From Nisaea sp. (GTDB lineage: Bacteria > Pseudomonadota > Alphaproteobacteria > Thalassobaculales > Thalassobaculaceae): a DNA stretch of 64,000 nt. Both the position numbers and the translations under genes were made by a program. Positions 1 through 64,000 of this stretch are shown piece after piece. Every line of letters starts with the position of its first letter. The first letter of the stretch is position 1. A model generated the notes under the pieces. It saw only the letters and a program-made list of their open reading frames with translations, had not been told where the DNA came from and made no database searches. The DNA is taken from assembly GCF_017640745.1 (NCBI RefSeq), contig NZ_JAEPQA010000018.1, forward strand, positions 1 to 64,000, read 5' to 3'.

Positions 1-318
1 GAGGGGGGATCTGGTCTGGTCAGATACCGCCACACCTACAGCGTCGGTATCTCGCAGAATGTTGATTACGACTTCAATGCCGACGGCTCTTTCAACGCCA
101 ATACCAACTCGCCAAACAGCAACTGCGACGGGGCAAGCCTTTCCTCGCTCATCAGTTCCGGAGCAGCGTTCTATACGCGTAATCAGCTTGTGTCCGGCAC
201 ATCCGGCCAGATGTCCTACTTCAACCTTGAGACATGTCCCGAGAGCTGGACACGTCAGATTCAACTCAACCGCACGATCAATCCGGACACTCCGATGGTG
301 CTGTGTCGCAAAGATTGA
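1..318 (+). CDS. C-terminal part of an unrecognised protein (5' end outside window)
   Basis: Frame 1 is open from the first base to a TGA at 316-318 and gives a 105-residue C-terminal fragment rich in Gly, Ser, Asn and Thr. Three cysteines sit in the last part (SNCDG, ETCPE and VLCRKD near the end). Low charge, many Asn/Ser/Thr and these cysteines suggest an exported or pilin-like/surface domain, but no family motif is recognised. The competing + strand frame starting at 59 has the biased composition of a shadow. The gene ends about 35 bases before the convergent acetyltransferase gene. The function is unknown. Confidence 0.55.
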   Translation, partial: EGGSGLVRYRHTYSVGISQNVDYDFNADGSFNANTNSPNSNCDGASLSSLISSGAAFYTRNQLVSGTSGQMSYFNLETCPESWTRQIQLNRTINPDTPMVLCRKD

Positions 319-353
319 TTTTCACTCTACCGGCCTGAGCCGGTCGCTCCGAT

Positions 354-884
354 TCAAGTATCCCCGAGCTTCTTCTCGAACACGTGCGTCGCGACCTTGT
401 AACCGAGGATGTCGGTGTCGATCCGGCCGGTCTCCTCGTAGCCCATGGCGCGGTAGAACACGGCCGCGCGGGCATTGAAGACGTCGCATTCCACATAGAC
501 GGCCGCATGCCCAGCCTTCGCAAGCTCGGCTTCGGCATCCACCAGAAGCGCACGGCCGACGCCGCGGCGCTGATGCTCCGGCAAAATCTGGATGGTCTTG
601 ATCTGCCTGTCGATCAGGAAGGAAAAGCCGACGATTCCGGTTTTCCCGTCGTCCGCCTCGGCGACCCGGCAGGTCTGCCAGGCGTGATCGACGAAGGCCT
701 GACCGAGATTCTCGTTCCGGTACCGGGCCGGGACCGCCGGCGGCATGAACGGCATCCAGGTCGCCTCCCAGCACTGGTCCATGATCTCGACCATCCGCGG
801 CTTGTCCCGTTCCTCCGCCTGACGGACGGTGACGGGGAGCGGTTTCGCCTTGGGCTTCGGTTTCGGTCTCGGCAGATTGCTCAT
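354..884 (-). CDS. GNAT family N-acetyltransferase
   Basis: The 176-residue protein starts with a Pro-Lys-rich tail (PRPKPKPKAKP), followed by a GNAT fold. The acetyl-CoA binding signature is visible as ILPEHQRRGVGRALL (about residues 100-114), and NARAAVFYRAMGYEE forms the usual C-terminal part. It should transfer an acetyl group from acetyl-CoA to an amine; the substrate cannot be told. The ATG at 884 is preceded by GGAGG at good spacing. It lies 12 bases downstream of the polA stop on the same strand, so it is probably co-transcribed with polA. Confidence 0.85.
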   Translation of the reverse strand: MSNLPRPKPKPKAKPLPVTVRQAEERDKPRMVEIMDQCWEATWMPFMPPAVPARYRNENLGQAFVDHAWQTCRVAEADDGKTGIVGFSFLIDRQIKTIQILPEHQRRGVGRALLVDAEAELAKAGHAAVYVECDVFNARAAVFYRAMGYEETGRIDTDILGYKVATHVFEKKLGDT

Positions 885-896
885 GATGCCTCCGCT

Positions 897-3749
897 CTAA
901 TGCGCTTCGGCCCAGCTGTCGCCGGTCCCGGCATCGGCGACCAGCGGCACGGACAGGTCGACAACCGGCTCGGCGGCGCCCTCCATCACCCGGCGGACCA
1001 CCTCCGTCGTCTTCTCAAGCTCGGCTTCCGGCACTTCGAACAGCAATTCGTCATGCACCTGGAGCAGCATCTTCGCCTTCAGGCCGGCCTCGTCGAGCGC
1101 CGGATCGATCCGCACCATGGCGCGCTTGATCACGTCGGCGGCCGAGCCCTGGATCGGCGCGTTGATCGCGGCGCGCTCGGAGAAGGCGCGGCGGGCCGGG
1201 TTGTTGTCCTTGATCCCCGGGATGTGGACCCGGCGGCCGAAGATCGTGGTGACATAGCCGTGCTCGCGGGCCGCGCTCTTGGTTTCGTTCATATAGTCCC
1301 GGATGCCCGGATAGCGCTCGAAATAGGCGTCGATATATTTCTTCGCGACGCCAGGTTCGGTGCCGATCTGGCGGGCGAGACCGAAAGCGGAAATCCCGTA
1401 GATGATGCCGAAATTGATCGCCTTGGCGTTACGCCGGGTCGTCGGATCCATGTCCTTCAGCGGCACGCCGAACACCTCCGACGCGGTCTGGGCGTGAATG
1501 TCGATGCCGTCGCGGAAGGCCTGCTTGAGGCTCTCGATATCGGCGATATGGGCGACCAGCCGAAGCTCGATCTGGGAATAGTCGACCGCCAGCAGCTTGT
1601 TGCCGGGCTCGGCGACAAAGGCGGTGCGGATTTTCCGGCCCTCCTCGGAGCGGATCGGAATGTTCTGCAGGTTCGGATCGTTGGAACTCAGCCGTCCGGT
1701 GCTGGCCCCGGTCATCGAATAGGAGGTGTGGATGCGCCTGGTTTCGGGGTTGATCGCCTCGACCAGCGCGTCGGTATAGGTCGATTTCAGCTTGGAGAGC
1801 TGGCGCCAGTCGAGCACCCGGGCCGGCAGGTCGTGGCCCTGCGCCGCGAGCTCGTCGAGCACCTCGGCGCCGGTCGCATAGGCGCCGGTCTTGCCCTTCT
1901 TGCCGCCCGAAAGCCCCATCTTGTCGAACAGGATCTCGCCGAGCTGTTTCGGCGATCCGATATTGAATTCCTCGCCCGCGAGCTTGTGGATATCCACCGC
2001 AAGCTCGTCCAGCCGCTTTTCGAAATCCTTCGACATGTCGCGCAGGATCTGCGGATCAACCCGGATGCCGGCCTTCTCCATCCCCGTCAGCACCGGAATC
2101 AGCGGCCGTTCAAGCGTCTCGTAAACGGTCAGCAGACCGGCTTTCGGCAGTTCGGGACGAAGCGTCCGATGCAGGCGGATCGTCATGTCCGCATCCTCGG
2201 CCGCATAGTCGAGCGCCTTGTCCAGCGCCACCCGGGAAAACGGGATCTGCGTCTTCCCCTTGCCGCAGACATCCGCGTACTTGATGTTGGAGTGGTCGAA
2301 ATGCAGCTCCGAGAGCTCATCGAGCCCGTGCCCGTGCAGACCGCCCTCCAGCACGTAGGACATGCACATCGTGTCGTCGACCGGCGCGACATTCATTCCG
2401 CCGTTCCGCTCCTGCGCCAGCACGAGCAGGTCGTATTTCGCGTTGTGCAGAACCTTGAGGACCGACGGATCCTCGAAGAGAGCTTTTAGCAGGTCGAGCG
2501 CCGCTTTCGTATCGATCTGCTTCGGACGTTCCTTATCCGATCCGCCGTCCAGCAGGCTGCCCTGCGCCTCGCCCTCGCTCTCGTGACCGAGCGGGATGTA
2601 GCAGGCCTTGCCCGGCTGGACACTCATGGAAACGCCGACCAGATCGGCCTGCATCGCGTTCAGCGAGGTCGTCTCGGTGTCGATCGCGACCGTCCCTTCC
2701 GCATGCGCCATCGCGATCCAGCGCTCGAGATCGGCGACCTCCTGCACGAGTTCGTAAGCGACCTCTCCTTCCGGCTTCGGCGAGCCGACCGAGCCCTCCG
2801 CCGGCGCGCCTGCCGTCTTGCTTCCACTCGACGCAGCCTCGCCGTCCGCGAGCTCGGCCTCGTAGCGCGCGATCAGGCGCTTGAACTCCATTTCCTTCAG
2901 GAAGGCGAGCACGGTCGCGTGGTCCGGATCCTCGACCGTGAGCCGCTCAAGCGGTTCCTCGACCTCGACATCGTCCTTCAGACGAACCAGTTCCCGCGAG
3001 ATCCGGGCCTGCTCGGCGAACTCGATCAGGTTCTGCCGGCGCTTCGGCTGCTTGATCTCCTCCGCCCGCGCCAGAAGAGTGTCGAGATCGCCATATTCGG
3101 TGATCAGTTGCGCCGCGGTCTTGATGCCGATCCCGGGCACCCCCGGGACGTTGTCGACGCTGTCTCCGGCGAGCGACTGGACGTCGACCACCTTGTCGGG
3201 ACCGACGCCGAACTTCTCGAAAACCTCATCCGGGCCGATCGCGCGGTTCTTCATGGGGTCGTACATGTCGACGCCGTCGTCGACGAGCTGCATCAGGTCC
3301 TTGTCGGAGGAGACGATGGTGACCCGCATCCCCTTCTGCTTGGCCTGCTTCGCATAGGTCGCGATCAGGTCGTCCGCCTCGTACCCCTCCATCTCCAGGC
3401 AGGGCACGTTGAAAGCGCGGACGGCATCGCGGATCAGCGAGAATTGCGGCCTCAGATCCTCAGGCGGCTCGTCCCGGTTGGCCTTGTAGTCGGCGAAGAT
3501 CTCGTTGCGGAAGGTCAGCCGCTTGGTATCAAAGATGACGGCGACATGATCGGCCTCGATATCCTCGACCAGCTTCAGCAGCATGTTGGTGAAGCCGAAG
3601 ACCGCGTTGGTCGGCGTGCCGTCGGACCGGTTCATCGACGGCAGGGCGTGGAACGCGCGGAAGATATAGCCGGAGCCGTCGACCAGATAGAGATGATTGT
3701 CGCCGTTCGAGGCGGCGGTCTGATCGTCGGGAATCGCGAGATCGGTCAT
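897..3749 (-). CDS. polA: DNA polymerase I
   Basis: A full-length 950-residue family A polymerase for gap filling, Okazaki primer removal and repair. The N-terminal 5'-3' exonuclease (about 1-300) shows VDGSGYIFRAFHAL and VPGVPGIGIKTAAQL. The 3'-5' proofreading domain is intact, with AIDTETTSLN carrying the catalytic Asp and Glu. The polymerase domain shows DYSQIELRLVAHI (motif A), RRNAKAINFGIIYG (motif B) and QVHDEL (motif C). A 30-40 residue Ala/Gly/Ser-rich linker joins exonuclease and Klenow parts. The start ATG is at 3749. The GNAT gene follows immediately. Confidence 0.97.
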   Translation of the reverse strand: MTDLAIPDDQTAASNGDNHLYLVDGSGYIFRAFHALPSMNRSDGTPTNAVFGFTNMLLKLVEDIEADHVAVIFDTKRLTFRNEIFADYKANRDEPPEDLRPQFSLIRDAVRAFNVPCLEMEGYEADDLIATYAKQAKQKGMRVTIVSSDKDLMQLVDDGVDMYDPMKNRAIGPDEVFEKFGVGPDKVVDVQSLAGDSVDNVPGVPGIGIKTAAQLITEYGDLDTLLARAEEIKQPKRRQNLIEFAEQARISRELVRLKDDVEVEEPLERLTVEDPDHATVLAFLKEMEFKRLIARYEAELADGEAASSGSKTAGAPAEGSVGSPKPEGEVAYELVQEVADLERWIAMAHAEGTVAIDTETTSLNAMQADLVGVSMSVQPGKACYIPLGHESEGEAQGSLLDGGSDKERPKQIDTKAALDLLKALFEDPSVLKVLHNAKYDLLVLAQERNGGMNVAPVDDTMCMSYVLEGGLHGHGLDELSELHFDHSNIKYADVCGKGKTQIPFSRVALDKALDYAAEDADMTIRLHRTLRPELPKAGLLTVYETLERPLIPVLTGMEKAGIRVDPQILRDMSKDFEKRLDELAVDIHKLAGEEFNIGSPKQLGEILFDKMGLSGGKKGKTGAYATGAEVLDELAAQGHDLPARVLDWRQLSKLKSTYTDALVEAINPETRRIHTSYSMTGASTGRLSSNDPNLQNIPIRSEEGRKIRTAFVAEPGNKLLAVDYSQIELRLVAHIADIESLKQAFRDGIDIHAQTASEVFGVPLKDMDPTTRRNAKAINFGIIYGISAFGLARQIGTEPGVAKKYIDAYFERYPGIRDYMNETKSAAREHGYVTTIFGRRVHIPGIKDNNPARRAFSERAAINAPIQGSAADVIKRAMVRIDPALDEAGLKAKMLLQVHDELLFEVPEAELEKTTEVVRRVMEGAAEPVVDLSVPLVADAGTGDSWAEAH

Positions 3750-3912
3750 GGCTGCGGTCCAGCTTGGGCGTCGGGGAAACCTCGCCGGAGTCTAGCGGCG
3801 GAACACTTCATGACAAGCAGTTTGGCTAAGGACAGGCGGTCAGGGCGATTGAACGCCCGGTGCGGCGGCTGTATGCATGAAGCCCCCGATGGAAAGGCCG
3901 AATCGAGACTTG

Positions 3913-4536
3913 ATGAAAACTTTGCTGCATGTGGGCTGTGGGCGCCAGAGCACCGAGATCCTGCCGCCGTTCGACTTCGAGAACGAGTGGTGCGAGGTCC
4001 GGGTGGATATCGATCCATCCGTCGAGCCGGACGTGGTCGACGATATCGCAACCCTGTCGAAGATCCCGGACGGGTCGGCGATGATGGTGTTCTCCAAGCA
4101 CAATATCGAGCATCTCGAGTCCCACGTCGTACCGCAATGCCTCGCCAATTTTCACCGGGTGCTGGATGATCGGGGATTCGCAACCATCCGCACGCCCGAT
4201 CTGGAAGGCATTTGCCGGCGGGTGATCGAACACGGGCCGGAGAGGCCGCTCTACCGCTCGAACGTCTATGGCGAACAGCACGACGTCATGGCCCTCGACA
4301 TGCTGTTCGGAGCGAGCTGGGAAATCGCCAGGGGCAACCGGTTCATGGCGCACCGCACCGCCTTTACCAAGCGGACGCTCTACCGCAAACTTCGCGCCGC
4401 CGGATTCGAGGGAGTGGAAATCCGTACGGTCCCGAACGGCCTCGGACTCTTCGCCATGGCGATGAAGAAGGTCGAGAACAACCTTTTCTGGGAGGTCACC
4501 GGGCGCGTACAGAACATGGTGGATACGCCCGAATGA
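3913..4536 (+). CDS. SAM-dependent methyltransferase-like protein, copy 1
   Basis: A 207-residue class I methyltransferase-like protein. LLHVGCG is motif I, VDIDP the acidic residue after beta-2, and FSKHNIEHL with HRVLDDRGFATIRTPDL resembles the Methyltransf_11 core. The substrate is unknown. I chose the ATG at 3913 because the paralogue just downstream begins with the identical MKTLLHVGCGRQS; an in-frame ATG at 3877 would add 12 residues with no homologue in copy 2. It forms a tandem pair with the gene at 4589, 52 bases away, and is divergent from polA. Such proteins often sit in surface polysaccharide pathways, but nothing here confirms that. Confidence 0.8.
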   Translation: MKTLLHVGCGRQSTEILPPFDFENEWCEVRVDIDPSVEPDVVDDIATLSKIPDGSAMMVFSKHNIEHLESHVVPQCLANFHRVLDDRGFATIRTPDLEGICRRVIEHGPERPLYRSNVYGEQHDVMALDMLFGASWEIARGNRFMAHRTAFTKRTLYRKLRAAGFEGVEIRTVPNGLGLFAMAMKKVENNLFWEVTGRVQNMVDTPE

Positions 4537-4588
4537 GCCATAACCTTCAAATCACGGAAACCCCGGCTAACAGCGGAATACGCATTCG

Positions 4589-5194
4589 ATGAAAACACTT
4601 CTGCATGTCGGCTGCGGACGCCAAAGCAAGGAAACCCTACCTCCACTCGATTTCGAAACCCAGTGGAAGGAGATCCGTATCGACCTCGATCCCGACGTCG
4701 AGCCCGATATCGTCGACGACATCCGGACCCTGTCAAAGGTCGCGGACGGTACGGGGCAAATGCTGTTCTCGAAGCACAATATCGAACACCTCGATTATCA
4801 CGAGGTACCGCTCTGCTTCAGCAACTTCCATCGCGTGCTGGACGATACCGGCTTCGCCATCGTGCGGACGCCCGACCTTGTCGCGATCTGCCGGGCCATT
4901 CTGGAGCATGGCCCCGAAACCAAGCTCTATGAGGCGGATACCCTGGAAGGTCCGAGAGAGGTGACGGGCCTCGACATGCTGTTCGGAGCCTCTTGGGAGC
5001 TCGCCCGGGGCAATGACTTCATGGCGCACAGGACCGCGTTCAGCGGCAGAACACTGACCGAGAAATTGCGTGCCGCCGGCTTCGAGCATGTCGAAGTCTC
5101 GTCGGAGGCCGGCGAACTCAGGGGCTTTGCCGTGAAAAAGACGGAGGGAAATCTCTACTGGCAGCTTTCGGGCCGCAAACCGGTTGCCACCTGA
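4589..5194 (+). CDS. SAM-dependent methyltransferase-like protein, copy 2
   Basis: This 201-residue protein is a clear paralogue of the preceding gene and aligns almost without gaps. It shares LLHVGCGRQS, VEPDIVDDI, FSKHNIEHLD, NFHRVLDD, LDMLFGASWE and FMAHRTAF. The divergent parts are the middle (TKLYEADTLEGPREVTG) and the C-terminus, where a substrate would be read. No strong Shine-Dalgarno sequence precedes the ATG. The pair most likely arose by tandem duplication and then diverged in specificity. It ends six bases before the convergent zinc-finger gene. Confidence 0.8.
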   Translation: MKTLLHVGCGRQSKETLPPLDFETQWKEIRIDLDPDVEPDIVDDIRTLSKVADGTGQMLFSKHNIEHLDYHEVPLCFSNFHRVLDDTGFAIVRTPDLVAICRAILEHGPETKLYEADTLEGPREVTGLDMLFGASWELARGNDFMAHRTAFSGRTLTEKLRAAGFEHVEVSSEAGELRGFAVKKTEGNLYWQLSGRKPVAT

Positions 5195-5200
5195 AGCGCG

Positions 5201-5386
5201 TCAGGCCGCGCTTTCGCCCGCCACGGGCTTGCTGTAGACGAATTCGCGGGAACAATAGGGGCAGGTTACCTTGCCGTCATGGTGGTCGATCGTCAGGAAG
5301 ACCCGCGGATGGCCGAGCGCACCCTTTCCACCGTCGCAGGCGACGCGCTTTTCCGTAACAGTGATCACTTCGAACGGTTTTGCCAT
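5201..5386 (-). CDS. Small CHCC zinc-finger domain protein (NDUFS6-like)
   Basis: A 61-residue protein beginning MAKPFEVITVTEK. Cys and His residues in VACDGG, GHPRVFLTID and KVTCPYCSREFVY match the zf-CHCC family (PF10276), the bacterial relative of the complex I accessory subunit NDUFS6 that binds zinc. The start at 5386 is favoured over an upstream in-frame ATG because AAGGA lies about nine bases before it. It is convergent with the methyltransferase pair. A role in respiratory complex I assembly is an inference from the family only. Confidence 0.82.
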   Translation of the reverse strand: MAKPFEVITVTEKRVACDGGKGALGHPRVFLTIDHHDGKVTCPYCSREFVYSKPVAGESAA

Positions 5387-5503
5387 CTGACTGGTCCTTC
5401 CACGCACGGGCACCTATATTGAGCCCAGTCTCCGATCCTGGAATGCCGGGAGATAATAGCCATTCGCCGCGTATTTTCAATCGCCTGCAAAGAGTCTTTT
5501 CCA

Positions 5504-6505
5504 GTGCCGAACCAGACCCAGACCATCCGGACCGCCCCCGCGCTCGCCCTTGAGATCAAGGGGCTGGAGAAAGTCTACGGCCGGGCCGGCAGTCCGCGCC
5601 GCAAGCATGCCCTCAAAGGCATCGATCTTGAGGTTCCGCGCGGCTCGATCTTCGCCCTTCTCGGACCGAACGGCGCCGGAAAATCGACGCTGATCAACAT
5701 CCTCGCCGGCATGGTGAACAAGAGCGGCGGCACGGCAAGGGTCTGGGGCATCGATATCGACGAGGATCCGCGACAGGCGCGCGCCGCGATCGGCATCGTG
5801 CCGCAGGAACTGAACATCGACGCCTTCTTCAGCCCGCGCGAACTCCTCGACCTCCAGGCTGGGCTCTACGGCGTGCCGAAATCCGAACGCCGCACGGACG
5901 AGATCCTCGAACTTGTCGATCTCGCGGACAAGGCGGACGCCTATACCCGCTCGCTCTCCGGCGGCATGCGGCGGCGCCTGCTGGTCGCCAAGGCGATGGT
6001 GCACAATCCGCCGATCCTGGTGCTCGACGAGCCGACCGCCGGTGTCGATATCGAGCTGCGCCGCAAGCTCTGGGACAATGTCCGGGAGCTCAACCGGCGC
6101 GGCGTCACGATCCTGCTCACCACGCACTACCTGGAAGAGGCGGAAGAGCTCTGCGACCGCATCGCGATCATCAATCACGGCGAGGTCATCGCCTGCGATA
6201 CCAAGGAAAACCTGATGCGCCGGCTCGACGCGAAGACGGTCACGGTGACCGTCGCCGAAGAGCTGCCGGAGGTGCCCGAGAAACTGCCGCACGCGCTCTC
6301 GTCCTTTGCGGTGCAGATCAGCGCGCCCAACCGGCTGACCTTCGAGTTTCGCAAGAGCGACGGTCCGATCGCCCGCATCCTCGGTGCGCTCGCTTCCGCC
6401 GGCTACCACATCCAAGACATCAGCACCGAGGAAAGCGATCTCGAGGACATCTTCCTCGAGCTCACCAGCGCCAAGCAGGGGGCCGGCCGCATTCATGCGG
6501 CGTAA
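5504..6505 (+). CDS. ABC transporter ATP-binding protein (ABC-2 / YadG type)
   Basis: A 333-residue ATPase with all nucleotide-binding motifs: Walker A GPNGAGKST, Q-loop IVPQELNID, signature LSGGMRRR, Walker B ILVLDEPTAGVD and the H-loop in TTHYLEEAEELCDRI. About 100 extra C-terminal residues are typical of ABC-2 exporters such as YadG. The start is GTG at 5504. The usual membrane partner (YadH) is not next to it; the following gene is a lipoprotein hydrolase that overlaps by 11 bases. The permease must therefore be elsewhere, or lost. The transported substrate is unknown. Confidence 0.9.
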   Translation: MPNQTQTIRTAPALALEIKGLEKVYGRAGSPRRKHALKGIDLEVPRGSIFALLGPNGAGKSTLINILAGMVNKSGGTARVWGIDIDEDPRQARAAIGIVPQELNIDAFFSPRELLDLQAGLYGVPKSERRTDEILELVDLADKADAYTRSLSGGMRRRLLVAKAMVHNPPILVLDEPTAGVDIELRRKLWDNVRELNRRGVTILLTTHYLEEAEELCDRIAIINHGEVIACDTKENLMRRLDAKTVTVTVAEELPEVPEKLPHALSSFAVQISAPNRLTFEFRKSDGPIARILGALASAGYHIQDISTEESDLEDIFLELTSAKQGAGRIHAA

Positions 6506-7541
6506 GGCGGGTACCGGACTTCTGATTGCCGCTCTTGTCCTTCTGGCCGGAGCGGCCTGTACCCCCTCCGTCGCACCGCGCGTGGAAGCGCACCGCCCGG
6601 CGGAAATCCGCGAAGACGTCCTGGTGATGCAGGACGGCGGGCTCCTTCCCTACCAGCGCTGGAGCCCGGACGGGACGCCGAAGGCCGCGGTGATCGCCCT
6701 GCACGGTTTCAACGACTATTCCGGCGCCTATCGCGATCTCGGGCCCTTGCTCGCCGCCAGGGGCCTGCTCGTCATCGCCTACGACCAGCGCGGCTTCGGC
6801 GGCACCTCGATGCGCGGCGACTGGGCCGGCGCGGAGGCGATGATCCGCGATCTCGACACCGTCACCGAACTGCTGCGCAAAGCGCATCCGGACCTGCCGG
6901 TCTATGCGCTCGGCGAAAGCATGGGCGGAGCCGTCATCATGGCGGCACTCGGCGGCTACAGTCCGCCGCGCCTCGACGGCGCCGTCCTGTCCGCGCCCGC
7001 GGTCTGGGGACGCAGCACGATGAATGCCTGGCAGCGCGGCGCGCTCACCGCCGGCGCCCATCTCGCTCCCAGGATTCATGTGCGGCCGCAGACCCTGCCG
7101 AAACTTCCGTCGGACAATATCGAGATGCTGCGGCGGCTCTATTACGACCCGATGATGATCAAGGAGACACGGATCGAATCCGCCTGGGGTCTGACGGGAC
7201 TCATGGACCGGGCCCTGGAGGCAGCGCCGCTGCTCGACACGCCGCTTCTGGTGCTCTACGGCAAGGAGGACGGGATCATTCCGCGCGGCCCGACCTGCCG
7301 CATGTTGCAGACCCTGCCGGACGGACCGGGCGGCGCGCGCCGCTGGCGGCTCGCGCTTTACGAGAACGGCTACCACATGCTGTTCAGGGATCTCGAGGGA
7401 GATCTGGTCAGCACCGATATCGCCGCCTGGCTGGAGAACCCGTCCGGCCCACTCCCTAGTGGAGCCGAACTCACGGTCAAAGGCGGCGCGCGCGCGCTCC
7501 CCGAATTCTGCCGCCCGGTCCCGCGGGACCGGGCACGCTAG
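6495..7541 (+). CDS. Alpha/beta hydrolase, lysophospholipase-like, probable lipoprotein
   Basis: A 348-residue Hydrolase_4-type protein. The N-terminal hydrophobic segment LLIAALVLLAGAAC ends in a cysteine, so it is probably a lipoprotein, although Gly at -3 is unusual for a lipobox. The core shows the oxyanion region ALHGFNDYSG, the nucleophile elbow LGESMGG, the acid in YGKEDGIIP and the His in ENGYHML. The expected reaction is ester cleavage of monoacylglycerol or lysophospholipid at the cell envelope. The ATG at 6495 overlaps the ABC ATPase gene, so the two are co-translated and may share an envelope-lipid role. Confidence 0.86.
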   Translation: MRRKAGTGLLIAALVLLAGAACTPSVAPRVEAHRPAEIREDVLVMQDGGLLPYQRWSPDGTPKAAVIALHGFNDYSGAYRDLGPLLAARGLLVIAYDQRGFGGTSMRGDWAGAEAMIRDLDTVTELLRKAHPDLPVYALGESMGGAVIMAALGGYSPPRLDGAVLSAPAVWGRSTMNAWQRGALTAGAHLAPRIHVRPQTLPKLPSDNIEMLRRLYYDPMMIKETRIESAWGLTGLMDRALEAAPLLDTPLLVLYGKEDGIIPRGPTCRMLQTLPDGPGGARRWRLALYENGYHMLFRDLEGDLVSTDIAAWLENPSGPLPSGAELTVKGGARALPEFCRPVPRDRAR

Positions 7542-7624
7542 GCGTGCAGAAAGAAATCTAAACCGTATTTTAAATGTTCTTCGGTATCCAACGCCTCTTA
7601 CGATCACATCAAGGGGCGCCACAC

Positions 7625-8131
7625 ATGTCATTGCGGACCTGCCTGAGAGCATGCGCGTTCTTTCTCCTGTTGGCCGTGATTGGCGGCAGCCCGGCCTGGA
7701 CCGGTCCGGCGCGCGCCGCGGGCGAGCCCCTGCTCACCGTGAGCGGCAATCTCGCCGGCGGCAGCGCTGTCGATTTCGACCGGGAGACCCTTGAATCGAT
7801 GGCGACCGAGACGATCAGGACAAGCACGCCCTGGACCCAGGGAGTTCAGGAATTCAGGGGCATCCCTCTGAAGACGCTATTGGCGCATGTCGGCGCCAAG
7901 GGCGTAAAACTCCGCGCCATCGCCCTTAACGACTATGCCGCCGAAATCCCGGTTGCCGAGGCGACCGCCGCGGGCGCGCTCGTTGCCGTGCGCCAGAACG
8001 GCAAACCGATGTCCGTCCGGGACAAGGGACCGCTGTGGATCGTCTTCCCCTACGACTCTGACCCGAAACTGGTGACGGACGATTTCCTAAACTGGTCGGC
8101 CTGGCAACTGCGTACGCTCGTGGTGCAGTGA
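7625..8131 (+). CDS. Exported sulfite-oxidase-fold (molybdopterin-binding-like) protein
   Basis: A 168-residue protein with a Sec signal peptide (LRACAFFLLLAVIGGSPAW, cleavage near ARAAG). The rest resembles the oxidoreductase molybdopterin-binding domain (PF00174) in miniature: EFRGIPLKTLL, LRAIALNDYAAEIP, KGPLWIVFPYD and NWSAWQLRTL. No cysteine remains after the signal peptide, so the molybdenum-ligating Cys of sulfite oxidase/YedY is absent. It is more likely a binding or sensing protein than an enzyme. AAGGGG precedes the ATG at 7625. The histidine kinase gene starts one base after its stop, which suggests it is the kinase's periplasmic partner. Confidence 0.75.
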   Translation: MSLRTCLRACAFFLLLAVIGGSPAWTGPARAAGEPLLTVSGNLAGGSAVDFDRETLESMATETIRTSTPWTQGVQEFRGIPLKTLLAHVGAKGVKLRAIALNDYAAEIPVAEATAAGALVAVRQNGKPMSVRDKGPLWIVFPYDSDPKLVTDDFLNWSAWQLRTLVVQ

Positions 8132-8132
8132 C

Positions 8133-10034
8133 GTGGACTCCGCGCGGGGAAAGGACAGGACGAGGATCCGGCGGCTGACCATCGCGGCCGTGGCGGTGAT
8201 CGTCGCCAGCCTGGCGGCGGCAGCCGTGGCGGTCACGATCTACAGCCAGCTGAAATCCGAGATCGCCGAACCGCAGGAAAACTACCAGTGGGCGGCATAT
8301 CAGCTGCAGGCCGAATATCTGAAACTCTCGCTCGCCCTGGAGCAGTCCGAGACCGGAAAGATCACCGCCGAGGACCTCCAGACGCGCTACGACATTTTCG
8401 TCAGCCGGGTCCTGACATTGCAGAATGGTGAGGCCTACCGGGCGGTCCGCGAGACCGGTGGTTTCGATATGGTGCTGACGGAACTGCTCGCCGCGGAGGA
8501 GATCATCGACCGCCGGCTTGCATCCGCACCGGCCCATCCGGCCGTCCGTGGCCGCATCATCTCGGCCGGGCTCGCCGGCTTCGGCGCGCCCTTGCAGCGT
8601 CTGTCTCTTGAAGTCGTGCGCGATGCGGCCGCCGAGCAGACGGCGCACCAGCTCACCCTGCTCGACATCATGACCTATCTGGTCGCGACGCTTGTCGTGA
8701 TCATCAGCATCAGCAGTCTCCTCGCCCTCGTCACGATCAAGCAGCTCGGCGCCCTGCACCAGGGTCGGCGGCAACTCTCGAAGGCGCTTGAGCGGGCGGA
8801 GGAATCCAGCCGGGCCAAGAGCCGCTTCCTTGCCAGCATGAGCCACGAGATGCGGACACCTCTGAATGCCATGATCGGATTGTTGCGGGAAATCGGCTAC
8901 CAGACGCGGACCCCGGCGATCCGCGAAATGGCAGACACCGCGACCACCTCCGCCGACATGCTTTGCACGCTGGTCGACGACGTCATCGACGCGACCCGGA
9001 TCGAGACCGACAAGTTCCGCTTCAACGAGTCCGTCTTCGATCCCGAGATCCTGATGCACGAGGTTGCCGCGATGCTTGCCGCCCCGGCGCAGGACAGGGA
9101 CAACGAGATCCTCGTCAATACCGAGGGGCTGGACGGCAATTCGATCCAAGGCGACCGGGGCCGGATGAAACAGATCCTGGTCAACCTGCTGACCAATGCC
9201 GTCAAGTTCACGGAGGACGGGACGATCCGCCTGCGCGCGGTGCTGCACTCGTCTTCGGGTCAGCGCCCTCATCTGCTCATCGACGTCACCGATAGCGGGA
9301 TAGGGATTCCGGAAGAGGAACAGCACCGGATTTTCGAGCGGTTCGCGCAAGTGGCCGGCGGCGAGGGCCTCGGCATCGGCCTGTCGATCACCCGCGCGCT
9401 GGTCGAACGCATGAACGGCACGATCACCCTCAGGAGCAAGCCGGGCGAGGGCAGCACCTTTTCCGTCAGTCTGCCGGTCACGATCTCAGACGTCGACGTG
9501 CCGATCGAACGCCAGATTTTCTCCGAGCCGTTGCTGGTCGGCCTCCGGCTGCTCGTCGCCGAGGACAACGCGACCAACCGGCAGGTCGTCTCGCACATCC
9601 TGCGCCGCCACGGAGCAAGCTACGTCTTTGCCCGGGACGGAAAGGAAGCCGTCGAGCGTGCGGTCGAGGACGCCTACGATTGCATCCTGATGGACATCAA
9701 CATGCCCAAGATGGATGGCCTCACGGCCATGAAAATCCTCAAACAGCGTCTGAACGGCTCGACTCCTCCGGTGCTTGCCCTGACCGCCGACGCGCTGCCG
9801 GAGGATCTCGACCGTTTCATCGAGTCAGGGATGGCCGGCGCCGTGGTCAAACCGATTTCCGAACCGGAGCTGTTGCGCCGGATCGGAGAGGTCCTCGGCC
9901 GCGCCGACATCGTCGAGCGCTGCCGGAGGCCGCACCCGGGGCAGAACGGCGCGTCCGAACGCGAGACGGAACTGACCGGCCCGCAGCGCGAAGCCCTTGC
10001 CGCCTTCATGGCCGAAGAGAAGGAGCAGCCGTGA
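8133..10034 (+). CDS. Hybrid sensor histidine kinase with C-terminal receiver
   Basis: A 633-residue membrane kinase. TM1 lies near residues 15-37, a periplasmic helical sensor of about 140 residues follows, and TM2 is near 182-203. HisKA carries SHEMRTPLN with His at about 238. The ATPase domain shows NLLTNAVKFT, VTDSGIGIP and GLGIGLSI. A receiver (LLVAEDNATNRQVV, LMDINMPKMDG, VVKP) has its phospho-acceptor Asp near 521. The start is GTG at 8133. It sits between the exported sulfite-oxidase-fold gene and a receiver-Hpt gene that overlaps its stop. The set forms a self-contained phosphorelay front end; the final output protein is not in the window. Confidence 0.93.
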   Translation: MDSARGKDRTRIRRLTIAAVAVIVASLAAAAVAVTIYSQLKSEIAEPQENYQWAAYQLQAEYLKLSLALEQSETGKITAEDLQTRYDIFVSRVLTLQNGEAYRAVRETGGFDMVLTELLAAEEIIDRRLASAPAHPAVRGRIISAGLAGFGAPLQRLSLEVVRDAAAEQTAHQLTLLDIMTYLVATLVVIISISSLLALVTIKQLGALHQGRRQLSKALERAEESSRAKSRFLASMSHEMRTPLNAMIGLLREIGYQTRTPAIREMADTATTSADMLCTLVDDVIDATRIETDKFRFNESVFDPEILMHEVAAMLAAPAQDRDNEILVNTEGLDGNSIQGDRGRMKQILVNLLTNAVKFTEDGTIRLRAVLHSSSGQRPHLLIDVTDSGIGIPEEEQHRIFERFAQVAGGEGLGIGLSITRALVERMNGTITLRSKPGEGSTFSVSLPVTISDVDVPIERQIFSEPLLVGLRLLVAEDNATNRQVVSHILRRHGASYVFARDGKEAVERAVEDAYDCILMDINMPKMDGLTAMKILKQRLNGSTPPVLALTADALPEDLDRFIESGMAGAVVKPISEPELLRRIGEVLGRADIVERCRRPHPGQNGASERETELTGPQREALAAFMAEEKEQP

Positions 10035-11002
10035 GGAAGGCGTCCGGTGCAAGCGACAGGCTCTTCGATTCGCGCTCCGCGCTGATCGTGGAGGACAGCC
10101 ATCTCATGCGCCAGCTGCTGCGTTCGCTGCTGCGCGAATTCGGGTTCGGCGAGATCGGCGAGGCGACCGATGGTTCGGACGCGATGGAGAAGCTGAAGGC
10201 CCGGCGCTACGACGTGATCATCTGCGACTGGATGATGGAACCGACCGACGGTTTCACCTTCGTCAGCGGACTGCGGCAGCATGGTTCCCCCGAAGTGCGC
10301 AGCCTCCCGGTCGTCATGCTGACATCTGTCAGCGAGGAACCGCAGATCGTCGCGGCGCGCGATGCGGGCGTGACCGAGTATCTCGTCAAACCGGTTTCCG
10401 CCGACAAGCTGAAGAAGCGCCTGCATGCCGTGTTCACCCGGCCGCGCGACTTTCTCGCCACCGACAGCTATGTCGGACCCGACCGCCGGCGCCGTCAGAT
10501 AGAAGGGCCGGGCATCCCGGCGCGGCGCCTTTCCGACAAACTGGAGGCCCGGGCCGGCAGCCGCCACATCCCGACGGACGCCCCGACCGCGGAAGACTAC
10601 CTGCCGGTTCTGCGGGCGGAGCTGAAACGGCTTTCGGCGCTTGCCGAAGAGATCGAGGAGTCCGGTGGCCGTTCCGCGGAGCCCTGGATCATGGCCATGC
10701 GGATCGCCCACGATCTGAAAGGCCAGGCCTCGACTTTCGGCTACGGCGTCATCGCGGAGATCGCCGCGCGGCTCGACCGGCTGACCAGACCCGTCGCCCG
10801 TGACGTACAGTTAATGGAACTGCCGCTGGAACGGCGTATCGGTTCCGTCAGGCGTCATGTCGACGCCCTGCATCTGATTTTCGAACAGGGCGTGCTCGCC
10901 CGTTCGGTGGAGACCGACGCGCTTCTCGAACAGCTCGACCGGGCGATCACCCGTGTCGAGCGCGACGCCGCCGCACAGCCCCCGGGCAAGGGTGGGCTTT
11001 AG
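10031..11002 (+). CDS. Response regulator with C-terminal Hpt-like domain
   Basis: A 323-residue protein. The N-terminal receiver shows [26 protein letters not shown] (Asp about 66) and [10 protein letters not shown] linker with VGPDRRRR follows, then a helical domain containing [15 protein letters not shown]. That matches the Hpt consensus (HxLKGxAxxxG), with the candidate phospho-His at about 227. There is no DNA-binding or enzymatic output domain. The GTG start at 10031 overlaps the kinase stop as GTGA, so translation is coupled. The inferred role is to receive phosphate from the hybrid kinase and pass it to an unlinked regulator. Confidence 0.85.
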
Positions 11003-11027
11003 GCCTTCCGCCCGCGCCGCTTTCTCC

Positions 11028-11056
11028 TTGCATGAGCGCGCCCGCGCGGGTAGTTT
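11028..11056 (+). promoter_or_regulatory. Candidate sigma-70 promoter for tRNA-Arg
   Basis: TTGCAT (11028-11033) and TAGTTT (11051-11056) are separated by 17 bases, 44 bases before the tRNA 5' end. Spacing and position fit a housekeeping promoter, but both hexamers are imperfect. Confidence 0.3.
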
Positions 11057-11100
11057 CCGCCTCGCTCGCCTGCCGGGACTTCCCGGCACGGCCCCGGCAT

Positions 11101-11177
<77 letters not shown>

Positions 11178-11363
11178 AACTTTTCCCTTAAACCGGCACG
11201 TCGAGTTTCTACCGCTTGTTCCATACGGAACAGGTATGGAAGACCTCGGGTAGTCTGCTCGCTGCACCGGGACACGCTCAGACCGGTGCCGGGTTTGCAT
11301 CACAAAACAATGCCCGGGATAATAGCCGTCAGCGATCCGTCAAGATCGAGGCGCTTTCATCCG

Positions 11364-12275
11364 ATGAGGGGCACCCTGTTTCACACAGTCAGTCGATACC
11401 TGACCGGGCATTGGCGCGGCGAACATGGGTTTGCATGGTCCTTCTGGATCAATCTTGTCTTGGTTCGCGTCGTGGTATTTGGGCTGCAAGAACTGCTCCG
11501 CCCCGGAAAGGGGCAGGATTTCCATGACGATCAGCTATTGGTCCTGCTTCTGGCCTTGTTCTTTCATGGAGTCTTATTTGTCTGGCAGGCGGTTGGAGTC
11601 ATACGCGCCGCTGAGGCCCATATCCGCACCAGCGGATACATGGCCCCGGTCTGGGGCGCTCAGCTGATCCTGGTCGTGGCCTCGTTTTGGGTCGTCACCT
11701 ACGCGATCGATGCGTGGCACATGACCTTTCCGGCACCGGATGATCTCAGACTTCAAACCGCATATGAAGCGGAACGCGCCGGAAAATACAGCATCGAACC
11801 GACATCCGACGGACAGTCGCTGATCTTGAACGGTTCATTGGAGCTTGGCATTACCCGCCATCTCAAGCGCCAGCTCGAAGCGTATCCGGGTGTAAAACAG
11901 GTCATTCTGGCCAGCGCCGGCGGCAATATCTACGAAGCCAGGGGGCTCTCGAATACCATCAGGCAGAATGGTCTGAATACATTGGTCATGTCTGAATGCA
12001 GTTCAGCATGCACGACTGTTTTCATCGGCGGGATCGAGAGACAATTGGCGGCAGGCGGCAGGCTCGGGTTCCACCAGTACCGGATCGACGCCGACTATGC
12101 CGTCCTGAATGCAGCCCCATTGCGGGAACAGGACCGGGACCGCGCGATTTTTCTCCAGGCTGGAGTTGCGGCCTGGTTCCTGGACATCATGTTCGACAGC
12201 CGCCCCTCGGACATGTGGTACCCGGAGGTGGCTGAACTGATTGACTCGCACGTCGCAACCGGTGTCGTGCCTTAG
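11364..12275 (+). CDS. Membrane-anchored ClpP/crotonase-fold protein (COG3904-like)
   Basis: A 303-residue protein with about three N-terminal hydrophobic segments (WSFWINLVLVRVVVFGL, LLVLLLALFFHGVLFVW and LILVVASFWVVTYAI), then a soluble domain. The motifs VILASAGGNIYEARGLSN, IRQNGLNTLV and ECSSACTTVFIGG follow the ClpP-like COG3904 pattern, where the Ser of the C-x-SAC motif is the presumed nucleophile. A later His in LGFHQYR fits. I chose the ATG at 11364; upstream in-frame ATGs add a non-hydrophobic tail. By eye it is less GC-rich than its neighbours. It lies between tRNA-Arg and a repeat of the tRNA 5' end, so recent acquisition is possible. Confidence 0.68.
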   Translation: MRGTLFHTVSRYLTGHWRGEHGFAWSFWINLVLVRVVVFGLQELLRPGKGQDFHDDQLLVLLLALFFHGVLFVWQAVGVIRAAEAHIRTSGYMAPVWGAQLILVVASFWVVTYAIDAWHMTFPAPDDLRLQTAYEAERAGKYSIEPTSDGQSLILNGSLELGITRHLKRQLEAYPGVKQVILASAGGNIYEARGLSNTIRQNGLNTLVMSECSSACTTVFIGGIERQLAAGGRLGFHQYRIDADYAVLNAAPLREQDRDRAIFLQAGVAAWFLDIMFDSRPSDMWYPEVAELIDSHVATGVVP

Positions 12276-12367
12276 ATGTTCGGACCTGCGATCCAGCCTT
12301 TCCGGTAACCGAATCAAAGTCTACCCTTGGCCCCGGGGCCGGTGTCAGTGGGGGGAGAGATTTCCTG

Positions 12368-13996
12368 ATGCGCTTTGCGTTCTTCGCTGCGTTCGTCGCA
12401 GCAGCTTTCGTCTCATTCGGCCTCGGACTTGCCGGCTTTTTCTGGGGCTGGATCGCTCTCGCCGTCACCGCGCCGTTGTCGCTCCTCGGGATCCGGGACC
12501 TCGTCCAGACCCGGCACAGCCTGCTCCGCAACTACCCGCTTCTCGCCCATATGCGCTGGCTGTTCGAAGGCATCCGCCCGGAGATCCGCCAGTACCTGAT
12601 CGAGAGCGATGCCGACGCCTTCCCGTTCAACCGGGAACAGCGCTCGCTGGTCTATCAGCGCGCCAAGCAGGAACAGGAGACGGTTCCCTTCGGCACCCAG
12701 ATGGACGTGTACAAGGCGGGCTACGGATATTTCACCCATTCCCTCGCCCCGGTTCATCCGAAGACGGACAATTTCCGGCGCAGGGTCGGCGGGCCGGACT
12801 GCACGCAGCCCTACGACATCTCTCTCTTCAATGTCTCGGGCATGAGCTTCGGCGCGCTCAGCGCCAACGCGATCGCCGCGCTCAACAAGGGCGCCGCCAC
12901 CGGCGGCTTCGCGCACGATACAGGGGAGGGCTCGATCTCGCCGCATCACCGGCGTCATGGCGGCGACCTGATCTGGCAGATCGCCTCCGGATATTTCGGC
13001 TGCCGTACCGCGGACGGAAAGTTCGACCCTGACAAATTCGCCGCGACCGCCGCCGACCCGCAGGTCAAGATGATCGAGCTGAAGCTCTCCCAGGGCGCGA
13101 AGCCCGGCCATGGCGGCGTTCTTCCGGCGTCCAAGATCACGCCGGAGATCGCCGAGACCCGCGGCATTCCGATGGGACAGGATTGCGTCTCGCCGGCTTC
13201 GCACCCGTCCTTCTCGACGCCCGAGGGCATGGTCTCCTTCCTCGGCGAGCTGCGCCGGCTCGCGAAGGGCAAGCCGGTCGGCTTCAAGCTCTGCGTCGGC
13301 CATCCACACGAATTCATGGCGATCTGCAAGGCGATGATCGCGCAGGGCATCTATCCCGATTTCATCGTCGTCGACGGCAAGGAGGGCGGCACCGGCGCCG
13401 CGCCGGTGGAATTCACCAACAGTCTCGGCATGCCGCTGCGCGAGGGGCTGCATTTCGTGCATATGACCCTGATCGGGGCCGGGGTCCGGGAGCGGATCCG
13501 CATCGGCGCCAGCGGCAAGATCATCTCCGGCGCGGATATCGCGACCGCGCTCGCGCTCGGCGCCGACTGGTGCAATTCGGCCCGCGGCTTCATGTTCGCG
13601 GTCGGCTGCATCCAGGCCAGGGCCTGCCACACCAACCGCTGCCCGACCGGCGTCGCGACGCAGGACCCGACGCGGCAGCGCGGTCTGGTGGTCGAGGACA
13701 AGTACAAGCGGGTGGCGAACTTCCACCGCAACACGCTGCACGGCTTCGCCGAGATGCTCGGCGCCATGGGGCTCGACGATCCGAGCCAGATCCGGCCGGA
13801 GACGCTGCATATCCGCTCGACCGATCCGACGAGCATCCTGCATCACCGCCTGAAGCCGGGGCAGCTCTTCGAGGAGGAGTGCCCGGTGGCCTTTGCGACT
13901 CCATGGAACCTCGCCAGGATCGACAGTTTCCGTCCCGCCGACCTGGCGGAGACGCCGACCTCCGGTCCCTACGCGCCGTCCGAGACGCACCCGTAG
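12368..13996 (+). CDS. FMN-binding glutamate synthase family protein
   Basis: A 542-residue protein with an N-terminal hairpin of two membrane segments (about 1-45), then the FMN-binding alpha/beta barrel of the glutamate synthase large subunit (PF01645). It shows NVSGMSFGALS, DGKEGGTGAAP and the cysteine pattern C-x5-C-x4-C in GCIQARACHTNRCPTG, which holds a 3Fe-4S cluster in GltB. It lacks the glutaminase and GXGXG domains, so it is a stand-alone flavoprotein of unknown reaction. The last codons (HP-stop) lie inside a 16-base copy of the tRNA-Arg 5' end, and its TAG stop comes from that repeat. Confidence 0.9.
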   Translation: MRFAFFAAFVAAAFVSFGLGLAGFFWGWIALAVTAPLSLLGIRDLVQTRHSLLRNYPLLAHMRWLFEGIRPEIRQYLIESDADAFPFNREQRSLVYQRAKQEQETVPFGTQMDVYKAGYGYFTHSLAPVHPKTDNFRRRVGGPDCTQPYDISLFNVSGMSFGALSANAIAALNKGAATGGFAHDTGEGSISPHHRRHGGDLIWQIASGYFGCRTADGKFDPDKFAATAADPQVKMIELKLSQGAKPGHGGVLPASKITPEIAETRGIPMGQDCVSPASHPSFSTPEGMVSFLGELRRLAKGKPVGFKLCVGHPHEFMAICKAMIAQGIYPDFIVVDGKEGGTGAAPVEFTNSLGMPLREGLHFVHMTLIGAGVRERIRIGASGKIISGADIATALALGADWCNSARGFMFAVGCIQARACHTNRCPTGVATQDPTRQRGLVVEDKYKRVANFHRNTLHGFAEMLGAMGLDDPSQIRPETLHIRSTDPTSILHHRLKPGQLFEEECPVAFATPWNLARIDSFRPADLAETPTSGPYAPSETHP

Positions 13997-14002
13997 CTCA
14001 GC
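13987..14002 (+). repeat. 16-base direct repeat of the tRNA-Arg 5' end
   Basis: GCACCCGTAGCTCAGC at 13987-14002 is identical to the first 16 bases of the tRNA-Arg gene (11101-11116). The match ends sharply on both sides. The copies are 2886 bases apart in the same orientation and bracket the rest of the tRNA, the ClpP-like gene and the glutamate-synthase-like gene. It may be a recombination scar or a relic of a lost tRNA copy. Confidence 0.7.
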
Positions 14003-14089
14003 AGCAGACCGGCGTCGTGTCCGAAACCTGGTCGAGCGCCCGGTGAAGCAGGGAGCGGAGGCGTCCGCCGATGGAACCGAGCCGGCGTC

Positions 14090-14923
14090 TCATGCCGTCG
14101 CCCGCCCGCCGGTGACGGCTCGATCCCGCGCCTCTTGCCGCCGGACCGCGACCAGTTCCGCCATGATGGAAAGGGCGATTTCCTCCGGCTCGATGGCGTT
14201 GATGTCGAGACCGGCGGGCGCCTTCAGCGCATCGAGTCGCGCCTCCGGCACGCCGCGATCGGCCAGCTGCGCGCGCAGCGCCTGCGCCTTGCGGCGGCTG
14301 CCGACGAAGGAGACGAAGCCGGCATCGCTGCCGAGCGCGGCGGCAAGCGCCTCGCGGTCGCGCTTGCCCTGGGTCGCGACGACAACGAAATCGCGCTGCC
14401 TGAGATCGAGACCATCGAGCGCGAAGCCCTCGTGCCGCGTTGCATCAGCGGCGAAGCCGTCGAGATCTTCCGCGAGGGCCGCCGCCGTCACCCGGTAGCC
14501 GAGCGTCGCCGCGAGCCGCGCCAGCACCGTCGCGACCGGCGAGCCGCCGCAGATCACCAGACGCGGCGCCTGACGCATCGGTTCGATGAAGATATCGACC
14601 GTCCCGCCGCTCGGGCAGCCGCTCTTGTGCAGTTCGACGCCGTCGCGATCCAGCCGCTCGACCACCTCGTCGCCGGGCTTCACCCGGATCAGCCGGGGCT
14701 CTCCCGCCGCGAGCACCTCCGCGGCGGAGCGGCGCACGGCCCCCTGGACACAGCCGCCACCGAGAAAGCCCTTGATGACTCCATCTGAAAGAACCACCGC
14801 CTTGGCCCCGGCCTTGGCGCTGGTCGCGTTCTGCGTCCGCACCACGGTGGCGACGCAGAATTCCGCTTCCACCTCCATCAAAGCCGCGATCGCGGAGAAG
14901 ACATCATCGTGGTGCCGTTCCAT
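14090..14923 (-). CDS. coxF: XdhC/CoxF family molybdenum cofactor insertion protein
   Basis: A 277-residue XdhC-type chaperone. The N-terminal domain shows ATVVRTQNATSAKAGAKAV, IKGFLGGGCVQGAV and LHKSGCPSGGTVDIFIEP. The C-terminal Rossmann part begins RLVICGGSPVATVLARLA and includes DFVVVATQGKRD. XdhC proteins bind and protect the molybdopterin-cytosine dinucleotide cofactor for insertion into xanthine-dehydrogenase-family enzymes. It is the last visible gene of the cox operon, 12 bases after coxE. Together with coxD and coxE it should mature the CoxL active site. Confidence 0.88.
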   Translation of the reverse strand: MERHHDDVFSAIAALMEVEAEFCVATVVRTQNATSAKAGAKAVVLSDGVIKGFLGGGCVQGAVRRSAAEVLAAGEPRLIRVKPGDEVVERLDRDGVELHKSGCPSGGTVDIFIEPMRQAPRLVICGGSPVATVLARLAATLGYRVTAAALAEDLDGFAADATRHEGFALDGLDLRQRDFVVVATQGKRDREALAAALGSDAGFVSFVGSRRKAQALRAQLADRGVPEARLDALKAPAGLDINAIEPEEIALSIMAELVAVRRQEARDRAVTGGRATA

Positions 14924-14935
14924 GCATCCGCCTCC

Positions 14936-16141
14936 CTAGATGGCCGCGAGCTCGGGCTCGAGCGCCGCCAGCGCCTGCAGGCTGTTCGCCGCGGCGAAAT
15001 GGTCGATATGCGGCAGTGCGGCCGCCATGCCCCGCGCCACCGGCTCGTAGTCCTTCCAGCCGAGCAGCGGGTTGAGCCAGACGATGCGGCGCGCGCGGGT
15101 CCGCAGCCGTTTGAGTTCCCGTGCCAGATCTTCCGGCGCCTCGGTGTCATAGCCGTCGCTCAGGATGACGACGACGGTGCGGCTGTCGATCGCCTCTTTT
15201 GCGTAGCGCGCGTTGAAATCGGCAAGCGCGCCGGCGATCCGCGTGCCGCCGCCGAAGCCCTCGATCATGAGCGAGAGCTTCGCCAGCGCCCGGAACGGGT
15301 CCTTGTCCGTGAGCGCCTCCGTCACGCGGACGAGACGGGTATGGAACAGATAGGCGTCGGCCCGCATCCAACGGCTCAGCAACCCGCGCACGAAGAGCAG
15401 GAAATAGCGGCTGTAGAGCTTCATCGAGCCGGAGACGTCGAGCAGCACGACGACGCGCACCGGACGGTCCGGCCGGGTCCGCCGCAGGAGGTCGACCGGC
15501 TCCCCGCCATGGGCGATGTTACGCCGTATGGTGCGCCGGAGATCGAGGCTCCGCCCCCGCGCGGACGGCTTGCGGCGGCGGCTGAGCCGGTAGCGCATCG
15601 CCTTCGCGAGACGTTCGGCCACCCGTTCGGCCTCGGCGATATCCTCTTTCGCGGCGATCTCGCGCAGGTCGGTCTTGAACAGGCTGTCGCGCCGGTCCGC
15701 GGCGATCCGGTGCGGCGCCGAGGGCGCGTCCGTATCTTCCTCCGCATCGCTCCCGCCCGCCGCCTGTGCCGCCGCGCCGATCGGCCGGCCCACGCTCTCT
15801 TCCGGCGGCAGCACCTTGTCCCAGAGCGCGGGCCGTGCCCGCTTCGGTGTGCTCGTGTTCTCGCCGCGCAGGACCGTGGCGCGCTTCACGCCTTCCCCGA
15901 ACCAGTAGACGGGGAACAGGTCGTCGAACCGCTCCCAGTCCTCCCGGCAGCCAGAGAGCGCGACTTTGAGCGCCGCCCGGACGCCGTCCGGCGTCGGCCT
16001 TTCGAGGCGCCCGACGATATCGAGCGCGAGGGCGGTCTCGGAGGGGCCGAGAGTGAAACCGTTCAGCCGGAGATGGGCGATGAAGCCCCGCATCCGCTCC
16101 CGCGGCCCCGGCAAGGCATCAATCTCGCCAGTCTCCGTCAT
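14936..16141 (-). CDS. coxE: VWA domain protein CoxE
   Basis: A 401-residue protein with a C-terminal von Willebrand A domain. The MIDAS motif reads VLLDVSGSMKLYS, followed by FGGGTRIAGAL and VVILSDGYD. The N-terminal part (FIAHLRLNGFTLGPSETALALDI) is typical of the CoxE family (PF05762). CoxE partners with the AAA+ ATPase CoxD to mature the copper-sulfur-molybdenum centre of CO dehydrogenase. It starts two bases after the coxD stop. Catalysis by CoxE itself is not expected. Confidence 0.92.
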   Translation of the reverse strand: MTETGEIDALPGPRERMRGFIAHLRLNGFTLGPSETALALDIVGRLERPTPDGVRAALKVALSGCREDWERFDDLFPVYWFGEGVKRATVLRGENTSTPKRARPALWDKVLPPEESVGRPIGAAAQAAGGSDAEEDTDAPSAPHRIAADRRDSLFKTDLREIAAKEDIAEAERVAERLAKAMRYRLSRRRKPSARGRSLDLRRTIRRNIAHGGEPVDLLRRTRPDRPVRVVVLLDVSGSMKLYSRYFLLFVRGLLSRWMRADAYLFHTRLVRVTEALTDKDPFRALAKLSLMIEGFGGGTRIAGALADFNARYAKEAIDSRTVVVILSDGYDTEAPEDLARELKRLRTRARRIVWLNPLLGWKDYEPVARGMAAALPHIDHFAAANSLQALAALEPELAAI

Positions 16142-16143
16142 GC

Positions 16144-17028
16144 TCAGGCGACCTTCCCGAGGAGCCGCCGGGTGACCTCCGGCACGATCGCCCGCTGGTC
16201 CGCCTCGGTCTTCAGCAGGCAGATCAGGCTCGCCTGCAGCAGCTCGAGATTGTCCTCCAGCTTGTCCACCCTGAGGCCGACGAGCGCCGTCGCCCAGTCG
16301 AGAGTCTCCGCGATCCCGGGGACCTTCTCCAGATCCTCGCGGCGGAGCTGCTGGACGAAGCCTACGATGCGCCGGGCAAGCTCCGCGTCGATCTCCGGCA
16401 TGCGGGCGGCGAGGATCGCCCGTTCCTTTTCCGCGTCCGGATAGTCGACGAAAGAATAGAGGCAGCGCCGGCGGAGCGCGTCGGAGAGCGCGCGGGTGCC
16501 GTTCGAGGTCAGGATCACATGCGGGATCGAGACCGCCTCGATGGTGCCGAGCTCAGGCACTGTCACCTGGTAGTCGGCGAGCAGTTCCAGCAGGAAGGCC
16601 TCGAACTCCTCGTCGGCGCGGTCGATCTCGTCGATCAGGAGGACCGGCGGCTCGAGCTGGCTGATCGCCTCCAGCAGCGGCCGGCGGAGGAGATAGTCCT
16701 CGGAGAAGATATGCTTCTCCAGGCTCTCGGCGGAATCCGCGCCTTCGGTCGCCTCGCGGGCCCGGATGGAGAGCAGCTGGCGCTGATAGTTCCACTCGTA
16801 GAGCGTCGCGTTCGCGTCCAGCCCCTCGTAGCACTGCAGGCGGATCAGCCGGGTGCCGAGCAGCGCCGCCAGCGCCCGCGCGATATCGGTCTTGCCGACC
16901 CCCGCTTCGCCCTCCAGCAGCAGCGGGCGGTGGATCTCGGTGGCGAGCGTCAGCGCCATCGCGAGGCTGCCCTCCGCGATGTAGCCGGTCTCCGCGAGTT
17001 CTGCCTGAAGTTCCTTGTAATCTTTCAT
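16144..17028 (-). CDS. coxD: MoxR-type AAA+ ATPase CoxD
   Basis: A 294-residue MoxR-family ATPase with Walker A LLEGEAGVGKTDIARAL, Walker B PVLLIDEIDRADEEF, sensor 1 in VILTSNGTRALSDALRRRC, and the arginine finger region after it. CoxD is required for assembling the [CuSMoO2] centre of CoxL in Oligotropha. I chose the ATG at 17028 (MKDYKELQAEL); the upstream in-frame extension lies in non-coding sequence with a hairpin. The gap to coxL is about 59 bases, the widest inside coxMSLDEF. Confidence 0.92.
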   Translation of the reverse strand: MKDYKELQAELAETGYIAEGSLAMALTLATEIHRPLLLEGEAGVGKTDIARALAALLGTRLIRLQCYEGLDANATLYEWNYQRQLLSIRAREATEGADSAESLEKHIFSEDYLLRRPLLEAISQLEPPVLLIDEIDRADEEFEAFLLELLADYQVTVPELGTIEAVSIPHVILTSNGTRALSDALRRRCLYSFVDYPDAEKERAILAARMPEIDAELARRIVGFVQQLRREDLEKVPGIAETLDWATALVGLRVDKLEDNLELLQASLICLLKTEADQRAIVPEVTRRLLGKVA

Positions 17029-17046
17029 GGCCCGAAAACCCGGGCC
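17029..17046 (-). other. Small hairpin directly before coxD
   Basis: GGCCCG and CGGGCC form a perfect 6-bp stem with a 6-base loop, ending at the base before the coxD start codon. In the mRNA it would sit where a ribosome binding site is expected, and no clear Shine-Dalgarno sequence is seen. It could limit coxD translation or mark an mRNA processing boundary after coxL. Function is not established. Confidence 0.35.
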
Positions 17047-17087
17047 GGACGGCGCATGATCCGCCGCCCGGCCCGCAAGGTGGGGTC

Positions 17088-19508
17088 CTATGCCGTGACG
17101 CCGAGCCGCTCGGCTGTCTTCCACACCCGCCAGTGATCGTGCGGCATCTGCGTGTGGGTCAGACCGAGATGGGCGAAGGCATCGTTGACCGCGTTGGAGA
17201 AGGCCGAGACGCCGCCGACATTCGGCGACTCTCCGACCCCCTTGGCGCCGATCGGATGGTGCGGCGACGGGGTCACGGTGAAGTCGGTCTCCCAGACCGG
17301 GGTCTCCACCGCCGTCGGCAGGAAGAAGTCCATCAGGCTCGCGCCCTTCACGTTCCCCATCTCGTCATAGGAGATCTCCTGGCCCATCGCGATGGCGAGC
17401 GCCTCGGTCAGGCCGCCATGCACCTGGCCCTCGATGATCATCGGATTGATCCGGGTGCCGCAATCGTCCAGCGCGTAGAAGCGGCGGATGTCGGTCACCC
17501 CGGTATCGACGTCGATATCGACGACGCAGATATAGGCCCCGAACGGATAGGTCATGTTCGGCGGGTCGTAGTAGCTGACCGCCTCCAGACCCGGCTCCAT
17601 GCCCGGCGGGACGCTGTTGTAGGCGGCGAAGGCGACCTCGGCCATGGTCTTGAAGCGTTCCGGCGCACCTTTCACCACGAACCGGTCGACCTCGAACTCG
17701 ACGTCGTCGTCATGCACCTCAAGCAGGTAGGCAGCGATCATCTGCGCCTTCGCCCGGATCTTCCGGCCGGCCATCGCCGTCGCCGCGCCGGCGACCGGGG
17801 TCGAGCGGGAGCCGTAGGTTCCGAGCCCGTAGGGCGCGGTGTCGGTGTCGCCTTCCTCGACGGTGATCTGGTCCGCCGGGATGCCGATCTCGGATGCCAG
17901 GATCTGGGCGAAGGTGGTGGCGTGTCCCTGCCCCTGACTGATCGTTCCGAGCCGGGCGATCGCGCTGCCCGTCGGATGCACGCGGATCTCGCAGCTGTCG
18001 AACATGCCAAGCCCGAGGATGTCGCAGTTCTTGATCGGACCGGCCCCGACGATCTCGGTGAAGAAGCCGACGCCGACCCCCATCAGCGAGCGGGTCTCGC
18101 CGCGCGCGAAAGCCTCGCGGTTGGCCTTCTGCTCTTCCCTCAGCGCCTTGTAGCTGACCGTCTCCAGCGCCTTTTCCATCGCCGTGTGATAGTCGCCGCT
18201 GTCGTATTCCCAGCCGAGCGCCGAGGTGTAGGGGAACTGCTCCTTCCTGATGAAGTTCTTCATCCGGAGTTCCGCCGGGTCCATCTCCAGCTTGCGCGCG
18301 AGCACGTCCACCATCCGCTCGATGAAATAGGAGGCCTCGGTCACCCGGAAGGAACAGCGATAGGCGACGCCGCCCGGCGCCTTGTTGGTGTAGACGCCGT
18401 CGACGCTCACATGCGCGACCGGGATATCGTAGGACCCGGTACAGATATTGAAGAAACCGGCCGGAAACTTGGTCGGGTCGGCGCAAGCGTCGAAACCGCC
18501 ATGGTCGGCCAGCACGTGGCATTTCAGCCCGGTGATCTTCCCGTCGCGCGTCGCCGAGATCTCCCCGGTCATGTGGTAGTCGCGGGCGAAGGCGGTCGAT
18601 TGCAGGTTCTCGATCCGGTCCTCGATCCACTTCACCGGCACGCCGAGCACGATGGAGGCGACGACGGCGCAGATATAGCCCGGATAGACGCCGACCTTGT
18701 TGCCGAAGCCGCCGCCGATATCCGGCGAGATGACGCGGATCTTGTGTTCCGGGATGGTGGAGATCAGCGAGGCCACGGTGCGCACCGCGTGCGGCGCCTG
18801 GAAGGTGCCCCAGAGCGTGAGCTGGCCGTTCACCTTGTCCATGCTGGCGACACAGCCCGCGGTCTCGAGCGGACAGGGATGGACGCGCTGGTAGGTGATC
18901 AGCTCCGTCGCCAGCACGTCGGCCTCGGCGAGGGCCTTCTCGGTGCCGTCCTTGTCGCCGACCTCCCAGGTGAAGATATGGTTGTGGTGGCGGCGCGGCC
19001 CGTGGGCGCCCTCGGTCTTGCCCTCGAGGTCCTCGCGCAGCACCGGCGCGCCCGGATCCATCGCCTTGAAGGGATCGACCAGGACCGGCAGCTCCTCGTA
19101 CTCGACCTCGACCAGCTCGGCCGCGTCGGAGGCGGCATAGCGGTCCTCGGCGATGACGAAGGCGACCTCCTGGCCCTGGAACAGCACCTTGCCGTCGGCG
19201 AGCACCATCTGCACGTCGCCGGCGAGCGTCGGCATCCAGGCGAGATTGACCGGCTTCAGGTCGTCCGCGGTGAGCACCGCCTTGACCCCCGGCACAGCCA
19301 GCGCCGCCTCCTTGTTCACCGACTTGATGCGCGCATGGGCATAGGGCGAGCGGACGAAATCGCCGAACAGCATGCCCGGCAGCTTGATGTCGTCGACATA
19401 GTTGCCCTTGCCCTGCACGAAGCGGGCATCCTCAACCCGGCGGCGGGCCGTGCCCATGCCTTTCAGGTTCTGTTTGCGTTCCTCGACGCTCGCGACTTCG
19501 GCGTTCAT
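17088..19508 (-). CDS. coxL: Aerobic CO dehydrogenase large subunit, form I
   Basis: An 806-residue molybdenum hydroxylase catalytic subunit oxidising CO with water to CO2, two protons and two electrons. The form I active-site loop AYRCSFR is present at residues 382-388, with the copper-ligating Cys at 385 (codon at 18354-18356, equivalent to C388 of Oligotropha). Other cofactor segments visible are [11 protein letters not shown] and, near the C-terminus, [10 protein letters not shown] with the catalytic Glu. The start at 19508 overlaps the coxS stop as ATGA. Order coxM-S-L-D-E-F matches bona fide CO oxidisers, so this is not a form II homologue. Confidence 0.97.
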
Positions 19509-19999
19509 TGCGCTGCCTCCCTGCTCGCGTTCAACTCGTCCGCCGCGGCCCGGATGGCCTTGACGATGTTCTGGTAACCGGTGCAGCGGCAGAGGTTGCC
19601 GGAGATGCCGTAGCGGATTTCCGTCTCGCTCGGATCGGGGTTCTCCTGCAGCAGCCGGTAGGCGCGCGTGATCATGCCCGGCGTGCAGAAGCCGCATTGC
19701 AGGCCGTGATGCTCTCGGAAGGCCTCCTGCAGGGCATGCAGGGTGCCGTCGGCATTCGCGATCCCCTCGATCGTGGTCACCTTCGCGCCGTTCGCCTGGG
19801 CGACGAAGACGGTGCAGGACTTCACCGACTTGCCGTTGAGATCGACCGTGCAGGCCCCGCAATGACTCGTCTCGCAGCCGATATGCGGGCCGGTCAGGCT
19901 CAGCTGCTCACGCAGGAAATGGATCAGCAGGGTGCGCGGCTCGGCGAGGCCTTCGACCTCGGCGCCGTTCACGTTCAGTTTGACATGCATCTTTGCCAT
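19505..19999 (-). CDS. coxS: Aerobic CO dehydrogenase small (2Fe-2S) subunit
   Basis: A 164-residue iron-sulfur subunit. The N-terminal plant-type cluster site reads [10 protein letters not shown] with a fourth Cys in VKSC. The C-terminal four-helix domain binds the second cluster through CGFCTPG and CRCTGYQN. It relays electrons from the molybdenum centre in CoxL to FAD in CoxM. The ATG at 19999 ([12 protein letters not shown]) matches the family N-terminus. The frame remains open upstream but only through coxM. It is separated from coxM by 13 bases. Confidence 0.96.
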
Positions 20000-20012
20000 T
20001 GGTCGGCTCCCC

Positions 20013-20876
20013 TCAACCGGCGTTCTTCTGGGCGCGGGCGATGGCGCGGCGCACCATGACCCCGGCGACATGGGTCCGGAAATCGGCCGGCCCCCGTCCG
20101 TCGCTCGTCGGTTCGGTGATCTCCTCGGCGAGGCGCACCGCCGTGTCGACAGCCGCCTCCCCGAGATCCGTACCGACCAGCGCGGCCGCCGCCGCTTCCG
20201 CGTAGAGCGGAGTTGCGGCCACGTTGGTGAGCGCGATCGAAGCCGAGCTGCAGCGTCCACCGTCCATGGTCAGGATGACCGCCGCCGCCGCGGTGGCGTA
20301 GTCGCCGATCTTGCGTTTCTGCTTCTCGTAGGCGGCTCCGTGCCCGGCCGCCGGCGTCGGGATCCGGATCTGGGTCAGGACCTCGTTTTCCTCGAGTGCG
20401 GTGAAATAGGCGGCCTCGTAATAGTCGCGGGCGGCGATGTCCCGGCTGCCGTTCGGACCGACCGCGCGATAGGTCGCGCCGAGTGCCTGCATGATCGCCG
20501 GCATGTCATTGCCGGGATCGCCGTTCGCGACATTGCCGCCGATGGTCCCGCAATAGCGCACCTGCGGATCGGCGATCAGCGCTGCCGCTTCAGGCAGGAT
20601 CGGGCATTTGCCTGCAAGGAGCGCGGAGGCCAGCACCTCGTGCTGGGTGGTCAGCGCGCCGATGACGATCTCGCCGCCCTCCTCCGAGATACCGTGAAGA
20701 CTCTCGATCGCCTGAAGATCGACGATGTGCGACGGCACCGCCATGCGCAGCTTCATCATCGGAATCAGGCTGTGCCCGCCCGCGAGCAGACGCGCCTCGT
20801 CGCCGTGCTCGTTCAGCAGGGCGACGGCACCGTCGACGGAGTCCGGGCGATGATATTCGAATGATCCTGGGATCAT
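20013..20876 (-). CDS. coxM: Aerobic CO dehydrogenase medium (FAD) subunit
   Basis: A 287-residue FAD-binding subunit of the xanthine dehydrogenase family. The two FAD motifs are [10 protein letters not shown] (about 31-40) and [14 protein letters not shown] (about 111-124). It passes electrons from CoxS to the quinone pool at the inner membrane. It starts with an ATG at 20876, preceded by GAGGGAGG on the coding strand, a strong ribosome binding site. It is the first structural gene of the cox operon, 177 bases downstream of coxC, with a candidate operator in that gap. Confidence 0.96.
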
Positions 20877-20992
20877 TGTGGCTATCCTCCCTCAAGGATT
20901 GCGGCTCTGAAGGCCTCGTTGCCGGTTTTCCGGCGCTTGGGAGAGAGGATGAATGGGCTGCGGAGGTTGCACAGATGGCTTTGCGCCCAAGA

Positions 20993-21034
20993 CGCAACTC
21001 TTGCACGAACGGCGCGCTGGCTGCACGAGTTGCG
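20993..21034. promoter_or_regulatory. Imperfect 14-base inverted repeat upstream of coxM
   Basis: The left arm CGCAACTCTTGCAC (20993-21006) and the right arm CTGCACGAGTTGCG (21021-21034) are inverted repeats, 12 of 14 positions pairing, with a 14-base spacer. TTGCAC also occurs at 20967-20972. The repeat lies in the coxC-coxM gap, so it could be the operator or activator site for coxM transcription, with the LytTR domain of CoxC an obvious candidate ligand. No close match to a published LytTR consensus was recognised. Confidence 0.45.
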
Positions 21035-21053
21035 AAATGCCGGGAGGACGCGT

Positions 21054-22202
21054 CTAGAGTCCCAGCGCCTTGCGGACGTCTTCCATATGCGACCGGCTCA
21101 CAGGCACCGTCTCCCGGCTTTGCCCGGCAACCAATACGAAGCCCTTGTCCTTCTGGCGCTTGAAGCCCGTGGCATGTTCCGTGTTCAGCAGGAAGCTGCG
21201 GTGAGTCCGCAGGAAGGCGGTGCCTTTCAGCACGTCCTCCAGCTTGGAGAGCGACCAGGGACAGAAGACATGCGCCGCGCCGTCATAGATCTCCGTGTAG
21301 TGGCCGTCGGCCTTGATCGAGCGGATTTCGTCCGGGGTCAGGAAATAGGTCGTGTTGTTACGCTCATAGGGAATGCGGATCCGCCCGAACGCCGGCATCG
21401 TCGCCGGCCATTCCGGCTGCGCCGGAACCTCTCCGGAGCGCGGGATGCTGACACGAGCCGCGGGCGCGCGCTCCTCCTCGCTTTCCGGCTTCGGAGCGTC
21501 TTCCATCGGCAGCGCGGAGAGCAGGAACAGGCCGCAGACGACGAAGGCGGCGAAGGCGACCACCAGGGCGAGATAGGTATCCGGCAGCACGGGGCCCTCC
21601 ACCGGAACAATAACCTCCGTACGACCGAAGGCGGTGAAGGCCATGGCCGAATAATGCATGCTGGAAATCGTGATCCCGAGAACCAGCGCTCCGAGGCTGA
21701 GCTGAGCGAGCGTGCGCTTCTTGTAGGCCAATGCCAGCGCGCAGGTGGAGGAGAGGATCGCAATCAGGGTAGGCAGCACGAAGCCGAGCGGGCTGTAGCT
21801 GACGATGCAGCTGCCCTGCATGGCCTGCATCCCGACATAGTGCATCGCGACGATACCGCAGCCGATCAGCGTCCCCGCCGCGACGGTCTTGAAGAGCGAG
21901 CGCGCGCCCAGATGCATGAGCGCGAGGCCGCCCCCCGTGATCAGGATCGCGATCAGGACCGAGCCGAGGGTATAGAGCAGATCGTAGGCGACCGGTACCG
22001 GCAGACGAAGGGCCAGCATGCCGACGAAATGCATCGACCAGATCCCTCCGCCGATCGCCATCGCGGCTTTCGCGAGCTGCGCCTTTCGGGTCGCATTGTC
22101 CACGTGACGGAGTCCGGTCAGGAGACGCAGTCCGGTAAAGGAGGCCATCGCCGCCACAGCGACCGAGGCCACAACCAGAAGCGGATCGTAAGAGACGATC
22201 AT
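21054..22202 (-). CDS. coxC: MHYT-LytTR membrane regulator CoxC
   Basis: A 382-residue protein. Residues about 1-235 form seven or so membrane helices with the three MHYT-type motifs MHFVGM, MHYVGM and MHYSAM, thought to bind a metal and sense a diatomic gas such as CO, O2 or NO. After a charged linker, the C-terminal 100 residues are a LytTR DNA-binding domain (EIRSIKADGHYTEIYD, LRTHRSFLLN, VPVSRSHMEDVRK). This is the architecture of CoxC/CoxH in Oligotropha. It lies directly upstream of coxM on the same strand and probably controls cox expression in response to CO. Confidence 0.92.
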   Translation of the reverse strand: MIVSYDPLLVVASVAVAAMASFTGLRLLTGLRHVDNATRKAQLAKAAMAIGGGIWSMHFVGMLALRLPVPVAYDLLYTLGSVLIAILITGGGLALMHLGARSLFKTVAAGTLIGCGIVAMHYVGMQAMQGSCIVSYSPLGFVLPTLIAILSSTCALALAYKKRTLAQLSLGALVLGITISSMHYSAMAFTAFGRTEVIVPVEGPVLPDTYLALVVAFAAFVVCGLFLLSALPMEDAPKPESEEERAPAARVSIPRSGEVPAQPEWPATMPAFGRIRIPYERNNTTYFLTPDEIRSIKADGHYTEIYDGAAHVFCPWSLSKLEDVLKGTAFLRTHRSFLLNTEHATGFKRQKDKGFVLVAGQSRETVPVSRSHMEDVRKALGL

Positions 22203-22477
22203 TTCGCCGCCACCCGCAGGCTCCTCCCTGAAACGAGCCGGTTTTCCGGCTTCTTCTTCGCTTATTCAGTGTAGCAAAAATCGGAGCGGTAGAGGAAGAC
22301 AGGAGGGATCGGCAGCGATCAACAGACCGATATTCCGGCGCCGAGAATGACCGGCAAAGGGGTCCCGTCCGGACCCGGAGCAACAGAATAATCGTTGTAT
22401 GCCAGCCGGTAATTGCTACTGTTTGAGCCGGATCAGCCGCATATCCCGTTTCCCAACCATGTGAAAACCGTACGAAA

Positions 22478-23935
22478 ATGCAGGGCCTTTCGGACTATGA
22501 CGACTTCGATGCAACCGGACTGGCCGAGGGCGTTGCAAAGGGCGACTTCAGCCCGGACGAGTTGCTCTCCACCGCGCTGGAGCGGGTCGAGACTCTCAAC
22601 CCCGCGCTGAATGCCGTCACACAGGTCCAGGCCGATCGGGCCCGCGCCAATATCGCGGCGGGACTGCCGGACGGGCCACTTAAAGGCGTGCCGTTCCTGC
22701 TGAAGGATCTCGGCGCCGAGGCCATCGGCTTTCCGGGAAACAACGGCTCGCGCCTGCTCCGGAACACGACCTATTCCTATAATTCCACGCTGGTCGAACG
22801 GCTACTGTCCGCGGGTCTCGTGGTCTTTGCCCGCACGACCTCGCCGGAAGGCGGCATCGGCTGCGCGACCGAGGCGGCGGTCTATGGCGGGCCGACCCGC
22901 AATCCCTGGAACCTCGACCATACGCCGGGCGGTTCCTCCGGCGGCTCCGGCGCCGCGGTCTCGGCCGGGATCGTTCCCGCCGCACACGGCTCCGACGGTG
23001 GCGGATCGATCCGCATTCCGGCCTCGAGCTGCGGCCTCTTCGGTTTCAAACCGACGCGGGCCCGGCTGCCCGACGGTCCGGCCTCCGGCGAGGGCTGGGG
23101 CGGCATGGCGATCGAGGGGTTCCTGACCCGCTCGGTGCGGGACAGCGCGCTGCTGCTCGATATCGGCTCCGGTCCGGAGCTCGGCGCGCCCTATGTGGCG
23201 CCGCCGCTCGAGGGCAGTTTCATCGAGGCGATGGAAAAGCGCCCGAAGGGACTGCGTGTCGCCCTCTGCGCGACAACCTTCGACGGCGACAATGTCCATC
23301 CGGAATGCGCCGCGGCGGCGGAAGCGGCGGCGAAGCTTCTGGAACAGATGGGGCACCATGTCGAGCCCGCCCGCCCGGACGTGGACACGATGGGCATGAT
23401 GCAGTCCTGGACTTCCATCGTTGCCTGCGGCACTGCGCTCGGCGTCAGCCAGAAACTGAAGAAGCTCGGCCGCGAGTTGCAGCCTGACGATCTCGAGCCC
23501 GTCGCGCGCAGCGCCTGCGAATACGCCCGGACGATCTCCGGCGCGGACTATCTGGACGCGCTCGAAACCGTCCATGCCTACGGCCGCCAGATGGCCGGCT
23601 TCCTCGATCGCTACGATCTCTTGGTCAGCCCGACGCTGGCGGAACCTCCGGCGCGGGTCGGGCGTTTCTCCCATGACAGGGAAAGCTATCTCGATTACCG
23701 GCTCGGCCCGGACGGAGTGTTCGCCTATTCGCCCTACACCGCCTGCTTCAATGCCTCCGGCCAGCCCGCAGCCTCGTTGCCGCTGGCCTGGTCGAGCGAC
23801 GGCCTGCCGATCGGTGTCCATATCGCTGCCCCCTTCGGCGCGGACGAACTCCTGATGAGCGTCTGCGCCGAGCTCGAGCGGGCAGCCCCCTGGTTCAGCA
23901 AACGTCCGCCACTGGCACGGGAGGGGCGCCGATGA
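22478..23935 (+). CDS. Amidase signature family hydrolase (linked to Pot-type importer)
   Basis: A 485-residue amidase. The Ser-cisSer-Lys triad is visible: Lys in VPFLLKDLG, cis-Ser in the [14 protein letters not shown] segment and the nucleophile Ser in [15 protein letters not shown]. The length and C-terminal layout resemble 6-aminohexanoate-cyclic-dimer hydrolase-type amidases, but the substrate is not certain. Its stop overlaps the start of the ABC ATPase gene as ATGA. Hydrolysis of an imported amide, polyamine conjugate or amino-acid amide is therefore likely. There is no signal peptide, so it acts in the cytoplasm. Confidence 0.9.
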
Positions 23936-25005
23936 GCGACGTCGCGGTTTCGGCCCAATCGATCACCAAGATCTTCGGCCCGACCGAGGGTGGCCTTCGC
24001 GCGCTCGACGACGTCTCCGTCGACATCAGGACCAACGAATTCTTCACGCTGCTCGGCCCGTCCGGCTGCGGCAAGACCACCCTGCTGCGGATGATCGCCG
24101 GTTTCGAGACCCCGACCTTCGGCAGCATCATCCTCGACGGCAAGGATATCACCACCGATCCGCCCTTCAGGCGGCCGGTCAACACCGTGTTCCAGAGCTA
24201 CGCCCTCTTCCCCCATCTGACGGTGGCCCAGAATGTCGGCTTCGGGCTCGAGATGCGCGGCAAGCAGAAATCCGAGATCGGCGCGGCCGTCGCCGAGGTT
24301 CTGGCGCTGGTCCGCATGGAGCAGATGGCCGAGCGCTATCCCTCGCAGCTCTCCGGCGGCCAGCAGCAGCGCGTCGCGCTTGCCCGCGCGCTCGCGCCGC
24401 GGCCCTCAGTGCTACTGCTCGACGAGCCGCTCTCGGCGCTGGACCTGAAATTGCGCAAGCAGATGCAGATCGAGCTGAAGCGCATGCAGCTCGAGACCGG
24501 CATCACCTTCATCTTCGTCACCCACGACCAGGAAGAAGCGCTGACCATGTCGGACCGGATCGCGGTGATGAGCGCCGGACGGATCCTGCAGATCGGCGCC
24601 CCACGCGAGATCTACAACGCGCCGGCCAACCGATTCGTCGCCGACTTCATCGGCGAGTCCAACTTCCTGCCCGCCGAGGTGGAAGGACCAGCGGCGGTCA
24701 AACTCGGCAACGGCGCCTCCGCACCGGCCGCCATGCCGGACGGCCTCGGCGCCGGAACCCGCGTCACCGTCGCGGTTCGCCCTGAGCAGATCGATGTCTG
24801 TCCGGAGGCCGAGGGTATCCTCAGCGGAACGATCGCCGAGCTGGTCTATTTCGGCACCGACATGCATGCCCATATCGACCTCGGCGACGGGGCCACGCTC
24901 GTCGCCAGGGTCACGGCGCGCTCCGACGCCGGCCTCGAGAAAGGCGGGCGCACCGGTATCCGCTTCGCGACAGGCGCGCTGCGCGTCGTCGAGGAGACCG
25001 CATGA
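23932..25005 (+). CDS. Polyamine-type ABC transporter ATP-binding protein (PotA/PotG family)
   Basis: A 357-residue ATPase with Walker [15 protein letters not shown], signature [15 protein letters not shown], Walker [12 protein letters not shown] and switch His in [12 protein letters not shown]-terminal TOBE domain (about 270-357) is typical of the CUT1/Pot regulators. It powers uptake through the two permeases encoded directly downstream. The ATG at 23932 overlaps the amidase stop, and its own stop overlaps the next start, so the whole operon appears translationally coupled. Confidence 0.95.
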
Positions 25006-25931
25006 GCGAGGCGAGCGGCAGCCTGCGGACCCTCGAAGCCGACGCGGCCGCCCGCCGCATCCGGCGCAACTGGCTGCTTTCGCTGCCGGCCCTTGCGCTC
25101 CTGCTCGTCGGCGCCTCCGGGCCGCTGCTGATCGTGCTGGTCTATTCCTTCCTGAAGCCCGGCGATTTCAGTGGCGTGATCTGGGAGCCGACCTTCAATG
25201 CCTGGTTCCAGATCCTGTTCTCGCGCGACATCTTCGACGACACGATCGGGCTCGCCGATGCGCATCTGACGATCTTCTGGCGCTCCGTCCGGCTCTCGCT
25301 CTCGACCACGCTGATCACGCTGCTGCTCGGCTTGCCGACAGCCTATTTCATCGCCACCCGGTCCGGCCGCCAGCGCATGTTCTGGCTGTTCCTGATCACC
25401 ATTCCGTTCTGGACCAACCTGCTGATCCGCACCTTCGCGATCCTCGAGATGCTGCGCAACGAGGGCATCGTGAACAACGCGCTGATCGACCTCGGCGTGA
25501 TCACGGAGCCGTTGCAGATCCTCTATACCGACACCGCCGTGCTGATCGGCATGTCCTACGTCTATCTGCCGCTGATGGTGCTGCCGCTCTATGCCGCGAT
25601 CGAGCGGCTCGACTTCCGCCTCGTCGAGGCCGGCTACGATCTCTATGCGAACCGGGTGCAGGTGTTCCGCCGGATCATCCTGCCGATCATCAAGCCGGGC
25701 ATCGTCGCCGGCTCGATCCTGGTCTTCGTTCCCTCGCTCGGCGCCTATGTGACGCCGCGGGTGCTCGGCGGCGGCAAGAACATGATGATCGGGAACTTCA
25801 TCGAGCTGCAGTTCGGGCAGGGCCGGAACTGGCCGCTCGGGGCCTCGCTCTCGATCCTGCTGCTGTTCATCGTGATGGCCGCGCTGCTGCTCTATGTCCG
25901 GGCCTCCTCGCGGGAGGAGCCCCATGGCTGA
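25002..25931 (+). CDS. ABC permease, PotB/PotH type
   Basis: A 309-residue inner-membrane permease with about six helices. A long cytoplasmic N-terminus is followed by [23 protein letters not shown] as the first segment. The EAA loop is [22 protein letters not shown], which contacts the ATPase. It pairs with the PotC-type protein downstream. The start overlaps the ATPase gene as ATGA and the end overlaps the next gene by eight bases. Confidence 0.95.
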
Positions 25932-26748
25932 GCGTGCGCGCAAATCCTTCTCGGTCCGGCAGCTGCCGGGCGTCACCCCGATCACCATGGCCTGCTTCGC
26001 GGCGCTCTACGCGCCGATCGTGATCATCGTGATCTATTCCTTCAACGCGGGGGATTCGGTGGCACTCTGGCAGGGCTTCTCCTTCCGCTGGTACGCGATT
26101 GCGGCGGAGAACGAGCTGGTGCAGGAAGCCACCGTCCGCTCGCTGGTGATCGCGCTCTGGGCGTCCGGCATCTCGACGGTGCTGGCGACCATGGCGGCGC
26201 TCGGGACGACGCGGACGGCGAAGTTTCCGGGCAGCACCTTCATCTACGTGATGATTAACCAGCCGCTGATGGTCCCGGAGATCGTCACCGCGGTGGCGCT
26301 GCTGATCTTCTTCGCCTCGATCAAGGTGGCGACCGGCTATTCCGGCCTCGGCTACCTGATCCTCGCCCATTCCGCATTCTGTGTGCCCTTCGCCTATCTG
26401 CCGATCCGGGCGCGTCTTGAGGGCATGGACCGCACGCTGGAGATCGCGGCGGCGGATCTCTATGCCACGCCCTGGCAGACCTTCCGCCGGGTCACCCTGC
26501 CGCTGGTCCTGCCGGGCATCGTCGCCGGCGCCATGCTGGCTTTCGTGATCTCGCTGGACGACGTCATCATTACCGAGTTCGTCAAGTCGGCCGGACAGGA
26601 TACCCTGCCGACCTATATGCTCGGTCAATTGCGGCGGGCGGTCACGCCCGAGGTCAATGCCATTTCGACGGCATTGCTCGGGCTGACGATTTTGCTGCTC
26701 ACCGCCTTCTTCCTCCTCACCGGGAGGGGCAACGACAAGAAACCGTGA
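25924..26748 (+). CDS. ABC permease, PotC/PotI type
   Basis: A 274-residue permease with about six helices (first: ITMACFAALYAPIVIIVIYSF). The EAA loop is IAAADLYATPWQTFRRVTLP. I chose the ATG at 25924 ([11 protein letters not shown]), which overlaps the preceding permease by eight bases; an earlier in-frame ATG lies deeper in that gene. With the PotB-type partner it forms the membrane channel of a polyamine or related cation importer. The binding protein gene follows after 41 bases. Confidence 0.95.
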   Translation: MAERARKSFSVRQLPGVTPITMACFAALYAPIVIIVIYSFNAGDSVALWQGFSFRWYAIAAENELVQEATVRSLVIALWASGISTVLATMAALGTTRTAKFPGSTFIYVMINQPLMVPEIVTAVALLIFFASIKVATGYSGLGYLILAHSAFCVPFAYLPIRARLEGMDRTLEIAAADLYATPWQTFRRVTLPLVLPGIVAGAMLAFVISLDDVIITEFVKSAGQDTLPTYMLGQLRRAVTPEVNAISTALLGLTILLLTAFFLLTGRGNDKKP

Positions 26749-26789
26749 ACGGACAAGAACAGAACAGAGGCGCACGAAAGGAGATTCTC

Positions 26790-27821
26790 ATGCGTACGTC
26801 CTTGCTTGCACTGACAGCCGCCGCGACGCTCGCCCTGAGCGCACCGGCCTTCGCCGCGGGCGAACTGAACATCTACAACTGGGGCAACTACACCAACCCC
26901 AAGCTGATCGAGAAATTCGAGAAGACCTACGACGTCAAGGTCACGCTGACCGACTATGACTCGAACACCACCGCACTGACCAAGATCGAGGCCGGCGGGC
27001 ACGGGTTCGACATCGTCGTGCCGACGAACAACTACGTGCCGATCTATGTCGAGAAGGGCCTGCTGCTGGAGACCCGTCCGGACCAGATGGAGAACTTCAA
27101 GAACCTCTCCAAGCAGTGGCAGGACGTGACGTGGGATCCGAACCGCCACTACACCGTTCCCTGGCAGTGGGGCACCACCGGCGTCGCGGTCGACACATCG
27201 GTCTATGGCGGCGACATCAACACCTCGGCGATCTTCCTCGACCCGCCGGCGGAACTGGTCGGCAAGGTCAATGTCGTCCCGGAAATGAACGACGTCATCA
27301 ACCTGACCCTGTTCTATGTCGGCGGCGAGGCCTGCACGACCGACAAGACGGTGCTGCGCAAGGTCCGCGACACGCTGATGGCGGCGAAGCCGAAATGGCT
27401 GTCGATGGATTACGGCACCACCGACAAGCTTTCCAGCGGCGAATACAAGGCGACCGTGAACTGGAACGGCTCGACCTTCCGCGCCCGGCTGAACAACCCG
27501 AAGGTCGCCTACGGCTATCCGAAGGAAGGCTATCCGCTGTGGATGGATTCCGTCGCGGTGCTGAAGGACGCCAAGAACGTCGAGAACGCCAAGCTGTTCC
27601 AGAACTTCATCATGGACCCGGAGAACGCTGCGATGATCTCCGCCTTCGCGCGCTACGCGAACGGGGTCGACGGTTCGGAAGCCTTCATGCCGGAAGAGAT
27701 GAAGACCGCGCCGGAAATCGTCACTCCGGAAGCGCTGCGCAGCGCCGGCAAGTTCCTGCCGACCTGCCCGCCGGAATCGCGCGATCTCTACACCGCGATC
27801 TGGACCGAGCTGCAGAAGTAA
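26790..27821 (+). CDS. Periplasmic polyamine-type substrate-binding protein (PotD/PotF family)
   Basis: A 343-residue exported protein. A Sec signal peptide ends at SAPAFAAG, followed by the family start ELNIYNWGNYTNPKLIEKFEK. Trp, Tyr and Asp residues that line the polyamine pocket in PotD/PotF are plausible in IYNWG, YDSNT and WQWGTTG, but the exact ligand cannot be read. AAAGGAGA lies six bases before the ATG at 26790, the best ribosome site in the operon, as expected for the most abundant component. A strong terminator follows at 27845. Confidence 0.94.
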   Translation: MRTSLLALTAAATLALSAPAFAAGELNIYNWGNYTNPKLIEKFEKTYDVKVTLTDYDSNTTALTKIEAGGHGFDIVVPTNNYVPIYVEKGLLLETRPDQMENFKNLSKQWQDVTWDPNRHYTVPWQWGTTGVAVDTSVYGGDINTSAIFLDPPAELVGKVNVVPEMNDVINLTLFYVGGEACTTDKTVLRKVRDTLMAAKPKWLSMDYGTTDKLSSGEYKATVNWNGSTFRARLNNPKVAYGYPKEGYPLWMDSVAVLKDAKNVENAKLFQNFIMDPENAAMISAFARYANGVDGSEAFMPEEMKTAPEIVTPEALRSAGKFLPTCPPESRDLYTAIWTELQK

Positions 27822-27844
27822 GGCTTTCCGTCTGATCTAAAACG

Positions 27845-27876
27845 GAACGGCCCGGGGGGTAGCTTCCGGGCCGTTC
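27845..27876. terminator. Rho-independent, probably bidirectional terminator after the Pot operon
   Basis: An 11-bp perfect stem (GAACGGCCCGG with CCGGGCCGTTC) with a 10-base loop lies between convergent genes. On the plus strand it is followed by TGCGTTTG. On the minus strand it is followed by CGTTTTAG, a somewhat better U-tract, so it may also stop the DCC gene. Confidence 0.75.
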
Positions 27877-27893
27877 TGCGTTTGCGCCATCCG

Positions 27894-28316
27894 TCAGGAC
27901 TGCTCCTTCGCGTCGCTCGGCTTACCGAGCCGGTCCACGCCGCGAAATGCAAGCAGGACCCTTCGAACGCCGCGCAGCAGGGCATAAGCCAGCTCCGAGG
28001 CCACGCGGGATCGCCTGAGCACCCGGGCAAGCGTAGTCATCAGCCGGCCGGGATCGCCATAGCTCGCGAGGAAGAGCGTCACTTCGGCGCCATAGTAGAG
28101 ACGCCCGTCCACCTCGATCAGCATTCCCCTGTCGAGATCGAGGCCTCTCTCCTCCGCCGTCCGGCAGAGCCGATGCTCCGGCATCGTGCGGGCATCGACA
28201 AGCGCGAGCGTTCCGTACTCTTTTCTGAGTGCCATCGCATGGACGGCTGACCGGCAGAGCGGGCAGGCGCCATCATAGACAATCGAGACGCCCCCAAATG
28301 CCGTATCGCCTTTCAA
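27894..28316 (-). CDS. DCC family (DUF393) thiol-disulfide oxidoreductase-like protein
   Basis: A 140-residue protein with the family motif VYDGACPLCRSAV near the N-terminus, where C-x2-C is the presumed redox pair of a thioredoxin-like fold. VDARTMPEH and YGAEVTLFLA are also typical of DUF393. There is no signal peptide and no neighbour on the same strand, so a specific partner cannot be named. It is divergent from the TRAP operon. Confidence 0.82.
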   Translation of the reverse strand: MKGDTAFGGVSIVYDGACPLCRSAVHAMALRKEYGTLALVDARTMPEHRLCRTAEERGLDLDRGMLIEVDGRLYYGAEVTLFLASYGDPGRLMTTLARVLRRSRVASELAYALLRGVRRVLLAFRGVDRLGKPSDAKEQS

Positions 28317-28653
28317 ACCGCTCGCCCCATCCGGTTCAGCTTTTCACTCGTCGCGATGCGTCAATCGCGAACCACATGGCAATTATAAGCGGCGGTCGAA
28401 ATTCTGCGCAGGATCAATTGTCAAAGGCCCCGCAATGGACGCTTGCATAATACCCGTAACGGGGATCGCATTGCGTGACACGGGAACCGCGCCACAGCAC
28501 AGCCTCGCATCACGCCGCCTTGACCCGCGCGCAATTTCAGATATGAAACGTCCGAAATCCTCTTCTTCGACATACGTCCGTTGCTCAACGGGGCCGCTTG
28601 TCGAACGAACCTTTCGAATGACCCAGAAGACCAGTCCTTAAAGGAGGAAACCC
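28317..28653. other. Intergenic region between DCC gene and TRAP operon
   Basis: This 337-base divergent spacer holds no convincing gene; the short frames inside it lack ribosome sites and typical codon use. It should contain the promoters of both flanking units. The only elements I can point to are a candidate promoter at 28520-28547 and the AAAGGAGGAAA ribosome site just before dctP. Confidence 0.5.
28520..28547 (+). promoter_or_regulatory. Candidate promoter of the TRAP operon
   Basis: TTGACC (28520-28525) and TATGAA (28542-28547) with 16-base spacing lie about 106 bases before the dctP-type start codon. The match to a sigma-70 promoter is good for a GC-rich genome but has not been tested. 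Confidence 0.35.
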
Positions 28654-29649
28654 ATGAAGCGTTGGATTCTCGGTGCCGTCGCCGCGGCCGCCCTGGTGGC
28701 TCAGCCGGTGCAGGCCTTCGCCGAAACCACCATCCGCGTCACCCTGCAGCTGCCGGAGAAGCATTCGCTCGGGCAGAACTGGATCGCCTTCAAGAAGATC
28801 GTCGAGGAGAAGTCCGGCGGCGACCTGAAGATCGAACTGTTCCCGTCGGCCCAGCTGTTCAAGGACAACGAGGTTCCGGGCGCGGTCGGCTCCGGCGCGA
28901 TCGAGGCCGGTTCCGCCTCCATCGCCCGCTATACCGGCTCGGTCCCGACCGTCGACGTGATGGCCATTCCCTTCATCTTCGACAACGAGGCCCATCTCCG
29001 GGCCGCGGTCGCGCCCGGCTCCACGCTGCGGCAGGAAATCGACGGTGCGATCCTGAAGGAAACCAACAACAAGATCCTCTGGTGGCAAGCGTTCGGCCGG
29101 AACATCTATCTCGGCAAGTCCGCGCCGATCGTCGAGCCCTCCGACCTCAAGGGCAAGAAGGTCCGGACCTACGGCAAGATGCAGGGCTGGACCGTCGAGG
29201 CCCTCGGCGGCGCGCCGACCCTGATGTCCGGCTCCAAGCAGTTCCTCGCCTACCAGCAGGGCGCGGTCGATGTCGGCATGACAGGCGCCTCCGCGGTGAA
29301 ATCCCGCAAGCTCTATGAGGTGATGGACCACATGACGCTGACCTATGACAGCGCCATCGAGTTCGTCGCGGTGATGAACAAGGACTTCTACGAAGGCCTG
29401 ACCGACGCTCAGAAGAAGATCATTGACGACGCCGCCCGCGAGGTCGAGCAGCAGCTCCGTGACGCGATCTTCGCCGAGGAAGCGGACGCCGTCGCCGAGG
29501 CCCGCGGCAAGATGAACGTGGTCGAGCTGACCGACGCCCAGCGCGCCGCCTGGAAGCAGGCGACCGCCGGCATCGTCGACCGCTTCGTCAGCGAGACCGG
29601 CGCCGCCGGCAAGGCCGCCGTCGAGGCCGTCAAGGCCGCTTCGAAGTAA
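28654..29649 (+). CDS. TRAP transporter substrate-binding protein (DctP family)
   Basis: A 331-residue periplasmic binding protein. The signal peptide ends near VQAFAET, followed by TIRVTLQLPEKHSLGQNWIAFKK. The family's conserved Arg is expected in GKKVRTYGKMQGW, where it would bind a carboxylate. KQFLAYQQGAVDVGMTG is also typical. It delivers an organic acid to the DctQ-DctM pair encoded next. AAAGGAGGAAA precedes the start, and a perfect hairpin follows the gene, which should favour a high level of this protein. The substrate is unknown. Confidence 0.94.
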   Translation: MKRWILGAVAAAALVAQPVQAFAETTIRVTLQLPEKHSLGQNWIAFKKIVEEKSGGDLKIELFPSAQLFKDNEVPGAVGSGAIEAGSASIARYTGSVPTVDVMAIPFIFDNEAHLRAAVAPGSTLRQEIDGAILKETNNKILWWQAFGRNIYLGKSAPIVEPSDLKGKKVRTYGKMQGWTVEALGGAPTLMSGSKQFLAYQQGAVDVGMTGASAVKSRKLYEVMDHMTLTYDSAIEFVAVMNKDFYEGLTDAQKKIIDDAAREVEQQLRDAIFAEEADAVAEARGKMNVVELTDAQRAAWKQATAGIVDRFVSETGAAGKAAVEAVKAASK

Positions 29650-29658
29650 GCAAGCACA

Positions 29659-29688
29659 CGGGGGAGGCGGGATCGTCCGCCTCCCCCG
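29659..29688 (+). terminator. Hairpin between dctP- and dctQ-type genes (partial terminator)
   Basis: A perfect 12-bp stem (CGGGGGAGGCGG with CCGCCTCCCCCG) with a 6-base loop is followed by CCCTTTTCC. It lies inside the operon, 40 bases before dctQ. It probably stops part of the transcription or protects the upstream message, giving more binding protein than permease. Confidence 0.7.
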
Positions 29689-29727
29689 CCCTTTTCCACC
29701 CGACTGTCAGGCCAGGGAAGTACCGTC

Positions 29728-30237
29728 ATGATCCTGCGGTGCATCGATGCGGTGTCCGAATTCACAGGCAAGCTCTGCGCCTGGAGTCTCGTCGCCGTCG
29801 GCTTCTTCATCACCTTCGAGATCGTCATGCGCTACGTCTTCATCGCGCCGACGATCTGGGTCGACGAGGTCAGCCGGATTCTCCAGGTCTGGGTGGTCTA
29901 TCTCGGCGCGGCCTATGTGCTGAAGCACCGCGAGATGGTCACCATCGAGCTGATCCTGCGCGATCCGCGGTCCCTCTGGCGGCGCCTCGCCGAAAGCTTT
30001 GCCATCATCGTGATGTTCGTCTTTGCCGGGGTCGCGATCTATTACGGCTTCTCGCTCTGGCTGAAGGAAACCATCGCGGGCCACACCACGGACACCTATC
30101 TCGCGCCACCTAAATGGATCACCAGCGCCCCGGTCTGGCTCGGCAACGCGCTGCTGGTTCTGCAGGGTCTCGCGCAGCTGGTCCGCGTCTGGACCGAGAA
30201 CCTCCCGGAGGACGACGTCCTGGAAGGCGCGCACTAA
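29728..30237 (+). CDS. TRAP transporter small permease (DctQ family)
   Basis: A 169-residue four-helix membrane protein. Segments include LCAWSLVAVGFFITFEIVMRY, ILQVWVVYLGAAYVL with the family's H-x-x-V-x-I-E motif (KHREMVTIELI), AIIVMFVFAGVAIYYGF, and a C-terminal helix. It pairs with the large permease, whose gene starts one base after its stop. No unusual features. Confidence 0.93.
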   Translation: MILRCIDAVSEFTGKLCAWSLVAVGFFITFEIVMRYVFIAPTIWVDEVSRILQVWVVYLGAAYVLKHREMVTIELILRDPRSLWRRLAESFAIIVMFVFAGVAIYYGFSLWLKETIAGHTTDTYLAPPKWITSAPVWLGNALLVLQGLAQLVRVWTENLPEDDVLEGAH

Positions 30238-30238
30238 G

Positions 30239-31516
30239 ATGGAAGCCTTCCTGATTCTTTCCGCGCTGGTCGCGCTGCTGCTGCTACGCACCCCCGTCGC
30301 CTTCGCGCTCGGCGGCCTCGGATGCATCCTGCTCGCCCTCAAAGGCCTGCCGATGGTCGCCGTACCGCAGCGCCTGCACGGCTCGATGGACAGCTTCGAG
30401 CTGCTCGCCGTGCCGATGTTCCTGCTCATGTCCAACGTCCTGCTGAAGGGTGGCGTCGGCCGCGATCTCTATGCCGCGGTGCAGAGCTGGGTCGGCCACT
30501 GGCCGGGCGGGCTCGGCGTCGCGACCATCCTCTCCTGCACGCTGTTCTCCGCGATCTCCGGCTCCTCGGTCGCGACCGCCGCCACAATCGGAACCGTCGC
30601 CATCCCGGAGATGGTGGCGCGCGGGTACGACCGGCGCTTCGTCTTCGGCATGCTGGCCGCCGGCGGCACGCTCGGAATCCTGATCCCGCCCTCGATCCCG
30701 CTAATCGTCTATGGCGTGATCTCCGAGACCTCGATCCCGACCCTGTTCCTCGCCGGCGTCGGACCTGGATTGTTCCTCGCCACGGTCTTCACGATCTATG
30801 GCATGATCCATGCCCGCGTATCCGGCAAGTACGAGCGGGTCGCCGCCGCGAACTGGGGCGAGCGCGGCAAGGCGACGATCGGTGCCCTGCCGACGATTCT
30901 GCTCGCGGTCGCCGTCGTCGGATCGATCTATCTCGGCATCGCGACGCCGTCCGAAAGCGCCGGGCTCGGGTTCGTGGTCGCGCTGATCATCACCTTCGGC
31001 ATGGGCCGGATGGACTGGCCGAAGCTGAAGGAGGCGGTCGAGGCCTCGCTGAAGACCTCGGTGATGGTGCTGATCATCATCGCCGGCGCCAAGGTCTTCT
31101 CCTATGCGATCACACTCTACCTGATTCCGCAGACGATCTCTTCGCTGCTGACCGAGACCATCACCACGCCCGGCCTCTTCATGCTGGCGGTCGGCTTCGT
31201 GCTGCTGATCATGGGCTTCTTCCTCGAGAGCCTCTCGATGCTGCTGATCATGGTGCCTGTGATGCTGCCGGCGGTGCTCAACATGGGGATCGATCCGGTC
31301 TGGTTCGGCATCTTCTTCGTCGTGCTGATCGAGACCGCACTGATCACGCCGCCAGTGGGGATGAACCTGTTCGTCATCCAGGCGGTCGCCAAGGCGCGGC
31401 TGGAGGACGTCGCGCGCGGCGCGATCCCCTTCGCGATCTTCATGCTGCTGACGGCGGCGCTGCTCTGGTTCTGGAAGGATCTCGCGCTCTACATTCCCTA
31501 CCAGCTGATGCGCTGA
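30239..31516 (+). CDS. TRAP transporter large permease (DctM family)
   Basis: A 425-residue permease with about 12 hydrophobic segments, the ion-coupled transport subunit. Family motifs visible are FALGGLGCILLAL near the start, SAISGSSVATAATIG, GGTLGILIPPSIPLIVYG and ALITPPVGMNLFVIQ near the end. Sodium-driven uptake of a carboxylate is expected from the family. It is the last gene of the TRAP operon, and the convergent binding-protein gene ends 15 bases away. Confidence 0.95.
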   Translation: MEAFLILSALVALLLLRTPVAFALGGLGCILLALKGLPMVAVPQRLHGSMDSFELLAVPMFLLMSNVLLKGGVGRDLYAAVQSWVGHWPGGLGVATILSCTLFSAISGSSVATAATIGTVAIPEMVARGYDRRFVFGMLAAGGTLGILIPPSIPLIVYGVISETSIPTLFLAGVGPGLFLATVFTIYGMIHARVSGKYERVAAANWGERGKATIGALPTILLAVAVVGSIYLGIATPSESAGLGFVVALIITFGMGRMDWPKLKEAVEASLKTSVMVLIIIAGAKVFSYAITLYLIPQTISSLLTETITTPGLFMLAVGFVLLIMGFFLESLSMLLIMVPVMLPAVLNMGIDPVWFGIFFVVLIETALITPPVGMNLFVIQAVAKARLEDVARGAIPFAIFMLLTAALLWFWKDLALYIPYQLMR

Positions 31517-31531
31517 TCCACCCGCCCGCGA

Positions 31532-32440
31532 CTATTCGGGAAGCGAGACGGCTCCGTAGAAGAACCGCACCTCCGGGCTCGGCTGGCCGAAATGAGCCTC
31601 GAAGATTTCGAGGATCTTCTCCGAGCGGTACAGCCTGCTGAGCGCCCGGTCGATCAGCAGCCGGAAATCCTCGTCGCCGCGCGGAATGGCGAGCGCGTAG
31701 GGCTCCAGCGTGTAGCTCTTGCGGGAGAACTCGAACTGGCTGAGCGCCCCTTTGCGGATAAGTCCGGCGAGAATGGCGCGGTCTGCGAAATAGGCGTCGA
31801 TGGTTCCCGCCGAGAGCCGGCCCATCCCCTGGTCGTGGGTTTCGACGACCTCTATCTTCACGCCCTCGATTTTCGCAATCGCGCTTTTCATCAACCAGGT
31901 CTCTGCCGTGGTTCCCTTGCGCACCGCGAACGTCCGCCCTTGCAGGGCAGTCGCCACCACGGCCCGCGACGCATTTGCGGGACTGTTCGTCAACAAAACC
32001 TCCTTCAGCAGATCCGGCGCGTCCGAGCGTACCGCCGCGCCGACGCCGGTGATGAAGGTCGGGATGGAGAAGGAGACCCGCTCGCGCCGCGACAGGGTGG
32101 CCGTCGTCGCGCCGCACAGCACGTCGATCTCTCCGGCCGCCAGTTTCTCGAACCTGTTCGACGCATCGACCTCGACGATGTTTCCCTGCAGACCGTCGAT
32201 GCCCGCGCTGTCGACGATGACGTTTGCGATCAGGGAGCATAGGTCCACGCTGAACCCGCTCAAGGTCATTCCGTCCTTGGAGGCAAAGGGAGGCGCATCC
32301 GTGCGGAGACCGAGCGCGATGGTCTTCCCGGCGACGATCTTATCGAGAACGGGACCGGCACCGGCACGCATCGAAGGAACGAGCAAGACCAGAAGAACGG
32401 CCATCGACATGGCCGCCGCGGCTTGAAACACTCTCGACAT
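31532..32440 (-). CDS. Orphan family 3 periplasmic solute-binding protein
   Basis: A 302-residue protein. A signal peptide (AAAMSMAVLLVLLVPSMRAGAG) is followed by a bacterial SBP_3 fold: IALGLRTDAPPFASKDG, LSGFSVDLCSLIAN, LAAGEIDVLCGATTAT and FAVRKGTTAETWL. Proteins of this class bind amino acids or similar small polar ligands. No permease or ATPase gene accompanies it. It may serve a transporter encoded elsewhere, or act as a ligand sensor. It is convergent with the TRAP operon. Confidence 0.86.
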   Translation of the reverse strand: MSRVFQAAAAMSMAVLLVLLVPSMRAGAGPVLDKIVAGKTIALGLRTDAPPFASKDGMTLSGFSVDLCSLIANVIVDSAGIDGLQGNIVEVDASNRFEKLAAGEIDVLCGATTATLSRRERVSFSIPTFITGVGAAVRSDAPDLLKEVLLTNSPANASRAVVATALQGRTFAVRKGTTAETWLMKSAIAKIEGVKIEVVETHDQGMGRLSAGTIDAYFADRAILAGLIRKGALSQFEFSRKSYTLEPYALAIPRGDEDFRLLIDRALSRLYRSEKILEIFEAHFGQPSPEVRFFYGAVSLPE

Positions 32441-32559
32441 GACTCCCTCCGAACGCTTCGCCCAACCTATTCTACCTTACATTGATGAATTGTCAGGACA
32501 AGGCCCGCATCGCGTTTTCGGTGCTTGGACGGGAAGGCACGAGGACAGCCCCGCGACGG

Positions 32560-32955
32560 CTATTCGGCCGCCAGCCAGGAGACGGCATCCTCGAACTTCA
32601 GAAAGGCCTTTCGCTCCTGGGGAAATTGCTCGATCCGGTAGACCGACCAAAGTCGGGCCAGGAACAACGCCCCGTCATCGAGGAGCAGGCTGGCCGATTT
32701 CACATTGAGGCGCCCCGGATATTCCGTGAGATGGTCGTTTGTTTCTTCCATGTCCCGGGTGGTGTAACGGGACAGGTCCGAGGCCCGGAGGTCCCAGAGG
32801 ACCGGAATGCCCCGACCGAATTCGGGATAGTTGTTGAGCAGCGCCATTCCGCGGCCAACCAATTCGCCCGTCAGCAGTTCCTTGACACGGATGGTCAGGA
32901 AATTGAACCCGTTCCGACTAAGGCGGCTGGTTTCGATCACGCGGCCTAAATCCAT
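32560..32955 (-). CDS. Small protein of unknown function, possible STAS/SEC14-like fold
   Basis: A 131-residue soluble protein with no signal peptide or membrane segment. It contains LTGELVGRGMALLNNYPEFGRGIPVLWDLRASDLSRY and ends KAFLKFEDAVSWLAAE. The alternating pattern and the VLWDLR strand resemble STAS/SpoIIAA-like (SEC14) single-domain proteins, but no signature residue confirms this. The start at 32955 follows a consensus TATAAT closely, with an A-rich leader and no Shine-Dalgarno sequence. It lies upstream of the orphan binding protein and downstream of the first PAS kinase, all on the same strand. Confidence 0.6.
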   Translation of the reverse strand: MDLGRVIETSRLSRNGFNFLTIRVKELLTGELVGRGMALLNNYPEFGRGIPVLWDLRASDLSRYTTRDMEETNDHLTEYPGRLNVKSASLLLDDGALFLARLWSVYRIEQFPQERKAFLKFEDAVSWLAAE

Positions 32956-32969
32956 CTTTTTTTTAAAAG

Positions 32970-32996
32970 ATTATAACTGCCGCGAGATTTTTACAA
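32970..32996 (-). promoter_or_regulatory. Consensus -10 box just upstream of the 131-residue protein
   Basis: On the minus strand, TATAAT (32970-32975) is preceded 15 bases upstream by TTGTAA (32991-32996). TATAAT ends only 14 bases before the ATG, so the predicted transcript start is within about 5-10 bases of the start codon. The leader would be very short, or the message leaderless. Confidence 0.4.
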
Positions 32997-33063
32997 TGCG
33001 TATCAGTGACTTGTCAGAAGCCTATTCAGACCGATCACGCCGGGAGACGTCTCGAGAGAAAGG

Positions 33064-35625
33064 TCAGTCCTCGGGCTCGACCATCGGGAAGCGGATCACG
33101 ACCTCGACGCCCTCGTCCGGTGCGCTCTCGCAGCGCACCGTGCCTTTCAGGATCTGCGTGACCAGATTGAAAAGGATATGCATGCCGAGACCGCTGCCGC
33201 CCTGGCCGCGCTTCGTCGTGAAGAACGGGTCGAAGATGCGCTTCACCGTCTCTTCCGCCATCCCCTCGCCATCGTCCGCATAGGTCAGTTCGAGAAAGGC
33301 GCCGGACCGAGCAACCTTGACGGAGATCTTGCCGCGATCGCGCGCAGGGAAACCATGGATGATCGAGTTCATCACCAGATTGGTCAGAATCTGCGCGATC
33401 GCCCCGGGATAACTCCTCAGAACGATATCGTCCGGCCCGGAAAGCGAGACCTTGACCCCCTCCCGCCGGAGCTGCGGGCTGAGGCTGTCCATGATGTCCT
33501 GCAAATATCCGAGCAGGTTGAACGTCCTCTCCTCCTCGCTGGTCTGATCGACCGCGATGCTCTTGAAGCTCGAAATCAGCTTTGCGGCACGCTCTAGATT
33601 TGTATCCACGAGCCGCATCCCCTCGACGATCCGGGCCAGGGAGGCTTCGAACTCGCTCTTCTTGAGGTTTCCTTTTTCAAGCGCCGTCATGAGACCGCTG
33701 GCGGAGCTCGAGACAGTGGAGCCCGCGGTGACGCAGATGCCGATCGGCGTGTTGATCTCGTGCGCTATGCCGGCAACCATCGATCCGAGCGACGCTAACC
33801 TTTCAGACTCGATCAGACTTTTCCTGGCTTCGTGCAGTTCTGAGATATCCGTGACGGCGCCGACATACCCTTCGAATTTTCCGTTCTCCCAGAGCGGGAT
33901 CGCATTCAGCCGGTAATGGCCTGGCATCCCCTCCGACGTGCCGGCGATCTCATAGTCCCGGATCTGCTCTCGCCGCTCGAAAGCCTCCCGCATGGTGCGC
34001 GCCGCCTCTTCATCGTCGCCGAACAGGTCACGATAGTCGGGAAGGCGCGTTCCGGTGAGCTTCGATATCGCCAGCCCTTGCGGTGTCGGGAAGTTCTCGG
34101 AAAGGTAGGTAAAGCGAAGCTCCTCGTCGCACTCCCAGAACCAGTCGGCGGACGCGTAGGCCAGGATGCGGAATCTGCGCTCGTTCACCCGCAGCTCTTC
34201 CGTGCGCTCGAGAACCTTCTTCTCGAGATCGTCCTTCGCGCTTTCAAGAGCGCGCTGGGACTCGATCAATTCCGTGACGTCGTAGCGCAGGACGCCCATG
34301 CCCCGCACCATGTCGTTGCGGTCGACGATCGGAAAGCGGCTGATCTGAAGATGCGCGACCTTGCCGTCGGGTCCGGCCCGGGAAACGAGGGCGTCCTTGC
34401 GCACGCGCTTCTCCATCATCTCGATTTCCTGCGCCGTAACATCGCCGGAACTGTCTTCGACCCCGAGCAAATCGAACATTTCCTTCGTCGTCCGTCCGAC
34501 GATCTGTTCCGCGCTCAGCCCGATCTGCTCAAGCGCAGCCATGTTGGCGCGGACCAGCCGCGTTTCCCGGTCCCGGACCATGATCCCGTGCCCGATATTG
34601 TCGAACAGGTTGCGCAAGAGATCCTCAGCCTCCTGATGCTGACGTTCGAGCAAGCGCTGTTCGGTAACGTCCTGGCGCAGGAGAATGATTCCGCCCTGCG
34701 GAACCCGCGTCTCATAGGTCAGACAGGTCCGCTCCCCCAGCAGTTCCTCGTGCGGAGTACCGGTTGCATCGAGGTGAGTCCGGAGACGCTCGTCGATGAA
34801 GCGGTCAGCCTCCCGCGGATTCAGTCCCGAGATCAGCCCGCACTCCACAATCTCCGAAACGATCTGGCTGAAACTGAGGCCGACCGCGAGATCGGGATCA
34901 TTCCGGAACGTCGGATTGAACTGAGCGAATTCCCTGTTGCAGATGACGAGCTTGTCCTCGCGGTCGAAGATCGCGAAGGCCGCCGGCATGGCCATAATGG
35001 CCCCCCGCAGGATCGCCTCGAGATGCGCCGCGCGCGCGCGTTCCGCGGACAGGGCCGCTTCGGCCTCTCTGGCTTCGGTGACATCGATCGCAATCGTACC
35101 GAGGCCGATCACGACGCCTCTGTCATCCAGTGCCGGAAATTTCACAAGAATCCTGTTATGGCGCCGCCCGAGACGATCGGCTTCGATCTCCAGCGTCGCC
35201 GGCCTGCCCTTTTCGGCGACTTCGTGCTCGACACGCTCGATTTCGCTAATGTTCCTGGTCGACTGCGAGATCATCGACTTGGAACTCTTGCCGATCACCT
35301 CGGACCGGGGCTTGCCATACCACTCGCAGTAGGCCCGGTTGGCCATGAGATACCGGCCCGTCGGATCCTTCAGATTCATACAGACCGGCGAGTGCTCGAA
35401 GATTGCACCGAAAAGGAACTCCATTTCCCTGTGACGGCGAAGTTCGCTCTCCGCTGTCCGAGATTTGATCGAGAGCATCACGACCAGAACCGCGGCGACG
35501 GTCGCCAGCGCAACGGCAGCCGCAAGCCCCGTCCCCGCGGCCGGACCGACGCCGCCCCAGAGCAGGACAAGGACAGCCAGCAGCGCCAAAGTCACCCCGC
35601 CGAGAGCGATCGAATATCTGAACAT
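33064..35625 (-). CDS. Multi-PAS sensor histidine kinase A
   Basis: An 853-residue membrane-anchored kinase. Two hydrophobic segments at about 5-25 and 30-52 form an N-terminal anchor with almost no periplasmic part. Four PAS-type regions follow (about 66-180, 195-310, 340-455 and 480-605), for example MAMPAAFAIFDREDKLVICN and ASADWFWECDEELRFTY. Before the last PAS a short coiled coil is likely. The kinase core has AGIAHEINTPIG (His about 622), NLVMNSIIHGF, YADDGEGM and GGSGLGMHI. No receiver or response regulator gene is nearby. It is a close relative of the kinase at 36851-39415. Confidence 0.92.
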   Translation of the reverse strand: MFRYSIALGGVTLALLAVLVLLWGGVGPAAGTGLAAAVALATVAAVLVVMLSIKSRTAESELRRHREMEFLFGAIFEHSPVCMNLKDPTGRYLMANRAYCEWYGKPRSEVIGKSSKSMISQSTRNISEIERVEHEVAEKGRPATLEIEADRLGRRHNRILVKFPALDDRGVVIGLGTIAIDVTEAREAEAALSAERARAAHLEAILRGAIMAMPAAFAIFDREDKLVICNREFAQFNPTFRNDPDLAVGLSFSQIVSEIVECGLISGLNPREADRFIDERLRTHLDATGTPHEELLGERTCLTYETRVPQGGIILLRQDVTEQRLLERQHQEAEDLLRNLFDNIGHGIMVRDRETRLVRANMAALEQIGLSAEQIVGRTTKEMFDLLGVEDSSGDVTAQEIEMMEKRVRKDALVSRAGPDGKVAHLQISRFPIVDRNDMVRGMGVLRYDVTELIESQRALESAKDDLEKKVLERTEELRVNERRFRILAYASADWFWECDEELRFTYLSENFPTPQGLAISKLTGTRLPDYRDLFGDDEEAARTMREAFERREQIRDYEIAGTSEGMPGHYRLNAIPLWENGKFEGYVGAVTDISELHEARKSLIESERLASLGSMVAGIAHEINTPIGICVTAGSTVSSSASGLMTALEKGNLKKSEFEASLARIVEGMRLVDTNLERAAKLISSFKSIAVDQTSEEERTFNLLGYLQDIMDSLSPQLRREGVKVSLSGPDDIVLRSYPGAIAQILTNLVMNSIIHGFPARDRGKISVKVARSGAFLELTYADDGEGMAEETVKRIFDPFFTTKRGQGGSGLGMHILFNLVTQILKGTVRCESAPDEGVEVVIRFPMVEPED

Positions 35626-35711
35626 CGGGAAGGCCTCTCAGGAACCGTCGGGCGAGTCTCCGCAGGTCAGCGTACCGTGACGCGGAATAACGGGCCAGAA
35701 TCTAGATGTCT

Positions 35712-36632
35712 TCAATTGCCGGAGGCCGCAGTCCCGGCCGCTTCAAGCTTCTTCCTAATCCGTTTCAGGTCAGCCCGGTTCTTCAAATGCTGGCGGAATT
35801 GCAGCAAGGGCAGAACGGCGGTGATATAGAATGCGACCCAAATCAGGTCCCGCTGTTTGTTCCGGAAATCCCACGGCAGGTAATGCCTCCAGACAAGATT
35901 CACGCAGTACGCGGTCTGGCGCAGGGTTCGCGGGATTGACCGCAGGTGCGGACGCGACCAGCTGACATAAGTCTGATACCGCCAGTAGGCATGAGCGATC
36001 GACTTGAGAGTATCCCGGCGCAGATGATGGACGAAAGCGCTCGGCAAATAGCGCAATCTCGCATCCGGAACATTTGCATAGATCTTTTTGCAGATCTCGA
36101 AATCTTCTCCGTTGGTCCGCAAATAGGCGGAATATGGTCCCGCTGCCTCAAGCGCACTTCGGCGGAACAATGTATTGGCACCAAAGAGGAAACGCGGATT
36201 CTCCACGACGCCCCTCCCGTAGTGCTGCCGCATGTGGTAGGTCCGCCAACGATCCGCAATTGTACTTCGCTCGGTCTCGTTTACCGCGCCTGCGACTCCG
36301 GTCAATTCGGGGTTAGCCTCCAATTCCTCCGCAAGAATCCGAAGCCAATGCGGATCGGCGGCACAATCCGAATCGATCGATCCGATAAGATCGCCCTTGC
36401 TGTACTGAACTCCCGTATTGCGCGCGGTCGCGAGCCCTTTGTTGACAGCATGGTGAATGACCCTGACTCCGGGATAGCGCTTGGCGATCAACTGCGTGCG
36501 ATCTGTACTGCCGTCGTCGATAACCAGGATCTCGTCCGGTTTACGCCTTTGCGCAATCAGCGATGCGAGGCAGGCGCCGATCGTCCGTTCGGCGTTGTAG
36601 CAGGGAACGTAGACAGAGATTTTCAGGGACAC
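35712..36632 (-). CDS. Family 2 glycosyltransferase
   Basis: A 306-residue GT-A fold enzyme. It shows KISVYVPCYNAERTIGACLASL at the start, ILVIDDGSTDRT, NKGLATARNTGV and the DxD motif in GSIDSDCAADP. The acceptor side has GEDFEICKK (ED motif). C-terminal segments (YCVNLVWRHYLPWDF, WVAFYITAVLPLL) may associate with the membrane. It transfers a sugar from a nucleotide sugar to an unknown acceptor, probably a surface glycan. It is oddly isolated between two paralogous histidine kinase genes on the same strand. Confidence 0.9.
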   Translation of the reverse strand: MSLKISVYVPCYNAERTIGACLASLIAQRRKPDEILVIDDGSTDRTQLIAKRYPGVRVIHHAVNKGLATARNTGVQYSKGDLIGSIDSDCAADPHWLRILAEELEANPELTGVAGAVNETERSTIADRWRTYHMRQHYGRGVVENPRFLFGANTLFRRSALEAAGPYSAYLRTNGEDFEICKKIYANVPDARLRYLPSAFVHHLRRDTLKSIAHAYWRYQTYVSWSRPHLRSIPRTLRQTAYCVNLVWRHYLPWDFRNKQRDLIWVAFYITAVLPLLQFRQHLKNRADLKRIRKKLEAAGTAASGN

Positions 36633-36850
36633 GCGACAACCTGTTGAAAGACGGAAAGAGACCGCATTCAGCTTTCGCCGAACAGTCCCCGGCTGTAAGC
36701 CGGAGACCTCGACTATCTCACTTGCCGGCAGCTAATAAAACTGTTCACCGATTTCCGGAAACCTGATTTCGCGATCACCACGCGCCTCGCCGTCCGAGCC
36801 CCATCCGCGGTGCAGTGTGTCCCGGACCATTCCGGGATGAATGGCCCCGA
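36633..36850. other. Spacer between kinase B and the glycosyltransferase
   Basis: A 218-base spacer. I see no gene, RNA or clear terminator in it. It must contain the end of the kinase B transcript and, most likely, the promoter of the glycosyltransferase gene. Confidence 0.4.
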
Positions 36851-39415
36851 TCAACCCATCTCCGGAGATCGGATAGGAAAGCGGACCTCAAACTCGGCGC
36901 CGTCTCCAGGCTCGCTACGGCACTGGACTGTTCCCTCCAGCACCTTCACGACAAGATTGAACACGATATGCATTCCGAGCCCGCTGCCTCCTTGCCCGAG
37001 GCGAGTGGTGAAGAAGGGATCGAAGACCCGGCGCACGGTCTCCGCCGACATTCCGCAACCGTCGTCGCGGTAGAGAAGGACGGCCGAGCCGCCGTCACGT
37101 CGGACCTCGATCGTAATGCTCCCTGCCTCTCGCGCAGCGAATCCGTGAATGATGGAGTTCATCACCAGATTGGTCAGGATCTGGGCAATCGCGCCGGGGA
37201 AACTCAGGAGCTCGATCTCCTCATTTCCCGATATTTCGACCGCGACATTGTCCCGGTCGAGCTGCGGACTGAGACTGTCGATCACTTCACGGGCATAGTC
37301 GATCAGATTGAATGTGCGTTCTGCTTCACTGGTCCGGTCGACCGCGACGCTCTTGAAGCTCGACACCAGACGGGCCGCACGGGCCAGGTTGGATTCGACG
37401 AGATCCGCCGCGCCGACGATCTTCGAGATTCCGTTCTCGAAATCGCTGCGCTTGAGACTGCCTTCCTTCATTTGCGATTGCAGCCGCCGCGCATCCGCCG
37501 AGACGGTGGATATCGCGGTCACGCAAACCCCGACAGGCGTATTGATCTCGTGCGCGACACCGGCCACCAGGGACCCAAGGGAGGCCAGACGCTCGGCCTC
37601 GACCAGGCTCTGCCGCGCCTCATAAAGTTCAGTGATATCGGCCGTCGAACCGGTGTATCCGGCGAAGCCCCCATCCGCATGGATTGGCATCGCGGTTATC
37701 CGATACATCCGGATCTCACCACCGACGGAACGCGTGACCTCGAAGTCGCGGAGCGGCGCGCGGCTGGACAAGACGTCGATGAGTTCCCTGCAGAGATCCG
37801 GATCGAAGCCGCTCGCCGCGAAATAGTCCGACAGAGCGGTGCCGATCAGATCCTTCCCCGTCACACCGGAGGAAAGCGGGAAGCTCTCCGAGAGATAGGT
37901 GAACCGGTAGTCTGAATCACACTCCCAGAACCAGTCGGCCGAGGCCTGAGCCAGATTGCGAAACCGTCTCTCACTGACCCTAAGTTCGCCCGTCCGCTCG
38001 GCGACCGTCATCTCCAAATGTTCTTTGGACGCCTGAAGCGCTTCCTGCGTTTCGATCAGTTCCGTGACATCGTAGCCAAGCGCCCCCAGGCCCTGAACCT
38101 CGCCGCTGCTGTCGATGATCGGAAAACGGCTGAGGCGCAGATGACGGGTCGCCCCGTCCGACCGGACGCGCTTGCGCATCGACACGTCGCGACGACGCTC
38201 CCTCATCAGGGCGCGCTCTTCCGTGATGACCTCTTCGGCTTCGAGGGGATATCCGGCGAGCCGAAGCAGCTCCTCCGTCGTCTTGCCGATGATCTCCTCT
38301 GCGGGCATTCCCCCCCAGTCGGCAGCTGCCTTGTTGAGCCGGACGATTCGGCAGTCCAGATCGCGGATCGTGACGCCCTGATCCAGATGCTCGAACAGAT
38401 TGCGGAGCAGATCCTCGGCCTCCTGGCGCGCCTTCTCAAGCTGCCTCCGTTCGGTGATATCCTGACGCATCAGGATGATCCCGCCCTGAGGCATGCGCTT
38501 CTCGGTCGTGACCAGCAGGCGATCTCTGACAGGCGTCTCGAACGGCATGCCATCAGCCACGCGATGCCGCTCCGTTCTCTGCGCGACGAACGCAGCCATC
38601 TCCTGCGGAGCCGCAGACGTAATATGCCCAGCCGACACGAGCTCCTCGACGAGATCATGGAAAGTATGCTCGAGGCCCAGTTCCGGGTCGCTCTGAAGCG
38701 ACGGATAATATTGCGCGAATTCGGGGTTGCAGATCACCAGCCGGTCTTCGGCATCGAAGATCGCGATTGCCGCAGGCATCGCCATGATCGCTTCCTGGAG
38801 GATGCCTTCCAGGTGCATGGCGCGCTCGCGCTCCCGCGTCAGTGCGTCCTCTGTCTCCTTTTGCACGGTGAGATCGACCGCGCAGGTTCCGACAGCGACG
38901 ACATTGCCCGTCTCGTCGCGCATCGGAAACTTGACGAGGAAACGTTCATGCACCTTGTCCCCGCGACGCACCTTGACCTGCTGTCTCAAGAGTTGGCCGG
39001 TCTCGGCAACTTCACGCTCGATTCTGTCGACATTTGCGCGACGGACCGGGTCCGACGCGTAGACCTCTGCATTGCTCTGTCCGAGAATCTCGTCCGGGGA
39101 CTTGTTCAGCCAGTCGCAATAGGCGGCATTGACCAGAAGATAGCGGCCGTCAATGTCCTTCAGATCCATGCAGATTGGCGAATGCTCGAAAAGCGCACCG
39201 AGCCGGGACTCGGAAACCTTGAGGCGCTGAACCTCGCTCACAAGGCTTCTCGCTCTGGATCGAACGAGGATCAATATGAGCGACGCGGCACCCAGGAGAC
39301 CGGCAGCGACGGCAGATGTGAGCGTACCGGCCGAAACAAACCCGCTCCATTCGGCGCATATCACCGTCGCTGCGGCAAGATTGCATCCGAAGGCAGCGGT
39401 CACATATTTCGACAT
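36851..39415 (-). CDS. Multi-PAS sensor histidine kinase B
   Basis: An 854-residue paralogue of kinase A with the same layout: N-terminal anchor (FGCNLAAATVICAEW and AVAAGLLGAASLILILV), then PAS regions including LFEHSPICMDLKDIDGRYL, MAMPAAIAIFDAEDRLVICN and ASADWFWECDSDYRFTYLS. The kinase core shows AGVAHEINTPVGVC, NLVMNSIIHGF, RDDGCGM and GGSGLGMHIVF. I prefer the ATG at 39415 over one 13 codons upstream because it places the phospho-His at 622, as in kinase A. No cognate regulator lies next to it. The 5' flank is AT-rich. Confidence 0.91.
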   Translation of the reverse strand: MSKYVTAAFGCNLAAATVICAEWSGFVSAGTLTSAVAAGLLGAASLILILVRSRARSLVSEVQRLKVSESRLGALFEHSPICMDLKDIDGRYLLVNAAYCDWLNKSPDEILGQSNAEVYASDPVRRANVDRIEREVAETGQLLRQQVKVRRGDKVHERFLVKFPMRDETGNVVAVGTCAVDLTVQKETEDALTRERERAMHLEGILQEAIMAMPAAIAIFDAEDRLVICNPEFAQYYPSLQSDPELGLEHTFHDLVEELVSAGHITSAAPQEMAAFVAQRTERHRVADGMPFETPVRDRLLVTTEKRMPQGGIILMRQDITERRQLEKARQEAEDLLRNLFEHLDQGVTIRDLDCRIVRLNKAAADWGGMPAEEIIGKTTEELLRLAGYPLEAEEVITEERALMRERRRDVSMRKRVRSDGATRHLRLSRFPIIDSSGEVQGLGALGYDVTELIETQEALQASKEHLEMTVAERTGELRVSERRFRNLAQASADWFWECDSDYRFTYLSESFPLSSGVTGKDLIGTALSDYFAASGFDPDLCRELIDVLSSRAPLRDFEVTRSVGGEIRMYRITAMPIHADGGFAGYTGSTADITELYEARQSLVEAERLASLGSLVAGVAHEINTPVGVCVTAISTVSADARRLQSQMKEGSLKRSDFENGISKIVGAADLVESNLARAARLVSSFKSVAVDRTSEAERTFNLIDYAREVIDSLSPQLDRDNVAVEISGNEEIELLSFPGAIAQILTNLVMNSIIHGFAAREAGSITIEVRRDGGSAVLLYRDDGCGMSAETVRRVFDPFFTTRLGQGGSGLGMHIVFNLVVKVLEGTVQCRSEPGDGAEFEVRFPIRSPEMG

Positions 39416-39580
39416 CTGCTCTGCCAACAGAAGACTCCTTCGCCTGCAAGACATTCAAACGCGTAAACAAAACGCAATCGGAACACCCAAATGCTGAATA
39501 AATTTTTAAGTTATTCCACTTTCAGACATTTTTTTGCAGATCCCGTTATCAGCAATCTCGCACACTCCTTATTTCAAACG

Positions 39581-39607
39581 AAAACGGGCCCGTCTGTGAC
39601 GGGCCCG
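39581..39607 (-). terminator. Rho-independent terminator of sodB
   Basis: On the minus strand CGGGCCCGTC and GACGGGCCCG form a perfect 10-bp stem around ACA, followed by TTTTCGTTT. It lies 25 bases past the sodB stop. This is the most canonical terminator in the window. Confidence 0.88.
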
Positions 39608-39632
39608 CTCCGGATCGTGATGGTGTGGTGTG

Positions 39633-40235
39633 TCAGCTCGCCTTGGCGAAGAGCTCTCCGACATAGTCCCAGTTCACCATGTTCTCGATGAACGCCTTCA
39701 CGTAATCGGGACGCCGGTTGCGGTAATCGATGTAGTAGGAATGCTCCCACACGTCGCAGCCGAGCAGCACGGTCTCGCCATAGGCCATCGGGCTCTCGCC
39801 GTTCGGCGTCTTGGTGACCTTCAGCTTGCCGTCCTTGCCCATGGCCAGCCAGCACCAGCCGGAGCCGAACTGGGTGACGCCGGCATCGATGAAGGCGGCC
39901 TTAAAGGCATCGACGGAGCCGAGATCCTCGACGATCTTCTTTTCCAGCGCGCCCGGAATGGCGCCGCCGCCGTTCTTCTTCATCATCTGCCAGAACTGGA
40001 CATGGTTCCAATGCTGGCTCGCATTGTTGAACAGACCGGCCATCTTTTCCTTGTAGGCGGTCTGCACGATCTCCTCGACGGACTTGCCTTCGAGACCGGT
40101 ACCTTCGAGCAGCTTGTTGCCGTTGGTCACGTAGGCCTGGTGGTGCTTGTCGTGGTGGAACTCGAGGGTTTCCTTCGACATGTACGGCTGGAGCGCTTCG
40201 TAATCGTAGGGAAGGGCAGGCAGTTCGAGGGCCAT
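39633..40235 (-). CDS. sodB: Iron superoxide dismutase
   Basis: A 200-residue cytoplasmic superoxide dismutase. Metal ligands are His27 (EFHHDKHH), His75 (NASQHWNH), Asp161 and His165 (CDVWEHSYYIDYRN). QFGSGWCWL and the AGLFNNASQHWNH context are of the Fe type, although metal choice cannot be fixed by sequence alone. The start at 40235 has AGGAGA upstream, and the frame upstream of it is not conserved in the family. It is monocistronic, with its own strong terminator. It protects against superoxide made by respiration, including electrons from CO oxidation. Confidence 0.96.
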   Translation of the reverse strand: MALELPALPYDYEALQPYMSKETLEFHHDKHHQAYVTNGNKLLEGTGLEGKSVEEIVQTAYKEKMAGLFNNASQHWNHVQFWQMMKKNGGGAIPGALEKKIVEDLGSVDAFKAAFIDAGVTQFGSGWCWLAMGKDGKLKVTKTPNGESPMAYGETVLLGCDVWEHSYYIDYRNRRPDYVKAFIENMVNWDYVGELFAKAS

Positions 40236-40253
40236 TTCGGTCTCCTGTCTTTT

Positions 40254-40354
40254 CGAATGTGATCTCGCCGGAAGCCGGCTGCGCAATGGCAATGCTAGTA
40301 AAACGATTCCAATGTGCGCCAGTTCCCCCGTGAACGTGACTTAATTCACATTCG
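40254..40354. promoter_or_regulatory. Inverted CGAATGTGA repeats in the sodB / phosphodiesterase divergent spacer
   Basis: CGAATGTGA at 40254-40262 and its exact reverse complement TCACATTCG at 40346-40354 lie at the two ends of the 198-base divergent promoter region. The right copy overlaps GTGAA-N10-TTCAC (40330-40349). The layout suggests a shared regulator site for both genes, but no known regulator consensus is matched with confidence. Confidence 0.3.
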
Positions 40355-40433
40355 CCGAATTGCAAAGGGAAACAAACTGGACAATTCGGCGACGGACCCG
40401 TGCAATAGGGTCAGAAATTGGGGAGTACCGGGC

Positions 40434-41225
40434 ATGTTGATCGCCGAGATCACAGATACCCACCTGATGGATGGCGGGATCCCGGCCTATGACACCATCG
40501 ACACCAGATCCTTCCTGGAAGCGGCCGTCGACAAGCTGGCGTCCCTCACGCCCCGCCCCGACGCCCTGCTCGTCGCCGGCGACGTCTCCGAGGACGGAAC
40601 GATCGGCTCCTACCGGATCTTTCGCGAGTGCGTCGGCCGCCTCGGAATCCCGGTCTATGTGGTTCCCGGGAATCACGACGCCCGGGAGAACATGCGCTCC
40701 GCCTTCGCTCCGGACGGCTACATGCCGGCCTTGGGGCATCTCGACTATGTCGCCGAAATCGGGCCGCTGACCCTGATCGCGCTCGACACCCTGGTCGAAG
40801 GCGAAGTGCATGGAGAGATCGCCCCGGAGCGGCGGGACTGGCTTGAAGCCGCCCTCCACGCAGTACGGGATCGTCCAGCGATCGTCATGCTTCATCACCC
40901 GCCCTTCGCGACCGGAACGAAGATGGACGAGATTGGCTGCCGCGACGGCGATGCACTCGAAGCCGTGATCCGGCGGTTCGAGAATGTGGAAATCGTGCTC
41001 GCCGGACATTTTCACCGCTCCGTTCACCGGCGCTGGGCCGGCACGGCCGCGAATATCTGTTCCTCGACGGCGCACCAGATGGGTCTCGACCTTGCGCACG
41101 TGCCGGGTTTCAAGGTCTTCATGGAACCGCCGCAGATCCAGCTGCTGCACTGGCACGCCGAGACCGGGCTCGCGGTCCATCAGGTTCCGGTCGGCGACTT
41201 CGAGTGCGTGCACGAGAGCGGATAG
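40434..41225 (+). CDS. Metallophosphoesterase, CpdA-type cyclic nucleotide phosphodiesterase-like
   Basis: A 263-residue calcineurin-like phosphoesterase. All metal-site blocks are visible: AEITDTHL, VAGDVSEDG, VPGNHDARE, VMLHHPPF and LAGHFHRSVHR. The order and length match class III phosphodiesterases such as CpdA, which hydrolyse cAMP or phosphodiesters. The ATG at 40434 is preceded by GGGGAG, and the long upstream open frame is non-coding. It is divergent from sodB. Confidence 0.88.
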   Translation: MLIAEITDTHLMDGGIPAYDTIDTRSFLEAAVDKLASLTPRPDALLVAGDVSEDGTIGSYRIFRECVGRLGIPVYVVPGNHDARENMRSAFAPDGYMPALGHLDYVAEIGPLTLIALDTLVEGEVHGEIAPERRDWLEAALHAVRDRPAIVMLHHPPFATGTKMDEIGCRDGDALEAVIRRFENVEIVLAGHFHRSVHRRWAGTAANICSSTAHQMGLDLAHVPGFKVFMEPPQIQLLHWHAETGLAVHQVPVGDFECVHESG

Positions 41226-41292
41226 GCCCGACCGGCTCTCTTTCCCCAACCCGTGATTGCCGCGCGCGCCGGAGCGTGTAAACTCCGGCGCC

Positions 41293-42249
41293 ATGACATC
41301 CGGATATCCCCTCGACCTCACCCGCCGCAAGCCGAACATCTACGGTTTCAGCGGGCTCGACCGCAGTGCCCATCTCCGCGAGGAGGAGGGCTGGCTGGAG
41401 CGGCTAGTCGGCGACGAAACCACCCGGCTGGTGCCGGTCTGGCGCAGCCGCTCGCTGGTGCTCGGCGCGGATAGCGAAACCCCGTCGGCGGCGCTGCTGA
41501 ACGCCCGGGAGTTCGCCGTCCTTGTCCAACGGTCCGAAACCGTCATCTTCCTCGGTAACCGGGGACCCGAAGCGCATGTCGCGGTGGATCTCTCCCATCT
41601 CGAGGAAGACGAGGCGGCCGGGCTGGTCGGTGACGCCGGGCAATTCCTGGATCTGCGGCAGGTCGGCCCGCTGCTGGAGCGTTTCGAGGGTTCGGTACTC
41701 GCCTATGCGCGCGGCCTGATGCACTGGCACCAGCGGCACCGCTATTGCGGTGTGTGCGGCGCCTCCACCCGGGTCTCGAAGGGCGGTCACCAGCGCAACT
41801 GCAGCAACGAGAGCTGCCGCGCGCCGGCCTTCCCGCGCACCGACCCTGCGGTCATCATGCTGGTTCACGACGCTGCGGGCGAAAAGGCCCTGCTCGGACG
41901 CCAGGCGGTCTGGCCTGAAGGACGCTATTCGACCCTGGCGGGCTTCGTCGAGCCGGGCGAGACCCTTGAGGAGGCAGTTGCGCGCGAGGTTTTCGAGGAG
42001 ACCGGCGTCGAGGTGCGCGACGTGCGCTACCACTCCTCCCAGCCCTGGCCCTTCCCCGCCTCGATCATGCTCGGCTTCCATGCCGAGGCGAAAACGACGG
42101 AAATTCACCGCCGCGACGAGGAACTCGAGGATGCGCAATGGTTCAGCCGCGAGGAGCTGCTGAATTTCGGCGCACTCGGAAAGGGGCTGCCGAGCAAGGA
42201 TTCCATCGCCCGGCGGCTGATCGAGGACTGGCTCGCGGGCGAGGTCTGA
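41293..42249 (+). CDS. nudC: NAD(+) diphosphatase / NADH pyrophosphatase
   Basis: A 318-residue NudC. A four-Cys zinc ribbon (YCGVCGAST and CSNESC) is followed by the Nudix box GFVEPGETLEEAVAREVFEETGVEV read in short blocks, with the essential EExxE region. The family-specific SQPWPFPASIMLGF segment identifies NADH/NAD-capped RNA pyrophosphatases. It cleaves NAD(H) to NMN(H) and AMP and may remove NAD caps from RNA. The start at 41293 (MTSGYPLDL) is chosen over an upstream ATG. It is convergent with the pterin dehydratase gene. Confidence 0.93.
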   Translation: MTSGYPLDLTRRKPNIYGFSGLDRSAHLREEEGWLERLVGDETTRLVPVWRSRSLVLGADSETPSAALLNAREFAVLVQRSETVIFLGNRGPEAHVAVDLSHLEEDEAAGLVGDAGQFLDLRQVGPLLERFEGSVLAYARGLMHWHQRHRYCGVCGASTRVSKGGHQRNCSNESCRAPAFPRTDPAVIMLVHDAAGEKALLGRQAVWPEGRYSTLAGFVEPGETLEEAVAREVFEETGVEVRDVRYHSSQPWPFPASIMLGFHAEAKTTEIHRRDEELEDAQWFSREELLNFGALGKGLPSKDSIARRLIEDWLAGEV

Positions 42250-42256
42250 ACGGGCG

Positions 42257-42565
42257 CTAGCCCGTCTCCGGCTCGCCTTCGGCCAGTTCGTCCATCTGCA
42301 CGGCGAGATCGATATCGAGGCGCGTCAGACCGCCCGCGTCGTGAGTATTCAGCGTCACGTCGACCCGGTTATAGACGTTGAACCATTCCGGATGGTGGTC
42401 CATCTCCTCGGCGATCTCCGCGACCTTCGTCATGAAGGCGAAGGCTTCCCTGAAATTGCCGAAACGATAGCTGCGTGAAATCGCGTCGCGGCCTTCGACC
42501 GGACTCCAGTCCGGCAGCCCCGCAAGGGCCTGGTCCCGCTCCGCCCCGGCCAGCTTCTTGACCAT
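42257..42565 (-). CDS. Pterin-4a-carbinolamine dehydratase
   Basis: A 102-residue PCD/DCoH protein. The active-site region [23 protein letters not shown] contains the family signature (HHPEW, then the T-H-D near the end of the strand). It dehydrates 4a-hydroxytetrahydropterin. No phenylalanine hydroxylase gene is nearby, so as in many bacteria its role may be in pterin or molybdopterin cofactor chemistry. The start at 42565 is preferred over one six codons earlier. A 6-bp hairpin (42250-42265) lies across the convergent ends with nudC. Confidence 0.9.
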
Positions 42566-42634
42566 GTCGGCTTCCCTCTCCAACGTTCGGCTTCCATGCT
42601 AGCGCAAAACCCGCGCGCCGGTTATAGCGATGGC

Positions 42635-43033
42635 ATGGTGCAGATGATCGAACCGCCGACCCTCGACGATATCGAACGGCTCGCCCGCGAAGCCTTCGCG
42701 ACGATTCCGGACGAGCTCCGCGCGCAGACCGGCGACGTGACCTTTCTGGTGACCGATTTCGCCGAGGACGACGTGCTTGACCAGTTCGAGGCCGAGAGCC
42801 CGTTCGAGATCCTCGGCCTCTATGCCGGCATCCCGTTCGGCGAGGCCGAGAGCATGGCGAGCCCGGCGGACCTCAACCGCATCTTCCTCTACCGCCGCCC
42901 GATCCTCGACTACTGGTGCGAGAGCGGCGAGGACCTGCAAAGCATCGTCCGCCACGTGCTGATCCACGAGATCGGCCATCACTTCGGGTTTTCCGACGAC
43001 GACATGGAAGCCATCGAAGCCACCGCAGACTGA
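42635..43033 (+). CDS. Small zincin-like metallopeptidase family protein
   Basis: A 132-residue protein of the metallopeptidase family PF06262 (DUF1025). It ends with HVLIHEIGHHFGFSDDDMEAIE, which holds the zinc-binding HExxH and a downstream acidic residue. There is no signal peptide, so it should be cytoplasmic. A physiological substrate is not known for the family. The ATG at 42635 is favoured, since the earlier in-frame ATG gives an unrelated tail. It is divergent from the pterin dehydratase. Confidence 0.88.
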   Translation: MVQMIEPPTLDDIERLAREAFATIPDELRAQTGDVTFLVTDFAEDDVLDQFEAESPFEILGLYAGIPFGEAESMASPADLNRIFLYRRPILDYWCESGEDLQSIVRHVLIHEIGHHFGFSDDDMEAIEATAD

Positions 43034-43100
43034 CACAGCGCTCCACGGCTCCGGTGCAGATTGTCGCAGGCCAGAGAGGTTCCTTGAATCGTGCAAATAA

Positions 43101-43123
43101 AGATGCATATTAAATTCATCTTT
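43101..43123. promoter_or_regulatory. NsrR operator (nitric-oxide-responsive) of the haemoglobin operon
   Basis: The half-sites AAGATGCATAT (43101-43111) and AAATTCATCTT (43113-43123) form an 11-1-11 inverted repeat close to the published NsrR palindrome. TTGAAT at 43085-43090 and TATTAA at 43109-43114 (18-base spacing) would put the -10 box inside the operator, so bound NsrR would block transcription. It lies 17 bases before the haemoglobin start codon. The nsrR gene itself ends the operon, suggesting autoregulation. Confidence 0.85.
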
Positions 43124-43140
43124 TAAGAGGGAGACCTCCG

Positions 43141-43596
43141 ATGACTATCGAACCGATCCGAAGCGCGCCCGAACGTCGGGCGGAACTGCAGACACAGGCC
43201 GCCGCGCTCGGGATCGACGAAGGCTATATCGATCGCCTCGTCGAGGCCTTCTACAGGAAGGTCCGGCAGGACGGGATGCTCGGTCCGGTCTTCGCGCGGC
43301 GGATCGCGGACTGGGGGCCGCACCTCACACGGATGAAGGCCTTCTGGAGTTCGGTGGCCCTCAATAGCGGGCAATATTCCGGCAAGCCGGTCCCGGCGCA
43401 TCTCGTGCTGAAAGAGGTTCGTCCCGCGCATTTCGAACGCTGGCTCGCGCTCTTCCAGGAAACCCTCGAAGAGACCGCCCCCACCCCCGGCGCGGTCTTC
43501 CACTTCATGGAGCGGGCGCAGCGCATCGCCACCAGTCTGCAACTCGCCATGTTCGGAGTGCCGGAACTGCAGCGCCCGAAAGGAGAGGGCAAATGA
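43141..43596 (+). CDS. Group III truncated haemoglobin
   Basis: A 151-residue haem protein. The group III pattern is visible: VEAFYRKVRQDGMLGPVF, HLTRMKAFWSSVALNSGQYSGKP, then PAHFERWLALFQETL with the proximal His in the AHFERW block. These proteins bind NO or O2 and are linked to nitrosative stress. AGAGGGAG precedes the ATG. It is the first gene of a four-gene operon under an NsrR operator, so a role in NO detoxification or sensing is well supported by context. Confidence 0.9.
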   Translation: MTIEPIRSAPERRAELQTQAAALGIDEGYIDRLVEAFYRKVRQDGMLGPVFARRIADWGPHLTRMKAFWSSVALNSGQYSGKPVPAHLVLKEVRPAHFERWLALFQETLEETAPTPGAVFHFMERAQRIATSLQLAMFGVPELQRPKGEGK

Positions 43597-43817
43597 TCAC
43601 TCTCAAGATCGTCACCATGCTGGCGCTCGCCGCCACGGCCGGTTTTTTCCTGATCTACCTGACCGCGCTCGAGACCGGCAGCCGCGAGGATGAGCGTCTC
43701 GGTCGGAAATCCTTCCTCGACGAAACCGGCGGCGCTCTGGTCTTCGCCGCACGCGGCGCCTTCTTCGGCTGGATCGCCCTGCTCGTCGTGCTGACCGCCG
43801 TCGATGCCGTCGGCTGA
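43593..43817 (+). CDS. Small two-helix membrane protein in the NsrR operon
   Basis: A 74-residue protein of unknown family. Helix 1 is LKIVTMLALAATAGFFLIYLTAL, a charged loop (ETGSREDERLGRKSFLDE) follows, and helix 2 is FFGWIALLVVLTAV. The loop carries no Cys or His. The start overlaps the haemoglobin stop as ATGA, so the two are co-translated. It may anchor the haemoglobin or support a respiratory NO-related complex. This is inference from position only. Confidence 0.78.
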   Translation: MITLKIVTMLALAATAGFFLIYLTALETGSREDERLGRKSFLDETGGALVFAARGAFFGWIALLVVLTAVDAVG

Positions 43818-43825
43818 AAGGAGAC

Positions 43826-43945
43826 ATGATGAAACATCCCCTCCCCCTCTGGCGCCGGTTCGGACCGATCCTTCTGCTCTGGGTCGCCGCCCCCTTGCCG
43901 CTCTACATCTGGGCCGGGATCTCTCTCGCGCTCGGTCTGAGGTGA
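43826..43945 (+). CDS. 39-residue single-helix membrane microprotein
   Basis: A small open frame begins at an ATG preceded by AAAGGAGA at ideal spacing. The predicted protein starts MMKHPLPLWRRFGPILLL and continues through a hydrophobic helix (LLLWVAAPLPLYIWAGISLAL) to end GLR. The positive-inside rule places the N-terminus in the cytoplasm. It fits exactly in the nine-base to seven-base gaps between its neighbours. No homologue is recognised. Its ribosome site and position in the NsrR operon support that it is real. Confidence 0.7.
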   Translation: MMKHPLPLWRRFGPILLLWVAAPLPLYIWAGISLALGLR

Positions 43946-43952
43946 ACGCGCC

Positions 43953-44381
43953 ATGCGGCTCAACGTGCAGACCGACTATGCGCTGCGCCTGCTGATGCAT
44001 CTCGCGGTCAATACCGGCCGCCTGGTGACCATCAAGGAGGCCTCCGACCGTTTCGGGATCTCGAAGACGCACCTGATGAAGCTCGCCAGCGCATTGACCC
44101 ATGACGGGTTCGTTGAGGCGCTCCGGGGCCGCTCAGGGGGCCTCAGGCTGGCACGTCCGGCGGCGGAGATACGGGTCGGCGAGGTGGTGCGGCGCATGGA
44201 GAACGATTTCGACGTCGTGGAATGTTTCCGGGCCGGGCGCAACGAATGCCTGATTACCCCAGCCTGCCGCCTGAAAGGCGTGCTGCACCGGGCCGTCGAG
44301 GCGTTCCTCTCGGAGCTCGACAGCTGCACGCTCGAGGATCTGGTGAAAACGAACCAGCCGCTTCGTCTGCTGCTCGCCTGA
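43953..44381 (+). CDS. nsrR: Rrf2 family NO-sensing repressor NsrR
   Basis: A 142-residue Rrf2 regulator. The N-terminal winged helix (LNVQTDYALRLLMHLAVN, FGISKTHLMKLASAL) is followed by GGLRLARPAAEIRVGEVVR. Three cysteines at 91, 99 and 105 (VECFRAGRNEC, ITPAC) match the 4Fe-4S cluster ligands of NsrR. NO damages the cluster and releases DNA. The NsrR-type operator 0.8 kb upstream, at the head of the same operon, shows the likely self-regulated target. IscR is less likely given the Cys spacing and context. Confidence 0.9.
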   Translation: MRLNVQTDYALRLLMHLAVNTGRLVTIKEASDRFGISKTHLMKLASALTHDGFVEALRGRSGGLRLARPAAEIRVGEVVRRMENDFDVVECFRAGRNECLITPACRLKGVLHRAVEAFLSELDSCTLEDLVKTNQPLRLLLA

Positions 44382-44390
44382 ACCGCAGGC

Positions 44391-45020
44391 TCAGGGAAGC
44401 GCCCGCCCGAGCCAGATGGCCTTGCCGGTGTCTTTGTCCGCCGGTAGATCGATCGGCGCGAACCCGGCGCGCTGCCAGAACGTGAGACCACCGGTATTGC
44501 CGGGATTGACGCCGACATGGACGTGCCCCGCGCCCGCTCTTCGCACAAGCGGGTACCCGGTCTCCAGCAAACGCGAGCCGATCCCCCGGCGCTGCAGGCG
44601 CGGCAAGAGGTTCATGTGCAGGTGGCCCGGATGCTCCGCCACCACCGCGTCCGGGATTACGCCTTCCGGATGATGGATGCGGTGCGCCCGCTTGGCATCC
44701 GCGTCCCAAGCCGGGTCCGGCAACGGTCCCGGATCCGGATAGCAACGGCGAAGAGACGGCCACCACTCGGCCTGCTGCCGGGCTTCGAAATCCCGCGTGT
44801 TCGGAACGCCGACCAGATAGCCCGCGACGCCCTCTGCGTCCTCGGCGACAAGGCAGAGGTCCGGCAGCAGCGTCGCATAGGGTCCAACATAGACATGGCC
44901 GATGATTTCGCGATGCCGGTAGAGACGCGTCGCATCCCCGCCGCCGTCGCCGGTGCGGAGTGAAATTTCATAGAGTGTGGGGAGATCCTCGTCGCGGAAG
45001 GCTCTGATCCGGACCTCCAT
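44391..45020 (-). CDS. GNAT family N-acetyltransferase
   Basis: A 209-residue acetyltransferase. VRIRAFRDEDLPTLYEISLRT is the N-terminal strand-helix, HMNLLPRLQRRGIGSRLLE the acetyl-CoA loop (Q/RxxGxG/A), and VNPGNTGGLTFWQRAGF the C-terminal part. The substrate is unknown; the inserted HPEGVIPDAV segment resembles O-GlcNAcase-linked acetyltransferase domains only loosely. The ATG at 45020 is two bases after the mutL stop, so it is co-transcribed with pgi and mutL. An in-frame upstream extension would overlap mutL and is rejected. Confidence 0.86.
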   Translation of the reverse strand: MEVRIRAFRDEDLPTLYEISLRTGDGGGDATRLYRHREIIGHVYVGPYATLLPDLCLVAEDAEGVAGYLVGVPNTRDFEARQQAEWWPSLRRCYPDPGPLPDPAWDADAKRAHRIHHPEGVIPDAVVAEHPGHLHMNLLPRLQRRGIGSRLLETGYPLVRRAGAGHVHVGVNPGNTGGLTFWQRAGFAPIDLPADKDTGKAIWLGRALP

Positions 45021-45022
45021 CC

Positions 45023-46897
45023 TCAGCGCCGTCCGAACAGCTTCTCGATGTCGTTGAGGGAGAGCGAAACGTAGGTCGGGCGGCCGTGGTTGCACTGGCC
45101 GGAATGGGGCGTCGCCTCCATCTCGCGCAGGAGCGCGTTCATCTCCTCGACCGTCAGCCGCCGCCCGGAGCGGACCGAGCCGTGGCAGGCGATCGTGCCG
45201 CAGATATGCGCGAGCCGGTCCTTCAGCGCCATCGCCTCGCCGAACTCCGTCAGCTCCTCGGCCAGATCACGCACCAGCCCCTGCACATCCGCCTCGCCCA
45301 TCAGGGCCGGGACCTCGCGCACCACGACGGCGCCGGCGCCGAACGGCTCCAGGACGAGGCCGAGCTCGGCGAACTCCTCCGCCCGCGCGCCGAGCCGGTC
45401 GACCGAGCTTTCGTCCAGGTCGACCACTTCCGGGATCAGCAGCATCTGCCGCTTGATGCCGTCCGCCTCGAGCGCCTTCTTCATCCGCTCATAGACCAGC
45501 CGCTCATGCGCCGCGTGCTGGTCGACGATGACCACACCCTCGCCGGTCTGGGCGACGATGTAGTTCTCGTGCAGCTGCGCCCGGGCGGCGCCGAGCGGGT
45601 GGTTCTGCAGGGCGGCGGTTTCCGGCGCAGGCGCCTCGGCGCGGGCCTGCGGCGCAACGCCCTCCATCATGCCGGCAAAGGGTGCCTGGCCGATCGGGGC
45701 CTGATAGGCCATCGCCGCTTCCGCCATGCCGCACGGCACATGGGTCTGCGCATAGCTCGGCGGCTGCCACTGATAACGCGGTGCGCCAGCGGGTTCCGCC
45801 GAGCGGCCGAGCGCGCCGAGCGCTGCGTTCGAGACCGTGGTCGAGGCCCGGTGGCCGGCGGCGGTCAGGGCGTGTTTCAGCGCTCCTACGATGAGCCCGC
45901 GCACCAGCCCTGGCTCGCGGAAACGGACCTCCGTCTTGGCCGGATGCACGTTCACGTCGACCGCCTCCGGCGGCACGTCGAGGAAGAGCGCCAGCATCGG
46001 ATGCCGGTCGTGCGAGATGAAATCCATGTAGGCGCCGCGCACCGCGCCGTAGAGCAGCTTGTCCCTGACCGGCCGGCCGTTCACGAAGAGAAACTGGTGG
46101 CTGGTGGTCCGCTTGTTGATGGTCGGCAGGCCTGCATAGCCCGAGAGCCGGATACCCTCGCGCTCTGCCTCGATCGGCAGCGCGTTGTCCTCGAAATCGC
46201 GTCCCATCACGGCGCCGAGGCGAGAGAGGCGCGCCTCGAAGAGATCGCCGGCCGCCTCGTTGAGGCGCAGGCTCGTCCGGCTGCCGTCGCCAAGCGAGAA
46301 GGCGACATGCGGATGCGCCATGGCGAGCCGCTCGATGACGTCGACTGCGTGAGCGTATTCCGTACGCGCCGCCTTGAGGAACTTGAGCCGCGCCGGGGTG
46401 GCATAGAACAGGTCGCGGACCTCGATCCTCGTTCCCTGACCCAGTGCCGCCGGCTCCGCTGGGCCAACCCGCCCGCCCTCGACAGTGAGGCTCCAGGCGC
46501 TGTCCTCCGGCCCGGCCGAAGCCGAGCGGGTGGTGATCGTCATCCGGCTCACCGCGCCGATCGACGGCAGAGCCTCGCCGCGGAAGCCGAGGCTCATGAT
46601 GTTGGTCAGGTCCTCGCCCTTGAGCTTGGAGGTGGCGTGCCGCTCGACCGCGACTTCCAGCTCTTCACGGGTCATGCCGATACCGTTGTCAGTGATGCTG
46701 ATCGCGGTTCGCCCGCCGTCGCGCATCACGATATCGATCCGTGTCGCCTCGGCGTCGAGCGCGTTCTCGACCAGCTCCTTCACCGCGCTCGCCGGCCGTT
46801 CGACGACCTCGCCGGCGGCGATGCGGTTGACCAGCCCGTCGGGGAGGCGGCGGATCCGCCCGATGCGTTCGTCGATGCGCTGCGCAGCCGCGCTCAC
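45023..46897 (-). CDS. mutL: DNA mismatch repair protein MutL
   Basis: A 624-residue GHKL ATPase. N-terminal motifs are [22 protein letters not shown] and [12 protein letters not shown] Pro/Ala-rich linker (about 345-420) joins the C-terminal dimerisation domain, which contains the endonuclease motif DQHA-x2-E-x4-E in [15 protein letters not shown], and CNHGRPT near the end. This makes it the nicking type of MutL found in bacteria without MutH. The start is GTG at 46897, overlapping the pgi stop as GTGA. Confidence 0.96.
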
Positions 46898-48222
46898 CCG
46901 CCCATCTCCGCGAGATAGCGCCGCGCCAGCACCTTGCCCTGCTCGACGGCAGGCTGATCGAATGCGTCGACGCCGAAGAGGTCGGCGGCGATCATGGTCT
47001 CGAGGAAGAAATGCATCATCAGGGCGCCCACGCTTTCCTCGTCCACCTTCGCGGTGCGGATGATCCGGGTCGGCCGTCCGTTGGCGATCAGGGTCTCCGC
47101 CGTCGCCCGCTGCTCGGCATCTAGCAGGTCTCCCATGGTGCGGCCCTCGAGATAGGCGAGCCCCTCGCCCATCAGCTCGGTCGCGCTGCCATTCACCCGC
47201 CCGCCAGTCTTCGCGACGTCGCTCTGCACGATGGTGACCAGCTTGTCGCGCGGCCCGTCGAGGAAGAGCTGCAGGGCGCTGTGCTGGTCGACCGCGCCGA
47301 GCGCGCCGATCGGCGTCGTGCCGTTGCCCCCCTTGCCGAGGCTTTCGGCCCAGAGCTGGGTGTACCAGTCGCCGATCCGGTCGAGCCGGTCGCTGTAGGG
47401 CATCAGCACGCTTTGCGTCACGCCGCGCTCACGCAGCAGGCCGACATTGACCATGGCACCGACCGCGGGCGCGCTCTCCTCCGGCCGGTTCGCCTCCAGC
47501 GCGGCGGCGGTTACGGCAGCCGCGCCGCGCCGGATCGCGCGCGCGTCGAGCCCGACGATCATGGCCGGCAGCAGACCGTTGAGGGTGAGCCCGGAATAGC
47601 GCCCGCCGATATCGGGATCGTGGTCGAGGCAGGGGCAGCCGACTTTCTCCGCGAACTGCCGCAAGGGGCGCGCGCCCGGCTCGGTGATGGCGATGAAATG
47701 CTGTGACGGATCGAGCCCGGCCTCGATATAGGCGTCGTGCAGCAGCAGGGTCTGGCAGAGCGTTTCCGCCGTGCCGCCCGATTTCGAGATCGCGATCACC
47801 ATGGTCTTCGCGAAATCCACACGCTGATAGATCGCCGTGAACGTGGCGGGATCGATATTGTCGAGGAAATGAAGACGCGGCGCGGTCGGCGAGAAGGCAG
47901 CTCCCTTCTCCGACAGCCGGCAGATCGTCGCGCCGCCAAGGCTGGAACCGCCGATCCCGAGGATCAGCACATCGGCCGCGCGGCGGCGGATGTCGTCGGC
48001 AAGCGTTTCGGCGAGTTCGAGATCGTCCAGGCGCTCCGGCAGGGAGAGCAGCGGAAGCTCGCCGGTCTCGCGCTTGCGGCGCAGCCCCTCGAGCGACGCC
48101 GCGGCCGGTTCCGCGAGCGCGGCAAAGGCGGCACCGGACAGACCGCCCGGACCGAGTTTGCGTTCGAATGTCGCAGAAAAATCATGCCGGAGCGATCCGG
48201 CCGTCAAATGAAGCGCTTTCAT
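46894..48222 (-). CDS. pgi: Glucose-6-phosphate isomerase
   Basis: A 442-residue Pgi of the PF00342 family interconverting glucose 6-phosphate and fructose 6-phosphate. [17 protein letters not shown] and [11 protein letters not shown] bind the phosphate, and a catalytic Glu is expected around [13 protein letters not shown]. It is about 100 residues shorter than the E. coli enzyme, as in many alphaproteobacteria and Gram-positives. Its stop overlaps the mutL start. Upstream is the M16 peptidase pair on the same strand, separated by 83 bases. Confidence 0.92.
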
Positions 48223-48305
48223 GGTTACCGAATCTAGCAGATGCGGTTCGGGCGAACCACCTTCGGAACGGCGCTCTTCCGCCTCCGCTCGGTTTTTCGG
48301 CGTCC

Positions 48306-49658
48306 TCAGGACCGCGGCTGTGGCACCGGGGCCGTTGCCTTCAGATCCTTCGGCTGCCCCACCACGACGAAGGTCAGCTCGTCCGCGTGGAACAGTCGCT
48401 TCGCAACCCGTTTCAGGTCCGTCATCGTGACCGAATCGATCAGTTCCGGACGCTTCTCCAGATAATCGAGCGGACGCTTATCGCGCTGCAGGGAGACCAG
48501 CATGCCGGCGATCGGCGCCGAGCTGGTGAGCTGCATCGGGAAGGAGCCGTTGATATAGGTCTTGGCGTCCCGTACCTCCTGCTCGGTCGGTCCGTTCTCC
48601 GCCATCTCCGCCCAGATCTCGCGCACCAGCCGGACGGTCTCGGCGACCTTGTCGTTGCGGGTCGAGACCCCGCCCATGACCATCTGCGCGCCGTCGAGCG
48701 GCAGGCTGTAGGCATAGATCCCGTAGGTCAGGCCGCGCTTCTCCCGGATCTCCTCGGTCAGACGCGAGCCGAAACCACCGGCCATGATCTCCATCAGAAT
48801 GGCTGCGGCAAAGCGGTCCGGGTCGTCGCGCGGGATACCGCGGTGGCCGAAGACAACGACGGATTGCGGCACCGCCTGCTCCACCACGAAGGTCTCTCCG
48901 ACCGCGCTGAGCTGCGCTGCCTCCAGCGGCGTCTGCGCGGGGGTATCCGGAAGCGCGCCGAAGGTCCGGTCGAGCAGCAGGCCGAGGCGCTGCGGATCGA
49001 TGTCGCCGACCACGCCGATTTCCATCTGATCGCGCGTCAGGACCTTGCCCGCGAAACCCTTCATGTCCTCGACGGTTATGCGGCCGACGCTGTCGACCGT
49101 ACCACTGTCGGGCCGGCCATAGGGATGATCCGGGAAGGCCGCACGCCACCAGGTCTCGCTGGCAATGGTCTGCGGACGTGTCGCGCTGCGTTTCAGGGAA
49201 GAGACGATCTGCGCCCGGATGCGCTCGACCGGCTCCGGATCGAAACGCGGCTCGCTCATGGCGAGGCGCATCAGCTCGAACGCCGTGTCGGAATGCTCCG
49301 TCAGGGTCTGCAGGCGGGCGCTGAAGCCGTCCCGCCCGGCACTGAAGCCGAGACCGATCACACGGTCCTCGAGCTGCCGGCGGAAAGCCTCGCTGTCATA
49401 GGGTCCGGCGCCTTCGTCGAGCAAAGCCGCGACCATGTCCGCGAGGCCTTCCTTGCCGTCCGGATCCGCCGCCGCACCGCCCTTGAAGGAGGCGGAGAGC
49501 GTGATGATCGGATTCTTGTGGTCCTCGACCAGCCAGGCCTCGATCCCGCCCGGGCTGACCACGCGCTTGATCTCGATCGCCTCGGCGCCGCCCGCGCGGC
49601 CGAGGACGAGAAGGGTGCCGAGCGCGAAAACGGCACAACGGAAAAGCATCGTCGTCAT
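48306..49658 (-). CDS. M16 family peptidase-like protein, inactive-type subunit
   Basis: A 450-residue exported protein (signal segment LFRCAVFALGTLLVLGRAGGAEA). The M16 fold is seen in EIKRVVSPGGIEAWLVED and the R/Y pair region FGSRLTEEIREKRGLTYGIYAY near the end. The zinc motif HxxEH is replaced by LADMVAALLDEG, so no catalytic zinc site exists. It most likely forms a heterodimer with the intact M16 peptidase encoded 10 bases upstream (49669-51018), as in mitochondrial processing peptidase-like pairs. It acts in the periplasm. Confidence 0.92.
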   Translation of the reverse strand: MTTMLFRCAVFALGTLLVLGRAGGAEAIEIKRVVSPGGIEAWLVEDHKNPIITLSASFKGGAAADPDGKEGLADMVAALLDEGAGPYDSEAFRRQLEDRVIGLGFSAGRDGFSARLQTLTEHSDTAFELMRLAMSEPRFDPEPVERIRAQIVSSLKRSATRPQTIASETWWRAAFPDHPYGRPDSGTVDSVGRITVEDMKGFAGKVLTRDQMEIGVVGDIDPQRLGLLLDRTFGALPDTPAQTPLEAAQLSAVGETFVVEQAVPQSVVVFGHRGIPRDDPDRFAAAILMEIMAGGFGSRLTEEIREKRGLTYGIYAYSLPLDGAQMVMGGVSTRNDKVAETVRLVREIWAEMAENGPTEQEVRDAKTYINGSFPMQLTSSAPIAGMLVSLQRDKRPLDYLEKRPELIDSVTMTDLKRVAKRLFHADELTFVVVGQPKDLKATAPVPQPRS

Positions 49659-49668
49659 CTAATTTTCC

Positions 49669-51018
49669 TCAGCTCGCCGGTTTCGGACGCAAGACGCTGG
49701 TGACATGGCCCGGTTTGGTCAGCACGGCGCGCGCCGCCTCCATCACCTGCTCGGCGGTGACCGCACCGACCTCCTCCGGCCAGCTCTCGATCTGCTCGAT
49801 CGTCCGCCCGACCGCCAGCGCCTGGCCGACCGCATGGGCCGGGGCCGTCACGCTGTCGCGGGCATAGACGGCGCTCGCCTTCATGCTCTTCACGGCGCGC
49901 GCGACCTCGGCCGGGTCGACACCGTCACGCAGGATCGCCTGCAACTCCGCCTCGACCGCCTTTTCAAGCGCCTCGACGGAATGGCCTTCGGCGGGCACGC
50001 CGTAGAACCCGAAAGTCGAGGGGCCTATATCGCCGCCGCCGCTGAAGGCGCCGACGGAGAGCGCGACCTTCTCTTCGATCACCAGCTTCTTGTAAAGCCG
50101 GCTGGTCGACCCGCCGCCAATCACCTCCGCCAGCACCGCGAGCGGCAGCACATGACGGCTCTCGCCCCAGAAGCGGCTCGGCGCCAGCCAGCGCCGCGTC
50201 CAGCTCTCCTGCGCAGCGAGCGGATGAGCCAGCTCGACCCGGCGGGCGGCGATCTGCTCGGGTTCCTCGGGCCGCATCCGCTCCGGAACCGGACGGGCCG
50301 GGATGACGCCGTAATATTTCTCCGCCAGCGGCTTCAGCCGCTCCATCGTGATGTCGCCCGCGACCACCAGAATGGCGTTATTCGGCGCGTACCATTTGCG
50401 GTAGAAGGCGAGCGCGTTCTCCCGCGTCAGCGCCTCGATCTCATGGGCCCAGCCGATCAGCGGACGGCGATAGGGGTAATTCAGGTAGAGCGCCGCGTTC
50501 GTCCGTTCACTCAGGAGCGCGGCCGGGCTGTTGTCGACCCGCGAGCGCCGCTCCTCCAGCACCACCTGGCGTTCCGCCGCGACCTCGTCCTCATCCAGCA
50601 TCAGGTTCGTCATCCGGTCGGCTTCCATCTCCATCACCAGCGGCAGCTTGTCGGAGGCGATGGTCTGGAAATAGGCGGTGTAATCGTATCCGGTGAAGGC
50701 GTTGCCCTGCCCGCCGTTGCGCGAAACGATGCGGGAGAACTCGCCGGACGGCACCTTCTCGGTGCCCTTGAACAGCAGATGCTCCAGAAAATGCGCGAGC
50801 CCGGTCTCGCCCGGCGCCTCGTCCGCGCCGCCGACCTTGTACCAGACCATGTGGGTGACGACCGGAACGCGCTGGTCGGTGATGGCGACGACCTGCATGC
50901 CGTTGGACAGGGTGAAGCTCTCTGGCTCGTAGACCTTGGCCCCGGCGGATCCGCCGGGGACCAGGATGCAGAACAGGGCGAGGAAAAGCGCGCCTCGTCC
51001 GATGGCCGGAAGTCTCAC
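49669..51018 (-). CDS. M16 family zinc peptidase, active subunit
   Basis: A 449-residue exported zinc peptidase. After the signal peptide (ALFLALFCILVPGGSAGAK), the motif LAHFLEHLLFKGTEKV has both His and the Glu of HxxEH, and a downstream Glu ligand is expected in AAERQVVLEERRSR. The second half contains GGGSTSRLYKKLVIEEKVAL, the conserved partner segment. It should degrade or process peptides in the periplasm together with the HxxEH-less protein downstream. Confidence 0.94.
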   Translation of the reverse strand: MRLPAIGRGALFLALFCILVPGGSAGAKVYEPESFTLSNGMQVVAITDQRVPVVTHMVWYKVGGADEAPGETGLAHFLEHLLFKGTEKVPSGEFSRIVSRNGGQGNAFTGYDYTAYFQTIASDKLPLVMEMEADRMTNLMLDEDEVAAERQVVLEERRSRVDNSPAALLSERTNAALYLNYPYRRPLIGWAHEIEALTRENALAFYRKWYAPNNAILVVAGDITMERLKPLAEKYYGVIPARPVPERMRPEEPEQIAARRVELAHPLAAQESWTRRWLAPSRFWGESRHVLPLAVLAEVIGGGSTSRLYKKLVIEEKVALSVGAFSGGGDIGPSTFGFYGVPAEGHSVEALEKAVEAELQAILRDGVDPAEVARAVKSMKASAVYARDSVTAPAHAVGQALAVGRTIEQIESWPEEVGAVTAEQVMEAARAVLTKPGHVTSVLRPKPAS

Positions 51019-51107
51019 GGGGTCAGTCTCCTGGGTTACGTCGCCGGCAAAATGGCTTTCGACCCTTCGAGATATGGACAGGTTTGCGGCAGGAACAAGG
51101 CCGTCGC

Positions 51108-51866
51108 TCAGGGCAGATCGAAGCCGAACTGCGCCAGCAGCCTCCTTCCGGACTCCGCAAGGATGAAGTCCCGCAGCGCGGCGGCCTCTGGTGGCGCGTT
51201 CCGCAGCAGCGCCAGTCCGTTTTCGGATCCGACGGCAAGCGATTCCGGCAGGTCGACGATCTTCAGGCCGCCGACCTGATTGCGCGCGAGCGCCGCATTC
51301 GTCCGGTATGTCAGAAAGAGATCGGCGTGCCCCTGTTCGAGGATCCAGCCGTAGGGGTTGCGTCCCGCCGGAACCGGCAGCGCATCCCCGCCGCCCGTCA
51401 GTTTCCGGGCTTTCGCCTCAAGTAGGGTGAACGCGCCAAGGCGCAGACGCTCGGCCTTCCCGAACAGCGTCCAGGCATAATCGCCCGCCGGATCGGTGAC
51501 AGGTGTCGAGGTTGCCACACGGACGTCCTCATCCAGCAGGGCGTCGAGCAGCGTCTCCGGCGAGACCTCGATCCCGGGGCGGACGAGCGCGCAGAGCCGG
51601 TTGCGGGAGAAGAGGGCAACCTCGCCGGCCAGCCCGGCCCGCCGAAGCGCTTCGGGATGCGCCATGTCCGCCGAGGCGAACAGGTCTGCCTCTGCGCCCT
51701 CCTCTATGCGCTGCCGCAACAATCCAGACGGGCCGAAACGCGTCCGGACCGGAAATCCTGTCTTGGAGGTGAAATCCGCGACGACGGCGCCGAGCGCAGC
51801 TTCGAGACTGCCCGCGGCGAAGAGCGAAATGGCCCTGTGCTCCGTCTCCCGGGCGGCTGGACTCAA
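51108..51866 (-). CDS. Leaderless ModA-like (SBP_11) molybdate-type binding protein
   Basis: A 252-residue protein of the ModA/extracellular binding protein fold. ISLFAAGSLEAALGAVVADF and RFGPSGLLRQRIEEGAEADLFASADMAHP are the classic anion-binding blocks. The mature-like sequence begins about 12 residues after the only suitable start, a TTG at 51866 that overlaps the mop stop as TTGA, so no signal peptide is encoded. It may be a cytoplasmic molybdate sensor or store rather than a transport protein. Missed frameshift of a leader is the alternative, but the upstream frame is only the shadow of mop. Confidence 0.72.
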   Translation of the reverse strand: MSPAARETEHRAISLFAAGSLEAALGAVVADFTSKTGFPVRTRFGPSGLLRQRIEEGAEADLFASADMAHPEALRRAGLAGEVALFSRNRLCALVRPGIEVSPETLLDALLDEDVRVATSTPVTDPAGDYAWTLFGKAERLRLGAFTLLEAKARKLTGGGDALPVPAGRNPYGWILEQGHADLFLTYRTNAALARNQVGGLKIVDLPESLAVGSENGLALLRNAPPEAAALRDFILAESGRRLLAQFGFDLP

Positions 51867-52072
51867 TCGACCGCCAGCATCACGTCGGAGGCCTTTATGA
51901 TCGCGGTGACGTTCTTGCCCACTTCGATCCCGAGCCGCTTCGCCGAATCCATTGTGATCGAGGAAATGACGTGATTGCCGTTCCCGATATCGATCGTGAT
52001 CACGGCGGTGACCACGCCTTCCTGAAACTCGACCACCTTGCCGGTGAGAGCATTGCGTGCGCTGATTTTCAT
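51863..52072 (-). CDS. Mop family molybdopterin/molybdate-binding protein
   Basis: A 69-residue single Mop (TOBE) domain: MKISARNALTGKVVEFQEG, AVITIDIGNGNHVISSIT and VGKNVTAIIKASDVMLAVD. Mop proteins assemble as hexamers that bind molybdate or tungstate in the cytoplasm. The ATG at 52072 is preceded by GGGAG. The next gene, a ModA-like protein, starts within its stop codon. It is divergent from a FecCD-type ABC importer, which suggests the importer may carry molybdate. Confidence 0.93.
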   Translation of the reverse strand: MKISARNALTGKVVEFQEGVVTAVITIDIGNGNHVISSITMDSAKRLGIEVGKNVTAIIKASDVMLAVD

Positions 52073-52176
52073 GAAAGAATCTCCCGGTTGCGGCGGGTGC
52101 CAATTGTCGTTCATGCCGCCTGACTGCAAGATGGTACAAAGTCCCGGCGGGAACAATGGCGACAGGCGAGGACAGG

Positions 52177-53256
52177 ATGCATCCTGCGAAAGTGACGCTC
52201 AGAAACCTCATCCGTTTCTGTCTGGCATTCGGCATGCTGCTGGGCGCGGCGGCGGATGCCGCAGCCGTGGCCTTCAAGGACTCCGCCGGGCGCGCGGTTC
52301 CCGTTCCGGAGCGGGTCACCAAGGTCTTTCCAGCGGGACCGCCGGCGGGGATCTTCCTCTACATGCTCGCCCCCGACCTGATGGCCGGATGGACCCGCTC
52401 GCCCCGTCCCGACGAACGCGATCTGATGCCGCAAGCTTATGCAGACCTGCCGGAAATCGGCCGGCTGACGGGGCGCGGCGGCAGCGCCAACCTTGAAACG
52501 GTGCTCGCCTCGAAGCCGGATCTCATCCTCGATTACGGCTCGCTCAGGCCGACCTATGTCTCCCTCGCCGACCGGGTGCAGACACAGACCGGAATCCCCT
52601 ATGCCCTGATCGACGGCAGCTTCGACCAGATTCCGCAGGCCTTCCGGGCAACCGGCAACCTGATCGGACGGCCCGCGGAAGGGGAGGCAAAGGCACAGGA
52701 GACCGAACGCATCCTCGCCGACCTCGCCGCCGTCAGGCAGTCCCTCTCGATCGGCTCCTCGGCGCCCCGGGTCTATTACGGCCGCGGCGCGGACGGATTG
52801 CAGACCGGTGTCGGCGGATCGATCAATTCGGAACTTCTCAAATATGCCGGCGCGGTAAATGTGGCCGAGAATGTCGGCGGATCCGGCAATCTCGCGTCCG
52901 TTTCGATGGAGCAGGTGCTCTCCTGGAACCCGGACGTCATCCTGACCACCGATCCGAATTTTTACGAACGGGTCTGGTCCGACTCAGTCTGGGCGACGCT
53001 CGGCGCGGTGAAGGCAGGCCGGGTCTATCTCTCCCCCACCCTGCCCTTCGGCTGGTTCGACCGGCCACCGTCCGCCAACCGCCTGATCGGGCTGCGCTGG
53101 CTGCTGGCCGTGCTCTATCCGGACCGGTTCGCGGGTGAACTGGAAGCGGAAACCCGGGCCTTCTACAGAACCTTCTACCATCTGGAGCTTACCCACGCGC
53201 AGCTCTCGAAGGTATTGGGGCCCGGCACCCGACCCGGGACCGGGCGCTCGAAATGA
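52177..53256 (+). CDS. Periplasmic binding protein of a FecCD-type (BtuF/MolA-like) importer
   Basis: A 359-residue exported binding protein. The signal region is LIRFCLAFGMLLGAAADAAA. The fold is class III (helical backbone): FKDSAGRAVPVPERVTKVF, IGRLTGRGGSANLETVLASKPDLILD and SMEQVLSWNPDVILTTD. This class carries iron siderophores, cobalamin, haem or, in MolA, molybdate/tungstate. I chose ATG 52177 (GCGAGGA upstream); ATG 52156 is possible. The stop overlaps the permease start as ATGA. The adjacent mop gene favours oxyanion transport, but this is inference. Confidence 0.88.
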   Translation: MHPAKVTLRNLIRFCLAFGMLLGAAADAAAVAFKDSAGRAVPVPERVTKVFPAGPPAGIFLYMLAPDLMAGWTRSPRPDERDLMPQAYADLPEIGRLTGRGGSANLETVLASKPDLILDYGSLRPTYVSLADRVQTQTGIPYALIDGSFDQIPQAFRATGNLIGRPAEGEAKAQETERILADLAAVRQSLSIGSSAPRVYYGRGADGLQTGVGGSINSELLKYAGAVNVAENVGGSGNLASVSMEQVLSWNPDVILTTDPNFYERVWSDSVWATLGAVKAGRVYLSPTLPFGWFDRPPSANRLIGLRWLLAVLYPDRFAGELEAETRAFYRTFYHLELTHAQLSKVLGPGTRPGTGRSK

Positions 53257-54284
53257 CGCTTTCGGGCGGCGTTTCGGCGATGCGCACGGGCGCATGGGCC
53301 GCTGGCGGGCTTGGGGCCATCTTCCTGCTGTTCTGCATCGCGGCGACCGTCGGCCAGTATCCGCTGAGCATCGCCGAAGTGCTGACCGCTCTCGGATCCC
53401 TTTTGAGCGGCGCGGAGACCGGAAGCGCGGCGGAAACCGTGGTGCTGAACATCCGGCTTCCGAGGCTTGCTGCCGCGCTCCTCGTCGGCCTCGCCCTGGC
53501 CGCCTCGGGCGCCACCTACCAGACCGTGTTCCGCAATCCGCTGGTCGCGCCGGACATTCTCGGCGTTTCGGCCGGCGCGGGTCTCGGCGCGGTCACCGCT
53601 ATCTTCCTCTCGCTCCCGGTGCCGATGATCCAAGCTTTCGCTTTCGTCTTCGGACTGCTGGCAGTGATCGTCGTCTATTTCATGTCGAAGCTGGTGCGGG
53701 GCGTGCACGATCCGATCCTCGTACTGGTGCTGTCGGGCGTGGTCATCGGGGCGGTGATGGGCGCGGGGATATCGGTGCTGACCTATCTTGCCGACCCCTA
53801 TGACCAGCTGCCGGCGATCACCTTCTGGCTCATGGGCAGCCTTGCCGGCATCACCTTCGACGACCTGATGGCCGCCTGGCCGCCGGTACTGGCCGGGATC
53901 GTTCCGCTCTTCCTGCTGCGCTGGCGGATCAATCTGATGGCGCTCGACGAGGAGGAGGCGCGCGCGCTCGGGGTCGAGACCGGCCGCCTGCGCGTCGTCC
54001 TCGTCGTCGCGGCGACGCTGATGACCTCGTCGGTGGTGGCGATCTCGGGCACCGTCGGCTGGGTTGGTCTGATCATCCCACATGTCGCGCGGTTCCTGGT
54101 CGGTCCGGAATTCAGCAGGCTGCTGCCGGCCACCGTCCTGATCGGCGCCGGTTACCTGCTGCTGGTCGATACGATCGCCCGGAGCAGCGCCGGGATCGAG
54201 ATCCCGATCGGGATACTCAACGCCTTCATCGGGGCGCCGCTTTTCCTCTGGATCCTCGCCCGGGCGCGGCGGTCATGGCGTTGA
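53253..54284 (+). CDS. FecCD family ABC permease
   Basis: A 343-residue permease with about ten hydrophobic segments. LNIRLPRLAAALLVGLALAASGATYQ and FRNPLVAPDILGVSAGAGLGA are the FecCD signature region, and GTVGWVGLIIPHVARFL precedes the C-terminal helices. It forms a homodimeric channel with the ATPase encoded next, whose start lies inside its last codons. A molybdate-carrying Mol system of this family is known in Haemophilus and Archaeoglobus, while most members carry iron or cobalamin chelates. Confidence 0.93.
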   Translation: MTLSGGVSAMRTGAWAAGGLGAIFLLFCIAATVGQYPLSIAEVLTALGSLLSGAETGSAAETVVLNIRLPRLAAALLVGLALAASGATYQTVFRNPLVAPDILGVSAGAGLGAVTAIFLSLPVPMIQAFAFVFGLLAVIVVYFMSKLVRGVHDPILVLVLSGVVIGAVMGAGISVLTYLADPYDQLPAITFWLMGSLAGITFDDLMAAWPPVLAGIVPLFLLRWRINLMALDEEEARALGVETGRLRVVLVVAATLMTSSVVAISGTVGWVGLIIPHVARFLVGPEFSRLLPATVLIGAGYLLLVDTIARSSAGIEIPIGILNAFIGAPLFLWILARARRSWR

Positions 54285-55057
54285 CGCTCAGTGCCCGCGG
54301 GCTTGGTTTCGGCTATCCGGGCCACAGGGTCGGCCACGCGCTCGATCTCGATATCGGGGCGCACCAGGTGACGATGCTGCTCGGCCCGAACGGCTGCGGC
54401 AAGACGACCCTGTTCCGCACCCTCCTCGGACTGCTTCCGGCGCAGGCCGGTGCCGTCACACTGGACGGCATGCCGCTCTCCTCCCTCTCTCGGCAGGAGA
54501 TCGCCCGCCGCCTCGCCTACGTGCCCCAGGTCGCGGAAGGCTACTTTCCGTTCTCGGTTCTGGATGTCGTCCTGATGGGGCGGGCACCTTTCCTCGGGAC
54601 CTTCGAGGCGCCCGGAAGAAAAGACCGTGAGCTTGCCGGGGCCGCGCTCGGGCAACTCGGGCTCGACGAGCTCGCTGACCGCTCCTTTTCCGCAATCAGC
54701 GGCGGGCAGCGCCAGCTCGCGCTGATCGCCCGTGCCCTCGTCCAGGCCGCGCCTGTCCTGATCATGGACGAGCCGACGGCCAATCTCGACTACGGAAACC
54801 AGCACCGGATCCTGAAGCGGGCGCGGGCGCTCGCCTCGGACGGACGAACGGTGGTCATTTCATCGCACAATCCGGATCACGCGCTCGCATACGCCGATCA
54901 GGTGGTGCTGATCAAATCGGGCACGGTGATTGCGGCCGGACCGGCAGAGGAAACGATGACCGCGGAGCGCCTCTCCGGGATGTACGACATGCCGGTCGCA
55001 GTACTGGAGGTCGAGGACGGCCTCGGCGGCCGCTCCCGGCGGTGCGTCCCGCTCTAA
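54275..55057 (+). CDS. ABC transporter ATPase (FepC/BtuD/MolC type)
   Basis: A 260-residue ATPase with Walker A LGPNGCGKTTLFRTL, signature ISGGQRQLALIARAL, Walker B PVLIMDEPTANLD and the switch His in VISSHNPDHAL. YVPQVAEGYFPFSVLDVVLMGR is typical of the class II importers. It overlaps the permease gene by ten bases. It is the last gene of the importer operon and is convergent with the DUF3035 lipoprotein gene, with no visible terminator between them. Confidence 0.93.
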   Translation: MALTLSARGLGFGYPGHRVGHALDLDIGAHQVTMLLGPNGCGKTTLFRTLLGLLPAQAGAVTLDGMPLSSLSRQEIARRLAYVPQVAEGYFPFSVLDVVLMGRAPFLGTFEAPGRKDRELAGAALGQLGLDELADRSFSAISGGQRQLALIARALVQAAPVLIMDEPTANLDYGNQHRILKRARALASDGRTVVISSHNPDHALAYADQVVLIKSGTVIAAGPAEETMTAERLSGMYDMPVAVLEVEDGLGGRSRRCVPL

Positions 55058-55066
55058 GCGTAGAAC

Positions 55067-55660
55067 CTAGTCGAACAGGCCCTTGCGCTTGCGCTCGATG
55101 ACCGGCGTCTCGCCCGTGGTCGGCGCGTTGCCGAGCGCCGCGTTTTCCTGCAGGCGCTTCTTTTCCGCCTCGGCATCGACGACGACGCCGCGCGGCGCCT
55201 TTTCGCGCCAGAACAGCAGATTGTCGATCAGGTATTCCTCTTCGTAGACGAAGCTCTTGGTCTCCTGATTGACCGTGTTCCGGATGCCGGGCTCGGCATC
55301 GGCCGTCCTCAGCAGCTGGCGCATCTTCGACTCGCCCGGAGTCTCGCGCGAGACCGGCGTGCTCGGAGCGAACGACGGGACATTGCCGGCAGTGCCGGAA
55401 ACCGTGCTCTGGTTTCCGGAGCCGAGGACCAGCCGTTCGGCGGCTTTGGTGACGTCGCGCTCCTGCGGGCGCGGCTCGCCTGGGGTCGGCGGCCGGAGGG
55501 CGAAGTTCGGCGGCAGGCTGAGCGGCGGACGCGCCACCACCGCGAACTCGTCGGGAGACTGTTTCTTGTTGCCGATCGCGGACTGGATGTCGCTGCAGGC
55601 CTGCAGGCCGAGCGCGCCGACGCAAAGGGTGAGTCCCAGAACCCTGCCGAGCCTCAACAT
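55067..55660 (-). CDS. DUF3035 family lipoprotein
   Basis: A 197-residue predicted lipoprotein. The signal LTLCVGALGLQAC ends in a cysteine (lipobox LQAC), followed by SDIQSAIGNKKQSPDEFAVVARPPLSLPPNFALRPPTPG, which is the conserved DUF3035 region. The rest is hydrophilic and low-complexity. The ATG at 55660 (MLRLGRVLG) has GGAG upstream. It lies immediately downstream of lspA, the signal peptidase that would cleave it, a typical alphaproteobacterial arrangement. Function unknown; an outer membrane location is likely. Confidence 0.9.
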   Translation of the reverse strand: MLRLGRVLGLTLCVGALGLQACSDIQSAIGNKKQSPDEFAVVARPPLSLPPNFALRPPTPGEPRPQERDVTKAAERLVLGSGNQSTVSGTAGNVPSFAPSTPVSRETPGESKMRQLLRTADAEPGIRNTVNQETKSFVYEEEYLIDNLLFWREKAPRGVVVDAEAEKKRLQENAALGNAPTTGETPVIERKRKGLFD

Positions 55661-55692
55661 GCCAATTTCACTCCGGTCTCTCGCTTTCCGCG

Positions 55693-56211
55693 TCACTCGC
55701 CGCTCCCCTTCGAGATATGGGCATCCGCCCCTCGCGAGTCACCCAGAAAGCTGTCAAACAGCAAAAACACCACGCCGATGGATATCGCACTATCGGCAAT
55801 ATTGAAAGCGGGCCAGTGATAGCCGGCAAAGTGCCAGTCGATGAAATCCACCACGGCGTGGAAGCGGATCCGGTCGATCACGTTGCCGATCGCGCCGCCG
55901 ATGATCAGCCCGAGCGAGATCCGCAGCAGCGGGCTGGTCGCCTTCGAGAGCCAGATCCCGAGACCGATCACCACCGCCACGGCGAAAGCCGAGAGATAAT
56001 AGGGCGTCATCGGATGGTCGCTCGCCATCAGGCCGAAGCTGACGCCCCGGTTCCAGACAGCGACCAGATTGAAGAACGGGGTCACCTCGACCACGCGCCC
56101 GTCCTGGAAAATGGTCGCAAGCGCCCATTGCTTGGTCGCCTGATCGGCCAGCACGACCAGCAGGGCCAGCAGCCCGCCAAGCTTCAGACTGCGTTTCGCG
56201 GCGTCCGTCAC
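55693..56211 (-). CDS. lspA: Lipoprotein signal peptidase
   Basis: A 172-residue, four-helix inner membrane aspartyl peptidase that cleaves prolipoproteins. Motifs are DQATKQWA, NLVAVWNRGVSFGL, GNVIDRIRFHAVVDFID (first catalytic Asp) and FNIADSAISIGV (second). I chose GTG 56211, four bases after the ileS stop; a GTG at 56256 inside ileS would add 15 residues (PTLSVPSKPPPNRP) of doubtful value. It is co-transcribed with ileS and the DUF3035 lipoprotein, its presumable substrate. Confidence 0.94.
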   Translation of the reverse strand: MTDAAKRSLKLGGLLALLVVLADQATKQWALATIFQDGRVVEVTPFFNLVAVWNRGVSFGLMASDHPMTPYYLSAFAVAVVIGLGIWLSKATSPLLRISLGLIIGGAIGNVIDRIRFHAVVDFIDWHFAGYHWPAFNIADSAISIGVVFLLFDSFLGDSRGADAHISKGSGE

Positions 56212-56215
56212 CGGT

Positions 56216-59023
56216 CTATTCGGCGGCGGTTTCGAGGGAACCGACAGCGTCGGCACAACGACCGCAGACCGGCGGCTCCGTCACTTCCGGCAGAACCTTC
56301 CAGCAGCGCTCGCACTTGCCGCCGTCGGCCAGCGCCGGAACCACGCCGACGCCCGCGACATCCTCGAGACGGAAGGCTTCGGCCGGCGCCTCTCCGACGA
56401 TCAGCTCGGCATCAGAGGTGATGAAGAGTTCGGCCGCGTCGAGACCCTCGAACGCTTTGAGGGCCGCCTCGCCGACATAGACCTTCGGAGCCGCCTGCAG
56501 GGAGGAACCGATGCGCTTCTGGTTGCGCTCGATTTCGAGCGCGCCGGTGACGACCCGCCGGACATTGCGGATCTCGGCCCAGCGCGCGGCGACCGCCTCG
56601 TTCCGCCATTCGGCCGGGGTCTCCGGGAAGGTGCGGAGATGCACCGACTCTTCCGGGCCGGTGCCGCGGGTCATCCAGGCCTCTTCCGCGGTGAAGCAGA
56701 GCACCGGGGCGAGCCAGGCGGTGAGCCGGCTGAAGATCTCGTCAAGCACGGTGCGCGCAGCACGGCGGCGGATGGAGTCCGGCCGGTCGCAATAGAAGCT
56801 GTCCTTGCGGATATCGAAATAGAAGGCCGAGAGATCGACCGCGCAGAAATTGTGCAGCTGGGTGAAGAGCGTGTGGAAATCGAACGCGTCCACCCGGTCG
56901 CGGATCATCGCGTCCAGTTCCCAGAGCCGGTGCAGCACCCAACGCTCCAGTTCCGGCATCTCGGCGACGGACAGCCGCTCCGCCTCGGTGAAGCCGTCGA
57001 GATTGCCGAGCAGATAGCGCAGCGTGTTGCGCAGACGGCGATACTGGTCGGCCTGGTGCTTCAGGATCTCCTTGCCGATGCGCAGATCCTCGGAATAGTC
57101 CGAGTTCACCACCCAGAGGCGCAGGATGTCGGCGCCGCTCTGGTCGATGACGTCCTGCGGCGCAGTGACGTTGCCGAGCGACTTCGACATCTTGCGGCCG
57201 TTCTCGTCGAGCACGAAGCCGTGGGTCAGCACCGCATCATAGGGCGCGCGTCCGCGGGTGCCGCAGCTCTCCAGCAGCGAGGAATGGAACCAGCCGCGAT
57301 GCTGGTCCGAGCCCTCAAGATAGAGGTCGGCCGGCCATTTCAGTTCGGGACGGGCTTCGAGCACGAAGGAATGGGTCGAGCCGCTCTCGAACCAGACCTC
57401 GACGATGTCCTTGTTCTGCTCGTAGTCGTCGGCGTTGTACTTGTTGCCGAGGAAGCGGGACGGGTCGCTGGTGAACCAGGCGTCCGAGCCTTCCTCCTCG
57501 AAGATGGCGCCGATCCGGTCGATGACCTCCTGGTCGCGCAGCATCTCGCCGGTCTTCTTCTCGACGAAGACCGGGATCGGCACGCCCCAGGCACGCTGGC
57601 GGCTGATGCACCAGTCCGGCCGCTGCTCGATCATGGCGCGGAGCCGCGTCTGGCCGGCCTGCGGCACGAAGCGGGTCTCGTCGATCGCCTTCAGCGCGTT
57701 CAGCCGGAGATCGTTCGTCTCCATGGAGATGAACCATTGCGGCGTGTTGCGGAAGATCAGCGGCGCCTTGGAGCGCCAGGAATGCGGATAGGAGTGGGTG
57801 ATGCTGCCGCGCGCCAGAAGACCGCCCGCATCGCGGATGATGGCGGAGATCTTCAGATTGTCTTCCAGCACATGCATGCCGGCGAAGAGCGGGACGTGAT
57901 CGTAGAAATAACCGTCGTCGCCCACGGTCTGCGGGATCTCGAGGCCGTTCGCCTGGCCGAGCACGAAGTCGTCCGCGCCATGGCCCGGCGCGATATGGAC
58001 GAAGCCGGTACCTGCGTCGGTGGTGACGAAATCGCCGAGCAGCAGCGGAACGTCGTAATCGTAGCCCTGGCCGCGCAGCGGATGGGCGAGGATCGAGCCG
58101 GCGATCTCGGCGCCGGTGACGCGCGCCAGTTCCGCGACCTCCTCGATCTTGCCCGCCTGCTTGACGGAATCGAGCAGATCGGCGGCGACGACCAGCTTCT
58201 CGCCGACCTCGGCGAGGCTGCCTTCGGCGACCGCCTTCACCTCAACGACGACATAGACGAACTCCTCGCCGCCCGCGACCGCGCGGTTGCCCGCCATGGT
58301 CCAGGGGGTGGTCGTCCAGATCACCACGGATGCGCCTTCGAGGGCCGGATGCTTCGGCTTCACCACCTTGAAGCGGACATGGATCGTGGTCGACTTGTGG
58401 TCGTGATACTCGACCTCGGCATCGGCCAGCGCGGTCTTCTCGACCACCGACCACATGACCGGCTTGGCCCCCTTGTAGAGGCCGCCATTCATCACGAACT
58501 TGCCGATCTCGCGGGCGATCTGCGCCTCGGCCGGGAAGGTCATGGTGAGATAGGGGTCTTCCCAGTTGCCGCCGACCCCGAGGCGCTTGAACTCCTCGGT
58601 CTGCACATCGACCCATTTCTGGGCGAACTCGCGGCATTCGCGGCGGAACTCGACGACCGGGACATTGTCCTTGTCGAGACCCTTCTCGCGATACTGTTCC
58701 TCGATCTTCCACTCGATCGGCAGGCCGTGGCAGTCCCAGCCGGGGACGTAGTTCGCGTCCTTGCCGAGCATCTGCTGCGAGCGGTTGATCACGTCCTTCA
58801 ACACCTTGTTGAGCGCGTGACCCATATGCAGGTGGCCGTTGGCGTAGGGCGGGCCGTCATGGAGGATGAACTTCTCGGCGCCGGAGCGGCTCTCGCGCAG
58901 CTTCTTCTGCAGGCCGATCTTCTCCCAATGCGCCAGAATTTCGGGCTCGCGGGTCGGCAGGTTGCCGCGCATCGGGAAGTCGGTCTTCGGCAGAAAGACG
59001 GTCGTCTTGTAGTCCACGCTCAT
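56216..59023 (-). CDS. ileS: Isoleucyl-tRNA synthetase
   Basis: A 935-residue class Ia synthetase. The HIGH motif is HLHMGH in PPYANGHLHMGHALNK, and the KMSKS motif is intact in ENGRKMSKSLGN. The editing domain (WTTTPWTMAGNRA, GTGFVHIAPGHG) is complete. The C-terminal zinc site is CERCWKV and VCGRCADAV. It ligates Ile to tRNA-Ile and edits Val. The ATG at 59023 (MSVDYKTTVFLP) is preferred over an upstream one. It lies between ribF and lspA, a common order. Confidence 0.97.
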   Translation of the reverse strand: MSVDYKTTVFLPKTDFPMRGNLPTREPEILAHWEKIGLQKKLRESRSGAEKFILHDGPPYANGHLHMGHALNKVLKDVINRSQQMLGKDANYVPGWDCHGLPIEWKIEEQYREKGLDKDNVPVVEFRRECREFAQKWVDVQTEEFKRLGVGGNWEDPYLTMTFPAEAQIAREIGKFVMNGGLYKGAKPVMWSVVEKTALADAEVEYHDHKSTTIHVRFKVVKPKHPALEGASVVIWTTTPWTMAGNRAVAGGEEFVYVVVEVKAVAEGSLAEVGEKLVVAADLLDSVKQAGKIEEVAELARVTGAEIAGSILAHPLRGQGYDYDVPLLLGDFVTTDAGTGFVHIAPGHGADDFVLGQANGLEIPQTVGDDGYFYDHVPLFAGMHVLEDNLKISAIIRDAGGLLARGSITHSYPHSWRSKAPLIFRNTPQWFISMETNDLRLNALKAIDETRFVPQAGQTRLRAMIEQRPDWCISRQRAWGVPIPVFVEKKTGEMLRDQEVIDRIGAIFEEEGSDAWFTSDPSRFLGNKYNADDYEQNKDIVEVWFESGSTHSFVLEARPELKWPADLYLEGSDQHRGWFHSSLLESCGTRGRAPYDAVLTHGFVLDENGRKMSKSLGNVTAPQDVIDQSGADILRLWVVNSDYSEDLRIGKEILKHQADQYRRLRNTLRYLLGNLDGFTEAERLSVAEMPELERWVLHRLWELDAMIRDRVDAFDFHTLFTQLHNFCAVDLSAFYFDIRKDSFYCDRPDSIRRRAARTVLDEIFSRLTAWLAPVLCFTAEEAWMTRGTGPEESVHLRTFPETPAEWRNEAVAARWAEIRNVRRVVTGALEIERNQKRIGSSLQAAPKVYVGEAALKAFEGLDAAELFITSDAELIVGEAPAEAFRLEDVAGVGVVPALADGGKCERCWKVLPEVTEPPVCGRCADAVGSLETAAE

Positions 59024-59063
59024 CGGTTTTCTCTCTGGGCGGACCGTCCCGGCCCGCACCCTC

Positions 59064-59996
59064 TTATCCGGACAGTTTCTCCCGCGCGACCTCCGCGTCG
59101 CGCGCGATTTGCGCCTTCAGTTCGTCGAGGCCGCTAAATTTCATTTCCGGGCGGATAAAGTCAATGAATTGCACGCGGAGTTTGCGCCCGTAAAGATCGG
59201 GCGCGACGTCGAACAGATTGACCTCAAGCAGTGGCCCCCGGTCATTCACCGTCGGACGACGCCCGAAATTCGCGACGCCATTCCACCAGTCCCCGCCCCG
59301 GACGTCCCGCGCCCGCACCGCATAGACGCCGTGCGCCGGATGCAGAATATCGGCGAGTTGCAGGTTGGCGGTCGGGAACCCGATCGTCCGTCCGCGCTGG
59401 TCGCCCTTGATCACTTCGGCCTCGACCTCCCAGGGACGGCCGAGCAGCGTCGCCGCGCCGCGTGGATCACCTTCCTTCAGGCACTGGCGCACGCGGCTCG
59501 AGGAATAGACCGCGCCATCCTCTTCCGTCACCGCATCCACCACCGAAACGCCGAAGCCGAGCCGGATGCCGAATTCCTGCAGCATCTCGGGCGTGCCGCG
59601 GCGGCGATGGCCAAAGAAAAAGTCGTGGCCGATAATGACATGCCGGAGCCCGAGGCCGCGATGCAGCACCTGCGTGATGAAATCTTCCGCCGAGAGGTGC
59701 GAGAAAGCCTCGTCAAAGCCAAGCTCGAACAGGAGATTGACGCCAAGCGCGGCGATCGCTTCGGCGCGCAGCGCGGCACTCGTCAGCCGGAAAGCCTGCG
59801 CGTCCGGCTGGAACAGCATGCGCGGATGAGGCTCGAAGGTGAGCACGGCCGCCGGCACGCCGGCGAGATGCGCCGCGCGCTGGGCCTGCCCGATCACCGC
59901 CTTGTGGCCGAGATGGACCCCGTCGAAATTTCCGACAGCGGCGATCGCGCCGCGATCGTCCGAGGTGACGTCCCCGAGACTCCGAATTATCCGCAT
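59064..59996 (-). CDS. ribF: Bifunctional riboflavin kinase / FAD synthetase
   Basis: A 310-residue enzyme making FMN then FAD. The N-terminal adenylyltransferase shows AAVGNFDGVHLGHKAVIG and LRHVIIGHDFFFGHRRRGT. The C-terminal kinase shows GRTIGFPTANLQLADILHPAHGVYAV and VNLFDVAPDLYGRKLRVQFIDFIRPE. Flavin supply suits the flavoproteins CoxM and the glutamate-synthase-like protein, though it is a housekeeping enzyme. ileS starts about 40 bases downstream of its stop. Confidence 0.96.
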   Translation of the reverse strand: MRIIRSLGDVTSDDRGAIAAVGNFDGVHLGHKAVIGQAQRAAHLAGVPAAVLTFEPHPRMLFQPDAQAFRLTSAALRAEAIAALGVNLLFELGFDEAFSHLSAEDFITQVLHRGLGLRHVIIGHDFFFGHRRRGTPEMLQEFGIRLGFGVSVVDAVTEEDGAVYSSSRVRQCLKEGDPRGAATLLGRPWEVEAEVIKGDQRGRTIGFPTANLQLADILHPAHGVYAVRARDVRGGDWWNGVANFGRRPTVNDRGPLLEVNLFDVAPDLYGRKLRVQFIDFIRPEMKFSGLDELKAQIARDAEVAREKLSG

Positions 59997-60008
59997 GTTC
60001 CAGCCATC

Positions 60009-60485
60009 CTATCGCGGACGGCTGGGTACCATGATCAGTGCGTCGCCGTCGATCACCAACTGCTCGTTGACGTAGCAGCGCGTGGCGAACAGGACGCGGC
60101 TTTTCTCTTCATGGATCTCGAGCACCTCGATCTCCGCCTTGACCTCGTCCTCGTAGCGGACCGGAGCGACGAATTTCAGGTTCTGCTTCAGGTAGACGCT
60201 GCCCTGTCCCGGCATGACCGTTCCGAACAGTGTCGAGAAAAAGCCGGCGGAAAGCATCCCGTGCACGATGCGCTCGCGGAAGATCGTCCCGCGCGCGTAA
60301 TCCTCGTCGAAATGGATCGGGTTGCGGTCTCCGGAGACGCTGGCGAATTGTTCGACCATGGCTCCCGTAACCTTCCGGCTGAATTCGGCGCGCATTCCCG
60401 GAGCAAGGTCCTCGAGAAAATAGCGGCCGATCTTCTCCGGTGCGTGGGACACGACCGGCGACATCATGGCTCCGTCGGGGGACAT
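60009..60485 (-). CDS. MaoC-like (R)-specific enoyl-CoA hydratase (PhaJ-like)
   Basis: A 158-residue hot-dog fold hydratase. The catalytic Asp and His lie in SVSGDRNPIHFDEDYA, and FRERIVHGMLSAGFFSTLFG is the conserved helix. YLKQNLKFVAPVRYEDEV is also family-typical. It hydrates trans-2-enoyl-CoA to (R)-3-hydroxyacyl-CoA, feeding polyhydroxyalkanoate synthesis or a related path. It starts 13 bases before ribF on the same strand. A TGC-rich element like that bound by PhaR lies upstream at 60507. Confidence 0.86.
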   Translation of the reverse strand: MSPDGAMMSPVVSHAPEKIGRYFLEDLAPGMRAEFSRKVTGAMVEQFASVSGDRNPIHFDEDYARGTIFRERIVHGMLSAGFFSTLFGTVMPGQGSVYLKQNLKFVAPVRYEDEVKAEIEVLEIHEEKSRVLFATRCYVNEQLVIDGDALIMVPSRPR

Positions 60486-60506
60486 CCTGACTCCGTCAAT
60501 TTATTG

Positions 60507-60518
60507 TGCAGTGCAGCA
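60507..60518. promoter_or_regulatory. Possible PhaR-type TGC-rich operator
   Basis: TGCAGTGCAGCA (60507-60518), preceded by TTG, contains TGCA-G-TGCA and resembles the TGC-rich sites bound by the polyhydroxyalkanoate regulator PhaR. It lies in the short divergent spacer between the PhaJ-like gene and the MhpD-family gene, 22 bases from the PhaJ start. Confidence 0.35.
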
Positions 60519-60599
60519 AAACAAATATAGCCGTGGAGCCGAAAGCGCTCAACTGCTTAGATGGAAAAAACGACGGAATTTCACGAGGAAATGCATCAA

Positions 60600-61373
60600 A
60601 TGAAAGACTCGGCGCGCCTGACGGAGCTGATTCTCGCGGCCAGACTTGACGGGAAGATGCCTGCCCCGACCCGGGACTGGTACGGCAACACCGATATCGA
60701 GGACGCTTACAGAATTCAGGAAACGGTTCTGAAGGAGATGCTCCGCCGGCGCGGCGGAAAGATCATCGGGCACAAGGTCGGCTGCACCAATCAGGGCGCA
60801 CGGGATCTGCTCCAGCTCGACGGGCCGTTCCACGGCGCGCTTCTCTCCGGGACCGCCACCGAAAGTCCAGCCCGCATCTCCAAGGACGATTATCCATTCA
60901 TCATCCTGGAGCCGGAGTTCGCCCTCAGGATCGGCACCGCCTTACGTCCCGGCGACCGGACGCACACGGCGGAGAGCGTCGCAGCGTCGGTCGATGCGAT
61001 CGTGCCGGCCATCGAAATCGTCTCGTCCTGCCACGACGAATGGACCGAGGCCGGCCCCGCCCTGCTGATCGCCGACAACGGATCCTCCTACGGCTGGGTC
61101 CGCGGCGAGCCCGTGACCGACTGGGATCCCGAGATGCTGATGAGCGCCACGGTATCGCTCTCGGTCGGTAAGCATCACGTCGCTTCGGGCAACGCCGCCA
61201 ATGTCGATGGCGGACCGCTCGGGGTCCTCGCCTGGGTGGCCAACAGACTCCCGCTGGAGCCGGGCGCCTATGTCAGCACGGGTACGGCGACCAGTGTTCA
61301 TTTCGCCGAACGCGGAGACATGGTGGTCGCGCATTTCGGCCCGTTCGGCGAGGTCGAGGTGGAGATCGCCTGA
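60600..61373 (+). CDS. 2-keto-4-pentenoate hydratase (MhpD) family protein
   Basis: A 257-residue protein of the fumarylacetoacetase-like fold. KIIGHKVGCTNQGARDLLQLDGP is the substrate region, and the metal ligands are expected in ILEPEFALRIG (ExE) and AIEIVSSCHDEW. It hydrates 2-oxopent-4-enoate-type acids or decarboxylates 4-oxalocrotonate. I chose the third in-frame ATG (60600) because GAGGAA lies nine bases upstream; an ATG at 60561 is possible. No meta-cleavage pathway genes are adjacent, so the true substrate is unclear. Confidence 0.85.
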   Translation: MKDSARLTELILAARLDGKMPAPTRDWYGNTDIEDAYRIQETVLKEMLRRRGGKIIGHKVGCTNQGARDLLQLDGPFHGALLSGTATESPARISKDDYPFIILEPEFALRIGTALRPGDRTHTAESVAASVDAIVPAIEIVSSCHDEWTEAGPALLIADNGSSYGWVRGEPVTDWDPEMLMSATVSLSVGKHHVASGNAANVDGGPLGVLAWVANRLPLEPGAYVSTGTATSVHFAERGDMVVAHFGPFGEVEVEIA

Positions 61374-61383
61374 GAACGCGGGA

Positions 61384-61938
61384 TCAGTCCCCGTTGAATG
61401 GCAGGAGCTGCTCCGGTGGAAAGGAGAGCGCCACGCCCTGCACGCTGCAGGACAGGATGACATTCGCTTCCTTGCCGTGGCCCGGGCAGGGAAGCTTGAC
61501 CACGGTCCATTCCGATACGCGCCCGTAACTCGTGACCATGCCGGCGTTCGTGCCGATCGCGGGCAGGGCGAGAATGTTCCGGTAGAATGGGATGAGATCG
61601 TGTTCGGCGATTGCCGGCGACTGGCTCAGCGGCTGGTTCGTCTCGTCGATCCCGAGCCGGTCCACAAGCTCGGTGCCCCAGAGCCGGCAGCGCATGTCGA
61701 ACGGCACTTCGGATATCTGCTCGTCGACATGGATCCAGCCGTACCAGCCCCGGAAGTCGTAGAAATCGAAGGCCGACCAGGACGGCAGTTCCGTTCCCTG
61801 CCATTTGCTCCGCCAGATCTCGACGAAGGCGCCAAGCGGGCCGAACCGTTCGCTCGGCGCGTCGAGCGGATGCAGGCCGAATTGCCGGCCTGCGCCCGAC
61901 TGCGGCAGGACGAACGGTTTCCAGGGTTTCGCGTTCAA
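61384..61938 (-). CDS. PAS_5 (PF07310) family protein
   Basis: A 184-residue single-domain protein. LPSWSAFDFYDFRGWYGWIHVDEQ, FDMRCRLWGTELVDRLGID and the C-terminal PFYRNILALPAIG match the alphaproteobacterial PAS_5 family. These stand-alone PAS-like proteins have no output domain. The ligand and partner are not known. It is convergent with the MhpD-family gene and is followed on the same strand, across 62 bases, by the amidase. Confidence 0.85.
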   Translation of the reverse strand: MNAKPWKPFVLPQSGAGRQFGLHPLDAPSERFGPLGAFVEIWRSKWQGTELPSWSAFDFYDFRGWYGWIHVDEQISEVPFDMRCRLWGTELVDRLGIDETNQPLSQSPAIAEHDLIPFYRNILALPAIGTNAGMVTSYGRVSEWTVVKLPCPGHGKEANVILSCSVQGVALSFPPEQLLPFNGD

Positions 61939-62000
61939 GGCGGCTCCGATCTTGGTGGACTGAGTCTATCTCAGGCGCAGCCTTTTTGCGAAAACAGTAA

Positions 62001-63413
62001 TCAAACAGGGTCGATCGGCACCGCCGCCGCATGACCGATCTCCGCTTCGAGCAGGGCCGCGGCGGAGAGCAGGCCCGCTTCGTCGCGCGGTCCTCCGACG
62101 ACCTGCAGGCCGACCGGAAGCCCTTCGGCGGTGAAGCCTGCCGGAATGGACAATGCGGGGAAGGTCGTCAGGGTGATCGCATAGGCCATGGTCAGCCACT
62201 CGACGTAATTGTCGAAGGTGTGGCCGTCGCAGACCTCGACATAACGCTGCTCGACCGGATAGGGGCCGACGCAGGTCGCGGGCGAGAGCAGGAGATCGTA
62301 GGTTTCGAAGAAATCGACCGCGCGCTGGATATAGGCGCCGCGTGCGAGCTGGACCCGGGTGAAGTCCTCGAGGCTGTATTCCAGCGCCTTCTCGATGTTC
62401 CAGACCACTTCCGGCTTCATCTTGTCGCGATGCGCGTCCAGAAGCTTTTTCTTGGTCATGTAGAACCCTTCGGCGCGCAGGGCCTGGAAGATCTCCTGCA
62501 CATCGTGGAAGTCCGGATGCGCCTCCTCGACCTTGACGCCGAGCGCTTCGAATTTGAGCGCGGCGGCCTCGCAGATCTTCGCCACTTCCGGGTCGACCGG
62601 CGTGCAGCCGAGATCCCGCGAGAAGGCGACCCGCTTCGGCAGCCGCTGCGCGTTAACGGCATCGACAAAGCTTTCGGCCGGACGGGCGAGCGAGATCGGG
62701 TCGCGCGGATGTTCGCCGGACATGGCGTCGAGCATCAGCGCGACGTCGGCGACGTTGCGGGCCATCGGGCCGGCGACCGGGAGATTCGCGAACGGCGTGG
62801 CGGACGGTCCGCGCGCGACCCGGCCCGGGCTCGGACGGAGGCCGACAATGGAGCAGAAGCTCGCGGGATTGCGCAGCGAGCCGCCGGTATCGGAGCCCTG
62901 CGCGAGCCAGGCGGTCCCGGAGGCCAGCGCGGCGGCCGAGCCGCCGGACGATCCGGCGACACTGCGCTTCTGGTTCCAGGGATTGAGCGTGGTCCCGAGA
63001 ACTTCATTGAAGGTATTGCCGCCGGCGCCGAATTCCGGCGTGTTCGCCTTGGCGTAGACCACCCCGCCGTTCTTCTCCAGCGTCTCGACGACGATGTCGG
63101 ACTTCGTCGGAATATGGTCGGCGAAGATCGGCGAGCCGAAGGTGGTCCGCACCCCTTTCACTTCTTCCAGGTCCTTGATCGCGACCGGGATGCCGAGCAG
63201 TTCCCCGCGATCCGCGACGGGCTTTTCCATCAGCGCTTTGGCGTGGTCGCGCGCGCGCTCGAAGCACAGCGTCGGCAGCGCGTTGATTCTCGGCTCGACC
63301 GCGGAGATCCGCGCCTCCAACGCGTCCAGCAGGTCGAGCGGAGTGACCTCGCCCCTGGCCAGCAGATTGCGGATTTCGGTCGCGGTTTTCCAGATCAGGG
63401 AACTATCGGTCAT
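62001..63413 (-). CDS. Amidase signature family hydrolase
   Basis: A 470-residue amidase with a Lys in VAIKDLEEVKG, cis-Ser in SVAGSSGGSAAAL and nucleophile Ser in GSDTGGSLRNPASFC. It lacks a signal peptide. The ATG at 63413 (MTDSSLIWKTATEIRN) is preferred over one nine codons upstream. It is distinct in sequence from the amidase at 22478 and not linked to a transporter. Its divergent neighbour is an Ldh-family dehydrogenase. The amide substrate is unknown, and an aspartyl/glutamyl-tRNA amidotransferase role is unlikely without gatB/gatC. Confidence 0.91.
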   Translation of the reverse strand: MTDSSLIWKTATEIRNLLARGEVTPLDLLDALEARISAVEPRINALPTLCFERARDHAKALMEKPVADRGELLGIPVAIKDLEEVKGVRTTFGSPIFADHIPTKSDIVVETLEKNGGVVYAKANTPEFGAGGNTFNEVLGTTLNPWNQKRSVAGSSGGSAAALASGTAWLAQGSDTGGSLRNPASFCSIVGLRPSPGRVARGPSATPFANLPVAGPMARNVADVALMLDAMSGEHPRDPISLARPAESFVDAVNAQRLPKRVAFSRDLGCTPVDPEVAKICEAAALKFEALGVKVEEAHPDFHDVQEIFQALRAEGFYMTKKKLLDAHRDKMKPEVVWNIEKALEYSLEDFTRVQLARGAYIQRAVDFFETYDLLLSPATCVGPYPVEQRYVEVCDGHTFDNYVEWLTMAYAITLTTFPALSIPAGFTAEGLPVGLQVVGGPRDEAGLLSAAALLEAEIGHAAAVPIDPV

Positions 63414-63620
63414 TGGGTACTCCGGGCGCATTGCACGCATGTGACTCGTAAGGCAGGGAGGCGCAGCTTATAGCAATGTCCCGCGCCTGCAATTGTACTC
63501 CGCGTGGATGGTCTCGTGCCCGCCGGGCGAAGGCGGGCGCGTTGACACCGCACATCGCATCGTCGCAAGGTCTGACCTCCTCCAGACCACCCGAGACCCG
63601 ATCCTCCCGGAGACCGAGAT

Positions 63621-64000
63621 ATGCGGATACCCCTCGCGACGCTGCAGGACACCATTGCGGCCGCCTTCGTGAACAGCAAGGTCGCGCCCGACATGGCGGA
63701 GATCGTCGCGCGCGCGCTGGTTCGGGCGGAAGCGGACGGCATATCCTCGCACGGCGTGGCGCGGGTCCCGCCCTATGCCGAACAGGCGAAATGCGGAAAG
63801 GTCGACGGCTTCGCGAAACCGACCGCGCACCGCCCCCGTCCGGGCGTGATCAATGTCGACAGCCATATCGGCTTTGCCTTCCCGGCGATAACGCTGGGCC
63901 TCGCGGAAGGCTCGAAGGCCGCCAAGGAGACCGGGGTCGCGGCCGTCGGCATTGCCCATTCGCACCATTTCGGCGTCGCCGGACATCATGTCGAGGATGC
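63621..64000 (+). CDS. Ldh family (malate/L-lactate/ureidoglycolate) dehydrogenase, 5' part
   Basis: The first 126 codons of an NAD(P)-dependent dehydrogenase of the Ldh_2 fold, cut by the window end. It begins MRIPLATLQDTIAAAFV and includes ADGISSHGVARVPPYAEQ, whose SHG-x-x-R motif carries the catalytic His, and GIAHSHHFGVAG. Members oxidise 2-hydroxyacids such as malate, sulfolactate or ureidoglycolate; the substrate cannot be told from this part. The start is preceded by a weak GAGA site. It is divergent from the amidase, with a 207-base spacer. Confidence 0.88.
   Translation, partial: MRIPLATLQDTIAAAFVNSKVAPDMAEIVARALVRAEADGISSHGVARVPPYAEQAKCGKVDGFAKPTAHRPRPGVINVDSHIGFAFPAITLGLAEGSKAAKETGVAAVGIAHSHHFGVAGHHVED

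Follow-up and report, generated by a model that had tools for sequence, protein, structure and literature searches.

The 64,000-nucleotide stretch of Nisaea sp. DNA analysed here (the window) carries on its forward strand a compact set of genes that looks like an operon under nitric oxide control. A palindrome of the NsrR type (43100-43122) is followed by genes for a group III truncated haemoglobin of 151 aa (43141-43596), for two membrane microproteins termed TM74 (74 aa, two helices, 43593-43817) and TM39 (38 aa, a single span, 43829-43945), and for an NsrR-like Rrf2 repressor of 142 aa (43953-44381). The two microproteins, referred to below as the pair, were characterised by alignment, dN/dS and AlphaFold2 modelling. 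A gene for a Zincin_1 metallopeptidase (42596-43033) stops 66 bases upstream of the operator, and a homologue of it is found upstream of the globin in four congeners too.

The candidate operator was located by a motif scan 18 bp 5' of the globin ATG and reads AAGATGCATATTAAATTCATCTT. The original prediction of a near-consensus NsrR palindrome at the head of the haemoglobin operon is borne out, except that the site had been placed at 43101-43123, one base off. It agrees with our own relaxed consensus at 21 of 22 positions, while the next best place on the plus strand of the 64 kb reaches 16, and its arms are palindromic at 9 of 11 positions. Against another consensus it shows 2 mismatches (0 such sites expected in shuffles). 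It also conforms to the inverted repeat gATGyAT-N5-ATrCATc given in PMC1274295; one arm reads TTCATC instead of TRCATC. All five congeners possess a box of 19-22/22 that ends 18-20 bp 5' of the globin ATG. Shuffled sequence is expected to yield 0 sites at <=3 mismatches, and the 4.5-Mb genome (97% complete, 83 contigs) shows no second operator when up to 3 mismatches to the relaxed consensus are allowed. At that stringency the single operon may thus be the whole NsrR-type regulon, in which case such a regulon would apparently consist of one operon. A simple scan of the window operon for sigma-70-like promoters and for terminators came up empty. In PMC1274295 (2005), Alphaproteobacteria were reported to lack NsrR orthologues, with Rhodobacter capsulatus E1F1 as the exception. 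NsrR-type boxes are extended to this class by the loci described here, though the regulator misses the curated NsrR cut-off.

The globin has as its best solved relative the group III truncated haemoglobin of C. jejuni (2IG3, E 3.9e-16; the runner-up is at 2.8e-4), so that its predicted class holds: by sequence likeness it is a group III truncated haemoglobin closest to 2IG3. Its score against Pfam Bac_globin is 17.5 bits, below the gathering cut-off of 21 bits, and a congener's globin (locus L007, genome G017) passes with 24.8 bits. As anticipated from the overlapping or tight spacing of the genes, the globin stop and the TM74 start share the sequence ATGA, and translation of TM74 is therefore probably coupled to that of the globin. 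Good ribosome sites had been claimed; Shine-Dalgarno-like stretches do precede the globin, TM74 and TM39, but the one before nsrR is weak. The single-helix protein had been given 39 residues, which corresponds to the ATG at 43826 (frame 43826-43945). The second ATG, at 43829, is better placed behind AAAGGAG and agrees with the orthologue in the congener G016, giving 38 aa; the 74-residue, two-helix description of its neighbour stands.

The last gene encodes an Rrf2 protein (Pfam Rrf2, E 8.4e-36) for which NsrR is the best-scoring Rrf2 equivalog in NCBIfam (140.6 bits), ahead of RirA (126.5 bits, cut-off 193). The operon thus contains its predicted nsrR in a qualified sense: since 140.6 bits is short of the NsrR cut-off of 182, the regulator is called NsrR-like and not NsrR. 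Besides the Rrf2 domain it has three cysteines (91, 99 and 105) that could hold a cluster. Their arrangement, C-X7-C-X5-C, is the spacing of RirA and not that of E. coli NsrR. The window regulator combines this RirA-like cysteine spacing with an NsrR-type operator. This spacing is also the commonest among the Rrf2 matches at the loci collected here (41/60 rows, duplicate loci included).

The long antisense frames that span the region, usual at 65% GC, raise the question of whether the two small frames are genes or chance open frames in GC-rich DNA. The latter is hardly credible and is refuted by the conservation of TM74 and TM39. In three within-genus pairs each, dN/dS is well below 1 for both small frames, at 0.18-0.44 for TM74 and 0.09-0.25 for TM39, compared with 0.08-0.18 for the globin and 0.04-0.11 for nsrR. 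Among nine Roseibium-group loci (36 pairs), TM74 has a mean pN of 0.153 and a mean pS of 0.610, and TM39 has means of 0.141 and 0.537, with third-position changes predominating. Moreover, a nearly invariant motif is kept in 27 members of the single-span family, and the gene order recurs under NsrR-type boxes. The original prediction, which depended on conservation of the small frames in relatives, is upheld by the congeners G019 and G016 and by several alphaproteobacterial lineages. Judged by their substitution patterns, both small frames are genes under purifying selection.

That the pair matches no known family, as had been supposed, was confirmed against the profile libraries Pfam and NCBIfam. 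The window's own TM74 and TM39 have no Pfam match up to E 1; in NCBIfam, TM74 has one weak match (15.3 bits, cut-off 127) and TM39 none. Bit scores can be set against curated cut-offs for the window's own proteins, while the other members were judged by E-value. The best values among the 28 TM74 members are E 0.01 in Pfam and E 0.0079 in NCBIfam (one member each), and the 27 TM39 members give at best LapA_dom in Pfam (E 0.42) and nothing in NCBIfam, so that neither set falls into a curated family of these libraries. A fold search with TM74 against the PDB gave 7 matches, none with E <= 0.001 and none meaningful. Searches of PMC full texts brought up no paper that describes small membrane proteins encoded together with NsrR and a globin in one operon.

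AlphaFold2 predicts TM74 to be a hairpin of helices 2-35 and 44-73 (mean pLDDT 90) and TM39 to be one span broken or kinked at AAPxP (mean pLDDT 83). Positive charges are unevenly distributed: the mean K+R count of TM74 is 4.64 in the loop and 0.14 and 0.07 in the tails, and the N-tail of TM39 exceeds its C-tail in 25/27 members. By the positive-inside rule, the TM74 loop and the TM39 N-tail would be cytoplasmic and on the same side as the globin. The 28-member TM74 alignment (A3) has the consensus MLxxIVLVAEAL...SMYLDSR..P.LD.AGR.L...(R/K).A, and the motif PxxLxWxAAPxPL[WY] is present almost without exception in the 27-member TM39 alignment (A4). In two genomes of the f148 group (loci L179 and L180) the single-span core is LVPMPLY, and AAPxPLW is thus not universal among the single spans. 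Neither alignment has a His or Cys column conserved to 50%, which makes it unlikely that TM74 or TM39 carries a haem or a cluster. A glutamate in TM1 of TM74, present in 89% of members, was rejected as a functional residue since it is missing in the window's genus.

Homologues of the pair were not easily recovered by single-sequence searches. TM74 alone found nothing in the genome_contigs collection and nothing in plasmids, and a Roseibium homologue likewise found nothing in plasmids. Searches of the class with each microprotein (386 genomes each) mainly returned low-scoring hits within larger frames; the informative hit was locus L025 in genome G212 (E 0.014), recognised by its adjoining globin. 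This locus encodes a globin, the hairpin and a single span with the same core; nsrR is divergent and an NsrR box precedes the globin. A four-row profile run against 249 genomes matched 22 of them at E <= 0.05, of which six have globin plus pair and 16 were set aside, and revealed the block in five more genomes of the order of G212. When the 28-row hairpin profile was applied to the 386 class genomes, five of its 10 matches were accepted (G000, G212, G056, G274 and G666); the remaining five were partial and were left out.

A DNA pattern for the single span, run on the genome_contigs collection, hit 88 loci; 26 of them are single-span frames of the TM39 kind, and the remaining 62 showed no globin. 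Because the pattern requires one motif, it passes over divergent members, L068, L179 and L180 among them. All but three of the 26 are filed under Stappiaceae genera (23 loci; Roseibium, Labrenzia, Stappia, Pannonibacter and Hongsoonwoonella). The hairpin gene is directly upstream in 25/26 (partly cut in one), the 26th being cut at the locus end. A globin lies ahead of the pair in 22/26; of the other four, L127, L132 and L167 are truncated by the end of the locus, and L141 lacks a globin at that position. Several alphaproteobacterial lineages, mostly Stappiaceae, thus keep the hairpin gene followed by the single span. Locus L141 is filed as Oceanobacillus, a label that is probably wrong given its 68.7% GC and an operon otherwise encountered in Alphaproteobacteria alone. 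Duplicate loci were dropped (L069=L089, L070=L138, L025=L065, L169=L066, L001-L003=L004-L006). L127, L132 and L167, as well as L171, enter no alignment or tree, L093 is omitted from A4 because its single-span start is ambiguous, and L178-L180 postdate A3 and A4 and are absent from both. At the 28 best-scoring pair-less globin loci of other genera, no small hydrophobic frame occurs within 500 bases 3' of the globin. The pair is thus a minority accessory and does not go with group III globins in general.

The arrangement around the block varies. The exact order box-globin-TM74-TM39-nsrR, the haemoglobin-TM-TM-nsrR arrangement whose conservation was in question, holds in the window and in G019; in G016 a DUF1971 gene (Pfam E 1.4e-14) is inserted before nsrR, and in the congeners G017 and G018 the TM genes are missing, leaving box-globin-nsrR. 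Outside the genus the globin-TM-TM block is kept, but nsrR is divergent (G212 and most Stappiaceae loci) or upstream (nsrR-globin-TM74-TM39 in L066 and L067), or else the TM genes occur without the globin, either with nsrR (L141 and L178) or alone (L179 and L180). The DUF1971 gene of G016 (L006:2303-2602) is situated between the 38-aa single-span gene and nsrR. Matches to its product also lie near group III globins at L012, L015, L194, L196, L202, L203 and L206, the DUF1971 protein being a recurrent companion of this globin class. Two records titled Stappia indica (L131 and L169/L066) carry the pair with different globins, with nsrR divergent in L131 and upstream in L066.

Nearly all of these arrangements are preceded by an NsrR-type box. 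It is found at 17-20/22 before the globin in 22/25 loci scored, the four weakest of these beating 500/500 shuffles. As to the remaining three, L132 is cut off, while L066 (18) and L067 (19) have the box before the operon-leading nsrR (0/500 shuffles). Boxes also precede the globin-less pairs, with 20, 20 and 18 of 22 at L179, L180 and L141 (0/500 shuffles each); that of L178 is weak (15/22, reached by 32/500 shuffles). In the genome of L141, which has one Rrf2 gene per split half, a second nsrR-like gene stands directly behind a globin (L187), beside the pair-nsrR operon.

The connection between pair and globin extends beyond adjacency. A matching globin is present in 13/13 carrier genomes, and in 4/4 genomes with a globin-less pair locus a group III globin is encoded elsewhere. 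These trans globins have their own box in G274 and G666 (19/22, 0/500 shuffles each) and a weaker one, followed by a second nsrR-like gene, in G686 (15/22, 0/500); in G056 there is no clear box (best 14/22, 49/500 shuffles). The window globin is matched in 104/386 genomes of the class sample (E <= 1e-5), the five accepted pair genomes included. That all five should be globin-positive has a chance of ~0.0014 if relatedness is ignored, a value made less striking by the fact that G274 and G666 belong to one genus and that two of the five have the globin adjoining the pair.

A tree of 71 globins, 27 of them pair-bearing, needs 4 label changes, at least 3 of which are forced by well-supported branches. 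None of 200 bootstrap trees (0/200) needs only one change, and the constraint to a single clade is borderline (AU p 0.043). The tree has several long-branched rows, its pair-less rows are fetched loci, and it does not distinguish gain from loss. Losses may explain part of the scatter, as the window's genus and L066/L067 form one supported clade of 14 amid pair-less globins. L066 is Stappia by its contig, yet both its globin and its hairpin are nearer to those of the window than to those of other Stappia, which suggests that at this locus the globin moves with the pair. The invariable presence of a globin in trans (4/4) and the occurrence of the same pair beside scattered globin lineages, with boxes of one type, suggest that pair and globin share a task. 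At the same time, the globin does not need the pair (G017, G018), nor does the pair need coupling in cis (L141, L178, L179, L180), and this separability in both directions speaks against a complex that is fixed and obligate. That pair and globin are linked genetically and in their regulation is well supported. An NsrR-type, globin-linked microprotein pair is thus real, extends beyond one genome and belongs to no family in the libraries searched; what it does at the membrane can be put forward only as a model.

The operon would constitute a self-contained, autoregulated unit of the NO response, in which the single operator is occupied by an NsrR-like Fe-S repressor. Destruction of its cluster by NO would allow globin, microproteins and repressor to be produced together. 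NO sensing is suggested here by the regulator family and the operator. The hairpin and the kinked single span, three helices in all, would make up a small inner-membrane pair with its positively charged loop in the cytoplasm, their constant co-occurrence and order pointing to a complex of the two. Such a pair would serve the NO or O2 chemistry of the globin at the membrane; the likeliest way is that it holds or feeds the globin close to where NO accumulates, in the lipid phase or by the respiratory chain. The model as a whole we place somewhat below an even chance; recruitment of the globin to the membrane by the pair is its weakest step and is rather doubtful. The original prediction had likewise proposed that the microproteins dock the haemoglobin or tune a respiratory NO target.

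A competing explanation, which we also regard as possible without favouring it, has the pair act on its own on an NO target in the membrane, either as a small subunit that assists or guards a respiratory complex (a haem-copper oxidase or an NO reductase, for example) or as a responder to membrane damage, the globin being simply co-induced. Small one- and two-span proteins are often part of respiratory complexes, the pair does occur alone under NsrR-type boxes (L179, L180) or with nsrR and no adjoining globin (L141, L178), and globin-only operons exist. Nevertheless, a matching globin accompanies the pair in 13/13 carriers and adjoins it in most, and no target gene is evident within ~3 kb around the globin-less loci. 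It is very improbable that TM39 is an NO-induced, CydX- or DUF2474-like small subunit of an NO-resistant cytochrome bd, even if its size, single span and tryptophan-bearing helix resemble those of such subunits and 7/13 carriers have a bd oxidase. Subunit I (PF01654) was not found in the other six carriers (G000, G016, G019, G212, G458 and G056), the window's own genome included, nor in the pair-less congeners. DUF2474 is unmatched at the window locus, with two sub-cut-off hits elsewhere in the same genome, and the TM39 members have nothing closer in Pfam than the LapA_dom match cited above. The missing oxidase in 6/13 carriers excludes a general bd subunit role for the pair, which could have a side role of this kind elsewhere. 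Our best reading is that NO induces the pair as a membrane partner either of the globin or of a target that both share, with docking as the prediction. More specifically, and with considerable reserve, the pair might be an unnamed membrane platform of two microproteins that has no cofactor of its own and recruits or serves truncated haemoglobins of different group III lineages on demand under NO, governed by the same kind of repressor.

Few native partners of single-domain haemoglobins have been identified, and a conserved membrane pair that stands under NsrR-type boxes beside group III globins offers a concrete candidate in the cultured genera Roseibium, Labrenzia and Stappia. TM74 and TM39 further represent two microprotein families that neither Pfam nor NCBIfam contains and whose regulation links them to one signal. 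Among known systems, the oxidase subunits of the CydX/DUF2474 type are short single-span proteins of respiratory membranes. TM39 is equally short and single-span but lacks a profile match, and 6/13 of its carriers lack bd. The idea of a globin that works at the membrane is shared with the Vitreoscilla haemoglobin. Bacterial haemoglobins of this membrane-binding type bind lipids or the oxidase and are not known to involve dedicated small membrane proteins. By sequence, Ctb of C. jejuni (2IG3) is of the same globin class as the window globin, and NO-linked regulation is common to both. Ctb is not known to have a microprotein partner. Its regulator is NssR and not NsrR, according to PMC3820574. 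A further parallel, as described in PMC1274295 and PMC3820574, is the NsrR-controlled glbN-ferredoxin reductase operon of Legionella pneumophila, which like the window operon joins a truncated globin to a partner gene and is apparently the sole NsrR target. The window globin is of group III, unlike Legionella glbN, and whereas the Legionella partner is a predicted reductase and hence an obvious candidate for electron donor, the partner in the window is a pair of microproteins without conserved ligands.
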